A stretch of 64,000 bases of DNA, taken from contig JABGYD010000026.1 in assembly GCA_018675425.1 (NCBI GenBank), positions 1 through 64,000 on the forward strand, given 5' to 3'. The notes below the pieces were generated by a model. The model did not search any database. It was not told the DNA's origin and worked only from the letters and a program-made list of their open reading frames with translations. Positions 1-64,000 of the stretch are shown here, piece after piece; positions within the stretch are counted from its first letter, which is position 1, and each line of letters begins with the position of its first letter. Source of the DNA: Kordiimonadaceae bacterium (GTDB taxonomy: Bacteria > Pseudomonadota > Alphaproteobacteria > Sphingomonadales > Emcibacteraceae). The translations under genes were made by a program, and so were the position numbers.

Positions 1-127
1 TCTTATCTAAAAACGATTTGTAGTCCATTTTTTCGTTAGCTGCAAAATATTTTGGGCAATTTTCATCAAAAAGGGAAAGGCACGCAATTTTATCGCGTTC
101 CTTGTACTTTTTAAAACTTATAGACAA
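1..127 (-). CDS. GNAT-family N-acetyltransferase, N-terminal part only (truncated by window edge), likely TTG start
   Basis: Reverse-strand frame open from TTG at 127-125 to the edge: (M)SISFKKYKERDKIACLSLFDENCPKYFAANEKMDYKSFLDK, resembling GNAT N-termini (RpxDxxACLxLFDxNxPxYFAxxExxDFxxFL). Not in the ORF track. Confidence 0.55.
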   Translation of the reverse strand, partial: MSISFKKYKERDKIACLSLFDENCPKYFAANEKMDYKSFLDK

Positions 128-130
128 ATA

Positions 131-1717
131 TTAAGCCCTGCCAGCACGCTTATCTAGTTCAGCTATGGTAATCCAGGCACCCTCAATAGCACCGGCCATC
201 CAGCCAGAGAGACGAGGGGCTATGCAATCACCAGCAAATAATACTCGATTTTCGCCTTTAAGTATGGTGGGTAATTTTTTTATGCTGTCGCCACGCCAAC
301 TAGACCACCCAGACTTATTATACTTTTCATCTTCCCAAATAATACCAGCGGCCTTACCGTTAAAGTTTTGTCTGTAATTTCCAGGATGAATATTTTCCCC
401 TGTTGACAGTGCATATTCTACTTTTTGATCTATATTCATTTTACTGAATGCCGTCGAAAGTCCTCCAAATAGATAGGAAGCTAATATAACACCACCATTA
501 TTACCATGTAAATCTGCAGATGGATAAGCAATAGTTCCCGCCATACTAGTTGATGAAACACCTCCATAAATCATATCTTCAACTTCCCAAAAGCGTGTCT
601 TCATTTGAAGACCAAACTTCGAAACCTGGCTCGGAGCTGGTGTTTTCATTGCATCAATGATGTCTTGATTAAAATCGTTTTCAATTTCTGTGACTACTGC
701 AAAGGGAATAGTAGAAATAAGGTAATCGCCTTTTGTTGTTCTTTCCCGACCACTTTTTGTATCCTTGTAATTTATAGAAACCCCGTCATTGGTTTGTGAT
801 ATTTTCGTCACTTCTTTGTTGAGTTTCATTGTACCTCTGGGCAGGGCGTCACGAAGTGCAAAAGATAAAGCGTCCATGCCTCCTACTGCCTGAAACATAC
901 ATGTTGGATGATCAGACGTTAATTCTCGAGTTTGAATGTTTAAATTTAGGAGCTCGCTCAGATCATAAGGTTCAGATAAAGTTCCATAATTCTCTCCCGC
1001 ACCTTTATATGTGGAATATCCACGGATTGCGTTAGCCTGGTATTCAAAAGTATCAGCATTAATTAAACCCATACTTTTTAGATAAGTTAAAAGTTTTTCA
1101 ATATCTTCCGGAGTTAGTATATCATCAAGTGCTCCACCTGAGGCACATTTGGCGAGTAGTTCCGCTACATGACCTTTCCTATCGGCCTCCATATGAATTC
1201 GACGAACGCGTTTATTATTCAAAGGACCTTCAATGGAGTCAGAATATACATAGCTTTGACTGCTATGGTTTAACATAACCTCTAAAGGGACTCCAAGAGT
1301 ACGGCAATAATGTAGTGTTGAATGATGTTGACCTGGAATACGCCAAGCTCCATGATTTAGATATTGCCCATGTTCAAAATCACAAGTTTCAATTGTGCCA
1401 TCTGCTTGAGTAACCTTTGTTCCTTTTCTAGAACAGCTGGTTCTACCACCGGCAAAATCACGTGCCTCCAAAAGTTCAACCTCATAACCTTTTTTACTGA
1501 GTTCAAGAGCGGAAACCATACCAGCAAGACCTGCACCAAGAACAATTACCTTTTGACCCTTTCCGGATGTGCTAAGCATTGGTGGTGCTGTCATCTCGGA
1601 TGCAAAACTGTTTTCGAAGCCACTTAGCGCCGTCATCACAGCTGCAGACCCACCAATCATTCCAATGGTTTGTAAGAAATCTCGCTTAGAAATAGCATTG
1701 TTTATTTTCTCGGTCAT
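131..1717 (-). CDS. Flavin monoamine oxidase / L-amino-acid oxidase family protein with Tat-like signal
   Basis: KVIVLGAGLAGMVSALELSKKGYEVELLEARDFAGGRT Rossmann FAD motif; C-terminal RVLFAGDCIAPRLSGWMAGAIEGAW; N-terminal SKRDFLQ followed by hydrophobic stretch. Confidence 0.88.
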   Translation of the reverse strand: MTEKINNAISKRDFLQTIGMIGGSAAVMTALSGFENSFASEMTAPPMLSTSGKGQKVIVLGAGLAGMVSALELSKKGYEVELLEARDFAGGRTSCSRKGTKVTQADGTIETCDFEHGQYLNHGAWRIPGQHHSTLHYCRTLGVPLEVMLNHSSQSYVYSDSIEGPLNNKRVRRIHMEADRKGHVAELLAKCASGGALDDILTPEDIEKLLTYLKSMGLINADTFEYQANAIRGYSTYKGAGENYGTLSEPYDLSELLNLNIQTRELTSDHPTCMFQAVGGMDALSFALRDALPRGTMKLNKEVTKISQTNDGVSINYKDTKSGRERTTKGDYLISTIPFAVVTEIENDFNQDIIDAMKTPAPSQVSKFGLQMKTRFWEVEDMIYGGVSSTSMAGTIAYPSADLHGNNGGVILASYLFGGLSTAFSKMNIDQKVEYALSTGENIHPGNYRQNFNGKAAGIIWEDEKYNKSGWSSWRGDSIKKLPTILKGENRVLFAGDCIAPRLSGWMAGAIEGAWITIAELDKRAGRA

Positions 1718-1896
1718 TTTATTGCTCCATGGTAATTTTTTTAGTGTTCTGAAGTATAATTTTTTTTAACTCTAACATTTATATTGTAGCAGTATAAGAG
1801 CATGTTTTGTCAAATGATTTATCAGAAAATAGTTGTTATTTTATTAATCAGACTGATACCATTAATTTCTTAAAATTTAAATAATGAGGGACTAAA

Positions 1897-3021
1897 ATGA
1901 TTGATAGAAGAAAATTCATGTCAGGTGCCTTGGCAATTCCTGTTTTACATAGTCTTGGGGGTAAAGTATTGGCGCAAAAGAGTGATCCAAATTTTACACC
2001 AGCAATAATAGGGAAACCTTGGGATCCGGAACGAAATGCACTTGTTTTTGACGCTATGGGGGAGATTAGGGATACTTATTCTGATCAGTTAATCGAGGAA
2101 ATGTTGGCAGCTGGTATGCGAGGTATTGCAGTCACATGCGGTAACCCAAGACAAGATAACCTATCGGTTGAAGGCGGTTTTCAGTCAGCACTTGAAGAAA
2201 TGCTTTGGTTTGATAGACATATAGAAGATAAATCACAATACTATTTAAAAGGAAATAAAGTTCTTGATATTGATAGGGCCCGTGCAGATGGAAAAATAGC
2301 AATTTTTTACATCACGCAAAACTCAGACCATTTTATGCGTGAACTTGATAACGTAGATGTATTTTATGGTGTTGGTCAACGTTCTTGTCAACTCACTTAT
2401 AATTATCAAAATTATGCCGGTTCTGGCTGCATGGAAACTCATGGTTCAGGTGTTACTGACTTCGGTGGTCGGTTGATTGAAAAACTAAACGATATAGGTA
2501 TGATGATCGATTTAAGTCATGCAAATGTCCAGACTACACTTGATGCTACAGATATTTCATCTCGCCCCATCCATATTTCTCATACGACATGCGCTGATGT
2601 TCATGAAAACCCAAGAGCTATGCCAGATATCGCCTTAAGGGCTGTGGCTGAAAAAGGGGGGGTTATTGGCATGACACAGATTCGAACCTTTATGACTATG
2701 TCGAGGTACGGAATGGTGGATCTTTATTTTGATCATATAATGCACGCAGTAAATGTAGCAGGTATTGACCATGTTTGCATTGGTTCTGATAGAGATCATC
2801 GACGTTTAGTTGTTACTCCTGAATACTTAGAGGAAATGCAACGGGAGCAAGGACAGCGTTTTGATATAAGGCGTGTTCCATTATATTTTGAAGAATTAAA
2901 TTCTCCCCGACGAATGGAAGTCATTTGGGATAAATTAATCAAGCGAGGCCTTTCAGAGGATACAGTAGAAAAAATTACCGGGCTTAATATTTATAATTAT
3001 TACAAAGAAATTTTAGGTTAA
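1897..3021 (+). CDS. Membrane (renal-type) dipeptidase, peptidase M19, Tat-like signal
   Basis: DRRKFMSGALAIPVLHSLGG N-terminus; GMMIDLSHANVQTTLDA, PIHISHTTC, GIDHVCIGSDRDH typical of M19. Confidence 0.88.
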   Translation: MIDRRKFMSGALAIPVLHSLGGKVLAQKSDPNFTPAIIGKPWDPERNALVFDAMGEIRDTYSDQLIEEMLAAGMRGIAVTCGNPRQDNLSVEGGFQSALEEMLWFDRHIEDKSQYYLKGNKVLDIDRARADGKIAIFYITQNSDHFMRELDNVDVFYGVGQRSCQLTYNYQNYAGSGCMETHGSGVTDFGGRLIEKLNDIGMMIDLSHANVQTTLDATDISSRPIHISHTTCADVHENPRAMPDIALRAVAEKGGVIGMTQIRTFMTMSRYGMVDLYFDHIMHAVNVAGIDHVCIGSDRDHRRLVVTPEYLEEMQREQGQRFDIRRVPLYFEELNSPRRMEVIWDKLIKRGLSEDTVEKITGLNIYNYYKEILG

Positions 3022-3042
3022 GGTATGAAATAAAGCGCTTAC

Positions 3043-4647
3043 ATGATAAAAAATAAAACCTATTATCAGGCTATTGGTAAAGAACCCATTGTAGCAAAAA
3101 ATGGTATGGCTGCTACCTCCCACCCAATTGCAACAGAAGTAGCGATTGAGGTGCTAAAGGCTGGTGGCAATGCAATGGATGCAGCAGTTTCTGCATGTGC
3201 GGTTCAATGTGTTGTAGAGCCGCAATCAACTGGTATTGGTGGTGATTGTTTTGCTATTTTTTCACCTTTAGGTAAAACAAATTATAGCGCTTATAATGGT
3301 TCTGGTAGAACACCTGCCGCCGCAGATTCTTCTTGGTATCGGTCCCAAGGAATTACTAACATTTCAGAACAAAGTCCTCATGCTGTAACTATACCGGGGG
3401 CTGTTGATGCCTGGGATTGCCTTATTAGGGATCATGGGCGCATGAAATTAGCTGAGATTTTAGAACCAGCAATTAAACTTGCTAAAAATGGTTATAAAAT
3501 ACTTGAGCGAGTTGGAAGGGACTTTAAGCACGCAGAGTACTATATTAATTCTTCATCAAATGCTGGAAAAATTTTTATGCCAAATGGAGTATTGCCAGAA
3601 GTTGGTGAAATTCACCAGCAGCCACTTTTGGCAAAAACTTTAGATATTATTGCTTCTGAAGGTAGAGAAGGATTTTATCATGGAAAAATTGCAGAAGATT
3701 TAGTCACTTACTTACAAAGTTTGGGAGGATTACACACACTTAAGGATTTTCACAACGCGTCTGGAAATTACATTGACCCAATATCAGCAGAATTCAATGG
3801 TTATGAAGTTTATCAATGTCCACCAAATGGCCAGGGTATTATCGCTCTTATGTTGTTAAAAATTATGGAGCGATTTAAAAATAATAATAACTCACCATTA
3901 GACCCAGAGCTGGTTCATAGAGAAATTGAAGCTGGTAAACTAGCTTATCATTACAGGGATCTCTATTTGGCCGATCCAGACCATACTGGAGTTCCGGTAG
4001 ATGAAATGCTTTCTCACGAAACTATAACTCGTTTATTTAAAACTATTGGTAATAAGGCTATACAATCACTTTCGGAATATGAACTGCCAAACCATCAAGA
4101 TACAGTTTATATAAGTGTGGTGGATAAAGAAAGAAATTGTGCTAGCTTTATAAACACTCTCTTTATGCCATTTGGTAGTGGTCTTCTGGAACCTAATTCC
4201 GGGGTGCTACTTCACAATAGAGGATGTGGGTTTTCAATGAGACGGGGACACCCTAATCAGATTGCAGGCGGGAAAAGGCCTTTACATACAATTATTCCGG
4301 CTATGCTTGCAAAAAATGGCCGAACAATTATGCCGTTTGGGGTGATGGGAGGTGCATATCAGGCATTTGGCCATTTACAGTTTTTAAGTCGTTTAATTAA
4401 TTATAATTATGATATTCAGCAGGCAATGGATATCCCTCGTTTTTTTCCTAACCCTATGACGGGTGAGGTAGAGATAGAAGAGGAAATTAATCCAGAGTTG
4501 ATTAAACAAATCAAAATGAGGGGGCATAAAGTTGTGTTGAGTTCATCACCAATTGGTGGTTCTCAGGCTATTTGGATTGATTATAAAAATGGAACTTTAG
4601 TTGGTGGTTCTGATCCACGTAAGGATGGTTGCGCTCAGGGCTATTAA
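3043..4647 (+). CDS. Gamma-glutamyltransferase family protein (YwrD-like), no obvious signal peptide
   Basis: KNGMAATSHPIATEVAIEVLKAGGNAMDAAVSA, QDTVYISVVDKERNCASFINTLF (nucleophile Thr region), GKRPLHTIIPAML. Confidence 0.9.
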   Translation: MIKNKTYYQAIGKEPIVAKNGMAATSHPIATEVAIEVLKAGGNAMDAAVSACAVQCVVEPQSTGIGGDCFAIFSPLGKTNYSAYNGSGRTPAAADSSWYRSQGITNISEQSPHAVTIPGAVDAWDCLIRDHGRMKLAEILEPAIKLAKNGYKILERVGRDFKHAEYYINSSSNAGKIFMPNGVLPEVGEIHQQPLLAKTLDIIASEGREGFYHGKIAEDLVTYLQSLGGLHTLKDFHNASGNYIDPISAEFNGYEVYQCPPNGQGIIALMLLKIMERFKNNNNSPLDPELVHREIEAGKLAYHYRDLYLADPDHTGVPVDEMLSHETITRLFKTIGNKAIQSLSEYELPNHQDTVYISVVDKERNCASFINTLFMPFGSGLLEPNSGVLLHNRGCGFSMRRGHPNQIAGGKRPLHTIIPAMLAKNGRTIMPFGVMGGAYQAFGHLQFLSRLINYNYDIQQAMDIPRFFPNPMTGEVEIEEEINPELIKQIKMRGHKVVLSSSPIGGSQAIWIDYKNGTLVGGSDPRKDGCAQGY

Positions 4648-4737
4648 ATTACATGGTATATAAGTAATATAATAAAAAGACTTGTTAAATATTCTTAATA
4701 CTTATAATTTTTGTGCTTACAAAATAGGACTAAATTT

Positions 4738-6015
4738 ATGAGTGAAGATGTACTGAATAAAGTTTTTGAAATAATTGAAAAATCCGAAGATAACATAGTT
4801 GAACTATGCCAAGATCTAATTCGGTTCCCAACTGTTAATCCGCCTGGAAATGACTATAAAGCCTGCGTTGAATATATCGGTGATCGACTTAAAGTCCGTG
4901 GTTTTAAAGTTGAATATATTAGAGCTTTTGGTACACCAGGGGACAGTTCGGAGTTCCCACGCTATAATGTAGTAGCTCGTTATGACACAGGAAGGCCAGG
5001 GCCTTGCGTTCATTTTAATAGCCATATTGATGTTGTTGAAACTGGTGAAGGTTGGACGAAAGCCCCCTTTGCGGCAGATCTTATTGATGGTAAAATTTAT
5101 GGTCGTGGCGCATGTGATATGAAGGGTGGCATGGCTTCGTCAATTATTGCGGTTGAGGCTCTTATAGATAGCGGCATTGAGTTAAAGGGAGCCATTGAAA
5201 TATCTGGTACTGGTGATGAGGAATCTGGTGGTCTAGGTGGTGTTGCATATTTAGCAGAGAAGGGATACTTTTCAAAAGATCGAGTAGACCATGTCATTAT
5301 ACCTGAACCACTTAATGTTGATAGGGTTTGTTTGGGTCATCGAGGAGTTTGGTGGGCGGAGATAGAAACACACGGCAGGATAGCACATGGGTCTATGCCA
5401 TTTTTAGGTGATTGCGCTGTTCGTCATATGGGGGCGGTTGTAGCAAATTTTGAAGATAAACTTTATCCGGCCATGGCAGCCCGCTATACCGCAATGCCTG
5501 TCGTCCCTGAAGGAGCAAAACAGTCCACCCTTAATATTAATAGTATCCATGGCGGACAGGCAGAGGGTAATGAAGGTTTGCCAGCACCCTGCGTACCTGA
5601 TAGTTGCCGGATGATTATCGATCGTCGATTTTTAGTTGAAGAAGAATTGGAAGAGGTCAAAAGTGAAGTTGTCAATATTCTTTCTTCTCTAGAGAAGTCT
5701 AGAGAAGGATTTAGTTTTGATATTAGGGATATGTTGGAAGTTATACCAAGTATGACTGACAGTAATTCACCTGTTGTAAAGGCCACGGTTGCTGCAATTG
5801 AAGATGTTCTTGGTATTACACCTGAATTAATTTGTTCACCCGGAACCTATGATCAAAAACATATTGATAGAATTGGCAATCTAAAAGATTGTATTGCTTA
5901 TGGGCCGGGGATACTAGAACTTGCTCATCAACCTGATGAATATGTTGTGGTTGAAGATATGATAAATTCGGCAAAAGTAATGGCGTCATCTACGTATAAA
6001 TTGCTTTCACAGTAG
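4738..6015 (+). CDS. M20 family metallopeptidase (ArgE/DapE/aminoacylase-type deacylase)
   Basis: VHFNSHIDVVETGEGW, KIYGRGACDMKGGMASS, GTGDEESGG. Start moved from 4711 to ATG 4738, which follows a purine-rich stretch. Confidence 0.88.
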   Translation: MSEDVLNKVFEIIEKSEDNIVELCQDLIRFPTVNPPGNDYKACVEYIGDRLKVRGFKVEYIRAFGTPGDSSEFPRYNVVARYDTGRPGPCVHFNSHIDVVETGEGWTKAPFAADLIDGKIYGRGACDMKGGMASSIIAVEALIDSGIELKGAIEISGTGDEESGGLGGVAYLAEKGYFSKDRVDHVIIPEPLNVDRVCLGHRGVWWAEIETHGRIAHGSMPFLGDCAVRHMGAVVANFEDKLYPAMAARYTAMPVVPEGAKQSTLNINSIHGGQAEGNEGLPAPCVPDSCRMIIDRRFLVEEELEEVKSEVVNILSSLEKSREGFSFDIRDMLEVIPSMTDSNSPVVKATVAAIEDVLGITPELICSPGTYDQKHIDRIGNLKDCIAYGPGILELAHQPDEYVVVEDMINSAKVMASSTYKLLSQ

Positions 6016-6077
6016 TTTAATCAAAATTTTAACTTATAGTTATACAATTATGAATAATTAAATATTTAAAGGGTCTA

Positions 6078-6587
6078 ATGTTAACTGGTATATTGAATAA
6101 TTTAACAAGACGTAACTTTGTATTTGGTCTAGCGGCCTTTGGTTTAACACTAGAATGTCAAAGTCTTGTTTATAAAAATAATACAAAAAAAAGCGAAGCC
6201 GATGGTCTTTTACACATGCGATTAAATGGTAAAGTTGATGTTTATTCTGGTGGTGGCCATCATGGTGTATATTCTAGTTGTGACACTCTAAAAGTTTTAA
6301 AGCGAACGTTGAATTTTAATAATAATGATTTTGTTATTATTGCGGGTGATAATCCAGATCAGCTTCCTGGGTTTTTAGGCCAAACCCTGCATCATATGAG
6401 TTTTACAAATGCAAAAACTAACCAAAAAGCTGCATCTATCTTAAAACAAAAATTCAATAATCAGGGTGGTAATATCTTTGTTGAGCCCTCATATATTATT
6501 GATAAAGGGATTTCTAGAAAAACACAAAAAATAATTAACACCCTCAAACCAGAGGGTATTATTGTTGCTGTGGAGCACATTATTTAA
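6078..6587 (+). CDS. Hypothetical exported protein with Tat-like N-terminus
   Basis: Intact 169-aa ORF beginning LTRRNFVFGLAAFGLTLEC; no family recognised; stop abuts the ABC substrate-binding gene. Confidence 0.65.
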   Translation: MLTGILNNLTRRNFVFGLAAFGLTLECQSLVYKNNTKKSEADGLLHMRLNGKVDVYSGGGHHGVYSSCDTLKVLKRTLNFNNNDFVIIAGDNPDQLPGFLGQTLHHMSFTNAKTNQKAASILKQKFNNQGGNIFVEPSYIIDKGISRKTQKIINTLKPEGIIVAVEHII

Positions 6588-8062
6588 TGAAAATAATTAA
6601 CTTAGTTATTATCTTATTATCTAGCTGGCCATGTATAGCGTGGCCAGTGACTTTAAATGTTGGATTACAGCTTGAGCCACCTAATTTAGATCCAACCTCT
6701 GGAGCTGCAGCTGCAATTGATGATGTCGTTTATGGCAATATATTTGAGGGACTTGTTAGAATTAATGAAGATGGTGATGTTCAGCCAGGTCTTTCTCTAT
6801 CATGGGATATAGGTGATGATGGAAAATCTTATATTTTTTATCTTGCTAAAGGTGTTTTGTTTCATAATGGCGATCCCTTTACTGCAACTGATGTCAAATT
6901 CTCTTTTAGTCGGGCCCGGTCAGATAGCTCTACAAATGCTAAAAAATATATTTTTAAACCTATCGTTGATATTAATGTTATTGATCCACATACTGTTATG
7001 ATCACTCTTGATCAGGCAAGACCAGATTTTCTTTTTAACATTGGTCTTGGGGACGCTGTCATTGTAAATAAAGATAGTGCGGATAGAAATTCTTTTAATC
7101 CCGTTGGAACTGGACCATTCAAATTTATCAAATGGGTTAGAGGAGATAGAGTAGAACTTGAGCGTTATAAAAAATATTGGGGTCCATCTGTTTTTCTTGA
7201 GGGTGCGCACTTTAAATTTATTACGGATCCTTTATCTGCCTATACGGCAATGAAAGCTGGTGATATTGATGCCTTTCCAAATTACCCTGTCCCTGAGAAC
7301 TTGTTTTTATTTGAAAATGACCCTGCTTATGAAGTTGTTATTGGTCTGACTGCTGGAGAGACAATATTAGCTACAAATAATAGAAATCCCCCATTTGATA
7401 ATGTTTTGGTAAGAAAGGCTATTGCCTATGCTATAGATCGATCCGAGCTAATAGATGGCGCGATGTTTGGTAACGCAGTGCCTATAGGTAGTCACTTTGC
7501 TCCTAATCACCCAGATTATATAGACTTAACTGGACTTTTCCCTCATAATTTAGATCAGGCACGTCAATTATTATTATCAGCGGGTTATCCAAATGGTTTT
7601 TCTGCTAGCTTAAAACTCCCCCCTCCAATTTATGCCCGAAGAACTGGAGAGCTAATTGCTAGTCAACTAGGGCGTGTTGGAATTAATATTAAAATAGAAA
7701 ATATGGAATGGTCACAATGGATTGACCAAGTTCTTATTAATAAAAACTATGATCTGTCTATAGTTTCACATGTCGAGCCAATGGATATAAATATCTATGC
7801 TAACCACAATTATTATTTTGGATATGATAATGATGAATTTAAGCAAATTATTCTAGATATTGAAACTAATACCGATGCTTTAAATTCCAGCCGTCTTTAC
7901 AAACTTGCACAGAAAAAAATTGCTGAGGATGCCGTTAATGGATATCTCTTCCAACTTGGAAAATATGGAGTTTGGAAGACTGGATTAAAAGGAATGTGGA
8001 GCAACTATCCAATACGTTCGAATGACCTAAGGGGGGTTTATTTAGAGGGTGATAAGCAATGA
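6587..8062 (+). CDS. ABC transporter substrate-binding protein (dipeptide/oligopeptide SBP family 5)
   Basis: Signal peptide; LNVGLQLEPPNLDPTSG...VYGNIFEGLVRI; FNPVGTGPFKF; VRKAIAYAIDRSELI. Confidence 0.93.
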   Translation: MKIINLVIILLSSWPCIAWPVTLNVGLQLEPPNLDPTSGAAAAIDDVVYGNIFEGLVRINEDGDVQPGLSLSWDIGDDGKSYIFYLAKGVLFHNGDPFTATDVKFSFSRARSDSSTNAKKYIFKPIVDINVIDPHTVMITLDQARPDFLFNIGLGDAVIVNKDSADRNSFNPVGTGPFKFIKWVRGDRVELERYKKYWGPSVFLEGAHFKFITDPLSAYTAMKAGDIDAFPNYPVPENLFLFENDPAYEVVIGLTAGETILATNNRNPPFDNVLVRKAIAYAIDRSELIDGAMFGNAVPIGSHFAPNHPDYIDLTGLFPHNLDQARQLLLSAGYPNGFSASLKLPPPIYARRTGELIASQLGRVGINIKIENMEWSQWIDQVLINKNYDLSIVSHVEPMDINIYANHNYYFGYDNDEFKQIILDIETNTDALNSSRLYKLAQKKIAEDAVNGYLFQLGKYGVWKTGLKGMWSNYPIRSNDLRGVYLEGDKQ

Positions 8063-9009
8063 TTTCTTTTTTATTAAAAAAAATTACCTCTTTAATAATT
8101 ACTCTTCTTGTATCAACGGGTGTTATTTTTATTTTAATAGAAGTTGTACCGGGTGATCCCGTCGCTTTTATGATGGGCCTTTCTGGAAGTACAGATGCGG
8201 CAGATGCCTTAAGATTAGAACTTGGTCTTAATGTTGGTCCTTGGGATCGCTATTTTGATTGGGTATCGGGAATGGTTAATGGAAATTTTGGTATAAGTTA
8301 CACATATAGAGTTCCCGTAGTTGAACTAATAAGGGAAAGGGCGCTAGTTTCAGTTCCCCTCACGATCTATGCTCTTTTACTGTCAACAGTAATAGCAATA
8401 CCGGCAGGCTTGATTAGTGCAACAAGAAGAGGTTCTTTAGTTGACACATCATTTATGGGCTTTGCACAGTTAGGTGTGGCAATTCCTAATTTTTGGTTTG
8501 CTATTTTATTAGTTCTCTTTTTTTCAACTACTTTAAAGCTGTTTTCAGCTAGTGGTTTTCCTGGTTGGGATGCGGGCTTTTTCATATGTCTTAAGGCACT
8601 CACCTTACCAGCAATTTCTCTAGCCCTGCCGCAAGCTGCTATTTTATCTCGGGTTATGCGATCATCTGTTCTTGACGTTATGAATGAGGACTATATTCGG
8701 ACCGCAAGGGCTAAAGGCCTTAGCAAGAAACAAGCCCTATTTCGCCATGGGCTCCGCAATGCTATGATACCAGTTCTTACTATTTTAGGCCTTCAGTTTT
8801 CATTTCTCTTAGCCGGAGGGATAATTATTGAAAGTGTGTTCTCATTACCAGGATTGGGCCGCCTTGTGTTTCAATCAATAATACAGCGTGATTTAATAGT
8901 TGTTAAATCTATCGTTACATTATTAGTTTTTTCAGTTGTAACAATAACTTTTATTGTCGATTTACTCTATGCGGCTGTTGACCCAAGACTTCGGGAAGGA
9001 AATTCATGA
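8059..9009 (+). CDS. ABC transporter permease (DppB-like)
   Basis: Multi-TM; VVPGDPVAFMMG; EDYIRTARAKGLSKKQALFRHGLRNAMIPVLTILG coupling motif; 4-bp overlap with upstream gene. Confidence 0.93.
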   Translation: MISFLLKKITSLIITLLVSTGVIFILIEVVPGDPVAFMMGLSGSTDAADALRLELGLNVGPWDRYFDWVSGMVNGNFGISYTYRVPVVELIRERALVSVPLTIYALLLSTVIAIPAGLISATRRGSLVDTSFMGFAQLGVAIPNFWFAILLVLFFSTTLKLFSASGFPGWDAGFFICLKALTLPAISLALPQAAILSRVMRSSVLDVMNEDYIRTARAKGLSKKQALFRHGLRNAMIPVLTILGLQFSFLLAGGIIIESVFSLPGLGRLVFQSIIQRDLIVVKSIVTLLVFSVVTITFIVDLLYAAVDPRLREGNS

Positions 9010-9866
9010 AACATTTTTCAATTAGCTTTATTGTTGGTGGTGGTCTTTCTGTTTTGTTTTTAATGGGAGCCTTACTTTCATTTTTTTGGACCCCATATGA
9101 TGTGGAATTATTAAATATTAAAGGCAAGTTTGCTTCTCCAGGACTTGAACACCTTATGGGAACTGATCATTTTGGTAGGGATATATTATCAATGGTCATG
9201 GTTGGCACTAGAAATGCTATTGCCGTATCATTAATAGCAGTAGGCATAGGTGCAACCATTGGGGTTCCCCTTGGGTTGTGGGCCGCTGCTACGTGTATGA
9301 ATGGTTCTCGTCTTATTGATGAACTGCTTATGCGAGGAAATGACCTTATATTTGCGTTTCCTTCGCTTTTGTTGGCCATTTTGATCACAGCGGTATTTGG
9401 GCCCAGTATTATAAATGCCATTATAGCCATTGGTATTTTTAATATTCCCGTATTTGCACGAATTTCACGCGGGGCAGCTTTAAGTATATGGCCAAAGGAA
9501 TATATATCTGCAGCGCGCGTAGCTGGTAAAGGTGTATCAAGAATAAGTTATGAGCATATTTTGCCAAACATTTTGAATTTATTAATAGTTCAGGCAACAA
9601 TTCAATTTTCAATTGCAATTATTGCAGAGGCGAGTTTGTCATATGTGGGTCTTGGTTCTCAGCCACCCAACCCAAGTCTTGGACGTATGCTTAACGAGGC
9701 TCAAACAATGATATTCTTTGCCCCGTGGCTTGCTTACTTTCCTGGAGGAGTAATAGTTGCCTTGGTCCTTGGGTTTAATTTAATGGGAGATGGAATACGT
9801 GACTTATTAGATCCAAAACTTCGACAAAAAAGTATAACAGGAAAGGTCAGCAATGACGCTTCTTAA
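9006..9866 (+). CDS. ABC transporter permease (DppC-like)
   Basis: HLMGTDHFGRDILS; EYISAARVAGKGVSRISYEHILPNILN; SYVGLGSQPPNPSLGRML. Confidence 0.93.
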   Translation: MKHFSISFIVGGGLSVLFLMGALLSFFWTPYDVELLNIKGKFASPGLEHLMGTDHFGRDILSMVMVGTRNAIAVSLIAVGIGATIGVPLGLWAAATCMNGSRLIDELLMRGNDLIFAFPSLLLAILITAVFGPSIINAIIAIGIFNIPVFARISRGAALSIWPKEYISAARVAGKGVSRISYEHILPNILNLLIVQATIQFSIAIIAEASLSYVGLGSQPPNPSLGRMLNEAQTMIFFAPWLAYFPGGVIVALVLGFNLMGDGIRDLLDPKLRQKSITGKVSNDAS

Positions 9867-11451
9867 AGTAAAGGACTTTTCCCTCTCAATAAACGATGAA
9901 ATTATTCTTCATAATATTAATATGGAGATTAAGGCTGGAAAAGTGTTGGCCATAGTAGGAGAGAGTGGTTCAGGTAAATCTATGATGTCGTCTGCTATTA
10001 TTAATTTATTACCGCAGGGAGCTAAACTTAAAGGTAAAATTTTACTTAATAATGATAATCTCCTAGATAAGTCTGAACGCGAGATGTGCCTTCACCGCAT
10101 GAATGATTTAGGTATGATTTTTCAGGAACCTATGACTGCACTAAATCCTCTAGAAACTATCGGCACACAAATTATGGAAGCCATTAAACTAACAAATCCA
10201 AAAATTCGATATAAGGATCTATTAAAAAAAGCCGAATTAATTCTTGAGCGGGTTGAAATGGATAAAAATCGTTTTCCACTAAATACATATCCACATAAGC
10301 TTTCTGGAGGTCAACGACAGCGTGTAGTTATTGCTATAGCTCTGTCACAAAACCCTAAACTTTTAATAGCGGATGAACCAACGACAGCACTTGACGTAAC
10401 TACACAAGCAAAAATTATGAAACTTCTTATGAAGTTGGTCAAAGATTACGGGATAGGAATTATTTTAGTAAGTCATGACTTAGCGGTTGTCGCAGACCTT
10501 GCAGATCATATTGTTATTATGAGAAAGGGAAAGGTTGTTGAGCAAGGGGATACAAAAACTTTTTTTAAGTCTATGAAACATAGTTATTCAAAACAATTAT
10601 TTGATGCTGCAAAACACAAATTATATGAAAAAAATATAACTGTGGGCTCTGAAGTATTATTAGAAGTTCTTAATTTGACAAAAGAGTATAATCTAGCAAA
10701 TAAAAAACCTCTTAAGGCAGTTAATAATGTAAGTTTTACTCTTAATCGAGGAGAAAACCTTGGTTTAGTGGGAGAGAGCGGTTGTGGAAAATCTACTCTT
10801 GCCCGCTGTATATTGGGACTTGAAAAATTCAGTAAAGGTAAAATACACATTGCTGGAAGGCCGTTTTATGGACAAAAAGAACTACGCCGCTGCATAAATG
10901 TAGTCTTTCAGGATCCATTTGGAAGTTTTAATCCTCGACATACAGTCGAACGGCTCGTAGCAGAGCCTTTTTATGTATTAAAAAAACCTTTAACAACTTT
11001 TGAGAAGAGGGTTAAAGTCCTCCGAATGCTAAAATTAGTGGGTCTAGGTGATGGGGACTTAAAAAAATACCCTCACGAATTTTCTGGAGGACAGCGACAA
11101 AGAATAGCAATTGCACGTGCTTTGATAACAGAGCCAGATATAATACTTCTCGACGAGTCAACTTCTGCTCTTGATGTAATAATAAGAACTCAAATATTAG
11201 ATCTTCTCAGGGACTTAACCAAGAAGTTAGGAATTTCTTATTTATTCATTTCACATGACTTAACAACTGTAAAAAATATTACAAACAGGGTTTTAGTTAT
11301 GAAAGACGGCGTTATAGTTGAGGAGGGTTTAACTGCTGAGATCTATAAAAATCCAAAACATCACTATACAAAATCATTGATTGAAGCGAGCCCGGATATT
11401 ACAAGGGCTATTAAGAGTAAAGAGGAAAATAATAATGAAAATACCCTTTAA
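9853..11451 (+). CDS. Dipeptide ABC transporter ATP-binding protein, fused DppD-DppF type
   Basis: Two Walker A motifs (GESGSGKSMM; GESGCGKSTL), two signature motifs (LSGGQRQRVVIA; FSGGQRQRIAIA). Confidence 0.94.
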   Translation: MTLLKVKDFSLSINDEIILHNINMEIKAGKVLAIVGESGSGKSMMSSAIINLLPQGAKLKGKILLNNDNLLDKSEREMCLHRMNDLGMIFQEPMTALNPLETIGTQIMEAIKLTNPKIRYKDLLKKAELILERVEMDKNRFPLNTYPHKLSGGQRQRVVIAIALSQNPKLLIADEPTTALDVTTQAKIMKLLMKLVKDYGIGIILVSHDLAVVADLADHIVIMRKGKVVEQGDTKTFFKSMKHSYSKQLFDAAKHKLYEKNITVGSEVLLEVLNLTKEYNLANKKPLKAVNNVSFTLNRGENLGLVGESGCGKSTLARCILGLEKFSKGKIHIAGRPFYGQKELRRCINVVFQDPFGSFNPRHTVERLVAEPFYVLKKPLTTFEKRVKVLRMLKLVGLGDGDLKKYPHEFSGGQRQRIAIARALITEPDIILLDESTSALDVIIRTQILDLLRDLTKKLGISYLFISHDLTTVKNITNRVLVMKDGVIVEEGLTAEIYKNPKHHYTKSLIEASPDITRAIKSKEENNNENTL

Positions 11452-12886
11452 TAGTGAACAAATACTCATAAATGGTAAGTGGCAGAATGCTGAAAATAAT
11501 AAAACATTAGACGTCATTAATCCATCAAATGGGGAGCTACTTTGTAAAATTGGTCGCGGATCATTCAATGACATTGACTGTGCTGTTGTGGCAGCTCAGG
11601 ATGCGTTAAATGGGGTTTGGGGCAATTATTCCGCAATGGAGCGGGGTAGAGTGATTACAAAAATAGGTGAAAAAATACTAGAATATATTGATGTTCTAAC
11701 AGAGCTTGAAAGTCTCGATGTTGGGAAACCTACTAAACAAGCCCGAGCAGATGCAATTGCAATGGCCAGATATATGGAATTTTATGGAGGATCTGCCGAT
11801 AAAGTTCATGGCCATACTATTCCCTATATGGACGGGTATACAGTTTTTACATTACGAGAACCACATGGTGTTACAGGTCATATAATTCCTTGGAACTATC
11901 CAATGCAAATTACGGGACGGTGTGTTGGTGGGGCCTTGGCGATGGGTAATACTTGCGTACTAAAGCCAGCAGAGGATGCATGCTTAACTGCCCTCATGTT
12001 TGCGCGAATTGCAGAAGAGGCTGGGTTACCAAAGGGCGTTCTGAATGTTGTCACTGGTCTTGGCATTGAAGCTGGTGCAGCACTTAGCAGTCACCCTGGG
12101 ATACATCATATTAGTTTCACAGGTTCAGTTGGTATTGGTAAACTTATTCAGAAGGCTGCAGGTAACAACATTGTTCCCGTTACACTTGAACTTGGCGGTA
12201 AATCTCCACAAATAATTTTTGATGATGCAGATTTAGATGCTGCATTGCCATTTTTAGTTAATGGGGGAATTCAAAATGCTGGCCAAACTTGCTCAGCTGG
12301 AACTAGAATACTTATCCAGCGAGGCGTTTATGAAAAAGTAATTAAAATGATGTGTAGTAAAATATCTTTACTCAAAGTCGGATCAGCCATTGATGATCTT
12401 GACCTTGGACCACTCATATCACCAAAACAAAAAATTGTTGTAGAAAGATATATTGCTCATGGAGTTGAAAGTGGCTTAAAAATAGCTGCGCAAGGTCTAA
12501 TCAGCGATGATTGCCCCTCAGCAGGTTGTTATGTTGTACCTACATTATTCCGAGATGTTCCGCCAGACCATAAACTTGCTCAAGAGGAAATTTTTGGTCC
12601 TATTCAAGTTGCAATTCCTTTTGATACTGAAGAGGAGGCTGTAAATCTCGCTAATGGAACAGAATTTGGTCTCGTGACGGGTGTTTGGACCCGTGATGGA
12701 AGTCGACAATTACGTATTGCTAAAGCCATTAAAGCTGGCCAAATTTTCATAAATAATTATGGTGCCGGTGGTGGCGTTGAGTTGCCTTTTGGTGGAGTGG
12801 GAAAATCAGGTTTTGGTCGTGAGAAGGGTTTTGAGGCACTTTATGGCTTCTCTGTTTTAAAAACAATTGCTGCTTACCACGGCTAA
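11435..12886 (+). CDS. NAD-dependent aldehyde dehydrogenase family protein
   Basis: PWNYPMQITGR, FTGSVGIGKLIQ, VTLELGGKSPQIIF, NAGQTCSAGTR. Start moved to ATG 11435 (MKIPFNSEQILINGKW). Confidence 0.93.
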   Translation: MKIPFNSEQILINGKWQNAENNKTLDVINPSNGELLCKIGRGSFNDIDCAVVAAQDALNGVWGNYSAMERGRVITKIGEKILEYIDVLTELESLDVGKPTKQARADAIAMARYMEFYGGSADKVHGHTIPYMDGYTVFTLREPHGVTGHIIPWNYPMQITGRCVGGALAMGNTCVLKPAEDACLTALMFARIAEEAGLPKGVLNVVTGLGIEAGAALSSHPGIHHISFTGSVGIGKLIQKAAGNNIVPVTLELGGKSPQIIFDDADLDAALPFLVNGGIQNAGQTCSAGTRILIQRGVYEKVIKMMCSKISLLKVGSAIDDLDLGPLISPKQKIVVERYIAHGVESGLKIAAQGLISDDCPSAGCYVVPTLFRDVPPDHKLAQEEIFGPIQVAIPFDTEEEAVNLANGTEFGLVTGVWTRDGSRQLRIAKAIKAGQIFINNYGAGGGVELPFGGVGKSGFGREKGFEALYGFSVLKTIAAYHG

Positions 12887-12916
12887 ATTAACAAATTAGA
12901 AAGATTATATAAAACT

Positions 12917-13663
12917 ATGAAATTAAAGAATAAAATTGCAATTGTGACGGGCGGTGCCTCTGGATTTGGAGCTGGTATTGTACGTAAATTTATTGCTGAA
13001 GGGGCCAAAGTTGTTATTGCAGACATAAATATTTCGTTAGCTGAAAAACTAGCTAGAGAACTTGGTGAAGAAGCTATCTCCGCAGAGGTCGATGTTTCTG
13101 ATAATATAAGTGTTAAGCGCCTGGTAGAGAGTACAATATCAAAATTTGAAACGATTGATATTTTAGTCAACAATGCGGGTATAGGCCATCAACCTCAAGC
13201 ACTAGATAAGCTTTCTGAAGATGATTTTGATCGTATTTTTAACGTAAATGCTAAATCTGTTTTTTATACAGCCCAACAAGTTGTTCCTATTATGAAAATA
13301 GCCAAGAGTGGGGTAATTTTAAATGTAGCAAGTACGGGAGGAGTTAGTCCAAGGCCAAATCTAACCTGGTACAATGCTTCAAAGGGTTGGATGATTACGG
13401 CTACTAAAGCAATGGCGGTAGAGTTAGCTTCATTTGGCATCCGTGTAAATGCTATTAACCCTGTTGCGGGCGAAACCCCTCTTCTCGCAACCTTCATGGG
13501 AGAAGATACTCCTGAAATACGTGAGAAGTTTCTTTCAACAATCCCAATGGGCAGATTTTCAACACCAACTGATATGGGAAATACCGCATGTTTTCTTTGT
13601 AGCGATGATGCAAGTATGATTACTGGCATTGCTATGAATGTTGATGGCGGACGTTGTATATAA
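12917..13663 (+). CDS. SDR family NAD(P)-dependent oxidoreductase
   Basis: IVTGGASGFGAGI, NNAGIG, YNASKGW, C-terminal NVDGGRCI. Confidence 0.92.
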   Translation: MKLKNKIAIVTGGASGFGAGIVRKFIAEGAKVVIADINISLAEKLARELGEEAISAEVDVSDNISVKRLVESTISKFETIDILVNNAGIGHQPQALDKLSEDDFDRIFNVNAKSVFYTAQQVVPIMKIAKSGVILNVASTGGVSPRPNLTWYNASKGWMITATKAMAVELASFGIRVNAINPVAGETPLLATFMGEDTPEIREKFLSTIPMGRFSTPTDMGNTACFLCSDDASMITGIAMNVDGGRCI

Positions 13664-13699
13664 GTAATCAATTGTAATTTAATTTTAATTGGACAAAAT

Positions 13700-14698
13700 A
13701 TGTTTAAACCTGGACCACAAAACTTAATTACTGACGTTGAAGGAATAAGCGTTGGACACGCGCAGGATCAAAAAGTTAGGACTGGAACTACATTACTTTT
13801 TTGTCCAAGCTCCGTAACTGGTGGTGTAGACGTTCGTGGGGGTGGGCCTGGCCTTCGTGACGTGGAGGTTCTTGCTCCAGAAAACCTTATCGGTCGTGCA
13901 GATGCTGTAATTTTATCTGGGGGCAGTGTGTTTGGTCTTGCAGCAGGTGACGGAGTTGCAAAGATACTATCTAAACAGAATATTGGTCTAAAATTTACGG
14001 AAACTATGCCGGCAGTGCCTATTGTTGTTGGGGCTATATTATTTGATTTGGTTAACGGTGGAGACAAAAATTGGGATTTAGACACTCCTTATCATGATCT
14101 TGGAATTAAAGCTCTATCTGACGCTCAAGAACGAAATGGAGCAAGATTTCCCCTTGGTAACCATGGCGCAGGGCTTGGGGCCCGTGCTGGTAATAAGGAA
14201 GGAGGGCTCGGGTCAGCTTCGCTTGACCTTGGTGATGGATTAATGGTTGGAGCTCTAGTTGCCGTAAATAGTGTTGGCAGTGTTTTTATGCCAGATGGTA
14301 AGACTTATTGGGCACAACCCTTTGCTTACGGTGATGAACTTGGGGGACAAAAGTCAAACCCTAATCAAGACCCTGCGATACAGCCCATACCAGACGATGC
14401 CAAACTAAAGGGAATGACCGCCGGCACTAATACTACGATTGGAGTTATTGCTACGTCTGCAAAATTAACTACGGCTGAATGTAAGCGTGTAGCAATGATG
14501 GCACACGATGGATTTGCAAGAGCTATTCGACCCGTTCATACACCTTCTGATGGGGACACAATATTTTGTATTTCAGGCGGCACTAAAGAAATTCCCAATG
14601 GCACAACAAGAGCTGGTTGGTTAAGTGAAATCGGCTCAGCTGCAGCTGACACTATGGCAAGGGCAATTGCCAGAGGTGTTTATGAGGCCCAGAAATAA
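13700..14698 (+). CDS. P1 family peptidase (DmpA/L-aminopeptidase-D-esterase type)
   Basis: NLITDVEGISVGHAQD, GGGPGLRDVEVLAPENL, ILSGGSVFGLAAGDGV, TNTTIGVIATSAKLT. Confidence 0.9.
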   Translation: MFKPGPQNLITDVEGISVGHAQDQKVRTGTTLLFCPSSVTGGVDVRGGGPGLRDVEVLAPENLIGRADAVILSGGSVFGLAAGDGVAKILSKQNIGLKFTETMPAVPIVVGAILFDLVNGGDKNWDLDTPYHDLGIKALSDAQERNGARFPLGNHGAGLGARAGNKEGGLGSASLDLGDGLMVGALVAVNSVGSVFMPDGKTYWAQPFAYGDELGGQKSNPNQDPAIQPIPDDAKLKGMTAGTNTTIGVIATSAKLTTAECKRVAMMAHDGFARAIRPVHTPSDGDTIFCISGGTKEIPNGTTRAGWLSEIGSAAADTMARAIARGVYEAQK

Positions 14699-14767
14699 TA
14701 TTAGACAATTAAATTTAAAATAAATTTTGATTTACTATTCTGTTTTATATTGTTTAATAGTTGAAAG

Positions 14768-14806
14768 AAATTGCTCGAATTCCTATAAAGGGAATTCGAG
14801 CAATTT
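14768..14806. terminator. Bidirectional intrinsic-terminator-like hairpin between convergent genes
   Basis: Perfect 16-bp inverted repeat AAATTGCTCGAATTCC-tataaag-GGAATTCGAGCAATTT, flanked by A/T-rich tracts. Confidence 0.75.
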
Positions 14807-14815
14807 ATATTGTAT

Positions 14816-16159
14816 TTAAATATTATCAATTGCCATCTTCATTGCGGCAAGGGCACCTTTTAATTTATGTTGAGTTGTAGCAAGGTTCATGCGCATATAA
14901 CCACGACCACCAGTACCATAATTTTCACCTGGGTTTAGGTTAACACCAGCCTTTTCGATGAAAAACTTTTGTAACATATCGCCCACACGTTTTCCCTCTT
15001 CTGGTTTACCTAATTTTTTAGCAACTGAAGAGCAATCTATAAATGCAAGATAAGTACCTTCATGAACATTGTAATCTATATCACGCATACTTTTGGAGCA
15101 AAAATCTTCTAATAAGCGGCAATTTCCATCCATGTACGCTTGCATATCATCCATATAAGTAGCACCATGTTTATAAGCAGCGTTACAGGCAATCATGCCA
15201 AGTATGTTTAATGATCCCCGTTGGTGCCCACTTTTTTTCAAATTATTAATCATTTCCATGTTATCAGAAAAGAGATAGGCTACGTGCTGTGCTGCAAGAT
15301 TAAATGATTTGCTGGTAGATTTTAATGTGTAACTTGACATTGCATATTTTTCACCAAGGGTGGCGTATGGAGTATAAGTTGCGCCTTTGTTAATAAAATC
15401 ACAATGAATTTCATCAGCAACAACAAGAACACCTTTTTCTATACATAAGTCGCCCATGGCCCTCATAATATCTGGGCTCCAACAATTTCCAGTTGGATTT
15501 TGAGGATTACAAAATAACATCACCTTTACTTCGTTTTCATCTATTTGACTTGCCATTGCCTCTAGATCCATTTCCCAATTGCCATCAATGAGTTTTAAAG
15601 GATTTTCAACGGTAGTAAATTGTGCGTTACGAACTACACCAAAAAAACCAGAATAACCTGGAGTTTGAACAAGAATTGGTGCTCCGCTTGTATTATGAAG
15701 TTTGAGAATGGAAAGGCAGCCATCGAGAACACCATGCGAGTTTAAAATACTACCAGGCTTAACTTCTTGATTATAACGTTTTTTATTCCAAGCTATAATG
15801 TTTTCATAATAATCTGCTGGTGCTGCTTGATAACCCCAATTTTGATGACCCATACGTCTCATTAGCGCTTCAGTAACATGAGGTAGAGTTCGAAAGTCCA
15901 TATCTGCCACACCCATAGGAAATGGAACATCAAAGGGTCTTGCGCGCCTCCGTATTCCATCCCACTTGGCGTCTCCGGATCCAATACGATTAAATTCCTC
16001 ATTAAGATCGTAGGACATAGACATTGAAATATTACCTAACCCTCTAGCATTAGCTGCTGATGGAAGTGCTAGTCCACCTCCAATAGCGCTCCCAATAAGG
16101 GCAGTAGCGCTTGCACCTTTCATAAAAAATCGACGATTTAAATTTTTACTTTTTAACAT
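14816..16159 (-). CDS. MalY/PatB-type PLP-dependent aminotransferase (putative C-S beta-lyase), Tat signal
   Basis: NRRFFMKGASATALIGSAIGGGLALPSAANA; GVADMDFRTLP; NPQNPTGNCW; VADEIHCDF; STSKSFNLAA (PLP Lys). Confidence 0.87.
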   Translation of the reverse strand: MLKSKNLNRRFFMKGASATALIGSAIGGGLALPSAANARGLGNISMSMSYDLNEEFNRIGSGDAKWDGIRRRARPFDVPFPMGVADMDFRTLPHVTEALMRRMGHQNWGYQAAPADYYENIIAWNKKRYNQEVKPGSILNSHGVLDGCLSILKLHNTSGAPILVQTPGYSGFFGVVRNAQFTTVENPLKLIDGNWEMDLEAMASQIDENEVKVMLFCNPQNPTGNCWSPDIMRAMGDLCIEKGVLVVADEIHCDFINKGATYTPYATLGEKYAMSSYTLKSTSKSFNLAAQHVAYLFSDNMEMINNLKKSGHQRGSLNILGMIACNAAYKHGATYMDDMQAYMDGNCRLLEDFCSKSMRDIDYNVHEGTYLAFIDCSSVAKKLGKPEEGKRVGDMLQKFFIEKAGVNLNPGENYGTGGRGYMRMNLATTQHKLKGALAAMKMAIDNI

Positions 16160-16278
16160 ATTTCATTCCTATTATTTATTGAACTAAGTCAGATTGCATC
16201 AGTGAATACAATCTGTCAATGATGTGATTAATAAAGATCCCGCAGAACAGCAAAGTCTCTTATTTATGAGTAAATTTT

Positions 16279-17703
16279 CTAAATATTATTTATTGCAATT
16301 TCAATATTCTCCATTGCCTTTAATAATGTTGCTCTATTAGTAGCTAGATTCATTCGCATAAACCCGTCTCCACCCTTGCCGTAATTTTCACCTGGATTTA
16401 TGTCGATCCTCGCGTTATCCAACATCCATTTTTTAAGATAAGAACCACCAGTATAAGTTTTAATGCTAGTAACTCCAAAAAAGTCAGTGGCTGTCACGTT
16501 ATTAGCTTTATTATAAATGTTAAGTTCAGAAGCCTTTGTTTCAACATCTAACTTTTCAGAAAGTTCCCTACAGTCAAGCCAGGCAAGATAAGTACCCTCT
16601 TGAACTTGATATTTAATAATTGGAATACGGTCTGCACAAAATTTTTCAACATATTTTGCATTTTCAGTAAGATACAGGTTTTGTTCATCAATATAATCAT
16701 CTCCGTGTTTTAAGGCCTCGTTTGATGCAATCATGCCCATTATGTTAAGGAGTAGACGTTGATGCCCGCCTTTTAATACCTTGTCGATATATGAGCGATT
16801 ATGAGAAAACATATATCCAGTGCGATGTGAGGCTAAATTAAATGATTTGCTAGTTGATTTATATGAAATGCTGTTTTGAGCATATTTGTCACCGAGGGAT
16901 GCGTACGCTACATATTTATTGCCATTCGTGACAAAGTCACAGTGGATTTCATCAGCAATCACAAGACAGTCATGGGCGTTACAAATATCCCCCATTCTGC
17001 GCAATTCATCAGCCGTCCAACAATTTCCAGTAGGGTTTTGTGGATTGCAGAGGATATATAATTTAATGCCTGTAGAAATTTGTGCCTCAAAATCATCCCA
17101 GTCCACTACATAGCGACCATCATCATTTCTAATCATTTCACTCTCTGCTTCATACATATTGGCTTGATGAATAGTAGCAAAAAAACTCGAATAGTTTGGA
17201 GTAAGAAGAAGTACGCGATCACCATCTTTACCAAAAGCTTTTAATGTAGAAAGAACTCCGTCTAACACGCCTACGGAATTCAAGATATTTCCTTGAGGTA
17301 CATCTGCGTCATATCTTCTTTTATTCCAGGCAACAATATTTTTAGAGTAATCTAGGGGGGGCAATTCATAACCCCAATTTTCTGTTTCAAGACGTTTTTT
17401 AAGTGCTGAAGTAACTTGTGGTAATGTGCGAAAGTCCATATCAGCAATGCCCATCCCCACATCAAGCTGGTTATCTGGATTAAACATTTTGATCATGTCA
17501 AATTTAACGCTGTTTGTACCGACACGGTTATAGCCAGCATCAAAGTTGACTTTTTCATATGGAGTTATTGTTTCATTATCTATTTGTTGAGGTTCTGAAC
17601 CTACTTGTTCTGCGCAGCCTGTAAGGGTTGCAGTTCCAACTAAAGCAGCAACACCAGTCCCTTTGATAAAAAAACGGCGATTAATTGTTGAAAGTGATTT
17701 CAT
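16279..17703 (-). CDS. MalY/PatB-type PLP-dependent aminotransferase (putative C-S beta-lyase), Tat signal with lipobox-like LTGC
   Basis: INRRFFIKGTGVAALVGTATLTGCAEQ; GIADMDFRTLP; NPQNPTGNCW; IADEIHCDF; STSKSFNLAS. Tandem paralog of the neighbour. Confidence 0.86.
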   Translation of the reverse strand: MKSLSTINRRFFIKGTGVAALVGTATLTGCAEQVGSEPQQIDNETITPYEKVNFDAGYNRVGTNSVKFDMIKMFNPDNQLDVGMGIADMDFRTLPQVTSALKKRLETENWGYELPPLDYSKNIVAWNKRRYDADVPQGNILNSVGVLDGVLSTLKAFGKDGDRVLLLTPNYSSFFATIHQANMYEAESEMIRNDDGRYVVDWDDFEAQISTGIKLYILCNPQNPTGNCWTADELRRMGDICNAHDCLVIADEIHCDFVTNGNKYVAYASLGDKYAQNSISYKSTSKSFNLASHRTGYMFSHNRSYIDKVLKGGHQRLLLNIMGMIASNEALKHGDDYIDEQNLYLTENAKYVEKFCADRIPIIKYQVQEGTYLAWLDCRELSEKLDVETKASELNIYNKANNVTATDFFGVTSIKTYTGGSYLKKWMLDNARIDINPGENYGKGGDGFMRMNLATNRATLLKAMENIEIAINNI

Positions 17704-17878
17704 TTTTTATTTCCCTGATTAAAACTCCCAATTCATTCGTATCATGGTCCTGTCAAAAGTGTCAACTTCTCGATTGTGGAAAATTTATTAATATAATAAA
17801 ATATTTTTCTATGAAGCGTGGGAAGGGGGTTATATATAGGTGGTACACAAGTTTATATGATTTTAGGTCTATTTCAGA

Positions 17879-19045
17879 ATGCATAACAATAAAGTTAACA
17901 ATAGTTCTGCTGAGAATAACAAGACTACTAACAATGGTTTAGGTAACTCAAATCGCGGAAACAAAAATCGAAAAAGAAAAAAGAACCGCAGTAATGTGTA
18001 CGGCGTTGTTGATTTAGGCACTAATAATTGTAGGTTATTAATTGCCATTGTAAAGGGCAACGGTTTTAAGGTTATCGATAGCTACTCCCGTATTGTGCGC
18101 CTTGGTGAAGGTTTTCAGAAACAAAAAAGTATTTCTGAAGAAGCCATAGAGCGAACAATATCCTCTCTAAAGATTTGCATGGAAAAAATGAACCGTCGAG
18201 GTGTTACCCGAATGTGGAATGTTGCTACTCAGGCATGTCGTGAAGCAGAAAATAGTAGTGAATTTTTAAAAATTGTTGAAGACAACACAAAAATCAAACT
18301 TGATATCATTGATTCAAGAGAGGAAGCACGCCTGGCGGTTCTGAGCTGCAAGGAGCTTCTCGATACTAAATATAATAAAGGTATTATCTTTGATATTGGC
18401 GGGGGTAGCACGGAAGTTATTTTTGTCGAATTTTGTAAGAAAAAAAATCCAAAAATAATTGATTGGGTTTCATTACCTCTTGGCGTGGTTAACCTCTCTG
18501 AACAATATGGTACTAAAGAAGCCTTAACTGACGAAAAATATATTGAAATAAAAAATCTAGTAAAGGAATATCTAATTCCTTTTGAGAAAAAAAATCTTAT
18601 TAATGATGCAATAGCTGAAAATAATGTTCAACTTATGGGAACCTCTGGTACAGTTACAACCTTAACAAGCATGTTTCTTAAACAAACTTTCTATGATCGT
18701 TCAAAGGTAGACGGAACTTGGGTGAAATCTAATGACTTAGTGAACTTATGTAATGATTTGTCAACTATGGACTACACTGAGCGACTTGCATTAAGAAACC
18801 TATCTAATGACAGAGCTGATCTCGTAGTTGCAGGGTGTGCAATTTTTGAAACGATTGTTGATATATGGCCTATCCAGGATGTACGGGTTGCAGACCGTGG
18901 TATTAGGGAAGGTATGTTGCACCATTTAATGGATAAGCAACGCCGAAAAAACAAGGCAAACCGTCGTAATAAATCCATTAAGCGTAAAAACCTGGATAAA
19001 AATAAAAAATTAATTAATCATATTCAGCAGTCTAGCGATGACTAA
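17879..19045 (+). CDS. Ppx/GppA phosphatase family protein
   Basis: YGVVDLGTNNCRLLIA; IFDIGGGSTEVIFV; MGTSGTVTTLTSM; ADRGIREGML; basic N- and C-terminal tails. Confidence 0.9.
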   Translation: MHNNKVNNSSAENNKTTNNGLGNSNRGNKNRKRKKNRSNVYGVVDLGTNNCRLLIAIVKGNGFKVIDSYSRIVRLGEGFQKQKSISEEAIERTISSLKICMEKMNRRGVTRMWNVATQACREAENSSEFLKIVEDNTKIKLDIIDSREEARLAVLSCKELLDTKYNKGIIFDIGGGSTEVIFVEFCKKKNPKIIDWVSLPLGVVNLSEQYGTKEALTDEKYIEIKNLVKEYLIPFEKKNLINDAIAENNVQLMGTSGTVTTLTSMFLKQTFYDRSKVDGTWVKSNDLVNLCNDLSTMDYTERLALRNLSNDRADLVVAGCAIFETIVDIWPIQDVRVADRGIREGMLHHLMDKQRRKNKANRRNKSIKRKNLDKNKKLINHIQQSSDD

Positions 19046-19751
19046 AAAACCTAAGCTTAGCAAAACTGGCAAAGAACGAAAACTTGATCCACGCGGAATT
19101 GTTCGAGGGGCAAAAACTCATGTTAAAACAGCTCGCTACAGAAAGTCATCCTCAACACGTTGGCTTCAGAGACAGCTTAATGATCCCTATGTAGCTGCAG
19201 CTAAACGGGATGGATACAGAAGCCGCGCTGCTTATAAAATTATTGAATTAGATGAAAAATTTAACTTCCTACACGGGGCTAAAGCTGTTGTTGACCTTGG
19301 TGCTGCTCCTGGTGGATGGTCGCAGGTTGCTGCCAAAGAATGTGCTGGAAATATATCAATTATTGGCATTGATTTACTTGATGTTTCCCCTGTGGCAGGA
19401 GCAACTATGCTTAAAATGGATTTTACAACTCCAGAAGCGGAACAGACCCTTTTGAAATTGATTACAGGACCTATTGATCTAGTAATGTCAGACATGGCAG
19501 CATCTACAACCGGACATCAAAATACTGACTATATTCGCACATTAGGCTTAATGGAACTTGCATTTGATTTTGCAATAAAGGTTCTTGGGGAAGATGGCAC
19601 ATTCATAGCCAAAGTTTTTGCTGGTGGCACCGATGCTAATATTCTCGCCAATCTTAAAAATAATTTTAGGTCTGTGCGTCATTTTAAACCTCCAGCAAGC
19701 AGATCTGAAAGTAAAGAAACTTATTTAGTAGCTCAAGGTTTTAAGGGATAG
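19038..19751 (+). CDS. rlmE: 23S rRNA (uridine-2'-O)-methyltransferase, RlmE/FtsJ family
   Basis: DPYVAAAKRDGYRSRAAYKIIELDEKF; VDLGAAPGGWSQVA; DLVMSDMAASTTGH. Overlaps the ppx/gppA ORF. Confidence 0.94.
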   Translation: MTKKPKLSKTGKERKLDPRGIVRGAKTHVKTARYRKSSSTRWLQRQLNDPYVAAAKRDGYRSRAAYKIIELDEKFNFLHGAKAVVDLGAAPGGWSQVAAKECAGNISIIGIDLLDVSPVAGATMLKMDFTTPEAEQTLLKLITGPIDLVMSDMAASTTGHQNTDYIRTLGLMELAFDFAIKVLGEDGTFIAKVFAGGTDANILANLKNNFRSVRHFKPPASRSESKETYLVAQGFKG

Positions 19752-19870
19752 TTATTAGGTTAAAGATAATAACTCGTAAAATAGAATTTGACTTAACTTA
19801 GACAGTTACCATTTAATTATAATCGGAATAGTTAAACCTACTAATACAAATTTTCTTTCATGGATATTTT

Positions 19871-21424
19871 ATGAAACAAACACTCAATCATTTATTAGAA
19901 AAAGGCATTGCGGCACATAAAGAAGGAAACCTTCAAAAAGCGGAGCATTTCTATAGAACTGTTTTGCAGACCTACCCAAATAATCCTGATGCTAACCATA
20001 ACTTAGGGGTTTTAGCTGTTTATTTAAGTCAAACAGCCGCTGCCTTACCCTTATTTTTAAATGCCCTTCAAGCTAATCCAAATATAAAGCAATATTGGAT
20101 GAGTTATATCGACGCCCTTATTAAAACAAACCAACCAAAAATTGTTAATACAGCTATTATTCAGGCAAAGGGTTATGGGATTGTAATAAAAAAACCTCAT
20201 AAAAAAATTGTTAGGCTAACAACACTATTGAACGGAGAAGCTAAAGTTAAAGTATTTTTATTACAGCTTCCGGCTAAGAAAAAAATTGATGATATGTTGG
20301 CTAATTATGAAAATGGGGAGTACGAGGTTGCCAAAGGTTTAGCCTTGCTTATAACTCAAACATTTCCAAATTATCAATTAAGCTGGAAGTTACTTGGAGT
20401 TATTTATCAACAAAGTGGAAAATTTAATAAGGCATTAGTGGTTAATAAAAAATCTTTAAAACTTAACCCCAATGACGCTGAAGCTCATAATAATTTAGCA
20501 TCTACGTTAACCGACTTGGGTAAAATAGCTGATGCTGAAAATTCGTACCGGGACGCTATAGCCCTAAAAGCTGATTACGTAGAGGCACACTACAGTCTTG
20601 GTTTGTTATTATTTGAACATAAGCAATATGAAAAAGCGATTGAACATTTTATGTTTAAGGATTTTAATAAAAGCAAATTTTACCTACTAAGGTGTTTTTA
20701 CTTCTTAGATAAAAAAACACTTTTTTTTGATCAATTAAATGACTTTATAAAAAAGGGTGTTGTTCACCCGATGCTGGGCTCACTTGGTTGCCGTTCTAAA
20801 CTTCGGTATGGGATAGAAAGACCAAACTTATTTTGTAAAGATCCGTTAAACTATATTTTAAAAACAGATTTAGCAGTTTTATATAATTTTGATAAAGTTT
20901 TTATAAAGACGGCTAAAACTATTTTAAAACAAAAAAAAATTCCAAATAGAAGACAAAGCCTTTTAACCAACGGTTATCAGACTTCAGGTAATTTATTTGA
21001 TCTAGAGCCAGAATTGACAAAAGAAATCCAAAAAATAATATGTCTAGAAATTGATAAGTACAAAGTTATCTTTGAAAAAAGTAAAGAGGGTCTAATATCA
21101 GGATGGCCAGCTACATATAGCCTATACGGCTGGCTTATTAGTATGAAAAGTGGCGGTGAATTGCAACCTCACATGCACGAAACTGGCTGGCTAAGCGGAA
21201 GTATATATATAAATGTCCCTAAAAAACAGGAAACTGAAAGCGGAAATCTTGTTGTTTGTATAGAAGAAGATATATTATCAACTAATAATACTAATAAAAG
21301 AGAAAGTATTGGCGTAGTTACAGGTAGTATGTGTCTTTTTCCGGCTTCTTTGCTTCACTATACAGTACCATTTGAGTCACTAGAAGAAAGAATTGTTCTA
21401 GCATTTGATGTTGTACCTAATTAA
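19871..21424 (+). CDS. TPR protein with C-terminal 2OG-Fe(II) oxygenase-like domain
   Basis: N-terminal TPRs (GNLQKAEHFYRTVLQTYPNNPDANHNLGVLA; NPNDAEAHNNLASTLTDLGKIADAENSYRDAIAL); C-terminal GGELQPHMHETGWLSGSIYINVP...GSMCLFPASLLHYTVPFESLEERIVLAFDV. Confidence 0.8.
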   Translation: MKQTLNHLLEKGIAAHKEGNLQKAEHFYRTVLQTYPNNPDANHNLGVLAVYLSQTAAALPLFLNALQANPNIKQYWMSYIDALIKTNQPKIVNTAIIQAKGYGIVIKKPHKKIVRLTTLLNGEAKVKVFLLQLPAKKKIDDMLANYENGEYEVAKGLALLITQTFPNYQLSWKLLGVIYQQSGKFNKALVVNKKSLKLNPNDAEAHNNLASTLTDLGKIADAENSYRDAIALKADYVEAHYSLGLLLFEHKQYEKAIEHFMFKDFNKSKFYLLRCFYFLDKKTLFFDQLNDFIKKGVVHPMLGSLGCRSKLRYGIERPNLFCKDPLNYILKTDLAVLYNFDKVFIKTAKTILKQKKIPNRRQSLLTNGYQTSGNLFDLEPELTKEIQKIICLEIDKYKVIFEKSKEGLISGWPATYSLYGWLISMKSGGELQPHMHETGWLSGSIYINVPKKQETESGNLVVCIEEDILSTNNTNKRESIGVVTGSMCLFPASLLHYTVPFESLEERIVLAFDVVPN

Positions 21425-21645
21425 TTATATAATAAATTTTTATTATTATGTTCCTTAAAATTAAATTATAGCATCGTCATCATAATTAGAATTGTATATG
21501 AATAAGCACTTGATTAGACACCAGTTAAAATCAATTTTACAACTTTATAAATTAACCTCTTACGAATTTATAAATAGCCATTTAATTCCATTTAATGTTA
21601 AACATATCATCCACCCTTAACTAAAAATAATGGCTATATAAGTCG

Positions 21646-22770
21646 ATGGAAATTGAACAAACCCTACTACCTAGAAATAATTCTGGCCTTTCTGGCCATG
21701 AGGCAGCGGAAATTACGTTTTTAAATGCTTTTAATTTAGATAAAGTCCACCATGCTTGGATGGTTACTGGTCCAAAAGGTGTAGGAAAAGCTACACTTGC
21801 ATATAAAATGGCTAGATTTCTTCTAAGTAATGCTCCTACTAATGTTAAGAACACAGCATTGTTTGATAATGTTTTAGAAAAAAAAGCAATTACCACTCTA
21901 AATACAAACCTTGAGAGCCAACCTAATTGTTTAATATCAGCTGGTAGCAATCCAGATTTAATGGTGGTTGAAAAGTCTGAAGATCCTAAAACTGGAAAGA
22001 TGCGTAATAACATACTTGTTGAGGATATCCGTAAAATTAATAGTTTTTTTCATAAAACCTCAACTGCAGGTGGGTGGAGAATTGCAATTGTTGATACTGC
22101 TGATGAAATGAATAGAAATGCTGCAAATGCAATCTTAAAAACACTTGAGGAACCGCCAAATAACTCAATACTTATTATACTTTCAAATGCACCTGGCAAA
22201 TTATTACCTACTATTAAGTCCCGCTGTAGGATGTTACCCTTAAAGCCATTAAAGTCTGATGCCGTAAAAATTATACTTCAATCTTTCTTCTCCACTCATG
22301 AAAATAATGTAATTGATGGTTATGTTGCGTTATCCAATGGAAGCCCGGGATATGCAATTTCCCTGATAGAACATGATGGGCTCAAGCTTTATAAAGAAAT
22401 GTTAAACTTACTCTCTACTATGCCCAATATTAATGTCCCACTAATACATGAATTTGCAGGATCTATTACGACCAAAAAGTCGGGAGACATGTTTTTACTG
22501 TTTTCGGAAATGCTCAGTCATTTTATAAGCCGTATGATCCGGTACGTTAGTTATAAGGGAACAATCCATACTCACAATATCAAGCAGTCTCTAGAAAATG
22601 AATTTGAGTTAATGGATGAATTAGGAGCCATAATTCCACTTGATCAGTGGGCTGAGCTATGGGAAAAGGTATCTGTACAAATGAAAGAAGCTGATGCCCT
22701 AAATATGGATCGAAAACAAACGGTTATAAACATTTTGATACATATCAATTCAGCACTCAAGATTAAATAA
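21646..22770 (+). CDS. holB: DNA polymerase III subunit delta'
   Basis: HHAWMVTGPKGVGKATLAYKMARFLL; NRNAANAILKTLEEPPNNSILIILSN; LLPTIKSRCRMLPL; upstream of metG and tatD. Confidence 0.9.
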   Translation: MEIEQTLLPRNNSGLSGHEAAEITFLNAFNLDKVHHAWMVTGPKGVGKATLAYKMARFLLSNAPTNVKNTALFDNVLEKKAITTLNTNLESQPNCLISAGSNPDLMVVEKSEDPKTGKMRNNILVEDIRKINSFFHKTSTAGGWRIAIVDTADEMNRNAANAILKTLEEPPNNSILIILSNAPGKLLPTIKSRCRMLPLKPLKSDAVKIILQSFFSTHENNVIDGYVALSNGSPGYAISLIEHDGLKLYKEMLNLLSTMPNINVPLIHEFAGSITTKKSGDMFLLFSEMLSHFISRMIRYVSYKGTIHTHNIKQSLENEFELMDELGAIIPLDQWAELWEKVSVQMKEADALNMDRKQTVINILIHINSALKIK

Positions 22771-22789
22771 AATTTGAAAGAACAAGTTA

Positions 22790-24334
22790 ATGTCGGCAAA
22801 ACCATCCTATTATATTACCACTCCTATTTATTATGTGAATGATATCCCTCATATAGGGCACGCCTACACGACCCTTGCATGCGACGTTCTTGCCCGTTTT
22901 AAACGCCTCGATGGGTTTGAAGTATTATTTTTGACTGGAACAGATGAACACGGACAGAAAGTTGAAAAGTCAGCTGCGGCAGCCGGAAAAACACCAAAAG
23001 AGTTTTGTGATATAGTTAGTCAGCGCTTTCGGGATCTTGCTGAAGTTATGAAATTTTCTAACGATGATTTCATTCGCACAACTGAGGATCGGCATAAGAG
23101 GGCTTGCCAGGCACTTTGGAACAAACTTTTGGATAATGGTCACATTTATCTTGATAAGTACGCTGGATGGTATTCTGTGCGTGATGAGGCATTCTTTGGT
23201 GAAAATGAGCTTGTTGAGAATAAAGAAAATATAAAAGTGGCCCCTACAGGAGCTCCTGTTGAATGGGTTGAAGAAGAAAGTTATTTTTTTAAACTTAGTA
23301 ATTTTGAAGAGAAACTTCTTTCTTTTTATGAAAATTTACCTGCTACTGTGCTTCCTAACACGAGAAAGAATGAAGTGAAGAGCTTTGTTGAGGGTGGCCT
23401 AAGGGATTTATCAATTTCGAGAACTAGTTTTAATTGGGGTGTACCTGTGCCTGACAACGATAAACATATTATGTATGTTTGGATTGATGCACTAACAAAC
23501 TACATCACAGCTGCAGGCTACCCTGATGTTGGAAGTGAAAAATTTAAAAATTTCTGGCCTGCAGATATCCATATGGTAGGCAAGGATATATTGCGTTTTC
23601 ATGCAGTTTATTGGCCCGCATTCTTAATGGGTGCAGGCCTTGAACCTTCTAATCGAATTTTTGCGCATGGGTGGTGGACTAGTGATGGTCAAAAAATTTC
23701 AAAATCACTTGGGAACGTTATAGATCCTTTTGGTTTAGTGGATGAATTTGGATTAGATCAAGTACGGTATTTTCTAATGAGAGAAGTTTCTTTTGGTAAA
23801 GATGGTGATTTTAATCGTCAATCGATGATAAATCGTATTAATAGTGACCTTGCGAATGATTTGGGCAACCTAGCACAACGCTCACTTAGCATGATTTATA
23901 AGAATTGTGATGGTGCCATACCATGTCCTGATGCACTATCCCTAGATGATAAAACACTACTTGATATGGTTGATTGCTTACTGGTTTATGTGCGAGACTG
24001 TATTGACAAACAAGCCATTAATAAATATCTAGAATTAATCTGGAAGGTAGTATCCGCAGCTAATATTTATTTTACGGCTCAAGAACCTTGGGCTTTAAAG
24101 GTGACAGACCCAGCTCGGATGGCTACAGTACTTTATGTTACTGCAGAAGCTATTCGTCAAATTTCTATTTTATCACAACCAATCATGCCAGATAGTGCGG
24201 CTAAATTATTAAATACTCTTAATATTCCGATAAATGAACGAGGTTTTGAATATTTGGGTGGTGTGCATAGGATTACCAGTAAAAATTCTATAGAAAAACC
24301 ACAAGGTGTTTTTCCAAGGTTTATTGAAACATGA
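22790..24334 (+). CDS. metG: Methionine--tRNA ligase
   Basis: YYITTPIYYVNDIPHIGHAYTTLACDVLARF (HIGH); DGQKISKSLGNVIDP (KMSKS-type). Confidence 0.96.
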   Translation: MSAKPSYYITTPIYYVNDIPHIGHAYTTLACDVLARFKRLDGFEVLFLTGTDEHGQKVEKSAAAAGKTPKEFCDIVSQRFRDLAEVMKFSNDDFIRTTEDRHKRACQALWNKLLDNGHIYLDKYAGWYSVRDEAFFGENELVENKENIKVAPTGAPVEWVEEESYFFKLSNFEEKLLSFYENLPATVLPNTRKNEVKSFVEGGLRDLSISRTSFNWGVPVPDNDKHIMYVWIDALTNYITAAGYPDVGSEKFKNFWPADIHMVGKDILRFHAVYWPAFLMGAGLEPSNRIFAHGWWTSDGQKISKSLGNVIDPFGLVDEFGLDQVRYFLMREVSFGKDGDFNRQSMINRINSDLANDLGNLAQRSLSMIYKNCDGAIPCPDALSLDDKTLLDMVDCLLVYVRDCIDKQAINKYLELIWKVVSAANIYFTAQEPWALKVTDPARMATVLYVTAEAIRQISILSQPIMPDSAAKLLNTLNIPINERGFEYLGGVHRITSKNSIEKPQGVFPRFIET

Positions 24335-25125
24335 CTTTTATTGTTGACAGCCATTGCCATTTAAATTATGGCGATTTAGCAACCGATTTAGATGGCGTAC
24401 TTAATCGTGCTGCTGAAGCTGGTGTTGGAACCATGTTAGCTATTAATGCTAGACTTTCTGAATTTAATGATGTGTTAAGTATAGCCCAATCAAATGATAA
24501 AATTTGGTGTACTGTAGGCAGTCACCCACATGACGCTGTGGATGAGTGGGGTATTTCAGCGGACCAATTAATTAAGCTAGCAAGCCATAAAAAGGTGGTT
24601 GGTATTGGTGAAACCGGTTTAGATTATTTTTATGAACATTCCCCACGGGATAAGCAAAAGGATAATTTCATCGCACACATAGAAGCAAGTCGCGAAACAG
24701 GATTACCATTGATTGTCCATGCTCGCGATGCGGATGATGACTGTGCAAAAATAATGGAACAAGAAATGGCAAAGGGTGAATACCCAGCTGTAATACATTG
24801 TTTTACTGCTTCCGAAGCGTTTGCGAGGCGGAGTCTAGATATTGGTTGTTATATATCGCTTTCAGGTATTGTTACTTTTAAGTCAGCTAAAGTACTTCAA
24901 GAAACAATAAAAATCATTCCACTTGAAAAGATGTTAATTGAAACCGATGCACCATTTTTATCTCCTGTTCCAATGAGGGGTAAATCTAATGAGCCCTCAT
25001 ACGTAAAGCACACTGCAGAGTTTCTTGCTCATCATTTCGAACTTGGTTACGAAGATTTTGCTAAAATAACTACAGATAATTTTTTTAAACTTTTTGATAA
25101 AACAGAAAGACCATCAAAAACATGA
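24331..25125 (+). CDS. TatD family hydrolase
   Basis: IVDSHCHLNY; VGIGETGLDYFYEHSPRDKQ; HCFTASEAFARRSLDIGCYISLSGIVTFK; IETDAPFLSPVPMRGKSNEP. Confidence 0.94.
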   Translation: MTFIVDSHCHLNYGDLATDLDGVLNRAAEAGVGTMLAINARLSEFNDVLSIAQSNDKIWCTVGSHPHDAVDEWGISADQLIKLASHKKVVGIGETGLDYFYEHSPRDKQKDNFIAHIEASRETGLPLIVHARDADDDCAKIMEQEMAKGEYPAVIHCFTASEAFARRSLDIGCYISLSGIVTFKSAKVLQETIKIIPLEKMLIETDAPFLSPVPMRGKSNEPSYVKHTAEFLAHHFELGYEDFAKITTDNFFKLFDKTERPSKT

Positions 25126-25898
25126 AAATTACTATTTTAGGGTGCGGCACATCACAAGGTGTTCCTAGGATTGGCGGTAAGCTAAATAATGGATGGGGAA
25201 ATTGCAATCCCAACGATACTAAAAATCATCGTCGTAGGGCATCTATTATGTTCGAACAGGGCGATACAAGGCTCGTTGTTGATACTGGACCAGATTTTCG
25301 AGAGCAGGCCCTTTCTGCTGGTTTTTCAAAACTTGATGCTGTTCTGTATACACATGACCATGCGGACCATACTCATGGTATTGATGATCTTCGTGCTATT
25401 GCCCAAAATATGAAGTCTGAAGTGCCAATTTATTCGAACAAACACACCATACGGGTCCTAGAAGAAAGGTTTAACTATATTTTTAAAAATAAACCTGGAT
25501 ACAATGCAATTTGCAGTTCAAATATAATTGGACTTAATCCATTTACGATTGGTAACTTTAAAAATATCCAGGCTATAGAACTAATTCATGGAAATATATT
25601 TTCTTATGGCTTTCGATTTAATGATATTTGTTATTGTACTGACTTTAATAATATCCCAAAAGAGTCCTATCAACATTTATATAACTTAGACCTTTGGATA
25701 GTTGACTGTCTTCGTGAAGATCCACATCCAACACATTCACATCTGGAACAAACACTACTTTATATTGAAGAATTTAAACCTAAAAGAGCTATTCTTACAC
25801 ATATGACTGCCGAACTAGATTACGAAACATTAAAAAAGCATTTGCCAAATGGGGTTGAACCCGCCTATGACGGCATGATATTAAATTATCAGGGTTAA
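25122..25898 (+). CDS. MBL-fold metallo-hydrolase (PhnP-like phosphodiesterase)
   Basis: ILGCGTSQGVPRIGG; YTHDHADHTHGIDDLR; YCTDFNNIP; AILTHMTAELDY. Confidence 0.9.
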   Translation: MKITILGCGTSQGVPRIGGKLNNGWGNCNPNDTKNHRRRASIMFEQGDTRLVVDTGPDFREQALSAGFSKLDAVLYTHDHADHTHGIDDLRAIAQNMKSEVPIYSNKHTIRVLEERFNYIFKNKPGYNAICSSNIIGLNPFTIGNFKNIQAIELIHGNIFSYGFRFNDICYCTDFNNIPKESYQHLYNLDLWIVDCLREDPHPTHSHLEQTLLYIEEFKPKRAILTHMTAELDYETLKKHLPNGVEPAYDGMILNYQG

Positions 25899-25903
25899 GC
25901 TTC

Positions 25904-27106
25904 ATGGAAAACTTTAAACGCAATATATTTTTATTATCCATGGCACAGTTCATTCTTCTTGCATCAGTGGTTACGGTTATTACCTACTCGTCTTTAGTGG
26001 CAAAAATTATGACTGGTAGCACGGCCCTTGCAACAATCCCTTCTGCAACAGCATTTATAGCAACGGCCATGTTTGCATTCCCAGCATCCATCTTTATGAA
26101 AAAATTTGGTCGTAAAAAAGGATTTTTTACGGGTGCTTTTTTTGCTTGTATTGCTGGTTTCTGTGCAGTCGTGTCAATTTATCTAAATAACTATTATTTA
26201 TTATGTTTTGCAACATTTTGTCACGGTATATATCAGTCATTTGCCAATTATTATCGTTTTACTGCCTTAGAAGTATCACCTCCTAAATATCATAAGCAGG
26301 CTGTATCCTACGTAATTTTAGGTGGTGTTTTTGCGGGCTTAAGTGCTCCATCGTTGGCATTTTTATTTGAAAGTAATTTCTTTATACCCTTACAATATGC
26401 TGGAACTTATTGCCTTGTTATGGCTCTAAGTGTAGTTGCTTTTTTTCTTATTTCCCAGATTAAACTACCACCAAAAAAACAGCCCCTTTTAAAATTTACC
26501 CCACTTAAAAACCCAAAACTGATAGACGTTATCAAGCGGCCAGCGTTTGTATGTGCGTCTTTGAGCTCAGCCTGTGCTTATATTACAATGTCCTTTATTA
26601 TGACGGCAACACCACTTGAGGTTGTTGAAGTTTGTGGTTTTCTTGTAGCCGATGCTGCAGGAATAATTCAATGGCATTCAGTATCAATGTTCGCTCCAGC
26701 AATAATTACAGGTACCCTTATAGCGAGGTTTGGCTCTGTCAAGATGATTACTATAGGAATGATTTTCATCCTTGGGTCAACCATTACAGCAAAATCAGGA
26801 TTAACATTATATAATTTTTATCTTGCTTTAATACTAATAGGTATTGGTTGGAACTTTATGTTCACCGCAGGTACTACCCTCTTGCAACAGGCTTATAATG
26901 AAGAGGAAAAAGCTTTTGTTCAGGGTTTGAACGACTTGATAGTTTTTGGTTTGGCCGCTATTGCAACTCTTGCATCAGGATTTATGCTCTCAACTGTCGG
27001 ATGGAATATGATGAATAATATGGTTGTAGGTGTTTTAATTTCTTTAATATTTATCATTTTATGGTTTATGCGTATTAAAAAAAATACTGCTAAAATAACT
27101 ACTTAA
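25904..27106 (+). CDS. MFS transporter
   Basis: 12-TM-like hydrophobic profile; MKKFGRKKGFFTGAFFAC loop motif. Confidence 0.85.
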   Translation: MENFKRNIFLLSMAQFILLASVVTVITYSSLVAKIMTGSTALATIPSATAFIATAMFAFPASIFMKKFGRKKGFFTGAFFACIAGFCAVVSIYLNNYYLLCFATFCHGIYQSFANYYRFTALEVSPPKYHKQAVSYVILGGVFAGLSAPSLAFLFESNFFIPLQYAGTYCLVMALSVVAFFLISQIKLPPKKQPLLKFTPLKNPKLIDVIKRPAFVCASLSSACAYITMSFIMTATPLEVVEVCGFLVADAAGIIQWHSVSMFAPAIITGTLIARFGSVKMITIGMIFILGSTITAKSGLTLYNFYLALILIGIGWNFMFTAGTTLLQQAYNEEEKAFVQGLNDLIVFGLAAIATLASGFMLSTVGWNMMNNMVVGVLISLIFIILWFMRIKKNTAKITT

Positions 27107-27289
27107 ATTTGTTTTATATGGAATACAAATTGTTTAAAGTATTATTGAATAACTGGTTTTATCTTTACTTTATAAAATTCAATTTAATTTCAAATATAAG
27201 TCTTTTTTTTTCCAAATTAGTAATTAATGTTTTTGTTGTTTTTAATGTCCTTTTTTTTGGAATTCAGTCGTAATAAATGAGGATAAGCT

Positions 27290-28273
27290 ATGTTAAAACC
27301 TCTTGAAGTACTGATCAGTGTTGATACGTCTTTTTCATTAGGTGAGGGTGCTAAAAAACCTTTTGAATATAATCCTATTGGAACGCGTTCCGTAATATGT
27401 GATGGAAATGGACTTGAGTTTGTCCTTGATGCGTTAGACAGGTTTCAAATTAATGCTAGTTTTTTTATTGAAACTGCAAATAAATCATACTTTGGTGACG
27501 AACCAATGGGCAATATCGTTAAGAAAATTTTATTTGCAGGACAAGACACCCAGCTACTGGTCGACCCTAGCTGGTGCCATTTTGAACAAAGTGGCAACTA
27601 TTCTGCCAATGATAGCTGTGCTGGCCGTGATTTTATAGAACTTAGAAAAATTCTTGAAAAATCATCAAGAACTTTTAAAAAATGGAACCATAAAAAACCA
27701 CAAGTTATACGGGCCGTTAATGGCCAGGTTGATCAGATATTCTACAAAACAATTTATGATATTGGTATTTATATGAGTTCCAGTGTTGGACTAGAAATGT
27801 ATATCCCGCATGGCAAAGAAATGTTGTTATATACTGGGCGTTCTAAAATAGCTGATATTATGGAGGTTCCATTATTCACATATAAGGACAAAGATATTAT
27901 GGGTGGCTATCCGTCCAAGACGCTTCAAATAGCAACATCTTCTTGGAAAGAAATGTTATACATTCTTAAAAAAGCTCGTAAAATGGAGGTTGAGAGTATT
28001 GTTCTTTTAACAAAACCCTCCGATTATATAAAGAAAAAAACTCCTGATTATTCTATAATTACTCGAAACAGGGTCAATCAAGAACGTTTATTAAAATTAT
28101 GTAGTTTTATTAATGAAAATGATCAAGATTTTGTAGCTGTGGACTTTTCAATGAAAGCAGACGAATGGACCAAAAGCGAGTCTTCTAATATTAGAAAATT
28201 TAAGGTTCCCACACGTTTTCGAAATGGTCGAAAAATTGAAAATTTAATCAATAATCTATTTTGGAAGTTTTAA
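27290..28273 (+). CDS. Polysaccharide-deacetylase-like (NodB-fold) protein, probably catalytically degenerate
   Basis: LISVDTSFSLGEG; VLDALDRFQINASFFIE; QDTQLLVDPSWCHFE where related proteins have HxxQLHxHxxW; VIRAVNGQVDQIFYKTIYDIGIYMSSSVG. Confidence 0.55.
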   Translation: MLKPLEVLISVDTSFSLGEGAKKPFEYNPIGTRSVICDGNGLEFVLDALDRFQINASFFIETANKSYFGDEPMGNIVKKILFAGQDTQLLVDPSWCHFEQSGNYSANDSCAGRDFIELRKILEKSSRTFKKWNHKKPQVIRAVNGQVDQIFYKTIYDIGIYMSSSVGLEMYIPHGKEMLLYTGRSKIADIMEVPLFTYKDKDIMGGYPSKTLQIATSSWKEMLYILKKARKMEVESIVLLTKPSDYIKKKTPDYSIITRNRVNQERLLKLCSFINENDQDFVAVDFSMKADEWTKSESSNIRKFKVPTRFRNGRKIENLINNLFWKF

Positions 28274-28426
28274 AAGCTCAAAATTTTATGATGTTTTATA
28301 TTGGTTTATAGCGGCTAAACATAGGAATTAAAGCCACCATAGTTTTAATGCAAAATAATTAATCATATTAATACATATTTTTATCGAAAATCATTGCAAA
28401 ATTTAGATAATATATGTAAATAAGTG

Positions 28427-28441
28427 TCGCATACTATGCGA
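28427..28441. promoter_or_regulatory. Palindromic operator-like site upstream of petABC
   Basis: TCGCATA-C-TATGCGA perfect dyad, 100 bp before the petA start. Confidence 0.35.
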
Positions 28442-28540
28442 TGAGTTACTGTGTTAAAATTAACTTTTGTTTTAAGTTCAAATACATGAAAATTCGTTAT
28501 TCGTTAATTAACTTATAAGAACCGTTTACGAGGCTTACTA

Positions 28541-29062
28541 ATGACTACAAATAATGACGTCGCTGAAGAAAGACGAAATTTTCTTTATATTGCTACTGGT
28601 GCAGCCGGAGCAATTGCTGCTGGTGCTGCTGTATGGCCTCTAATAAATCAAATGAACCCATCAAAGGATGTTTTAGCGCTTTCCTCCATTGAGGTTAATT
28701 TAACTAATATTCCTGAAGGACAAAGTGCCGTATTTCTATGGCGCGGTAATCCTATTTTTATACGCCATCGGACTGCTTTAGAAATTGCTGAAGCTCAGGC
28801 CTCTGATACTGCAGATGACCTAATTGACCCTGAAGCAGACGCCGATCGAGTACAACGTCCTGAATGGCTTGTGATGAGTGGAGTTTGCACCCACCTTGGC
28901 TGTGTTCCTCTTGATCAACAAGGAGATTTTGGAGGTTGGTTTTGTCCTTGTCACGGATCTCACTATGATATCTCTGGGCGAATTCGCAAGGGTCCTGCTC
29001 CCACTAACTTACCAATTGTCGAATATGTTTTCTTAGACAACACAACAATTAGGATAGGATAG
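28541..29062 (+). CDS. petA: Ubiquinol-cytochrome c reductase Rieske iron-sulfur subunit
   Basis: [15 protein letters not shown] Tat-type anchor; CTHLGCVPL and CPCHGSHYD cluster-binding boxes. Confidence 0.96.
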
Positions 29063-29070
29063 GAAATAAA

Positions 29071-30333
29071 ATGTCTTCAGATAAAAAATACGTACCGTCC
29101 AGCCCGACAGCCAAATGGGTAGAAGACCGTTTACCCCTGATGGGTTTGATTTACAGTTCTCTTGGTTCTGGCTTTAGTGCACCTCGTAATCTAAACTACA
29201 TGTGGAATTTTGGTGTTCTTGCTGGCTTTATGTTAGTGGTGCAGATTGTGACCGGCATAGTTTTGGCGATGCATTATGTCCCCCATATTGATTTTGCTTT
29301 TGATAGTGTTCAACACATTAGACGGGATGTTAACTATGGCTGGTTGCTTCAAGCAATTCACGCAAATGGTGCATCAATGTTTTTCATGGTGGTTTATGTT
29401 CATATATTAAGAGGCTTTTATTTTGGTTCCTATAAGTCACCACGTGAGATTCTATGGTTTTTGGGAATTATTATTTACCTAATAATGATGGCAACGGGCT
29501 TTATGGGCTATGTGCTTCCTTGGGGTCAAATGAGTTTTTGGGGCGCAAAGGTTATAACTAATTTGTTTAGCGCTTTCGACTTTATCCCGTTTATCGGTGA
29601 TGGGATTGTAGAGTGGCTTTGGGGCGGCTTTGCTGTTGGCCAACCAACTTTGAACCGTTTCTACTCACTTCATTATCTGCTGCCATTTGTACTTGTTGGT
29701 GTAGTAATCTTGCACATATGGGCACTACATATCCCGGGTTCAACAAACCCGCTTGGAATAGATGCTGACGGGCCCTACGATAAAATACCTTTTCACCCTT
29801 ACTACACCGCTAAAGATGCCTTTGGACTTGGTGTGTTTGTAATTTTCTATTCTATTTTTGTCTTTTACATGCCAGATTTTCTTGGACACCCAGATAATTA
29901 TATAAAGGCAGATCCACTCATAACTCCAGCTCATATTGTTCCTGAATGGTATTACCTCCCATTCTACGCAATCCTACGCGCCATCCCTGATAAGCTTCTT
30001 GGGGTGATAGCAATGTTTTCGTCTATTTTGATACTTTTTGCTTTGCCTTGGCTTGATGGTGCACGTATTAGGTCTATGAGGTTCCGTCCTCTTTCGCAAT
30101 TTTTCTTCTGGATTTTCGTAGTTAATACATTGTTCCTAGGTTACCTTGGCCAACTTTCTCCTGACGATATCTTAGTTTTCGGTTGGACTGCACTAACTTT
30201 CGCACAGATTTCAACCTTTATTTACTTTGCACATTTCCTATTGATTATCCCGTTAGTTAGCAGAATGGAAACAACTAAATCAGTTCCAATCAGTATTGCT
30301 GCTGCAGTACTTGATGCAAATAAGAAGGTCTAA
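29071..30333 (+). CDS. petB: Cytochrome b (bc1 complex)
   Basis: [61 protein letters not shown]. Confidence 0.96.
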
Positions 30334-30338
30334 CGCTA

Positions 30339-31187
30339 ATGAATAAAAATATCGCAATTAAAGGCCTTTTGGCTTCAATGATAACATTATTGTTATTTAT
30401 TAATAACGCAAATGCTGCAGGTGATGCAAAGCACCCAGAACGCAACAATTATTCTTCTGCTGGTGTATTTGGTAAATTTGATATTCCATCGATACAGCGT
30501 GGATTCCAAGTTTATGTGGAAGTTTGTGCAGCCTGCCATTCCATGGACCTTGTTGCTTTCAGGGCTCTGGGAGATATAGGCTATAATGAAGATGAAGTTA
30601 AAGCAATAGCAGCTGAGTATGAATATGAAGATCTTCTTGACGAAGATGGAGAGCTTATGTTTCGCACTGGTATTCCAGCTGATTACTTTCCCTCGCCTTT
30701 TATAAATGATAAACAAGCCCGCTCTGCTAACGGTGGTGCGTTACCGCCAGATTTTTCTACTCTTGTTAAGGCCAGAGAACACCTCTCATTTTTCCCGTGG
30801 GCGAGCACTTACGGCGAAGATTATATTGTGGCGCTGATGACAGGATACCAAGAAGAGGTGCCTTCAACCGCACCCGAAGGCTTTGAGCTAGCAAGCGGTC
30901 TTTATTATAATGACTATTATGAGGGTAATGCAATTGCAATGGCCCCTCCATTATTTGATGATATGGTAGAATATGCAGACGGCACACCAGCCACCATGCA
31001 CCAAATGGGGTATGACGTGGCCAACTTTATGTCGTGGGCATCTGACCCAACTATGCAAGAACGTAAAGAAATGGGTCTTGTGGTAATGTTATATATGATA
31101 GTTTTTGTCACTCTTCTCTATTTTACAAATAAACGGATTTGGAGAAAAGTAAAAAAGGGTGAGGATATTGATCCTACTAAACTTTAA
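30339..31187 (+). CDS. petC: Cytochrome c1
   Basis: Signal peptide; VEVCAACHSMDLVAFRALGD (CxxCH); C-terminal TM anchor. Confidence 0.95.
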   Translation: MNKNIAIKGLLASMITLLLFINNANAAGDAKHPERNNYSSAGVFGKFDIPSIQRGFQVYVEVCAACHSMDLVAFRALGDIGYNEDEVKAIAAEYEYEDLLDEDGELMFRTGIPADYFPSPFINDKQARSANGGALPPDFSTLVKAREHLSFFPWASTYGEDYIVALMTGYQEEVPSTAPEGFELASGLYYNDYYEGNAIAMAPPLFDDMVEYADGTPATMHQMGYDVANFMSWASDPTMQERKEMGLVVMLYMIVFVTLLYFTNKRIWRKVKKGEDIDPTKL

Positions 31188-31219
31188 TTATTGTTTTTAA
31201 TTTATATATAGTTTTTAAT

Positions 31220-31250
31220 ATAAGGGCTGCCTTCCAGGTGGCCCTTATTT
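31220..31250 (+). terminator. Intrinsic-terminator-like hairpin after petABC
   Basis: ATAAGGGCTGCC-ttcca-GGTGGCCCTTAT (12 bp with G-U pairs) followed by a T-rich stretch. Confidence 0.7.
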
Positions 31251-31347
31251 AATTTATTGCTTGCTTAAAAGATTTTGGAATCTAAAGGTCTTTTATATAT
31301 GTGTTGATTAATCAACTTATTATTGAGTTAAAAACTTAGGAGTTCTA

Positions 31348-32223
31348 ATGACAAAAGTTTTAGGTATTATAGGAGGCAGTGGCATTTATGAAATTAGTGA
31401 CATTGAACATGGACAGTGGATTAACATAGAAAGCCCCTTTGGTTCCCCTTCGGACGAACTATTTATTGGTGAAGTTGATGGTTTAAAAATAGTTTTTTTA
31501 CCTCGACATGGTAGAGACCATACACATAGTCCTTCTAGTATTAACTATCGTGCTAACATCGATGCGTTAAAAAGGGTGGGGGTTACAGATATAATTAGTA
31601 TAGGTGCATGTGGTAGTCTGAGAAATGAAATAGCACCTGGTGATTTTGTATTAGTTGATCAATTTATTGATAGAACTGTTTCTCGTGAAAAAACTTTTTT
31701 TAACGATGGTGCTGTTGCACACGTTTCAGTTGCAAAGCCAACATGTACAAAGTTAGGGGAAATAGTTTTAAAAGCAAGTCAATGTCTTGATGTAAAAATG
31801 CACAATGGTGGAACCTATCTTGCTATGGAAGGCCCCCAATTTTCAACCCTAGCCGAATCTAATATTTATAGGTCATGGCGTTGCGATATAATAGGTATGA
31901 CTGGTATGCCTGAGGCCAAGTTAGCCAGGGAGGCTGAAATTTGTTATGTTACTGTATCAATGGTAACTGACTTTGATAGTTGGCACCCTGAGCACGGTGA
32001 GGTTGATGTTAAAAAAATAATAAAAGTGCTTGGTGAAAACTCATTAAATGGTTTTAATTTAATAAAAAAAATAATACCCCTTTTAAAAAGCTCTTTAAAC
32101 CGTCATCCTTGTATTCAAGGTTGCGATAAAGCCCTTGAAAATGCATACTTAACTAGAGGAGATCTCTCTATTTCCAATAAAGAAAAACTCTCAGCAGTTG
32201 CCGCGAGAATACTAAGTAGATGA
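31348..32223 (+). CDS. mtnP: S-methyl-5'-thioadenosine phosphorylase
   Basis: LGIIGGSGIYEI; FLPRHGRDHTHSPSSINYRANI; YLAMEGPQFSTLAESNIYRSW; GMTGMPEAKLAREAEICY. Confidence 0.94.
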   Translation: MTKVLGIIGGSGIYEISDIEHGQWINIESPFGSPSDELFIGEVDGLKIVFLPRHGRDHTHSPSSINYRANIDALKRVGVTDIISIGACGSLRNEIAPGDFVLVDQFIDRTVSREKTFFNDGAVAHVSVAKPTCTKLGEIVLKASQCLDVKMHNGGTYLAMEGPQFSTLAESNIYRSWRCDIIGMTGMPEAKLAREAEICYVTVSMVTDFDSWHPEHGEVDVKKIIKVLGENSLNGFNLIKKIIPLLKSSLNRHPCIQGCDKALENAYLTRGDLSISNKEKLSAVAARILSR

Positions 32224-32365
32224 GCTGGTTAAAAATTATATATGGATAATTCCAGACTTTCCAAAAGTTGGTACTTTTATCGCAATTTAATTATTTTATT
32301 TGAAAGATGAAATTAACTTCTCATAACTGATTGGGACTGTTGTTTCGTGGTACAATTATAAAGGA

Positions 32366-32465
32366 ATTAATAGGGTCCCGTGTAAAGAGGCTCGAGGGAG
32401 AGTTGTTTATAATAAACCTCCAAGAACTTGCTGGCACAAATTTATTGGAGGGAAGGGCCCATAAT
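32366..32465 (+). ncRNA. Candidate structured RNA of unknown family between convergent mtnP and ychF
   Basis: GGGTCC (32373-32378) pairs with GGGCCC (32455-32460); CCTCCAA (32417-32423) pairs with TTGGAGG (32445-32451); competing fold GGAG (32397-32400)/CTCC (32418-32421) plus GTTTA/TAAAC; possible -10 TACAAT at 32351. Confidence 0.35.
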
Positions 32466-32499
32466 GTATTTTTACTTACAGAACATTAATTACTTAATT

Positions 32500-33603
32500 T
32501 TAATTTGCAAACCTGAAATGTAATATATCTCCATCAGCTACAACATACTCTTTGCCCTCAAGGCGCATTTTACCCACGTCCTTAACTCCTGCCTCTCCAT
32601 TAAATTCCACAAATTCATCAAAAGATGTAGTTTCTGCGCGAATAAAGCCTGCCTCAAAGTCTGTATGTATCACACCCGCTGCTTGCGGAGCCTTGGTATC
32701 CTGAGTAACAGTCCACGCACGAGCTTCTTTTGGACCAACAGTAAAATAAGTAATTAAGTGAAGGAGGTCATATCCAGCTCTAATCACTCTACCAAGACCT
32801 GTCTCACCTAAACCAAGATCAGCTAAAAACTCCTTTTGTTCATCGGGATCATCGAGTTGTGCAATTTCTTCTTCTAATGATGCGCAAATAAGTACAACCG
32901 TCGCGTTTTCGATAGCGGCTTTTTCTTTAACTCTATTTGTAAGTTCATTACCATTTACTGTATCATCTTCGTTTACATTACAGACGTAAAGGACTGGTTT
33001 TGTAGTGATAAGTTGAAGGTTATCGAGGGTACATTGTTCATCTTCGTCCGCAGCCATAATATTGCGTGCAGGATGGCCATCTTCAAGTATTGCAAGACAA
33101 CGATCAACCATATCTGCAATAACTTTAGCTTCTTTGTCTTGACCTCTAATTCGTCTCTCAAGCCCAGCCTTTCTTTTTTCTAGACTTTCTAAGTCTGATA
33201 ACATTAGTTCCGTTTCAACAGTTTCAGCATCAGAAATGGGGTCGATTACACCTTCCACATGGGTAATGTCATCATCTTCAAAGCATCTAACTACATGGAT
33301 AATAGCATCAACTTCTCGAATATTACCAAGAAATTGGTTGCCAAGGCCTTCACCTTTTGAAGCTCCACGTACAAGCCCAGCTATGTCTACAAAAGATAGT
33401 TGTGTGGGGATTATTTCTTTCGAACCTGCAATACTAGCAAGTTTATTTAGGCGAACGTCAGGTACTGGAACCTGACCTACATTAGGTTCAATAGTGCAAA
33501 ATGGATAATTGGCCGCAGCCGCCTGAGCCGTGTTTGTAAGAGCATTAAAAAGGGTCGACTTCCCCACATTAGGAAGCCCAACAATACCACACTTAAAACC
33601 CAT
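32500..33603 (-). CDS. ychF: Redox-regulated ATPase YchF (Obg-like)
   Basis: CGIVGLPNVGKSTLFNALTNT; AANYPFCTIEPNVGQVPVPD; FVDIAGLVRGASKGEGLGNQFL. Confidence 0.96.
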   Translation of the reverse strand: MGFKCGIVGLPNVGKSTLFNALTNTAQAAAANYPFCTIEPNVGQVPVPDVRLNKLASIAGSKEIIPTQLSFVDIAGLVRGASKGEGLGNQFLGNIREVDAIIHVVRCFEDDDITHVEGVIDPISDAETVETELMLSDLESLEKRKAGLERRIRGQDKEAKVIADMVDRCLAILEDGHPARNIMAADEDEQCTLDNLQLITTKPVLYVCNVNEDDTVNGNELTNRVKEKAAIENATVVLICASLEEEIAQLDDPDEQKEFLADLGLGETGLGRVIRAGYDLLHLITYFTVGPKEARAWTVTQDTKAPQAAGVIHTDFEAGFIRAETTSFDEFVEFNGEAGVKDVGKMRLEGKEYVVADGDILHFRFAN

Positions 33604-34193
33604 TACTTGATTTCCTTTTTCTCATTTGGTTTTAAAAGTAGCCCAATTTCATTTAGAAACAAAACACCATTACCACTAACTAATTTAATAGCTGCTTTTC
33701 CAACAGCACGTAGTAAAGGTTCTAGCCACAATTTATCTTCTTTATAAAAATCACCGAGCACATGCCCAGTTACTTTATTCTTATCTCCCGGATGTCCAAT
33801 ACCAACTCGAATTTTATTGTAATTATTATCAATAAATTGATCAATACTGCGCAAACCATTATGACCAGCATTACCGCCACCAGTTTTAAATTTTATTTTT
33901 CCAACATCAAGGTCTAATTCATCGTAAAATACAAACACATTTTTAGAGGGTATTTTAAAAAAATTTGTTACTTCTGAAACAGATTTTCCAGATAAATTCA
34001 TAAATGTTAGAGGTTTTAGTATAAAGATTTTTTGTGAACCAATTTTACCCTCATAAAGGGCGCCATTAAATTTCATTTTTGGTGCGGGAAAATTATGACG
34101 GAGGATAATCTCATCCACCGTCATAAATCCAATATTATGCCGATTGTTAACGTATTTAATACCAGGATTACCCAGACCGACGAAAAGCAACAT
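33603..34193 (-). CDS. pth: Peptidyl-tRNA hydrolase
   Basis: LFVGLGNPGIKYVNNRHNIGFM; FVFYDELDLDVGKIKFKTGGGNAGHNGLRSI; IRVGIGHPG. Confidence 0.96.
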   Translation of the reverse strand: MLLFVGLGNPGIKYVNNRHNIGFMTVDEIILRHNFPAPKMKFNGALYEGKIGSQKIFILKPLTFMNLSGKSVSEVTNFFKIPSKNVFVFYDELDLDVGKIKFKTGGGNAGHNGLRSIDQFIDNNYNKIRVGIGHPGDKNKVTGHVLGDFYKEDKLWLEPLLRAVGKAAIKLVSGNGVLFLNEIGLLLKPNEKKEIK

Positions 34194-34214
34194 GCATTAT
34201 CCTTTTAATAAGGC

Positions 34215-34886
34215 TTATTTTTCCTCAGGTTTTTGTGAAGTTGCTTCAACTTCTACACTTTGTTCCTCACCATCGCCCTCAACATCATCTGCAGCATCTT
34301 CATCTTCTTCGTCAGATTTTAGTCCGCTTGGTGTTGCTATTGTTGCGATTGTAAAGTCACGATCATCAATTAATGGTGTAACACCTTTTGGAAGTGCCAC
34401 ATCAGAAATATGAATACTGTCACCTAATTCAAGTCCCGTGAGATCAATTTCTATAGCTTCTGGAATATTATTCGCAGGGCAATTAAGTTCAAGTTCATAA
34501 CGCACAGCGTTAATAATACCGCCTTGTTTTAATCCGGGGCATTCTTCTTCATTTAAGAAATTAATTGAAACATTAATTGCGATTATAGCATCTTGCGCTA
34601 AACGAAGAAAGTCAACATGAAGGGGCCAATCAGTAACAGGATGAAATTGTACGTCACGTGGAAGCACCATTTCTTTCTTGCCTTCAACTTCGATATCATA
34701 AGTGGTGCTTAAAAAACCACCTGTGTTCAAAAGTTTCATAATAGAAACATGATCAACAGTAATCATTGTAACATCTTTTTTTGCGCCATATACGACTGCC
34801 GGAATTAGGCCGTCCCTACGTATTGCACGAGAGGACCCCTTACCCGCTTTAGTGCGCATTTCTGCTTTAATAACTGTATTAGCCAT
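34215..34886 (-). CDS. rplY: 50S ribosomal protein L25/general stress protein Ctc
   Basis: MRTKAGKGSSRAIRRDGLIPAVVYG; PLHVDFLRL; acidic C-terminus. Start moved to 34886 (MANTVIKAEMR). Confidence 0.94.
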   Translation of the reverse strand: MANTVIKAEMRTKAGKGSSRAIRRDGLIPAVVYGAKKDVTMITVDHVSIMKLLNTGGFLSTTYDIEVEGKKEMVLPRDVQFHPVTDWPLHVDFLRLAQDAIIAINVSINFLNEEECPGLKQGGIINAVRYELELNCPANNIPEAIEIDLTGLELGDSIHISDVALPKGVTPLIDDRDFTIATIATPSGLKSDEEDEDAADDVEGDGEEQSVEVEATSQKPEEK

Positions 34887-34913
34887 TAGTTTATTCTCCA
34901 TAAATTAAATACA

Positions 34914-35000
34914 TGATATTTACCTCCAGGGGTGCAAATATCAAAGAGGCATACCAGTGATGCGGTATAACCTCTATGAGCAGCGCTTTTAGCGTGTAAC
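34914..35000 (-). promoter_or_regulatory. Structured leader upstream of rplY (two or three stem-loops)
   Basis: TGATATTT (34914-34921)/AAATATCA (34936-34943) perfect 8 bp; GAGG...ATACC/GGTAT...CCTC hairpin at 34946-34974; small CGCT-TTT-AGCG hairpin just before. Confidence 0.4.
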
Positions 35001-35038
35001 TAAAGATTATTCAATGATTATTTTAACTTTTTGTACAA

Positions 35039-35974
35039 TTATGAAAACAATACAGAAACAGAACTTTCTTCGTGTATTCTTCTAATGGCTTTAGCAAAAA
35101 GAGGGGCGATACTTATCTGAATAATTTTTTCACAATTCTTTACCGCTTCAGTTTCACAAATAGAGTCAGTTGTTATTACATGCTCGAGTGGTGAATCATT
35201 TATTCTTTTTATAGCCGGCCCAGAGAAGACACCATGTGAAACATAGGCACTTGTAGATTTCGCACCCTTTTTGATAAGGGTAGCTGCTGCAGTACAAAGT
35301 GTTCCAGCACTGTCCACTATATCATCTACAAAGATGCAATGATAATCCTTAACATCTCCAATAACATTCATTACTTCTGACATGCCGGCTTTTTCCCTTC
35401 GCTTATCGATAATAGCTAGTGGAACATCTATTCTACTGGCATATGCCCTAGCACGAACAACACCGCCGACATCAGGCGACACAACCATCACTTTTTCATA
35501 ATTTTTATATCTATTTTTAATATCATTTACTAAGACTGGGGATGCAAATAAATTATCAGTAGGAATGTCAAAAAAGCCCTGAATTTGACCAGCATGAAGA
35601 TCCATTGTAAGAACTTTATCAGCACCTGCAGTAGTTATAAGATTGGCTACTAATTTAGCCGTAATAGGGGTTCGAGGACCAGGTTTACGATCTTGTCTGG
35701 CATATCCAAAGTATGGAATTACTGCCACTATACGTTGAGCTGAAGCGCGTTTTAATGCGTCAATAACAATAAGAAGTTCCATGACGTTATCGTTTGTTGG
35801 TTTAGCTGTTGGTTGGATTACATAAACATCTTCACCACGGACATTTTCTTGAATTTCAACCCAGATTTCTTGGTCAGAAAATCTCTTAATATTTGCTTTT
35901 GTAAGCTCCATACCAAGATGGGTGGCAATTGATTCTGCCAATGGAATATTACTATTACCTGAAATGATTTTCAT
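35039..35974 (-). CDS. prs: Ribose-phosphate pyrophosphokinase
   Basis: [79 protein letters not shown]. Confidence 0.96.
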
Positions 35975-36062
35975 CTTCTAAATGTCCCCTGACTAAAATT
36001 TTCAGCATGTTTTTCTTATACAGTTATTTATTAAAAAAGCGAATATGAATTTTGAAAAAATA

Positions 36063-36809
36063 TTAAGTTTGTAAAATTATTGATATTTGACGTCCATAAT
36101 CCTTTTCATTAAGGTGAGTTTTTCTTCTATAACTAAAATAATTGTTTGCTATCGGATACGTATCTATACTTAATGCCTCAATCTTGGTGACCCCATTTTC
36201 AAAAAGTTTATCAAAAAGATAATTTTCAAGATCAAATAAATAATAATTTAATTTTTGGCTTTTTTTAAAATAAGAATCATTCTTTATTATATCATAAAGT
36301 TCAGGACCAACCTCATAACTAAATTTTGAAATACAAGGGCCAATTGCAGCCAATATATCTAATTTGTTTGCTCCAATTTCACACATTTTATTAATAGTGT
36401 TTTCAATTATTCCAGTTTTTGCGCCTCTCCAACCTGCATGCGCAGCCCCTATAATGCCAGCTTTGGGGTCAACAAGAAGTATCGGGGCACAATCCGCTGT
36501 GACCACGGAAAGGGCAATATTTTTTTTATTAGTAACAATAGCATCGGCCTTAATAATACCTTTATCATAATCATATAAATGAACATTATTACTGTGTGTC
36601 TGTTCAACTTCAATAAGCTTAGCCTTAGGATGAAGATTATTTAGGGCAATTATACGATTTTTATAGACATTCACTGGTTTGTCTAAAGATGTAGTACCAC
36701 AATTCAAGCTTCCATATAGTTTACTGGAAACGCCACCCAAGCGATTAAAAAATCCATGGGTAACGGAACTATAATCGCTTAAAAGTTTGGCAGACGTAAA
36801 GTTCTTCAT
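36063..36809 (-). CDS. pgeF: Peptidoglycan editing factor PgeF / YfiH-type purine nucleoside phosphorylase
   Basis: VTHGFFNRLGGVS; VEQTHSNNVHLYD; VTADCAPILLVDPKAGIIGAAHAGWRGAKTGIIENTI; SYEVGPE. Confidence 0.93.
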   Translation of the reverse strand: MKNFTSAKLLSDYSSVTHGFFNRLGGVSSKLYGSLNCGTTSLDKPVNVYKNRIIALNNLHPKAKLIEVEQTHSNNVHLYDYDKGIIKADAIVTNKKNIALSVVTADCAPILLVDPKAGIIGAAHAGWRGAKTGIIENTINKMCEIGANKLDILAAIGPCISKFSYEVGPELYDIIKNDSYFKKSQKLNYYLFDLENYLFDKLFENGVTKIEALSIDTYPIANNYFSYRRKTHLNEKDYGRQISIILQT

Positions 36810-36810
36810 T

Positions 36811-37917
36811 TTAGAAACCTATTACCTCAACACTAGGATCCGAGGTAACCCCAAGCACTTTAAATAATGTTCCCATTTCTTTGGGAGAAATCAACCGGTT
36901 TACACCAGACAATAAATTTTCTATTTGTTCAGGTGTTGCTTTTTTCCTTAATTTATTAACTCGTTCATTTATTCCTAAATCAGTTAGAAATTTTTGCTGA
37001 CTAGTAGTTTCATGTACTTGTAAGCCAATGTTTTTCGCTATATCAGAAATTTTGCGAAAATTTACGTGCGACGATAAGTCTGCAAATCCTGGATGTCTCA
37101 ATAGATCAACATACTTATGTTTTTTAACAGCCTGGAGTGTATCACCAGTAAGATATTCGTTATAGCCATAATCAATAAATAAGGCCGCTCCTGAGTTTTT
37201 CTTTAAGTGTTCACTTATTATAATGGTAAGGCTATCTGCCATTGGAGATACTTCTATTATACTATGAATGGCAGCTTCTTCTAGATGCTTTGGTATCTTA
37301 AAGTTTTGAATTGGAAAAGGCGAAAGCATATATATAAATTCATCCCCCCCTTTTGGATCAAGGTTAACCATGCGTTCATGCCATCCATGGTCACATTTCT
37401 GAAATTGGCGAATGGGAAGAGCATCAAAAAACTCATTGGCAAGAACAAATGTGGATGCATCAATACCTTTTGATGCATCTAGAGCTTCACTTACAGTTTC
37501 ATGCCAAGTTATTTTACCAGTAAAGTTTGATAATGCATATTTTTGAATTTTTATTAATTTTGGTGAAGCCTCAACAAGATGCAATTCAATGTTGTTTTTA
37601 AAACTTGGTAAAATAGAAAGTGCTCTAGTTAGGTCTGATAAAAGGGTTCCGTTTCCTGGACCTAATTCGATTAAATGAACTTTCTGTGGGCAGTCCATCT
37701 TTAGCCAAATATCAGCAAACCATAGCCCTATAAGTTCTCCAAAAAGTTGGCTGATTTCTGGTGAAGTAATAAAATCACCATCATTACCAAATGGGGTTTT
37801 ATTGAGATAATATCCAAACTTAGGGTTTGTAAGTGCTTCAGTCATAAAGGTACTAATTGGAATTGGGCCATTAAATTTAATAAGTTTGACTAGATGAGCT
37901 TTAAGGTCACTCATCAA
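36811..37917 (-). CDS. Class I SAM-dependent methyltransferase, MidA/NDUFAF7 family
   Basis: ISTFMTEALTNPKFGYYLNKTPFGNDGDFITSPEISQLFGELIGLWFADIW; LIELGPGNGTLLSDLTR; FVLANEFFDALPIRQF; IDYGYNEY. Confidence 0.92.
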   Translation of the reverse strand: MMSDLKAHLVKLIKFNGPIPISTFMTEALTNPKFGYYLNKTPFGNDGDFITSPEISQLFGELIGLWFADIWLKMDCPQKVHLIELGPGNGTLLSDLTRALSILPSFKNNIELHLVEASPKLIKIQKYALSNFTGKITWHETVSEALDASKGIDASTFVLANEFFDALPIRQFQKCDHGWHERMVNLDPKGGDEFIYMLSPFPIQNFKIPKHLEEAAIHSIIEVSPMADSLTIIISEHLKKNSGAALFIDYGYNEYLTGDTLQAVKKHKYVDLLRHPGFADLSSHVNFRKISDIAKNIGLQVHETTSQQKFLTDLGINERVNKLRKKATPEQIENLLSGVNRLISPKEMGTLFKVLGVTSDPSVEVIGF

Positions 37918-38729
37918 ATATACTTTTTTACACGGAAAATTAGATATAGCCCAAATAACACCATTGGTAAATTAAGAACCTGACCCATCGTAAGCATATC
38001 AGTATTAAATAAAAAGCCAATATGGCTGTCAGGTTCACGGAACTGTTCAACGAAGGTTCGTGCTAGCGCATACCCAATAATAAATATTCCAGTTATACAA
38101 CCGGCATAATATTTTGCTCTTGTAAAATTATAAAGAACATAGAGCACAATAAAAAGCATTAAACCTTCCAGTGCAGCTTCATAAAGTTGGCTAGGGTGAC
38201 GGGCCTCTATACCGCCATTAGGAAAAACCATCCCAAAATAAGAATCAGTTGTGCGCCCGTATAGTTCGCCATTTATAAAGTTTGCTATACGACCAAGCAT
38301 AAGCCCAATTGGGCTGGCACAGGCAACAATATCAGCAAACTGGAATAGTGGAATTTTATTCTTTTTTGTAAAAATCCATGTGCTAATGCAAACGCCAATA
38401 AACCCTCCATGGAATGACATACCTCCATCCCAAACAGCAAACGCATCACCAATATTATGCAAATAATAATTTGGATTGTAAAAGAAAACATATCCAAGAC
38501 GACCACCGATAATGATGCCCATCATTGCCCAAAATATATAGTCACTTATATGTTCATGTGTACAAGGTGGCTTCTTAGTAGTAATTAGTCTGCCCATATA
38601 AAACCATGCAAATAAAATGCCACCAAGATATGCGAGAGAGTACCAACGAATCGCTAATGGGCCAAATTCAAAAATAATCGGATCAATATTAGGATATGCA
38701 AGAGCAGAAAATAATAAATATTCAGTCAT
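37914..38729 (-). CDS. lgt: Prolipoprotein diacylglyceryl transferase
   Basis: AIRWYSLAYLGGILFAWFYMGRL; DGGMSFHGGFIGV; GRIANFINGELYGR; RHPSQLYEAALEG. Confidence 0.95.
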   Translation of the reverse strand: MTEYLLFSALAYPNIDPIIFEFGPLAIRWYSLAYLGGILFAWFYMGRLITTKKPPCTHEHISDYIFWAMMGIIIGGRLGYVFFYNPNYYLHNIGDAFAVWDGGMSFHGGFIGVCISTWIFTKKNKIPLFQFADIVACASPIGLMLGRIANFINGELYGRTTDSYFGMVFPNGGIEARHPSQLYEAALEGLMLFIVLYVLYNFTRAKYYAGCITGIFIIGYALARTFVEQFREPDSHIGFLFNTDMLTMGQVLNLPMVLFGLYLIFRVKKYI

Positions 38730-38900
38730 AATTACTAACCATTAACTATTGAAAACCAATCAAAACACAGTGCTACAGCGACTAAAGATGTTGTCACATA
38801 TATAATGTAACTTGGCAACTCATAAATGTTTAGTCATAGTGCGCTAAATTGGTGTTATTATTTTTAAATTAAGTCAATAAACTATGGAAGGATTTTGCTA

Positions 38901-39167
38901 ATGCAATCGGACAATAAATTTTTAAGCGACCTCGCTAAACTTGGACAGAGTGCCGCAGGTACTCTTCATGGTGTAAAGTCTGAACTTGAGGGTCAGGTAA
39001 AAGGTCGTCTCGAGAGTACACTTGCTAATATGGATCTTGTTAGAAGAGAAGAATATGAAGTTGTTCGAGAAATGGCAACTGCAGCTCGCGAAGAAAATAA
39101 AAATATTCTGGCACGTCTTGAAAAAATCGAAAAAGAAATAACTAAAATTAAGAAAAAGAAGAAATAA
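38901..39167 (+). CDS. UbiK/BMFP-domain accessory factor family protein
   Basis: Short coiled-coil with EYEVVREMATAAREENKNILARLEKIEKEI; usual neighbour of lgt. Start adjusted to ATG 38901. Confidence 0.78.
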   Translation: MQSDNKFLSDLAKLGQSAAGTLHGVKSELEGQVKGRLESTLANMDLVRREEYEVVREMATAAREENKNILARLEKIEKEITKIKKKKK

Positions 39168-39169
39168 TT

Positions 39170-39670
39170 ATGTTATCGGTTGAAGAATTAAACGATAGTG
39201 TTAACAACCCCCTTGATACCCTTGAAATTCTCATAAGCCAAAATGAATGGCCCTACGAGAGAATGGGTAATGAGGAAATTGTGGCCGCAATAGCCAGTGA
39301 ATGGTGTGATTTTCATATGCGGTACATCTGGCTTAATGATAAGGGTATACTTCAGTTAGCTGGTCAATTGGATGTAAGAATACAAGACAATAAAAGAACT
39401 TCTGTTCTTGAGCTTATAACCCAAATAAATGAACGACTTGATTTAGGGTTTTTTGCAGTTTGGTCGGATGACGAAACTATTATGTTTCGGCATTCAATTC
39501 ATTTTCCCTCAGGTGGTGTTGATATGGTTTCAGTTTGTGAATTGGCTACTCGTTCTATAATTAAAGAAATAAATAGATATTTTCCTGTTTTTCAATTTGT
39601 AATCTGGGCTGGTAAATCACCATCAGATGCAATAGAGGCAGCAATGCTTGAAACTGTTGGTAATGCATAA
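39170..39670 (+). CDS. YbjN domain-containing protein
   Basis: NPLDTLEILISQNEWPYERMGNEEIVAAIASEWCDFHMRYIWLNDKGILQLAGQLDVRI; precedes proC. Confidence 0.82.
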   Translation: MLSVEELNDSVNNPLDTLEILISQNEWPYERMGNEEIVAAIASEWCDFHMRYIWLNDKGILQLAGQLDVRIQDNKRTSVLELITQINERLDLGFFAVWSDDETIMFRHSIHFPSGGVDMVSVCELATRSIIKEINRYFPVFQFVIWAGKSPSDAIEAAMLETVGNA

Positions 39671-40520
39671 AGCAATGGTAAATAATGTTTCAACTATAAC
39701 TTCAAATAATCCAGTTTTAATTATCGGGTGCGGAAGAATCGGGAGTGCAATTCTTTCCGGCTTACTAGACAATGGTCTTAAAAAAAGTGCTGTCTCTATT
39801 GTTGATCCATATCTAGATTTAATAAAAAGTAAATTTAAGGTATTGCCCGACAAAGCATTTAACAATAGCTTAGACAACATAAATAAATCATTGAACCCGT
39901 CGATTGTAATTATAGCTGTTAAACCGGCAGTGATGGATAAAACTCTTATTGACCTTAAGCCATTTAATTTAACAAAAACTGTTATTTTGTCTGTTGCAGC
40001 GGGAAAAATGTTAAAATATTTTGAGGATAAACTTGGCTATGAACAGGCTATTATCCGAGGAATGCCAAATACTCCTATTTCAGTAGGAGAGGGTATAACA
40101 GTATGTTGTTCAAATGATAAAACTACACAAAAACAAAAAAAACTCTGTAATTCTCTTCTTAGAACAGTCAGTAGTGTTGAATGGATTAAGGATGAGTCCC
40201 TAATGGACGCGGTTACTGCATTAAGTGGAAGTGGTCCTGCATATTTATTTTATTTAGTAGAAGCAATGGCATCAGCAGGGGAGGCTCTGGGCCTTCCTAC
40301 TAAACTCAGTCAAAAGTTAGCTTCAGAAACAATAAGTGGCTCAGTGGCTCTTTTAAAAAAATCAAAATCAAGTGCTACTGATCTCCGTAAAAATGTTACC
40401 AGTCCAGGTGGAACTACATCTGCAGCATTAGAAGTTATGATGGCGGAAGATGGTTTAGCAAAAATTATGAGGAAAGCAATGCAACAAGCCAAGGCTCGCT
40501 CTAAAGAACTGGCACAATAA
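39648..40520 (+). CDS. proC: Pyrroline-5-carboxylate reductase
   Basis: LIIGCGRIGSAILSGLLDNG; IRGMPNTPISVGEGIT; ALSGSGPAYLFYLVEAMASAGEALGLP; VTSPGGTTSAALEVM. The true start may be slightly downstream. Confidence 0.93.
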   Translation: MKLLVMHKAMVNNVSTITSNNPVLIIGCGRIGSAILSGLLDNGLKKSAVSIVDPYLDLIKSKFKVLPDKAFNNSLDNINKSLNPSIVIIAVKPAVMDKTLIDLKPFNLTKTVILSVAAGKMLKYFEDKLGYEQAIIRGMPNTPISVGEGITVCCSNDKTTQKQKKLCNSLLRTVSSVEWIKDESLMDAVTALSGSGPAYLFYLVEAMASAGEALGLPTKLSQKLASETISGSVALLKKSKSSATDLRKNVTSPGGTTSAALEVMMAEDGLAKIMRKAMQQAKARSKELAQ

Positions 40521-40523
40521 ATT

Positions 40524-41699
40524 ATGACAGATTATGACGTGGCAATAGTAGGGGGTGGTGCGGCAGGTCTTATGTGTGCAATCGAAGCTGGTAAACGTGG
40601 CCGTAGCGTTGTTGTAATTGAACAAAGTAAATCTGTTGCAGGTAAAATTCGTATCTCAGGTGGTGGACGTTGTAACTTTACTAATATTTACTGTAGTCCA
40701 GATAATTTTCAGTCGAAAAACAATCATTTTTCCAAGTCTGCTTTAAAGCGTTATAGCCCCCAAGATTTTATTAATTTAGTAGAAGACTATGATATTGCAT
40801 ATCATGAAAAAACACTTGGACAACTTTTTTGTGACAATAGTGCCCATGACATAATAGGTATGTTAACTTCTGAATGTGATAAAGTAGGGGTAAAAATAAA
40901 AACCTCAATGATTGTTAAAAGTGTTAAAAAGGATGAATCATTTAAATTAGTTACTACTGATGGTGTAATTTCATCAGGTACACTAGTTGTAGCAACAGGA
41001 GGCCCCTCTATTCCAAAAATGGGAGCCTCTGTATGGGGTTATGATATAGCACGACAATTTAAATTAAAAATAGTTGATCCAGTTCCTGCATTAGTCCCAC
41101 TAACTTTTGGTAAGGAATTTATATTTGACTTTCGAAAACTTAGTGGTGTTTCAGCTGATGTAAATATTCTATGTGGCTCTATAAGTTTTAACGAGGCCCT
41201 TTTATTTACTCATCGTGGTTTAAGTGGACCTGCTGTGTTGCAAATATCTTCTTACTGGAGGAGTGGTATGGGAGTTACTATTAATCTTGCCCCTACAGTA
41301 GATATATTTAATGAGCTTAAAAATGCAAAAGAAACTAATGCCAAGCAAGAAATCCACACTGCTTTATCATCTTTTCTGCCTAAAAGACTAGCAGTGTACA
41401 TTTGTGACCATACTCGGGTATCTGGTCCTTTAGCAGATCTATCCAATAAAAAACTACAGACTGTTGCTGAACTAGTAAATAGTTGGAATATTTTACCTAA
41501 TGGTACTGAAGGGTTTGCAACTGCAGAGGTTACAAGGGGTGGAGTAAGTACAACAGAAATATCTTCAAAAACAATGGAAACAAAAAAAATACCTAATCTT
41601 TATTTTATTGGTGAGGTAGTTGATGTTACGGGCCACCTTGGTGGTTTTAATTTTCAATGGGCTTGGGCGTCTGGTCATGCAGCGGGGCAATGTGTTTAG
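40524..41699 (+). CDS. NAD(P)/FAD-dependent oxidoreductase, BaiN/HI0933-like
   Basis: VAIVGGGAAGLMCAIEAGKRG; KIRISGGGRCNFTNI; FTHRGLSGPAVLQIS; TRGGVSTTEISSKTMETKKIPNLYFIGEVVDVTGHLGGFNFQWAWASG. Confidence 0.93.
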   Translation: MTDYDVAIVGGGAAGLMCAIEAGKRGRSVVVIEQSKSVAGKIRISGGGRCNFTNIYCSPDNFQSKNNHFSKSALKRYSPQDFINLVEDYDIAYHEKTLGQLFCDNSAHDIIGMLTSECDKVGVKIKTSMIVKSVKKDESFKLVTTDGVISSGTLVVATGGPSIPKMGASVWGYDIARQFKLKIVDPVPALVPLTFGKEFIFDFRKLSGVSADVNILCGSISFNEALLFTHRGLSGPAVLQISSYWRSGMGVTINLAPTVDIFNELKNAKETNAKQEIHTALSSFLPKRLAVYICDHTRVSGPLADLSNKKLQTVAELVNSWNILPNGTEGFATAEVTRGGVSTTEISSKTMETKKIPNLYFIGEVVDVTGHLGGFNFQWAWASGHAAGQCV

Positions 41700-41718
41700 C
41701 AGGTCCTTTTTTATGATT

Positions 41719-42207
41719 TTATTTATAGGTTAGATTAATAGAGCCTTTTTTGTTTTTTTCATCGATAAGATTTGTCAAAACCTTCCAAAAACCATCCGTG
41801 GCGATAGGGCCAGCTTCTTTACATGCTTTAACCATTTGTTTGTTTTGGTATTCAGAAACTTCTGATAGTAATTTTTTTCCTTTTGAAGTTAAGTTCAATA
41901 GTCTCTTTCTTCTGTCATTAGTCCCAATATTCTGGCTTATATAATTTTTACTTAACAGAGTACTTAAAACCCGAGAAAGACTTTGTTTTGTAATATTAAG
42001 TAATGTCAAAAGTTCCGCTACTGTTATTCCCGGGTTCTGATTTACAAAAAATATAATCCTATGGTGAGCTCTTCCAAAATTATATTTTTTTAAAACGACA
42101 TCAGGCCATGCTATATAATCACGATATGCAAAATATAGTAATTCCGTACTTTTAAGGAATAATTTTTCATCATCTTTAATCTGTTTATCAAAATATATGT
42201 CAGTCAT
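41719..42207 (-). CDS. MarR family winged-helix transcriptional regulator
   Basis: NFGRAHHRIIFFVNQNPGITVAELLTLLNITKQSLSRVLSTLLSKNYISQNIGTNDRRKRLLNLTSKG. Start trimmed to MTDIYFDKQ. Confidence 0.88.
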   Translation of the reverse strand: MTDIYFDKQIKDDEKLFLKSTELLYFAYRDYIAWPDVVLKKYNFGRAHHRIIFFVNQNPGITVAELLTLLNITKQSLSRVLSTLLSKNYISQNIGTNDRRKRLLNLTSKGKKLLSEVSEYQNKQMVKACKEAGPIATDGFWKVLTNLIDEKNKKGSINLTYK

Positions 42208-42268
42208 GTTGACATATAATAAGGCAAGTGTTAAAAACTTCAAGAAAAAATATTTGGATTTATAAATT

Positions 42269-43144
42269 ATGACAGCTCTTAACTTTGAAGATCGAGATGG
42301 TTTAATATGGTATAATGGTCATTTAATTGATTGGCGCGATGCAAACTTTCACGTTTTGTCACATGCCTTACATTACGCTAGTAGTGTTTTTGAAGGTCAA
42401 CGTGCATATGGTGGTAAAATCTTTAAACTTCATCAGCACAGTGAGCGTCTTATTCAGTCTGGTAAGCTATTAGGCTTTGATGTCCCATATAGTTCCAATG
42501 AACTGGATGCAGCATCTAACGAAGCAGTTGCTGCAAATAATCTTGTTGATGCTTATGTAAGGCCAATCGCTTGGCGGGGGTCAGAAAAAATGGGTGTAGC
42601 AACGGCTGGCACAAAAATTCATCTAGCCGTCGCCGCCTGGGAATGGCCTTCATATTTTGGAAAAGAAGCTAAAATTAATGGCCTTCGATTAGAAATAGCA
42701 CAATGGCGCAGACCAGCTCCAGATACAGCCCCAACAGCCTCCAAAGCTGCTGGCTTATACATGATTGCTTCACTTTGTAAGGATGCCTCCGTAGCAAATG
42801 GTTTTGACGATGCCCTTATGCTGGACTATAGAGGTCAGATTGCAGAGGCTACTGGTGCCAATATATTTTTCTATAAAAATGGTGTTCTTCATACACCAAA
42901 ACCGGATTGTTTTCTTGATGGAATTACTAGGAAAACAGCTATTGAATTAGCAAGAAAGCGTAATATTGACGTTATTGAAAGGGCTATTATGCCAGAGGAA
43001 ATGGCTGATTTTGAAGAGGCGTTTGTTACCGGTACTGCAGTTGAAATTAATCCCCTAAGTCAAATTGGTGAATATACTTTTAAAATAGGTGAAATGTGCA
43101 AAAATATGGTTAGTGATTATGGTAATCTAGTAAATAAGAGATAA
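42269..43144 (+). CDS. ilvE: Branched-chain amino acid aminotransferase
   Basis: HVLSHALHYASSVFEGQRAYGGKIFKLHQHSERLIQSGKLLGFD; ATGANIFFYKNG; GITRKTAIELARK; FVTGTAVEINPLSQI. Confidence 0.93.
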   Translation: MTALNFEDRDGLIWYNGHLIDWRDANFHVLSHALHYASSVFEGQRAYGGKIFKLHQHSERLIQSGKLLGFDVPYSSNELDAASNEAVAANNLVDAYVRPIAWRGSEKMGVATAGTKIHLAVAAWEWPSYFGKEAKINGLRLEIAQWRRPAPDTAPTASKAAGLYMIASLCKDASVANGFDDALMLDYRGQIAEATGANIFFYKNGVLHTPKPDCFLDGITRKTAIELARKRNIDVIERAIMPEEMADFEEAFVTGTAVEINPLSQIGEYTFKIGEMCKNMVSDYGNLVNKR

Positions 43145-43146
43145 AC

Positions 43147-43605
43147 TTATATCCAGCGATTTTTCTTATCCTTATCACTCTTATTAGAAGTTACCCATCG
43201 GGAACCATCGTCTAATTCTTCTTTTTTCCAAAATGGCGCATCTGTTTTCAACATGTCCATAATAAACTGTGCAGCTTTGAATGAATCCTCTCTATGGTGT
43301 GATGCTGTAATTACCAATACAATTTGATCGCCAGGAAAGAGTTCGCCATAGCGATGAATAATAGTTAATTCTTCTATTTGCCAACGTTTTTTGGCAATAA
43401 CTCCGATCTTATTAAGTTCCTTGAGAGCCATATTTGGAAAATGCTCAAGGGTCATTTTTTTAATATTTTTATTTTCATGAGTATCTCGAACTAAACCCGT
43501 AAATGTAGTAAGGGCTCCAAGATCAGTGCGAGATTTACAAAGACTATTTATTTCATCAGCTATATTAAAGTCTTCAGATTGGACTACTACACGCACCTTA
43601 ACCAC
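43147..43605 (-). CDS. moaE: Molybdopterin synthase catalytic subunit
   Basis: GALTTFTGLVRD; LEHFPNMALKEL; IIHRYGELFPGDQIVLVITASHHREDSFKAAQFIMDMLKTDAPFWKKE. Confidence 0.94.
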   Translation of the reverse strand: MVKVRVVVQSEDFNIADEINSLCKSRTDLGALTTFTGLVRDTHENKNIKKMTLEHFPNMALKELNKIGVIAKKRWQIEELTIIHRYGELFPGDQIVLVITASHHREDSFKAAQFIMDMLKTDAPFWKKEELDDGSRWVTSNKSDKDKKNRWI

Positions 43606-43858
43606 CCGTCATAGGCGGAAAAAAGGCTATTTCATCAGCCGAATGAACCTTCTTATCCAGCCCAACATATTCATTATTAATAGCTACTCGAATTAAATCA
43701 GTTTGAGAAAATGCTCCTTTATAATTATCCCCTTTGGTCCTAAGAAAAGTTAGAAGATCATTAACGGTATCTATATTGGATGAACAGGAAATAGTTTCTG
43801 AGGAAATACCAATATTCTCTCGGATGGAGGCAAAATATAATATATTCATCATCTTCAC
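43598..43858 (-). CDS. moaD: Molybdopterin synthase sulfur-carrier subunit
   Basis: NILYFASIREN; C-terminal DEIAFFPPMTGG (GG tail). Confidence 0.93.
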   Translation of the reverse strand: MKMMNILYFASIRENIGISSETISCSSNIDTVNDLLTFLRTKGDNYKGAFSQTDLIRVAINNEYVGLDKKVHSADEIAFFPPMTGG

Positions 43859-44400
43859 ATATGCCTAATGCCGGCACGAAAATAATCATAACCAGTATAA
43901 AGTGTTAAAAGGGCTGCTGCACTAAGTAAATAATCACCTATTAACACAGCTGGGATAATTGCTGGTGATGCTTTTCCTACCAGTAAAAAACCAAGTGCAA
44001 AGATTTGAATAGTAGTTTTCCATTTAGCAAGATAAGTAACTGGGACGCTAACTTTTAGCTCAGCAAGAAACTCTCTAAGTCCAGACACTGCAAATTCCCG
44101 GCAAAGAATAACAACTGCTGCAATAATTGAATATCCTTCAATTCTTTCAAAAGCAACCATCATAAGAAGGGCTGTACCAATAAGTAATTTATCAGCAATA
44201 GGATCCATCAATGTACCAAGTTTTGATGTCTGATTAAAACGTCTTGCAACATAACCGTCAAGAAAGTCAGTAATTCCAGCTGTCACAAATATAGAAAAAG
44301 TAAGCCAATAACTTAAGTTTCCATTTAAGTAAAAGGCTGCCATCATCAATGGGATCATTAATATTCGCGAAAAAGTTAATATATTTGCAAAATTATTCAT
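43855..44400 (-). CDS. pgsA: CDP-diacylglycerol--glycerol-3-phosphate 3-phosphatidyltransferase
   Basis: NILTFSRILMIPLMM; TDFLDGYVARRFNQTSKLGTLMDPIADKLLIGTAL (CDP-alcohol phosphotransferase motif). Confidence 0.95.
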   Translation of the reverse strand: MNNFANILTFSRILMIPLMMAAFYLNGNLSYWLTFSIFVTAGITDFLDGYVARRFNQTSKLGTLMDPIADKLLIGTALLMMVAFERIEGYSIIAAVVILCREFAVSGLREFLAELKVSVPVTYLAKWKTTIQIFALGFLLVGKASPAIIPAVLIGDYLLSAAALLTLYTGYDYFRAGIRHM

Positions 44401-44467
44401 ATCATTACCATTATTATTTTAAGTTACAATTTTATGTAAATTCTCCCACAAGGCAATATAATAAATT

Positions 44468-46306
44468 CTAAGGATGAAAATAATCATAAATTTGTGTTGC
44501 AAGAGAATTTGAAATACCCTTTACTTTATTAAGATCTGTAATCCCTGCATCAGAAACAGCTTTGGCTGAACCAAAATATAAAAGTAAATGTTTTTTTCGA
44601 ACTAAACCTACACTTGGTAAATCATCAAGCAATGATTTGTGCATATTTTTAGCTCTCCTACTCCTATGAGAACCAATAACAAACCTATGCGATTCGTCTC
44701 TCAACCTCTGCAAAAAATAGAGTACAGGGTCATTGGGCTGGAGCTTAAAAGGTTTTTTATCAACCATATAAAAATCTTCACGCCCCGCATTTCTGTCCTT
44801 TCCTTTAGCTATACAAACTACTGGAATTTCGTTTAACCCAAGATCCTCAAGTGCTCCGAGTACAGCTGATAACTGACCTTTACCGCCATCTATAAGTAGA
44901 AGGTCAGGCCAGTTAGGTCCGTCCCTATCAGGATCTTCACGAAGTTGTCGCTTAAAACGGCGGGTCAGAACCTCGCGCATCATACCAAAATCATCCCCAG
45001 GAGAAAGGTCCTTAGATTTAATATTAAATTTTCTATATGATGCTTTTTCAAATCCATCAACGCCAGAAACAATCATTGCACCTAAGGCACTAGTTCCTGA
45101 AATATGGCTATTATCATAAACTTCAATGCGGGAAGGGGTTGCATCAAGCCCAAAAAGTAGCGCAATCCCTTCTAGTAATTTAACTTGAGAAGAGGTTTCT
45201 GCAATTCTTCTATCAAGAGCATCCCGAGCATTTTTTTCAACAGTTTGAATAAGTGAGAGACTTGCGCCACGTTGTGGCATGGTAACTGTCACTTTACTCT
45301 CAGCTTTTAAAGTTAATGCTTCTTCGAGGAGTTTTTTTTGCTTTATAGAACTATTTATGAAAATATTTTTAGGCAGTGGTTTATTATCATAAAATTGAGA
45401 AATAAACGCTGATAATACCTCATCTACATGCTGATCTTTATCATGACGTGGAAAGTAGGCTTTATTTCCCCAGTTCTGGCCTGACCGGTAAAAGAAAACT
45501 TGCACACAAGTTTGTCCACCCTTCTTAAAGGCAGCTATTAAATCCGCAGAAATAAGTTTTTCATTTGTGTGGTCTTGGCGACTTTGAACAGTAGCTAGTG
45601 CCTTTAATCTATCTCGGTATACCGCTGCCAATTCATATATTTTTTTATCACTGGCTTCTTCCATTTTTTTAGTAAAACCAACTTTAATAGTTTCACTTTT
45701 TCCACTAAGGAAGTCGTGTGCCTCCTCAACAAGTAAATTATAATCAGTATCTGATATTTTACCTACGCAGGGAGCGGAACATCTTTTTATCTGGTAAAGA
45801 AGGCAAGGCCTACTTCTACTTTCAAATACACTATCTGAACAGGTGCGTAGAGAAAAAGCCTTCTGAAGAGTGTTCAATGAAATATTTACAGCGCTTGCAG
45901 ATGCAAATGGTCCAAAATAATAACCATCTTTTTTTTTGGCACCACGATGTTTAAGTACCCGCGGGGTTTTATGTGTCTTATCAATGAGTATATAAGGGAA
46001 AGATTTATCATCTCTTAATAAAATGTTGTAATGAGGTTTATACCGTTTAATTAAGTTAGCTTCGAGAAGGAGCGCTTCTACCTCCGTGTGTGTGGTAATA
46101 AACTCCATTGACCTTGTAAGCATAACCATCTTAGCTATTCGGACCGATAGTCCCCGAAGGTTTGTATAGTTTTTAACTCGGTTTGAAAGGTTCTTGGCTT
46201 TACCTACATAGAGGACCTTTTCGTTTGCACAAATCATTCTATAAACACCTGGTTTCGTGCCAAGGTTTTTTAAGTATGATTTTATGATGTCAACGCCGTT
46301 TTCCAT
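44468..46306 (-). CDS. uvrC: Excinuclease ABC subunit C
   Basis: PGVYRMICANEKVLYVGKAKNLSNRVKNY GIY-YIG; YQIKRCSAPCVG; RIEVYDNSHISGT; LLIDGGKGQL; HhH C-terminus. Confidence 0.96.
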   Translation of the reverse strand: MENGVDIIKSYLKNLGTKPGVYRMICANEKVLYVGKAKNLSNRVKNYTNLRGLSVRIAKMVMLTRSMEFITTHTEVEALLLEANLIKRYKPHYNILLRDDKSFPYILIDKTHKTPRVLKHRGAKKKDGYYFGPFASASAVNISLNTLQKAFSLRTCSDSVFESRSRPCLLYQIKRCSAPCVGKISDTDYNLLVEEAHDFLSGKSETIKVGFTKKMEEASDKKIYELAAVYRDRLKALATVQSRQDHTNEKLISADLIAAFKKGGQTCVQVFFYRSGQNWGNKAYFPRHDKDQHVDEVLSAFISQFYDNKPLPKNIFINSSIKQKKLLEEALTLKAESKVTVTMPQRGASLSLIQTVEKNARDALDRRIAETSSQVKLLEGIALLFGLDATPSRIEVYDNSHISGTSALGAMIVSGVDGFEKASYRKFNIKSKDLSPGDDFGMMREVLTRRFKRQLREDPDRDGPNWPDLLLIDGGKGQLSAVLGALEDLGLNEIPVVCIAKGKDRNAGREDFYMVDKKPFKLQPNDPVLYFLQRLRDESHRFVIGSHRSRRAKNMHKSLLDDLPSVGLVRKKHLLLYFGSAKAVSDAGITDLNKVKGISNSLATQIYDYFHP

Positions 46307-46427
46307 ATAATTATTTTATATAGAATCTTATTGAAAAGTCTACGCCATTTTCTTTTAAAACTTTCAAATATTTTATTTAAATCAAAATATAATTACTAAA
46401 TATGTAGCAAATTCAATGGTTAATAAG

Positions 46428-46495
46428 ATACCCACAGATTCGCAAAAAACTTATCCACTTATTATGTTGATAAACTGGTGCATAACTTTTCCAAA
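46428..46495. other. Cluster of DnaA-box-like 9-mers in AT-rich intergenic DNA (candidate oriC/DnaA-binding locus)
   Basis: TTATCCACT 46451(+); TTATCAACA 46473-46465(-); TTATGCACC 46485-46477(-); TTTTCCAAA 46487(+), each 8/9 to TTWTNCACA; ATACCCACA 46428(+) 7/9. Confidence 0.4.
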
Positions 46496-46531
46496 GACTT
46501 AAAAGTTGGCAGAACCCTTAATGTTATAGCA

Positions 46532-46554
46532 AATTGCCTAAAATTTAGGCAATT
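46532..46554. repeat. Perfect 10-bp inverted repeat in the uvrC-folB gap
   Basis: AATTGCCTAA-aat-TTAGGCAATT. Confidence 0.6.
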
Positions 46555-46762
46555 CACGTAACTTATTGATATTATTATATTAATTCAATGTCAACCAAGA
46601 TTTAAAATAATTATTTAATTTAAATAGTTTCCTAGATTTAGTAAATTAAACAAAAGCCTATGCTGTTGACAACTTTAAAAAAAGAACAAAAAAGAACAAA
46701 AAAATATATGCTTATTTTTCAATGATTTAACTAAATTAGTAGGATCAGTAATAAATGATTTC

Positions 46763-47179
46763 CTAAACCCGGTGACGTTCAATCTCAACTCCAACACTTG
46801 TCGTGTTTTCTATTGCTTCAAGTTTCTCGATACGGACCCTAACTGAAACTATACGCTTATCAAGCATATTCAAATTTGCAATTTTTTCAGCAAGTGTCTC
46901 AACCAACTCAACATGTCCCAACTCTATGATATTTTTAATTCCAGTTACTACCTTTTCGTAGCACACAACATTCTGATATTTATCATTTAGAGGAACATCT
47001 TCTTCCCTAACACATAAGTCTATATTTACGCACATTTGTTGTTTATTAATTTTTTCATGATCATAAACACCAATGAAACCACTAATCATTAGGTCGCGCA
47101 CAAAGACATGTCTTACACCTCTTAACGCATCTGCATATTTAATAGATGAGATATTACTTTTAGGTACTGATGGAGACAT
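46763..47179 (-). CDS. folB: Dihydroneopterin aldolase family protein
   Basis: VFVRDLMISGFIGVYDHEKINKQQMCVNIDLCV; VCYEKVVTGIKNIIELGHVELVETLAEKIAN; VRVRIEKLEAIENTTSVGVEIER. Confidence 0.85.
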   Translation of the reverse strand: MSPSVPKSNISSIKYADALRGVRHVFVRDLMISGFIGVYDHEKINKQQMCVNIDLCVREEDVPLNDKYQNVVCYEKVVTGIKNIIELGHVELVETLAEKIANLNMLDKRIVSVRVRIEKLEAIENTTSVGVEIERHRV

Positions 47180-47192
47180 AAATAAATTATCC

Positions 47193-48164
47193 TTATGAAC
47201 TATTACTAAGTGTAACCATGTATATTATATATCCAGAACAAAAAATTAAACCAGTTATTCGGTTAAGCTTTATTTTCCAAATAACAAAGGGCAACAGGGC
47301 TGCAGATGAAATAAGCATAACCCAGAGATCAATACTTAAAAAAGATGCCGGAACAGGGACATCAGCGACCAAAGCTGTTCCTCCCATAATGGCAAATAAA
47401 TTGAATATATTACTGCCTATTACATTACCTAATGCTACCTCCCCATGATTTTTCTTTAAAGCAATTATAGCCGTTACTAATTCTGGGAGGCTTGTACCTA
47501 CTGCAATAATAGTAAGGCCTATAACAGCTTCAGACACATTAAAATCTCGGGCTATCTCTACACCACCTTTAACAAGGATATCAGCACCATAAACAAGACC
47601 TAACAATCCAATAAGTACACTTAAGATAGCACGTGGCGTAGTAAGTGGCTTTTCTAACACTTCCTTGATATTATTTTCTAGTGGATCCACAATTGATACA
47701 TCTGGCCGTAATACAGCTACAGTAGGTTGAGAGCGTTTGTATGAGTTGACCAAAAATATTAGCAAGAGAGCTATCAAAAGTAACGCATCCACCTTAGTGA
47801 ACGGTCCATTAAAGCATAATAATATAAATATAAGTGTTCCAGCAAGCATTAGTATATAATTTTGCTTTATTTGCCGGCCCTCAAAAGCAAATGGGAAAAA
47901 AATAATAGGAAGTCCAATTACCAACAATATATTTGCTATATTACTTCCTACCATATTACCTAGGGCCAATGTAGGAACGCCAGTGAGAGCTGCGTTTATC
48001 CCAACAACTAGCTCTGGTGCTGATGTGCCAAATGCTACTACAGTTAGGCCTATTACTAATTTACTCAAACCAAAGTTTTCGGCAATTGATACAGCTCCAC
48101 GGATCATTATATTCCCAGCAATAACTAGAAATATTAGTCCAACAATAACTAGAATATATGACAT
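47193..48164 (-). CDS. Calcium/sodium antiporter (CaCA family, YrbG-like)
   Basis: Two inverted alpha-repeats: VVAFGTSAPELVVGINAALTGVPTLALGNMVGSNIANILLVIG and IIAVGTSLPELVTAIIALKKNHGEVALGNVIGSNIFNLFAIMG. Confidence 0.94.
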   Translation of the reverse strand: MSYILVIVGLIFLVIAGNIMIRGAVSIAENFGLSKLVIGLTVVAFGTSAPELVVGINAALTGVPTLALGNMVGSNIANILLVIGLPIIFFPFAFEGRQIKQNYILMLAGTLIFILLCFNGPFTKVDALLLIALLLIFLVNSYKRSQPTVAVLRPDVSIVDPLENNIKEVLEKPLTTPRAILSVLIGLLGLVYGADILVKGGVEIARDFNVSEAVIGLTIIAVGTSLPELVTAIIALKKNHGEVALGNVIGSNIFNLFAIMGGTALVADVPVPASFLSIDLWVMLISSAALLPFVIWKIKLNRITGLIFCSGYIIYMVTLSNSS

Positions 48165-48274
48165 TAATTATTTATCCGTAATTTTAAAGTACCGACTATA
48201 TAAATGGTAAAGAACCAGTTGCAAAGAATATTCCTTAACAATATAACTCCATCCAATAAAGTAAGCTATCCAAT

Positions 48275-48303
48275 ATAATATCTTATTGGAAATAAGATAT
48301 TAT
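48275..48303. repeat. Perfect 13-bp inverted repeat in a divergent intergenic region
   Basis: ATAATATCTTATT-gga-AATAAGATATTAT between divergent antiporter and GNAT genes. Confidence 0.65.
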
Positions 48304-48403
48304 TGATTTCTAAAACTATTGTGGTTTCCCAAAATAAACTCCTTGAACTATTCACCTATTATTAATAATAATATAAACATTGATCGCATAAATTAGGTAA
48401 ATA

Positions 48404-48910
48404 ATGGACGAAAATTATTCAAAATTTAATATTAAACATACAAGGGGTAAAGTTAGAATAGTACCTTTTGATATAAAATTTCGTGACGATTGGAGATATA
48501 TCAACCAGCAATGGATTGAAAAATTATTTGTCATGGAAGAATTAGACATCATTCAACTTAATAATCCGGAGAAATTTATTCTTAATACAGGTGGGGAAAT
48601 TTACTTTGCTCTCCTTAATGATTTACCCGTTGGAGCAATCGCATTAAAGTTACATGAGGGAAAACGCTTTGAATTAAGTAAAATGGGTGTACTTCCAAAA
48701 GCACAGGGTCATGGAATTGGTAAACTCTTAGTAGCAAAAGTTCTCGAACAATTTGCTCTACGGGGAGGCGAGGAGCTTTTTCTTGAAACGAATAGTAGCC
48801 TTACCCCTGCCATAACCCTTTATAAAAAAATGGGATTTAAAAAGACTGAACCACCACAAAATACTCCTTACAATCGAGCAGATTACTTTATGAAACTTGC
48901 AATTAATTAA
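48404..48910 (+). CDS. GNAT family N-acetyltransferase
   Basis: ELSKMGVLPKAQGHGIGKLLVAKVLEQF; LFLETNSSLTPAITLYKKMGFKK. Confidence 0.9.
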   Translation: MDENYSKFNIKHTRGKVRIVPFDIKFRDDWRYINQQWIEKLFVMEELDIIQLNNPEKFILNTGGEIYFALLNDLPVGAIALKLHEGKRFELSKMGVLPKAQGHGIGKLLVAKVLEQFALRGGEELFLETNSSLTPAITLYKKMGFKKTEPPQNTPYNRADYFMKLAIN

Positions 48911-48968
48911 TCAAAATTTATGCAGTTTCATATTATTAATTTACAAAAATACTGTACCAGATTAGTTT

Positions 48969-50339
48969 TTATTCGTCAGGCTGTCCTCGCTTTGGATCTA
49001 TGATATGGTATTTTGTTTGGCGTCCAGCAATATATTTAAAGTTTTCACCATCAAAAAAACCATCTTGCTCTAGTTTCATCTTCATGGGCTCCACACTCCA
49101 ACTGTCAGGGACATCTACAAGGGCAGTTAGTTCAATTGAATAGGCAGTATTTTGATGCATAGGGTAATCACCGTCTCCAGGGACACCCTCCTGCTTATCC
49201 CACATTCCTATTGTTGTACCTGCGCCATGACCATGGAACCCGATAGGGTGAGTATATATAATTGGTCCAATACCACTAGCGGTTGATTGCGCTCGTGTCA
49301 TCTTGAGAATTTCATTTCCTGTCCTTCCAACTAAAAAATTAGACGTTAGAATGTCCTGTAATTTATTGCCACCACTCAATGCAATTTTTAGAGCCTCAGG
49401 AACATTTCTTTCTCCGTCACGAAGAATGTATGCATTTTGCTGTGTATCAGTTTGTAAATTTAAATAGGAAATTCCAAAATCGATATGGACATGATCACCT
49501 TTATATAAAGTTAAAGGGTCTAAATTATTATCTTTTATATTTTTTTTTGATGCGTCGGAACGTTCTGTTTGAATACTTGGATGAAACCAAGTTTGAAGAC
49601 CTAAATCATTAACGCGCTGCCTGTACCACCACTCCAGATCATTGACAGTTGTAATTCCTGGGAAAATTATTTTACCACTAAAGCCCTGTTCAATTATTCC
49701 ATGAGCAATCTCCATTACACCATCATAAAGTTCCATTTCCATAGCTGTACGTGTTTCAAGCCATCCAACAGCAACTTTTTCAGCAGATACAATTCTCTTT
49801 CGAAGATGATCGGGAATGGCACGAACAAAATCACGTTGTTCAGAGTAGGTAAGCCCATCAGCGTGTGCCCAGTCATCAGAGTAATTAAGCCCTATTTTCT
49901 TTGGATCAAAATCATTTAGAATTTCAGCTATCCTGCGCCATTGGTTAGGTTCTTTATCGGGGTCCCAACTACTTTTGAACACATCGCCAACGTCATAGCG
50001 GGCTGCTGCCATGCGCTCTATGCCTTTTTCTGGGCCATGATCTAGAAATATAAGCACTGTGCGTCTACGCGCATTAAGCCAAGTCGCCGGCAGCATTGTC
50101 TTGAGGACTGGATCTTCGTTATATTCCCTAGAAATTATTACCCACGCATCAAGACCATCACGACGCATTAAGTTAGGAACAATTGTATCGAGCCTATGTT
50201 TAAGGACTTCATCCATAATAAGAGCCCGTTCATCTAAAGGCAGAACCATATCTTCAAGTATATTACTAACATTGGTTTCCTGAGAATGACTATTAAAAGA
50301 ACTCATAATAAAGATGATTGAAAAAAAATATTTTTTCAT
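48969..50339 (-). CDS. Secreted M24 family (Xaa-Pro aminopeptidase-like) peptidase
   Basis: Signal peptide; GDHVHIDFGISYLNLQTDTQQNAYIL; HPIGFHGHGAGTTIGMWD; AYSIELTALVDVP. Confidence 0.85.
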   Translation of the reverse strand: MKKYFFSIIFIMSSFNSHSQETNVSNILEDMVLPLDERALIMDEVLKHRLDTIVPNLMRRDGLDAWVIISREYNEDPVLKTMLPATWLNARRRTVLIFLDHGPEKGIERMAAARYDVGDVFKSSWDPDKEPNQWRRIAEILNDFDPKKIGLNYSDDWAHADGLTYSEQRDFVRAIPDHLRKRIVSAEKVAVGWLETRTAMEMELYDGVMEIAHGIIEQGFSGKIIFPGITTVNDLEWWYRQRVNDLGLQTWFHPSIQTERSDASKKNIKDNNLDPLTLYKGDHVHIDFGISYLNLQTDTQQNAYILRDGERNVPEALKIALSGGNKLQDILTSNFLVGRTGNEILKMTRAQSTASGIGPIIYTHPIGFHGHGAGTTIGMWDKQEGVPGDGDYPMHQNTAYSIELTALVDVPDSWSVEPMKMKLEQDGFFDGENFKYIAGRQTKYHIIDPKRGQPDE

Positions 50340-50493
50340 GATAAGCTTTTTCCTCTGATTACATTTATAGTTAATAATTAAACAGATATTACATTATTAA
50401 AAAAGGGTTTTTATAGAAAATAATAATACTATGGAGATAAATTTGTTTATAAACAAAATTATATTAAACTAATAACTAAATTTAAGGACTAAA

Positions 50494-51510
50494 ATGAAAG
50501 CTATAGGATCCTATAAAGCACTAGAAGTTAATGAAACAGACGCATTCTTAGATGTTGTAGTTGATAAACCCAAGGCAACAGGCCGCAATATACTAGTAGA
50601 GGTGAAAGCAATATCAGTAAATCCAGTTGATACTAAAATTCGCAAGCGCCCACATCCTGATGAAACTTTGAGAATACTAGGGTGGGATGCTGCCGGGACT
50701 GTTAAGGAGGTGGGTGAGGATGTTACTTTATTTGAAGTCGGCGATGATGTTTATTACGCAGGGTGTATAACAAAACCAGGTTCAAATGCAGAATATCAGT
50801 TAGTAGATGAACGAATTGCTGCATTGAAACCAACTTCAATAAATTTTGGTGAAAGTGCTGCTCTGCCACTAACAACAATTACTGCATGGGAAGCCCTGTT
50901 TGAACGGTTAGGTATATCAAAAAAGGGTAATGATGCGGGTAAAACTATCTTAATGATTGGTGGCGCAGGCGGTGTAGGCTCTATTGCTATTCAGTTGGCG
51001 GGTCAAATTGCTAACCTTAAAATTATAACTACTGCCTCACGCAAGGAAAGTGCGGACTGGTGCATTGCAAGAGGTGCAGATCATGTCATAAACCATTATG
51101 ATGATATACCCGAGCAACTTGATATGCTGGGGCACGCTCAGGTTGACTATGTATTATGCCTAACAAACATTTCTGGCTATTGGAAAACCATAACCGATGT
51201 TATTAAGCCTCAAGGTAAAATTTGTACAATTGTTGATTTTTTCGAAGATGCTAACTTCGATCTATTAAAACTTAAAAGTGCATCTTTTTCTTTTGAATTT
51301 ATGTTCACGCGATCAATGCATCAGACTGAAGATATGGCAGAAATTAATTTTCTTCTTTCCAAAGCGGCCGCCATGATTGATAGCGGTGAACTTATTACAA
51401 CAGTTAATAAAATTGTCAGCCCCATTAATGCAGATAACCTTCGTAAGGTACACACAGACATCGAAGAGGGGCAGGCCATTGGAAAGTATGTGCTTGAAGG
51501 ATGGACTTAA
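50494..51510 (+). CDS. Zinc-binding alcohol dehydrogenase/quinone oxidoreductase (MDR family)
   Basis: VKAISVNPVDTKIRKR; LGWDAAGTVKEVGEDVTLFEVGDDVYYAG; LMIGGAGGVGSIAIQLA. Confidence 0.9.
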   Translation: MKAIGSYKALEVNETDAFLDVVVDKPKATGRNILVEVKAISVNPVDTKIRKRPHPDETLRILGWDAAGTVKEVGEDVTLFEVGDDVYYAGCITKPGSNAEYQLVDERIAALKPTSINFGESAALPLTTITAWEALFERLGISKKGNDAGKTILMIGGAGGVGSIAIQLAGQIANLKIITTASRKESADWCIARGADHVINHYDDIPEQLDMLGHAQVDYVLCLTNISGYWKTITDVIKPQGKICTIVDFFEDANFDLLKLKSASFSFEFMFTRSMHQTEDMAEINFLLSKAAAMIDSGELITTVNKIVSPINADNLRKVHTDIEEGQAIGKYVLEGWT

Positions 51511-51605
51511 CTATATGGTTTCCTTAATTCTTCATTATTTAATCAATAATTCAGTTTGAACACCCCAGTATTACCGTGTAGTCTTTCAAGTAAAGGGGAC
51601 AGTTT

Positions 51606-52991
51606 ATTTCAGAAAAATTACATAAAGTTCCAAGTTTTTGGCATGCAGTATTATGTTTTATAGGTATCTTGGTAATTATCATTGTTGGGGTAGTCGGTTA
51701 CAATTTAAGTATACATGTCCTTCTGCTACTTAGTATAATATGGGTCAGTCTACACACGCGAATACTAAATTATAAGTTTTCCGAAATTAAAAAAATGATG
51801 TCAGATGGTATTTCTAATGCTCTCGCGGCAGTATATGTTTTTATATTGATAGGTGTAGTAGTAGCCAGCTTTATTGAAAGTGGGACAATTGCGGCTATTG
51901 TTTATTATGGTTTAGATTTAATCCATCCAACTGTTTTCCTACCAATGGGCCTCATTCTTTGTAGTTTCATGTCTGTATGTGTTGGCTCAATGCTTGGGAC
52001 CGTTGCAACTGTGGGCGTTATTCTTATTGGTATTGGTGCTGCGATGGGTGTTCCGCTTCCTATTGTAGCGGGAATGGTGATCGCTGGTGCTAGTTTTGGC
52101 GATAAAATGTCACCTATCTCTGATACAACAAATTTAGCCGCACTTGCGACTGGCACCGATCTTTATACCCACATTAAATCAATGCTCTACACAACAATAC
52201 CTACCTATTTTATTTGTTTAATCATCTTCACGTTCATTGGCCTAGAATATGCCGACCAGACCCTTTCAACCGAAGGTATATTAAATTTTAAAACGGCAAT
52301 CGATGATCACTTTATTATTAGTTTTTGGGGGTTTATTCCAATTATTGTACTTTTTACCCTAAGCTTTAAAAGGGTAGCAGCTGAACCGTCGATGATTGTG
52401 GCCTCAGGAATAGCAGTTATCATAGCAGTATTACAGCAAAATCATGACATTGTTTCCATACTTGGTAGCCTTCAAAATGGATACTTTGCAGAAACTGGTA
52501 ATCAAGACCTTAATCAACTACTAAATCGAGGTGGAATACTAGGAATGATGCCTACACTTGCTATTGCCCTCTTTGCTATGGCACTGGGAGGTTTGCTAGA
52601 TAAGGCAGGATACCTCCATTCAATGCTTTACGGCATTCTTAACCACTTAAAGGGGCTGGTACAATTGTTAGCAGCCACAATGCTAACAGGCTTTGTATCT
52701 AGTATAGCAACAGGACAATCGTTCATTTCAATTGTATTAACTGCACAGCTATTTAAAAAAAAATATGAAGATATGGGCCTTAAACGTAGAATGTTGTCAC
52801 GAACTATTGAAGAAAGTACAACTTTAATTACCCCCTTAATGCCATGGTCACTTGGGGGCGCATTTTATTCAGGGGCAATGGGTGTTAGCGTTTTTGAGTA
52901 TGCACCATGGGCATTTTTAAATTATTTGAACTTTATAGTGGCGCTTATAATGGCTAGCCTTGGTATTGCAATTTTCAAAACTAATAATTAA
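51606..52991 (+). CDS. Na+/H+ antiporter, NhaC family; probable ATT start
   Basis: GASFGDKMSPISDTTNLAALATGTDLYTHI NhaC signature. Frame stays open upstream of the tracked TTG 51669 to 51594; ATT at 51606 follows AAAGGGGAC. Confidence 0.85.
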   Translation: MSEKLHKVPSFWHAVLCFIGILVIIIVGVVGYNLSIHVLLLLSIIWVSLHTRILNYKFSEIKKMMSDGISNALAAVYVFILIGVVVASFIESGTIAAIVYYGLDLIHPTVFLPMGLILCSFMSVCVGSMLGTVATVGVILIGIGAAMGVPLPIVAGMVIAGASFGDKMSPISDTTNLAALATGTDLYTHIKSMLYTTIPTYFICLIIFTFIGLEYADQTLSTEGILNFKTAIDDHFIISFWGFIPIIVLFTLSFKRVAAEPSMIVASGIAVIIAVLQQNHDIVSILGSLQNGYFAETGNQDLNQLLNRGGILGMMPTLAIALFAMALGGLLDKAGYLHSMLYGILNHLKGLVQLLAATMLTGFVSSIATGQSFISIVLTAQLFKKKYEDMGLKRRMLSRTIEESTTLITPLMPWSLGGAFYSGAMGVSVFEYAPWAFLNYLNFIVALIMASLGIAIFKTNN

Positions 52992-53007
52992 ACTCTCATC
53001 AATAACA

Positions 53008-53634
53008 TTAGGAAATATTCATAAGCTTATGTGTTTGAAGACTTATTTTCCATTGAGGGTTAGCAAGGCAATACTCAATTACACTTCTCATATGATCAGT
53101 TCCTGCTTCATCTTTTGGCTGGATAAAATAATGGGTGAAATTAAGATCCTTGACCATATCTGGACTAATCAAGTCTTGAGGATAAACAATCTTTAACTCG
53201 TCACCAGTTAACTGCTTAAGGTCATTTATAACTTTGGGACTAACACAGACCCAATCTAGTTCATCAGGCGCTAGTAGCGTACCGTTAGTTTCAACAGCAA
53301 CTTTAAAACCTTTTGCTTGAAAAGCCTTTATAAGTTTAACGTCAAGTTGGAGAAGTGGCTCACCACCAGTACATACAATGAAGGGCTTTCCACCTCCTGG
53401 CCAAAGACTTTCTGCTTTTGAGGCAAGCTCTTGAGGAGTTTTAAACTTTCCACCATTTTGACCATTTGTACCATTAAAGTCCGTATCACAAAAGTTACAC
53501 TTTGCTTTATCACGGTCTTTTTCTAACCCTGACCATAAATTACATCCTGTAAATCGGCAAAAGACAGCAGGCCTGCCTGCCTGTGCACCTTCACCTTGCA
53601 AGGTGTAAAACAATTCTTTAACAAAATAGGTCAT
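53008..53634 (-). CDS. queE: 7-carboxy-7-deazaguanine synthase
   Basis: [32 protein letters not shown]...[29 protein letters not shown]. Confidence 0.94.
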
Positions 53635-54320
53635 GATTGATATTTAATTGGGTCAACAGCCCCAATACCCGCAAAACCATTGAGTCTAATAAAGCAACTA
53701 TCACATTGGCCACAAGCTAAATGATTTTGACCTGGATCATAACAGCTGGTGGTTATCGAATAATCAACCCCAAGGCTCATACCCTTCTTTATTATTTCTG
53801 TTTTTGTCATATCCATAAGGGGGGTATTAATTTTAACTTTATTATTCCCCTCAACTCCAATTTTAGTAGCAAGGTGTGCCATTTTTTGGAAAGCATCAAT
53901 ATATTCTGGCCTACAATCGGGATAACCACTGTAATCAAGTGAATTAACTCCAATAAAGATATCATTACTATTTAGAGTTTCTGCAAATGCAAGTGCAAAC
54001 GAAAGAAATATAGTGTTTCTAGCTGGCACATAAGTTACTGGAATTTCATGGTCCATATCAATTGAAGAACGGCCTTTTGGAACCTCTACATTACTTGTAA
54101 GTGCTGAACCACCGAATGCCCTTAAATCAATATCAATAATAACATGGCGTTTGATGTTAAGGGCCTTAGCCACAGCTTCAGCAGCTTCAAATTCGTGGTT
54201 ATCTCTCTGCCCATAACGAAAACTTAAGCCATACACATCGAAACCTATATTCTGAGCTATGGCAACACAAGTTGCACTATCAAGACCTCCACTTAAAAGG
54301 ACTACGGCTTTTTTGGTCAT
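53631..54320 (-). CDS. queC: 7-cyano-7-deazaguanine synthase
   Basis: [69 protein letters not shown]. Confidence 0.95.
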
Positions 54321-54428
54321 ATCTATTCCTCATTTATGCATCAAATAAAGCAAAATATGGTTAAATACCATGACTATTTTACAATGGCGCTATATAATGT
54401 CGAAATATTAATTGTACTGGATACATAA

Positions 54429-54986
54429 ATGCCCCTTTCAAAGTCACAGCCGCGTAAACTTATTCATACTAGGTCAATTAAACTAAAGGGATTTAATCGT
54501 GATGACGGATTATGGGATATTGAAGCCCATATGACTGATATCAAAAGCTATGATGTTGAAAATAAATGGCGAAATGGTATTGCTGCTGGAGATCCAATTC
54601 ATGAAATGTGGATAAGGTTAACTGTCGATGATAACTTTCTTATTAGCGCTGTTGAGGCTGTAACAGATAATAGTCCTTTTGAAATGTGTCCAATAATTAC
54701 TAAATCTTATCAGGAATTGGTAGGTATTCGGATCGGAAGAGGGTGGCGAAGGGCTATTAATGAAAAAGTTAAAGGAAGAAAAGGATGTACTCATATAACC
54801 GAACTCCTTCAGCCTTTAGCAACAGTATCCTTTCAAACTCTTATGGGGAATATACAAAATAAAATTAACAAAAATAATGAACAGGGCCGGTTTTTAAAAC
54901 CTATGGTTTTAAACAGTTGCCACGCTTGGGCAGACGATAGTGAAATAGTTAAAGCTCACCTTCCAGATCATTATAAAGGTGCTTAA
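54429..54986 (+). CDS. DUF2889 domain-containing protein
   Basis: HTRSIKLKGFNRDDGLWDIEAHMTDIKSYD...GDPIHEMWIRLTVDDNFLISAVEAVTDNSPFEMCP; GRGWRRAINEKVKGRKGCTHITELLQPLATVSFQTL. Confidence 0.8.
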   Translation: MPLSKSQPRKLIHTRSIKLKGFNRDDGLWDIEAHMTDIKSYDVENKWRNGIAAGDPIHEMWIRLTVDDNFLISAVEAVTDNSPFEMCPIITKSYQELVGIRIGRGWRRAINEKVKGRKGCTHITELLQPLATVSFQTLMGNIQNKINKNNEQGRFLKPMVLNSCHAWADDSEIVKAHLPDHYKGA

Positions 54987-55020
54987 TTCTTTCCAGATTA
55001 TTATAATGGGGCTTAATTCT
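54961..55020. repeat. Tandem imperfect 30-bp direct repeat (2 copies, 27/30 identical)
   Basis: TTCCAGATCATTATAAAGGTGCTTAATTCT then TTCCAGATTATTATAATGGGGCTTAATTCT. Confidence 0.9.
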
Positions 55021-55264
55021 TTTTTATTAGGGTTTTTAAAGAATATAATCCAATAAGTGCCCACATCGTATTTAAAAAAACAAGCGATATTGTTCCATAA
55101 TAATAGGTATTAATAACAAGGCAAAGACTACCAAATATGTTGAGGTTTTGATAAAATATTGTTTTAGCGGAAACTTTACCCTTCGATACAAGTAAATACG
55201 CAATTAATAGTGTGGCCGCTCCAACCCACCCAACTAAATCCATTAATAGTTTTTGATCGTTCAT
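55013..55264 (-). CDS. Small membrane protein (CBU_0592-like)
   Basis: 83 aa, three hydrophobic segments: LVGWVGAATLLIAYLLVSKGKVSAKTIFYQNLNIFGSLCLVINTYYYG. Confidence 0.65.
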   Translation of the reverse strand: MNDQKLLMDLVGWVGAATLLIAYLLVSKGKVSAKTIFYQNLNIFGSLCLVINTYYYGTISLVFLNTMWALIGLYSLKTLIKKN

Positions 55265-55418
55265 CTGTTGGTTCCTTTTTCAATGGGACTTGAAGTCGCT
55301 CATTTCATAACTTATATTCTTCTATATAATAAAAGTTCCAAAAAAAAATCAAATCAATAATTTTATTACTTCGACAAATAATAGAATTTTATAATTTACA
55401 TATAATTACAGGTATACT

Positions 55419-56915
55419 ATGGCTGAAATTCAAGATATTTTCATTATTGGTGGGGGGATTAATGGCACTGGAATTGCTGCCGATGCAGCGGGTAGGGGGC
55501 TATCTGTTATTCTCTGTGAACAAAATGACCTAAGTAGCGGTACTTCATCGGCAAGTACTAAACTTGTACATGGTGGTCTCCGCTATCTCGAACACTATAA
55601 ATTTAAGCTGGTACGCAAAGCCCTACGAGAACGGGAAATATTACTTAAAAAAGCACCCCATATAATAAAACCCATTCGCTTTCTATTACCCCATAACGGC
55701 ATGCGCCCAGAATGGTTCGTTAGGCTGGGGCTTTTTATCTATGATCACTTAGGGGGCAGAAAAATTTTACCTCCAACTAAAACTAGATCTTTAAAAAAGG
55801 GAATATATGCCGGTATATTAGAAAAAACCTACCATAAGGCATTCGAATATTCTGATTGCTGGGTAGATGATTCAAGGCTAGTAATTTTAAATGCCTGTTC
55901 AGCAAGAGATAGTGGTGCTGAAATTCTTCCTAAACACAAATGTATCAGCGCCATACGCAAAAATGGTTCTTGGGAGATAATTCTTAAAAATAGGTCAAGC
56001 GGTGAAAACCGGACATTAAAAGCTAAAGTTCTTATAAATGCGGCTGGCCCGTGGCTCGATAAGGTTATTTCAAATGTACTAGATCAACATAAACCATCTT
56101 TAGTTCGGTTGGTAAAGGGTAGCCATATAATTGTTAATAAACTTTATAATCATGACCGTTCATACGTTTTTCAGGGAAACAAAGGTCGCATTATTTTTGC
56201 TATACCTTATCAAGAGAACTTTACACTTATTGGAACCACAGATCAGGATTTTAAGGGTGATTTATCAAATGTCCACATTGATAATAGTGAAGTTGAATAT
56301 TTGTGTAATGTATCTAATGAGTACTTTAAGAATAAAATTTCCACTAAAGATGTTATAGGGCAATATGCAGGAGTTCGTCCTCTTTATGATGATGGCGCGA
56401 GTACTGCACAGGAGGCTACACGAGATTTTGTACTCAAGTATGATAAAGATAATTTATTTCTTAATATTATAGGTGGCAAAATAACTACTTATAGAGTGCT
56501 AGCTGAAAAAACTCTTAACCATTTAACTGACATTTTTCCAAAAATGAAAAATAATTGGACTGTAGATAGCACTTTGCCAGGTGGCAACTTTAGTTTTGAT
56601 GATTTTGATTTTAATTTAAATAAACTAAGCCATGATTATCCATTTATTAATGAGTCATTATTACGCAGATACTTTGAAAATTATGGCACTCTTTCGTGGG
56701 TCTTACTTAATAATATAAATTCAATAGGTGATTTAGGGAAAGACTTTGGGCACGGGCTATATGAAAAGGAAGTTGAATATTTATTTATTAATGAATGGGC
56801 TAAATGTGCGGAAGACATTTTATGGCGCCGCACTAAGCTTGGTCTTCACATGAATACTCAACAAATCGAAAATATTGATGGTTGGTTCACTGAAAAAAAT
56901 GGAGTTTTAAATTAA
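55419..56915 (+). CDS. glpD: Glycerol-3-phosphate dehydrogenase
   Basis: IFIIGGGINGTGIAADAAGRGLSVILCEQNDLSSGTSSASTKLVHGGLRYLEHYKFKLVRKAL; VRPLYDDG; IIGGKITTYRVLAE. Confidence 0.95.
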   Translation: MAEIQDIFIIGGGINGTGIAADAAGRGLSVILCEQNDLSSGTSSASTKLVHGGLRYLEHYKFKLVRKALREREILLKKAPHIIKPIRFLLPHNGMRPEWFVRLGLFIYDHLGGRKILPPTKTRSLKKGIYAGILEKTYHKAFEYSDCWVDDSRLVILNACSARDSGAEILPKHKCISAIRKNGSWEIILKNRSSGENRTLKAKVLINAAGPWLDKVISNVLDQHKPSLVRLVKGSHIIVNKLYNHDRSYVFQGNKGRIIFAIPYQENFTLIGTTDQDFKGDLSNVHIDNSEVEYLCNVSNEYFKNKISTKDVIGQYAGVRPLYDDGASTAQEATRDFVLKYDKDNLFLNIIGGKITTYRVLAEKTLNHLTDIFPKMKNNWTVDSTLPGGNFSFDDFDFNLNKLSHDYPFINESLLRRYFENYGTLSWVLLNNINSIGDLGKDFGHGLYEKEVEYLFINEWAKCAEDILWRRTKLGLHMNTQQIENIDGWFTEKNGVLN

Positions 56916-56920
56916 TAATT

Positions 56921-58402
56921 TTATTTATTTGTTAATGTTCGATTAACGGCATTTTCCCAACCTAAGCATAAATTTTTGCGAGTAGCCAAATCCATATTTG
57001 GTTTAAATTGACGCTCTAGCGACCAAGTTTTAGAAAATTCATCTTTATTTGGATAAATACCAGCCTCCATACCTGCAAGCCACGCAGCACCCAAAGCTGT
57101 AGTTTCTGTTATCACAGGCCTATCAATGGGGGCATCCATTAAATCACTTAAAAATTGCATGGTCCAGTTAGAAGAAGACATCCCTCCATCAACACGAAGA
57201 GTTGCTTTTAACAAACTTGGCATATCCTGCTTCATCGCATTAATTAAATCAAGGGTTTGATACCCAACACTTTCAAGCGCGGCTCTAGTTATTTCAGGAG
57301 CGCCACTATTCCTAGTTAAACCAAAAAGTGCGCCCCTGCAATCCGGATCCCAATACGGGGAACCAAGGCCAGTAAATGCTGGAACTAGATAAAGTTTGTT
57401 AGCCTCATCAGCTAACTCAGCCAGATTGTCTGTCTCGTTAGCATGTTTTATAATACCAAGTCCATCTCGCAGCCATTGCACCGCTGCCCCAGCGATAAAA
57501 ATTGAACCCTCAAGAGCATAAGTAGTTTTCCCCTTTAATCGGTAGGCTACTGTGCTTAAAAGACGGTTTTTGGAACATACAAGTTCTTCGCCTGTATTTA
57601 AAAGAGCAAAACAACCAGTTCCATATGTTGATTTAATCATCCCTGGTACAAAACAAGCCTGACCAAGACCTGCAGCCTGTTGATCCCCAGCAACACCGAG
57701 TATGGGTATAGTACCTCCTAAAAGGGTTGTTACGCCGAAGTTGGCAGCACAATCCATAACTTCTGGAAGCATATCCATAGGGATATCAAAAAGGGCACAT
57801 AACTCTGCATCCCAACACCCTTTTTTTATATTATAAAGCATAGTCCTTGAGGCATTGGTTGCATCCGTTTTATGAGATTTCCCCTCTGTTAATTTCCATA
57901 TAAGGTAAGTGTCAACCGTACCAAACAGTAGTTCACCTTTTTTAGCACGCTCACGAGCTCCATCAACATTTTCAAGCATCCAGCGTAATTTACTTGCTGA
58001 AAAATATGGATCAACCAAGAGACCAGTTTTTTCTTTTATTTCCACTTCATGACCGTTTGATTTTAATTTATCACAAAATTCTGAGGTTCTTCGATCCTGC
58101 CAAACTATAGCGTTATATATCGGATCTCCACTTATTTTATCCCAAACCAAAGTCGTTTCTCGTTGATTTGTAATTCCAATTGAAACAACATCTTCTGATT
58201 TTATAGATGCCTTCCTGAGGACGTCTTTACATGTTGCGATTGTTGTAGACCAAATATCATCGCCGGAATGCTCTACCCACCCAGATTTTGGATAAATTTG
58301 GTCAAATTCAATTTGTGATTTAAGGTGTAGATTCATTTTTGCGTCAAATAAAATGGCGCGGCTTGAGGTAGTCCCTTGATCTATCGACAAAATATATTTC
58401 AT
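56921..58402 (-). CDS. glpK: Glycerol kinase
   Basis: [74 protein letters not shown]. Confidence 0.96.
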
Positions 58403-58515
58403 TGTTTATCATTAAGTTAAAATACCAGTTCAAGCAATAAATTATTTAAACAAAAATAACAATATTAGACTAGTTTAATAATATCTGATTTTGGATATAA
58501 AAAGGACACCAAGTA

Positions 58516-59526
58516 ATGTTAAAATATTTTAATATTTTTATTATTTATACCCTATCTACACTAACTACTTTTGCCACTGATAAAATCATCATTGCTCACC
58601 GTGGTGCAAGTGGTTATCTGCCAGAGCATACAATCGCGGCCAAAGCTATGGCTTATGCAATGGGAGTTGATTACATTGAACAAGACGTTGTGATGTCTAA
58701 AGACAATCACTTAATCGTTCTTCATGATCATTATTTAGATAGAGTAACAGATGTGCAGACTAAGTTTCCTGATAGAATTCGGGAAGATGGCCGCTATTAT
58801 GTAATTGATTTTACGCTCAGTGAAATTAAAAGTCTGAATGTAACAGAGCGTTATTATTTTGATGAAAAAGGGACAAAAAATGCTGTTTTTAAAGATAGGT
58901 TTCCACTTTTCCAGTCTTACTTTAAAATCCATACGCTTGAAGAAGAAATTGAGTTAATCCAGGGTTTAAATAAGTCTACTGGAGGGGATGTAGGTATTTA
59001 TACTGAAGCTAAAAACCCAAGCTTTCATCTTTCTGAAGGAAAGGACCTCAGCAAAGCTATTCTGGAAACCTTTAAAAGATATGGGTACGAGGATCAGAGA
59101 AGTAAAGCCTTTTATCAAACTTTTGAAATTGATGAATTGAAACGTGTGTATAATAAAATCCTACCTATACTAAATATTGATGTTAAATTAATTCAGTTAA
59201 TGGGTAAGAGTGATTACTATAAAAAAGTGACAACAATTGAAGGGCTTAAAGACCTATCATTATACGCTTATGGTATAGGGCCAAGTTTAAATATGATTAT
59301 CCCTAATAATTCAAAAGATAGTATACTTGGATTGTCCAGCCTAGTTGAGGATGCCCATAGTGTAGGGATGAAAGTACACCCGTATACATTTAGGCAAGAG
59401 AGCCCATTAGCACTAACCTATGCGACGAATTACGAAAACCTACTTGATATATATTTCAATCATGTGGGAGTGGATGGAGTATTTACTGATTTTCCTGACC
59501 TGACAGTAAAATTTCTGATGAGATAA
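58516..59526 (+). CDS. glpQ: Periplasmic glycerophosphodiester phosphodiesterase
   Basis: Signal peptide; IIAHRGASGYLPEHTIAAKAMAYAMGVDYIEQDVVMSKDNHLIVLHDHYLDRVTDV. Confidence 0.93.
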   Translation: MLKYFNIFIIYTLSTLTTFATDKIIIAHRGASGYLPEHTIAAKAMAYAMGVDYIEQDVVMSKDNHLIVLHDHYLDRVTDVQTKFPDRIREDGRYYVIDFTLSEIKSLNVTERYYFDEKGTKNAVFKDRFPLFQSYFKIHTLEEEIELIQGLNKSTGGDVGIYTEAKNPSFHLSEGKDLSKAILETFKRYGYEDQRSKAFYQTFEIDELKRVYNKILPILNIDVKLIQLMGKSDYYKKVTTIEGLKDLSLYAYGIGPSLNMIIPNNSKDSILGLSSLVEDAHSVGMKVHPYTFRQESPLALTYATNYENLLDIYFNHVGVDGVFTDFPDLTVKFLMR

Positions 59527-59530
59527 TATT

Positions 59531-60871
59531 ATGATAAGTTTTTTAAAACCAGCACCACATATTGATCCAATTGATGAGGAACAGATCGATAAAGAATATA
59601 AACGTTTAAGATTTCGGGTGTTTTTAGGTATTTTTGTCGGCTACGCCGGCTATTATTTAGTTCGCAAAAACTTTACTCTTGCGATGCCATCACTCATAGA
59701 AGAGGGATTTTCCAAGACAGAATTGGGATTTGCATTATCCGGAATAGCTATATCTTATGGACTTTCTAAATTTTTAATGGGCAATATTTCAGACAGAAGT
59801 AATGCTCGATATTTCATGGCCATTGGTCTAATGATCTCGGCACTTACAATGATTTTAATGGGTACAATGCCCTGGGCTATGAGCACTGTTATGATCATGT
59901 TCTCCCTACTTTTTATAAATGGTTGGGTTCAAGGGATGGGGTGGCCACCAAGTGGGCGGATTATGGTGCATTGGTTTTCTCCCAAGGAACGTGGAACAAA
60001 AATGGCATTGTGGAATGTAGCCCATAATGTTGGAGGCGGAATGGTTGGCGTTTTAGCTATTTGGGGGATGTACATTTTTAATGGAGATTATCACTCTGTC
60101 TTTTATTTTCATGGAATGATTGCCTTTATTATTTCCATATTTATTTGGCATATGGTTAGGGATACCCCACAGTCAAAAGGGCTTCCACCGATTGAAGAAT
60201 ACCAAAATAATTATCCAACTGCTTTCGATTATAATAAAGCTCACGAAAAAGAATTTTCCTCAAAAGAAATATTTTTTAAATATGTATTAAACAACAAAAT
60301 CCTTTGGGCCATAGCGATTGCTAACGCCTTTGTTTATCTTGTTCGCTATGGAGTACTTGATTGGGCTCCTACTTATTTAAGTGAAGTAAAAGGATTTTCA
60401 TTTGATCAAAGTAGTATTGGGTATGCACTTTACGAATGGGCAGGCATACCTGGAACTCTATTTTGCGGCTATATTTCAGATAAATATTTTAATGCTTATC
60501 GTTCACCCGTTTTAGTTATTTTTATGTCAATAACAATGATTTGCATACTTGTGTACTGGCTAAATCCGCCTGGAAACCCACTACTTGATATTGCAATGCT
60601 TATTACAATTGGATTTTTTATTTATGGTCCCGTTATGTTGATTGGGCTCTTTGCTCTAGACCTTGTACCCAAAAAAGCCGCAGGAACAGCCGCTGGCTTT
60701 ACTGGACTTTTTGGCTATGTCGGTGGAGCAGTAACGGCAAATATTGCAATAGGTTATGCCGTCGATAAAGCAGGCTGGGATGCAGGTTTTTTTCTAATTA
60801 TTTTCGCTTGTATTATTTCAGTAACTATTGCCTGGTTTACGATGGAAGCAGAAAAAAAGCATAATAAATAA
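59531..60871 (+). CDS. glpT: Glycerol-3-phosphate transporter, MFS OPA family
   Basis: RVFLGIFVGYAGYYLVRKNFTLAMPSLIEEGFSKTELGFALSGIAISYGLSKFLMGNISDRSNARYF; NGWVQGMGWPPSGRIMVHWFS; next to glpQ. Confidence 0.9.
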   Translation: MISFLKPAPHIDPIDEEQIDKEYKRLRFRVFLGIFVGYAGYYLVRKNFTLAMPSLIEEGFSKTELGFALSGIAISYGLSKFLMGNISDRSNARYFMAIGLMISALTMILMGTMPWAMSTVMIMFSLLFINGWVQGMGWPPSGRIMVHWFSPKERGTKMALWNVAHNVGGGMVGVLAIWGMYIFNGDYHSVFYFHGMIAFIISIFIWHMVRDTPQSKGLPPIEEYQNNYPTAFDYNKAHEKEFSSKEIFFKYVLNNKILWAIAIANAFVYLVRYGVLDWAPTYLSEVKGFSFDQSSIGYALYEWAGIPGTLFCGYISDKYFNAYRSPVLVIFMSITMICILVYWLNPPGNPLLDIAMLITIGFFIYGPVMLIGLFALDLVPKKAAGTAAGFTGLFGYVGGAVTANIAIGYAVDKAGWDAGFFLIIFACIISVTIAWFTMEAEKKHNK

Positions 60872-61058
60872 AATAAGTTCATATTTTATGCCATATATGT
60901 TAAATTGACTTATCGCATTTAATTGCAAAAATCATAAAAAGGTGTACTGCATAAATTGGGTTTAATTGTTATTAAAATTATTGCTTTGAATTTACATTCT
61001 ATATTATTTTTATTTTTTAATTTATTCATTGCAAAAAATATAGATTTGGAGAATAAAA

Positions 61059-61745
61059 ATGTTTAAAATTATAACACCCTTTTTTCTGTTTATAGCGTTT
61101 TTTAGTTTTACTGCCTCTGCAGATTTTAAAAAAGGATTTAAAGCTTATCAAAACAAAGACTATCGAACTGCCCATCGGGAATTTCTTGAAGACGCTAATA
61201 AAGGTGTAGAAGAGGCACAATATAATCTTGGCTTACTTTACGAAGATGGGTTAGGCATAACACAGGATTATGTTGAAGCATCAAGATGGTTTAGAAAGGC
61301 TGCGAATAAAGGCCATATACTGGCACAGTATAATATGGGGTTAAAGCACGACCTTGGTAATGGTTTGCTCCAGGATTATAAAGAAGCAGTAAGATGGTAC
61401 AATATGGCTGCAGAGCAAGGTCATGATTTAGCTCAATATGCCTTAGGTATAATGTATTTCGAAGGTCTTGGGGTTAACAGGGACTATACAAAGGCATTAA
61501 ATATGTATCAAGCAGCTGCCGAAAAAGGTTATATGGTGGCGCAAATTGAACTTGCACAAATGTATTATCTGGGGCAGGGAGCACTAAAGGACAATACTTA
61601 TGCTCATATGTGGTGGAACATAGCTAGTGCCTATGGCAGCCAAGTAGGACAAAAAAATAGAAACATCGTAGAAAAAAGTATGACAACTGAAGAAATATCT
61701 TATGCCCAAAAATTAGCGCGGGAATGGATGCAGGCAAATCAATAA
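61059..61745 (+). CDS. Secreted Sel1-repeat (SLR/TPR-like) protein
   Basis: Signal peptide; repeats AQYNLGLLYEDGLGITQDYVEASRWFRKAANKGH / AQYNMGLKHDLGNGLLQDYKEAVRWYNMAAEQGH / AQYALGIMYFEGLGVNRDYTKALNMYQAAAEKGY. Confidence 0.9.
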   Translation: MFKIITPFFLFIAFFSFTASADFKKGFKAYQNKDYRTAHREFLEDANKGVEEAQYNLGLLYEDGLGITQDYVEASRWFRKAANKGHILAQYNMGLKHDLGNGLLQDYKEAVRWYNMAAEQGHDLAQYALGIMYFEGLGVNRDYTKALNMYQAAAEKGYMVAQIELAQMYYLGQGALKDNTYAHMWWNIASAYGSQVGQKNRNIVEKSMTTEEISYAQKLAREWMQANQ

Positions 61746-61762
61746 AACTAATTCCTATTTTT

Positions 61763-62746
61763 TTAACCCCATAGTTTCGGCTCAGGTAAACTAACGATTC
61801 CGCCATTCTGATATTCGAGGCCATCCTCAATATCATTTTTAAGAAACAAAGGGCCGTCGATATCAATATATCTACAAAACTGAGCCACGACATAAGATGG
61901 GGCCATGGAAAGTGACGATCCACACATATTTCCAACCATTAGTTCTTTACTATCTTGATTAGCCAGATCAACTATATGTAACGCATCGCTTAAACCGCCG
62001 CACTTGTCTAGTTTGATGTTGATCACATCATAACGCCTTGAACAAACTTCATACTCGGAACTATCTCTACAACTTTCATCTGCACCCAATGGCACACTAG
62101 ATTTAAACCCCTCCAATTCTTCATCACTTCCTCGGGGCAAAGGTTGTTCTATCATTTTAATGCCCAGTTTATGAGCGTAAGGGATATATTCTTGCAGCTC
62201 TGCAAAGGTCCAACCTTGGTTAACATCCACAATCAACACAGCATCAGGTCGAGCGGTTCTTATTGCTTCTAAAACTTCAATTGGTTGATCCGCGCAGAGT
62301 TTAATTTTTAAGTTAGTATATTTTAAATAGGCACGCGCCTCTGCCGCCATTTCTCTTGGGCTTTGAATGCCTATAGTAGCAACTGTTGCTAATGGCTTCG
62401 GCTTAATCTTAAGAAGTTCCCAAATTGATTTGCCTGACTTCTTTGCCTTTAGGTCCCAATATGCACAATCTAAAGCACTTCTTGCTCCACCTAAGGGCAA
62501 TAAATCTTGAACTTCAGCGCTTGTTATTCCGCCCCTGATACTTCCCGAAATTTTTTCTAACTGTTCGGACATGGTTTCATAGGTATCACCATTTGAGTTT
62601 ATACCTAGAGCTTCTCCACGACCAATAAACCCATCCTCTTCTAGAATTACCCTAACGGTATTTGACGTCGTAAATGTATAGCCTGTTATTACAAAAGGCT
62701 TCTTGTAAGGGAAGGTGTGTTTCTCTATTTTTATATTCATGGACAA
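61763..62746 (-). CDS. Dipeptide epimerase (enolase superfamily, L-Ala-D/L-Glu epimerase-like)
   Basis: GGARSALDCAYWDLKAKKSGKSIWELL; LKIKLC; VLIVDVNQGWTFAELQEYIPYAHKLGIKMIEQPLPRGSDEELEGFKSSVPLGADESCRDSSEY; INIKLDKCGGLSDAL. Confidence 0.9.
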   Translation of the reverse strand: MSMNIKIEKHTFPYKKPFVITGYTFTTSNTVRVILEEDGFIGRGEALGINSNGDTYETMSEQLEKISGSIRGGITSAEVQDLLPLGGARSALDCAYWDLKAKKSGKSIWELLKIKPKPLATVATIGIQSPREMAAEARAYLKYTNLKIKLCADQPIEVLEAIRTARPDAVLIVDVNQGWTFAELQEYIPYAHKLGIKMIEQPLPRGSDEELEGFKSSVPLGADESCRDSSEYEVCSRRYDVINIKLDKCGGLSDALHIVDLANQDSKELMVGNMCGSSLSMAPSYVVAQFCRYIDIDGPLFLKNDIEDGLEYQNGGIVSLPEPKLWG

Positions 62747-62828
62747 AACCTTATTATATCAAACAATATTTGCAATAATGGCGGCAAAAGACATAATGTA
62801 CAGTGATAATATTAAATGAAAGAATAAA

Positions 62829-64000
62829 ATGAAAAGTAAGTTTGTAAAATTTTTCAAATATTTGATTGTTACCCTTTTAACTTTGCTGGTTATTTTCATG
62901 CTGAGCCATCAGATTGTTTATTGGCAACAAAAACCAAATTCTCGGGAAGGTACAATAGGGGCAAATGCCATGGTTGTATCTGCACATCCCCTTGCATCAG
63001 AAATAGGTAACAAGATATTGAAACAAGGCGGAAATGCCTATGATGCCGCAATTGCCGTCAATTTTGCCCTTGCTGTAGTTTACCAACAGGCTGGTAATAT
63101 TGGAGGCGGTGGCTTTATGGTCCATAGACAAACAGACGGATCCGTTGGGAGCATAGATTTTAGGGAAAAAGCACCGATTGCCGCTCATCAGGATATGTAC
63201 CTTGATGAAAAGGGCGATGTAATCTCCGGGTTAAGCCAAGAAGGACATCTTGCGGTTGGCGTACCTGGAACCGTAGACGGAATGGTTCAGATCCACTCAA
63301 AATTTGCCACCATGAATTGGGCAGACTTAGTTGCACCAGCAATTGACCTTGCAGAGAAGGGGTTTAAGCTTACCTCTCAGGGAGCTGTATCACTAAATAG
63401 TTCTTACGGGTCGTTTGAAGATAATAATCATAAAGAGATTACAGTGCTCGCCCAGGATAAATGGGAGGAAGGAAATCATATTACTTTTCCCGATTTGGCC
63501 AATACACTCAAACTTATCTCGATTAATGGACGAGAAGGGTTTTATGGCGGTTCTGTTGCAGATAAAATCGTTGCAGAAATGATTAAATCTGATGGTTTAA
63601 TTACCCATGAAGATCTAAATCGATATTCTGCCGTTTGGAGAGAAGCTATAGAAACAAGTTACAAAGGGCATAAGGTAATCACCATGCCACTACCCAGTAG
63701 TGGTGGGGTTTCCCTAGTCCAGCTCCTGAAAGGGGCCGAACAAATAGATATGGCTCAGTGGGACCATAACTCCACTTCACATATTCATTATATGACTGAA
63801 TTGCAGCGGCGTGCATATGCTGACCGGGCAGAGTGGCTTGGAGACCCTGATTTTGTTGAGGTGGATGTGGCGCGGCTGACCTCGCCAGATTATATCCAGA
63901 ATCGCAATAGTGATATTGACGCCCAGAATAAAACTGACAGTCAGGATATAAAGCCTGGAGCAGTCTCCACCATAGAAAGTTTCGAAACCACACACTTTTC
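62829..64000 (+). CDS. Gamma-glutamyltransferase (membrane-anchored/secreted), truncated by window end
   Basis: ATG 62829 opens MKSKFVKFFKYLIVTLLTLLVIFMLSHQIVYWQQKPNSREGTIGANAMVVSAHPLASEIGNKILKQGGNAYDAAIAVNFALAVVYQQAGNIGGGGFMVH, frame open toward the edge. Not in the ORF track. Confidence 0.93.
   Translation, partial: MKSKFVKFFKYLIVTLLTLLVIFMLSHQIVYWQQKPNSREGTIGANAMVVSAHPLASEIGNKILKQGGNAYDAAIAVNFALAVVYQQAGNIGGGGFMVHRQTDGSVGSIDFREKAPIAAHQDMYLDEKGDVISGLSQEGHLAVGVPGTVDGMVQIHSKFATMNWADLVAPAIDLAEKGFKLTSQGAVSLNSSYGSFEDNNHKEITVLAQDKWEEGNHITFPDLANTLKLISINGREGFYGGSVADKIVAEMIKSDGLITHEDLNRYSAVWREAIETSYKGHKVITMPLPSSGGVSLVQLLKGAEQIDMAQWDHNSTSHIHYMTELQRRAYADRAEWLGDPDFVEVDVARLTSPDYIQNRNSDIDAQNKTDSQDIKPGAVSTIESFETTHF

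Follow-up and report, generated by a model that had tools for sequence, protein, structure and literature searches.

The closest described counterparts of the element reported here are the E. coli sites DARS1 and DARS2. Both have the same box spacing, with DnaA box I oriented opposite to boxes II and III, and in both ADP release is driven by head-to-head contact between ADP-DnaA molecules (PMC8682772; PMC5742627). The DARS1 core of strain MG1655, which lies in the bioD-uvrB intergenic region upstream of uvrB, reads TAATACACA-TGG-TTATCCACA-GGAAT-AGTGGATAA, and the DARS2 core reads TCTTACACC-ATG-TTATCCACA-GAAAG-CTGGGATAA. DARS-like sequences are present in many proteobacterial species (PMC10380432), and in Vibrio cholerae they occupy the same places (PMC6090056). 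A third E. coli site, datA, combines DnaA boxes with one IHF site, and its essential boxes all point in the same direction (PMC5742627). A search of the open literature returned no alphaproteobacterial DARS, uvrC linkage, IHF position or palindrome of the kind described below, although some of the cores may have been mentioned before; the open papers searched do not describe conversion of ADP-DnaA to ATP-DnaA in Alphaproteobacteria.

We analyzed a 64-kb stretch of DNA (the window) from an alphaproteobacterial assembly of 94 contigs and 2.2 Mb. Its longest gap is the 456-bp spacer between uvrC and folB (46307–46762), as the preliminary description had stated; an apparent gap at 62.7–63.7 kb is occupied by a gene that runs past the window edge. 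The other features first reported for the spacer were also recovered: an extreme AT-richness (A+T ∼77%), four matches to TTWTNCACA with at most one mismatch each (46451 and 46487 on the plus strand, 46465 and 46477 on the minus strand), 7/9 matches at 46428 and 46664 (−), and an inverted repeat, TGCCTAAAATTTAGGCA, at 46535–46551. Compared across the window, the spacer holds the densest DnaA-box cluster; when its sequence was modeled as a first-order Markov null, four boxes of no more than one mismatch fell within 50 bp in 0.2% of trials. The window and 28 relatives from the same genus, family, and order have the spacer in synteny, at lengths of 437–520 bp; its conserved blocks are non-genic. 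What the preliminary description overlooked is the fixed 3-bp/5-bp arrangement of the boxes at 46477, 46465, and 46451, the membership of the palindrome and an IHF site in the same element, and the class-wide conservation of the whole. The tandem GAACAAA-type repeat that it listed is indeed present, at 46679–46701, but is common to only a few congeners (L006, L009–L011) and lies outside the class-wide element.

Features of the uvrC/folB locus (window coordinates; model R1 is described in the text)
Feature	Coordinates	Strand	Remarks
uvrC	44468–46306	−	Downstream of element; Pfam UvrC RNase H, GIY-YIG, and UVR domains
Presumed CtrA-type octamer, TTAACCAT	46416–46423	−	Between element and uvrC; family-level conservation only
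Conserved DARS-like element (whole)	46446–46582	− (uvrC-sense)	Match to model R1
DnaA box I, TTATCCACT	46451–46459	+	Inverted relative to boxes II and III; AGTGGATAA on uvrC-sense strand
DnaA box II, TTATCAACA	46465–46473	−	5 bp from box I
DnaA box III, TTATGCACC	46477–46485	−	3 bp from box II, same direction
Palindrome, TGCCTAAAATTTAGGCA (TGCCTA-N5-TAGGCA)	46535–46551	.	Fits Fis consensus GnnYAnnnnnTRnnC
IHF-type site, TATCAATAAGTTA (WATCAANNNNTTR)	46559–46571	−	∼99 bp upstream of box II
Distal DnaA-box-like site, TTGTCAACA	46664–46672	−	Conserved block outside model R1
folB	46763–47179	−	Upstream of element; Pfam PF02152

Read on the uvrC-sense strand, the core of the element is TTATGCACC-AGT-TTATCAACA-TAATA-AGTGGATAA, comprising three boxes with one mismatch each to TTWTNCACA. 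This 3-bp/5-bp geometry occurs once in the 64-kb window, counting both strands. The three-box core, the inversion of box I, and the DARS1/DARS2 spacing are all retained in relatives. Among these, box I is kept as GTGGATA on the minus strand and box II is TTATCCACA in nearly all cases, the host sequence TTATCAACA being one change away from the consensus, and box III has at most two mismatches to TTWTNCACA in 44 of 48 aligned relatives. The core has the same number of boxes as DARS1, with identical spacing and orientation, and in many relatives it differs from the DARS1 core by only a few bases (TTATCCACAGGAATAGTGGATA in DARS1 versus TTATCCACAGGAATCGTGGATA). Both cores also lie upstream of a uvr excision-repair gene, which is uvrB for DARS1 and uvrC here.

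The remaining parts of the element flank the box III side of the core; their positions are counted on the uvrC-sense strand from the start of box II (0), which places box III at −12. Of all blocks in the alignment, the palindrome, ∼78 bp upstream of box II, carries the most information (23 bits), and it fits the Fis consensus in 44 of 48 diverse sequences. Farther out, the IHF-type site at −97 to −100 is exact in 18 of 48 relatives and has no more than one mismatch in 43, and the host genome encodes an IHF-alpha gene. In other genera, the distal DnaA-box-like site reads TTGTGCACA or TTGTACACA. An octamer of putative CtrA type lies between the element and uvrC; similar TTAA-type motifs recur within the family.

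In its core geometry, accessory IHF site, and Fis-consensus site the element resembles DARS2. The IHF sites of DARS2 (IBS1-2), however, map beyond box I, at about +217, whereas the alphaproteobacterial IHF site is beyond box III and nearer to the core, at about −99; the neighboring genes are different, and the alphaproteobacterial palindrome varies much less, both in its sequence and in where it lies. Assignment to a DARS2 subtype was rejected on this arrangement, as both the IHF-type and the Fis-consensus sites fall on the box III side rather than at the DARS2 positions. Fis itself has been reported from gammaproteobacteria only (PMC4245941). Inspection of DARS1 found no conserved IHF site or palindrome at the alphaproteobacterial positions.

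To follow the element through the class, we used a sequence-only model, R1, built from 48 alphaproteobacterial sequences; the window and its 93% relative were excluded, and other congeners were kept. The held-out window copy matches R1 with 68.5 bits (E = 5e-20) and is the sole match in its genome. At E ≤ 0.01, R1 matches 289 of 387 class genomes, usually 95–300 bp upstream of uvrC. All 30 of the best matches are at uvrC, as are 29 of 40 further sampled matches, which lie on the same strand and upstream. Although built from alphaproteobacterial sequences alone, R1 also finds E. coli DARS1 (E = 1.2e-8) and the DARS2 core (3e-4). The DARS2 intergenic region contains a second core of DARS geometry, TTCTTCACA-ACT-CTATCCACA-GAAAA-GGTGAATAA (L167:551-624), which outscores the DARS2 core with the alphaproteobacterial model (20.2 versus 17.9 bits).

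A simpler, context-blind search with the 16-base core pattern TTATCCACA-N6-GTGGATA gave hits in 84 of 387 alphaproteobacterial genomes and in none with the reversed control (0/387); 24 of 30 loci fetched in this way lie on the same strand upstream of uvrC. Conversely, the core with no more than four mismatches is found at 74 of 133 uvrC loci, compared with 2 of 266 reversed controls. In a wider sample of the phylum, the core pattern occurs in 106 of 299 genomes (control, 0), including one locus (L300) that carries the E. coli DARS1 core at uvrB. Conservation across the class, with reversed controls near zero, excludes chance in AT-rich DNA, one of three explanations first entertained for the boxes, and strongly supports the proposal of a DnaA-binding locus.

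The distribution is uneven. Named genomes that bear the element include Phaeospirillum, Frigidibacter, Rhodovulum, and Halovulum. In 12 of the 16 named genomes, R1 finds no match; most of these are Rhizobiales, and they include Rhizobium, Sinorhizobium, Agrobacterium, Ensifer, Mesorhizobium, Chelativorans, Aureimonas, Kaistia, and Pseudohoeflea. Parts of the class can therefore do without the element. Full-length, strong-scoring copies also occur away from uvrC (L233, L234, L245, L246, L258), next to a glutamyl-tRNA synthetase-like gene, xseA/cutA-like genes, and others; the element can therefore be relocated and is not merely a part of uvrC. Several genomes contain multiple matches (G100, with up to six, G154, G265, and G333), at least some of them off uvrC.

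In the spacer between boxes II and I, the CcrM methylation site GANTC is present in 38 of 128 sequences, whereas column shuffles predict 17. The observed count was not attained in any of 2,000 shuffles, a comparison that leaves relatedness among the sequences uncontrolled. The window copy lacks GANTC in this spacer; copies that have it include L020–L022, L024–L026, L030–L033, L096, L156, L170, L171, L179, and L181–L183.

Judged from its sequence and conservation, the uvrC/folB spacer probably carries a DARS-type DnaA regulatory element that regenerates ATP-DnaA. Of the options raised in the preliminary description, a DnaA-titration site came nearest: the locus is a non-origin DnaA site, as that option implied, but titration of the datA kind does not fit, the box geometry being that of a reactivation site. 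Several points speak against the DARS reading: the IHF site is on the other side of the core from that of DARS2, Fis has been reported from gammaproteobacteria only, box II of the host departs from the consensus by one change, 12 of 16 named genomes lack a match, and the strong, orientation-specific linkage to uvrC exceeds the needs of a position-independent DARS.

That linkage bears on a different function, in which the boxes, IHF site, and palindrome would form a DnaA-controlled uvrC promoter that sets cell-cycle transcription without nucleotide exchange. The location of the element on the uvrC strand, 95–300 bp upstream of the gene in most genomes, favors this function, and in E. coli there is an overlap between DARS1 and the uvrBp3 promoter, with uvrB being repressed by DnaA (PMC6015884). 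However, the head-to-head DARS spacing is stricter than simple repression requires, and the full-length copies near genes other than uvrC fit a promoter of this gene poorly. We regard this explanation as unlikely, although it may coexist with a DARS. By analogy with the overlap of DARS1 and uvrBp3 and the repression of uvrB, a secondary role of the element in uvrC transcription is plausible.

A datA-like site, titrating DnaA or stimulating ATP hydrolysis with IHF, would likewise combine DnaA boxes with a single IHF site away from oriC, as datA does (PMC5742627). In datA, however, the essential boxes are unidirectional and arranged head-to-tail, whereas here boxes I and II are head-to-head, and nearly every sequence keeps box I inverted at the DARS spacing. 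We therefore hold little expectation of a datA-like function.

Within Emcibacteraceae, the inverted repeat formed by boxes II and I is followed by a T run in 10 of the 12 sequences of alignment A1, and the family alignment taken alone shows a 5′ hairpin, a C-rich stretch, and then this inverted repeat with its T run, as would a small RNA ending in a terminator. Outside the family, however, the T run is present in only 5 of 36 sequences, pair changes and covariation are no higher than in shuffled controls, and Rfam searches matched no family, which makes a small RNA highly improbable.

The preliminary description had also proposed a chromosomal origin at the spacer. GC skew, sampled from stretches of the genomes, instead identifies the hemE locus as the origin of the host genome, and the spacer is not an origin. 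On the host's own hemE contig (C30), the skew is negative up to ∼26 kb and mostly positive beyond, so that its sign changes at hemE (24,278–25,288; switch at ∼25–26 kb); parS sites lie at 16.6 and 18.6 kb, and a DnaA-box cluster lies upstream of hemE. In the complete genome of a congener (G013), the skew switches at hemE (3,289 kb) and between 1.60 and 1.68 Mb, and the uvrC/folB spacer, at 1,583 kb, is about 20–100 kb from the skew terminus. In a further family member (G016), the skew is negative on both sides of the spacer and so does not switch there. Like the alphaproteobacterial hemE origin, the element has DnaA boxes and AT-rich DNA; it differs in lying on another contig, with neither a GC-skew minimum nor the hemE/parS neighborhood usual for the class, and R1 finds no match, at E up to 10, in 60 kb of sequence around hemE in the host or at hemE in G013 (hemE loci searched: L035, L037, L066–L068). 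The DnaA boxes, AT-rich stretch, IHF site, and CtrA-like octamer each resemble a component of an origin, but replication from the spacer has next to no chance of being correct, given that the skew switch, parS, and box cluster are all at hemE and that the spacer lies close to the terminus in G013 and at no switch in G016.

The element is intergenic and away from oriC, between oriC and ter. A terminus-specific element was considered and rejected: in G013 the spacer lies close to ter, and in another genome (G015) it is roughly opposite hemE, but in G016 it is on a chromosome arm, 0.39 of the genome from hemE.

From the arrangement of the parts in the proposed DARS, we infer binding of DnaA, IHF, and a palindrome factor, ADP release, and its timing. 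Boxes II and I would be occupied by ADP-DnaA in head-to-head orientation and box III by a third DnaA, giving a three-box assembly of the unstable type that releases ADP in E. coli. The resulting apo-DnaA would take up ATP and become competent for initiation at hemE. DNA bending by IHF, about 90 bp away, may regulate this assembly, and a protein on the TGCCTA-N5-TAGGCA palindrome may co-regulate it. More tentatively, and with the balance of our judgment leaning somewhat against it, much of Alphaproteobacteria might share one class-specific, uvrC-linked DnaA-reactivating module, in which the near-invariant palindrome would replace or mimic the gammaproteobacterial Fis site and GANTC, in many lineages, could couple reactivation to fork passage.

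If the DARS reading is true, the DARS system extends well beyond the relatives of E. coli, DARS cores precede excision-repair genes in two classes (uvrB in one and uvrC in the other), and a palindrome-binding replication factor is implied. Alphaproteobacteria include major cell-cycle models, and a single conserved element with fixed parts would make the recharging of ADP-DnaA directly testable in the class.
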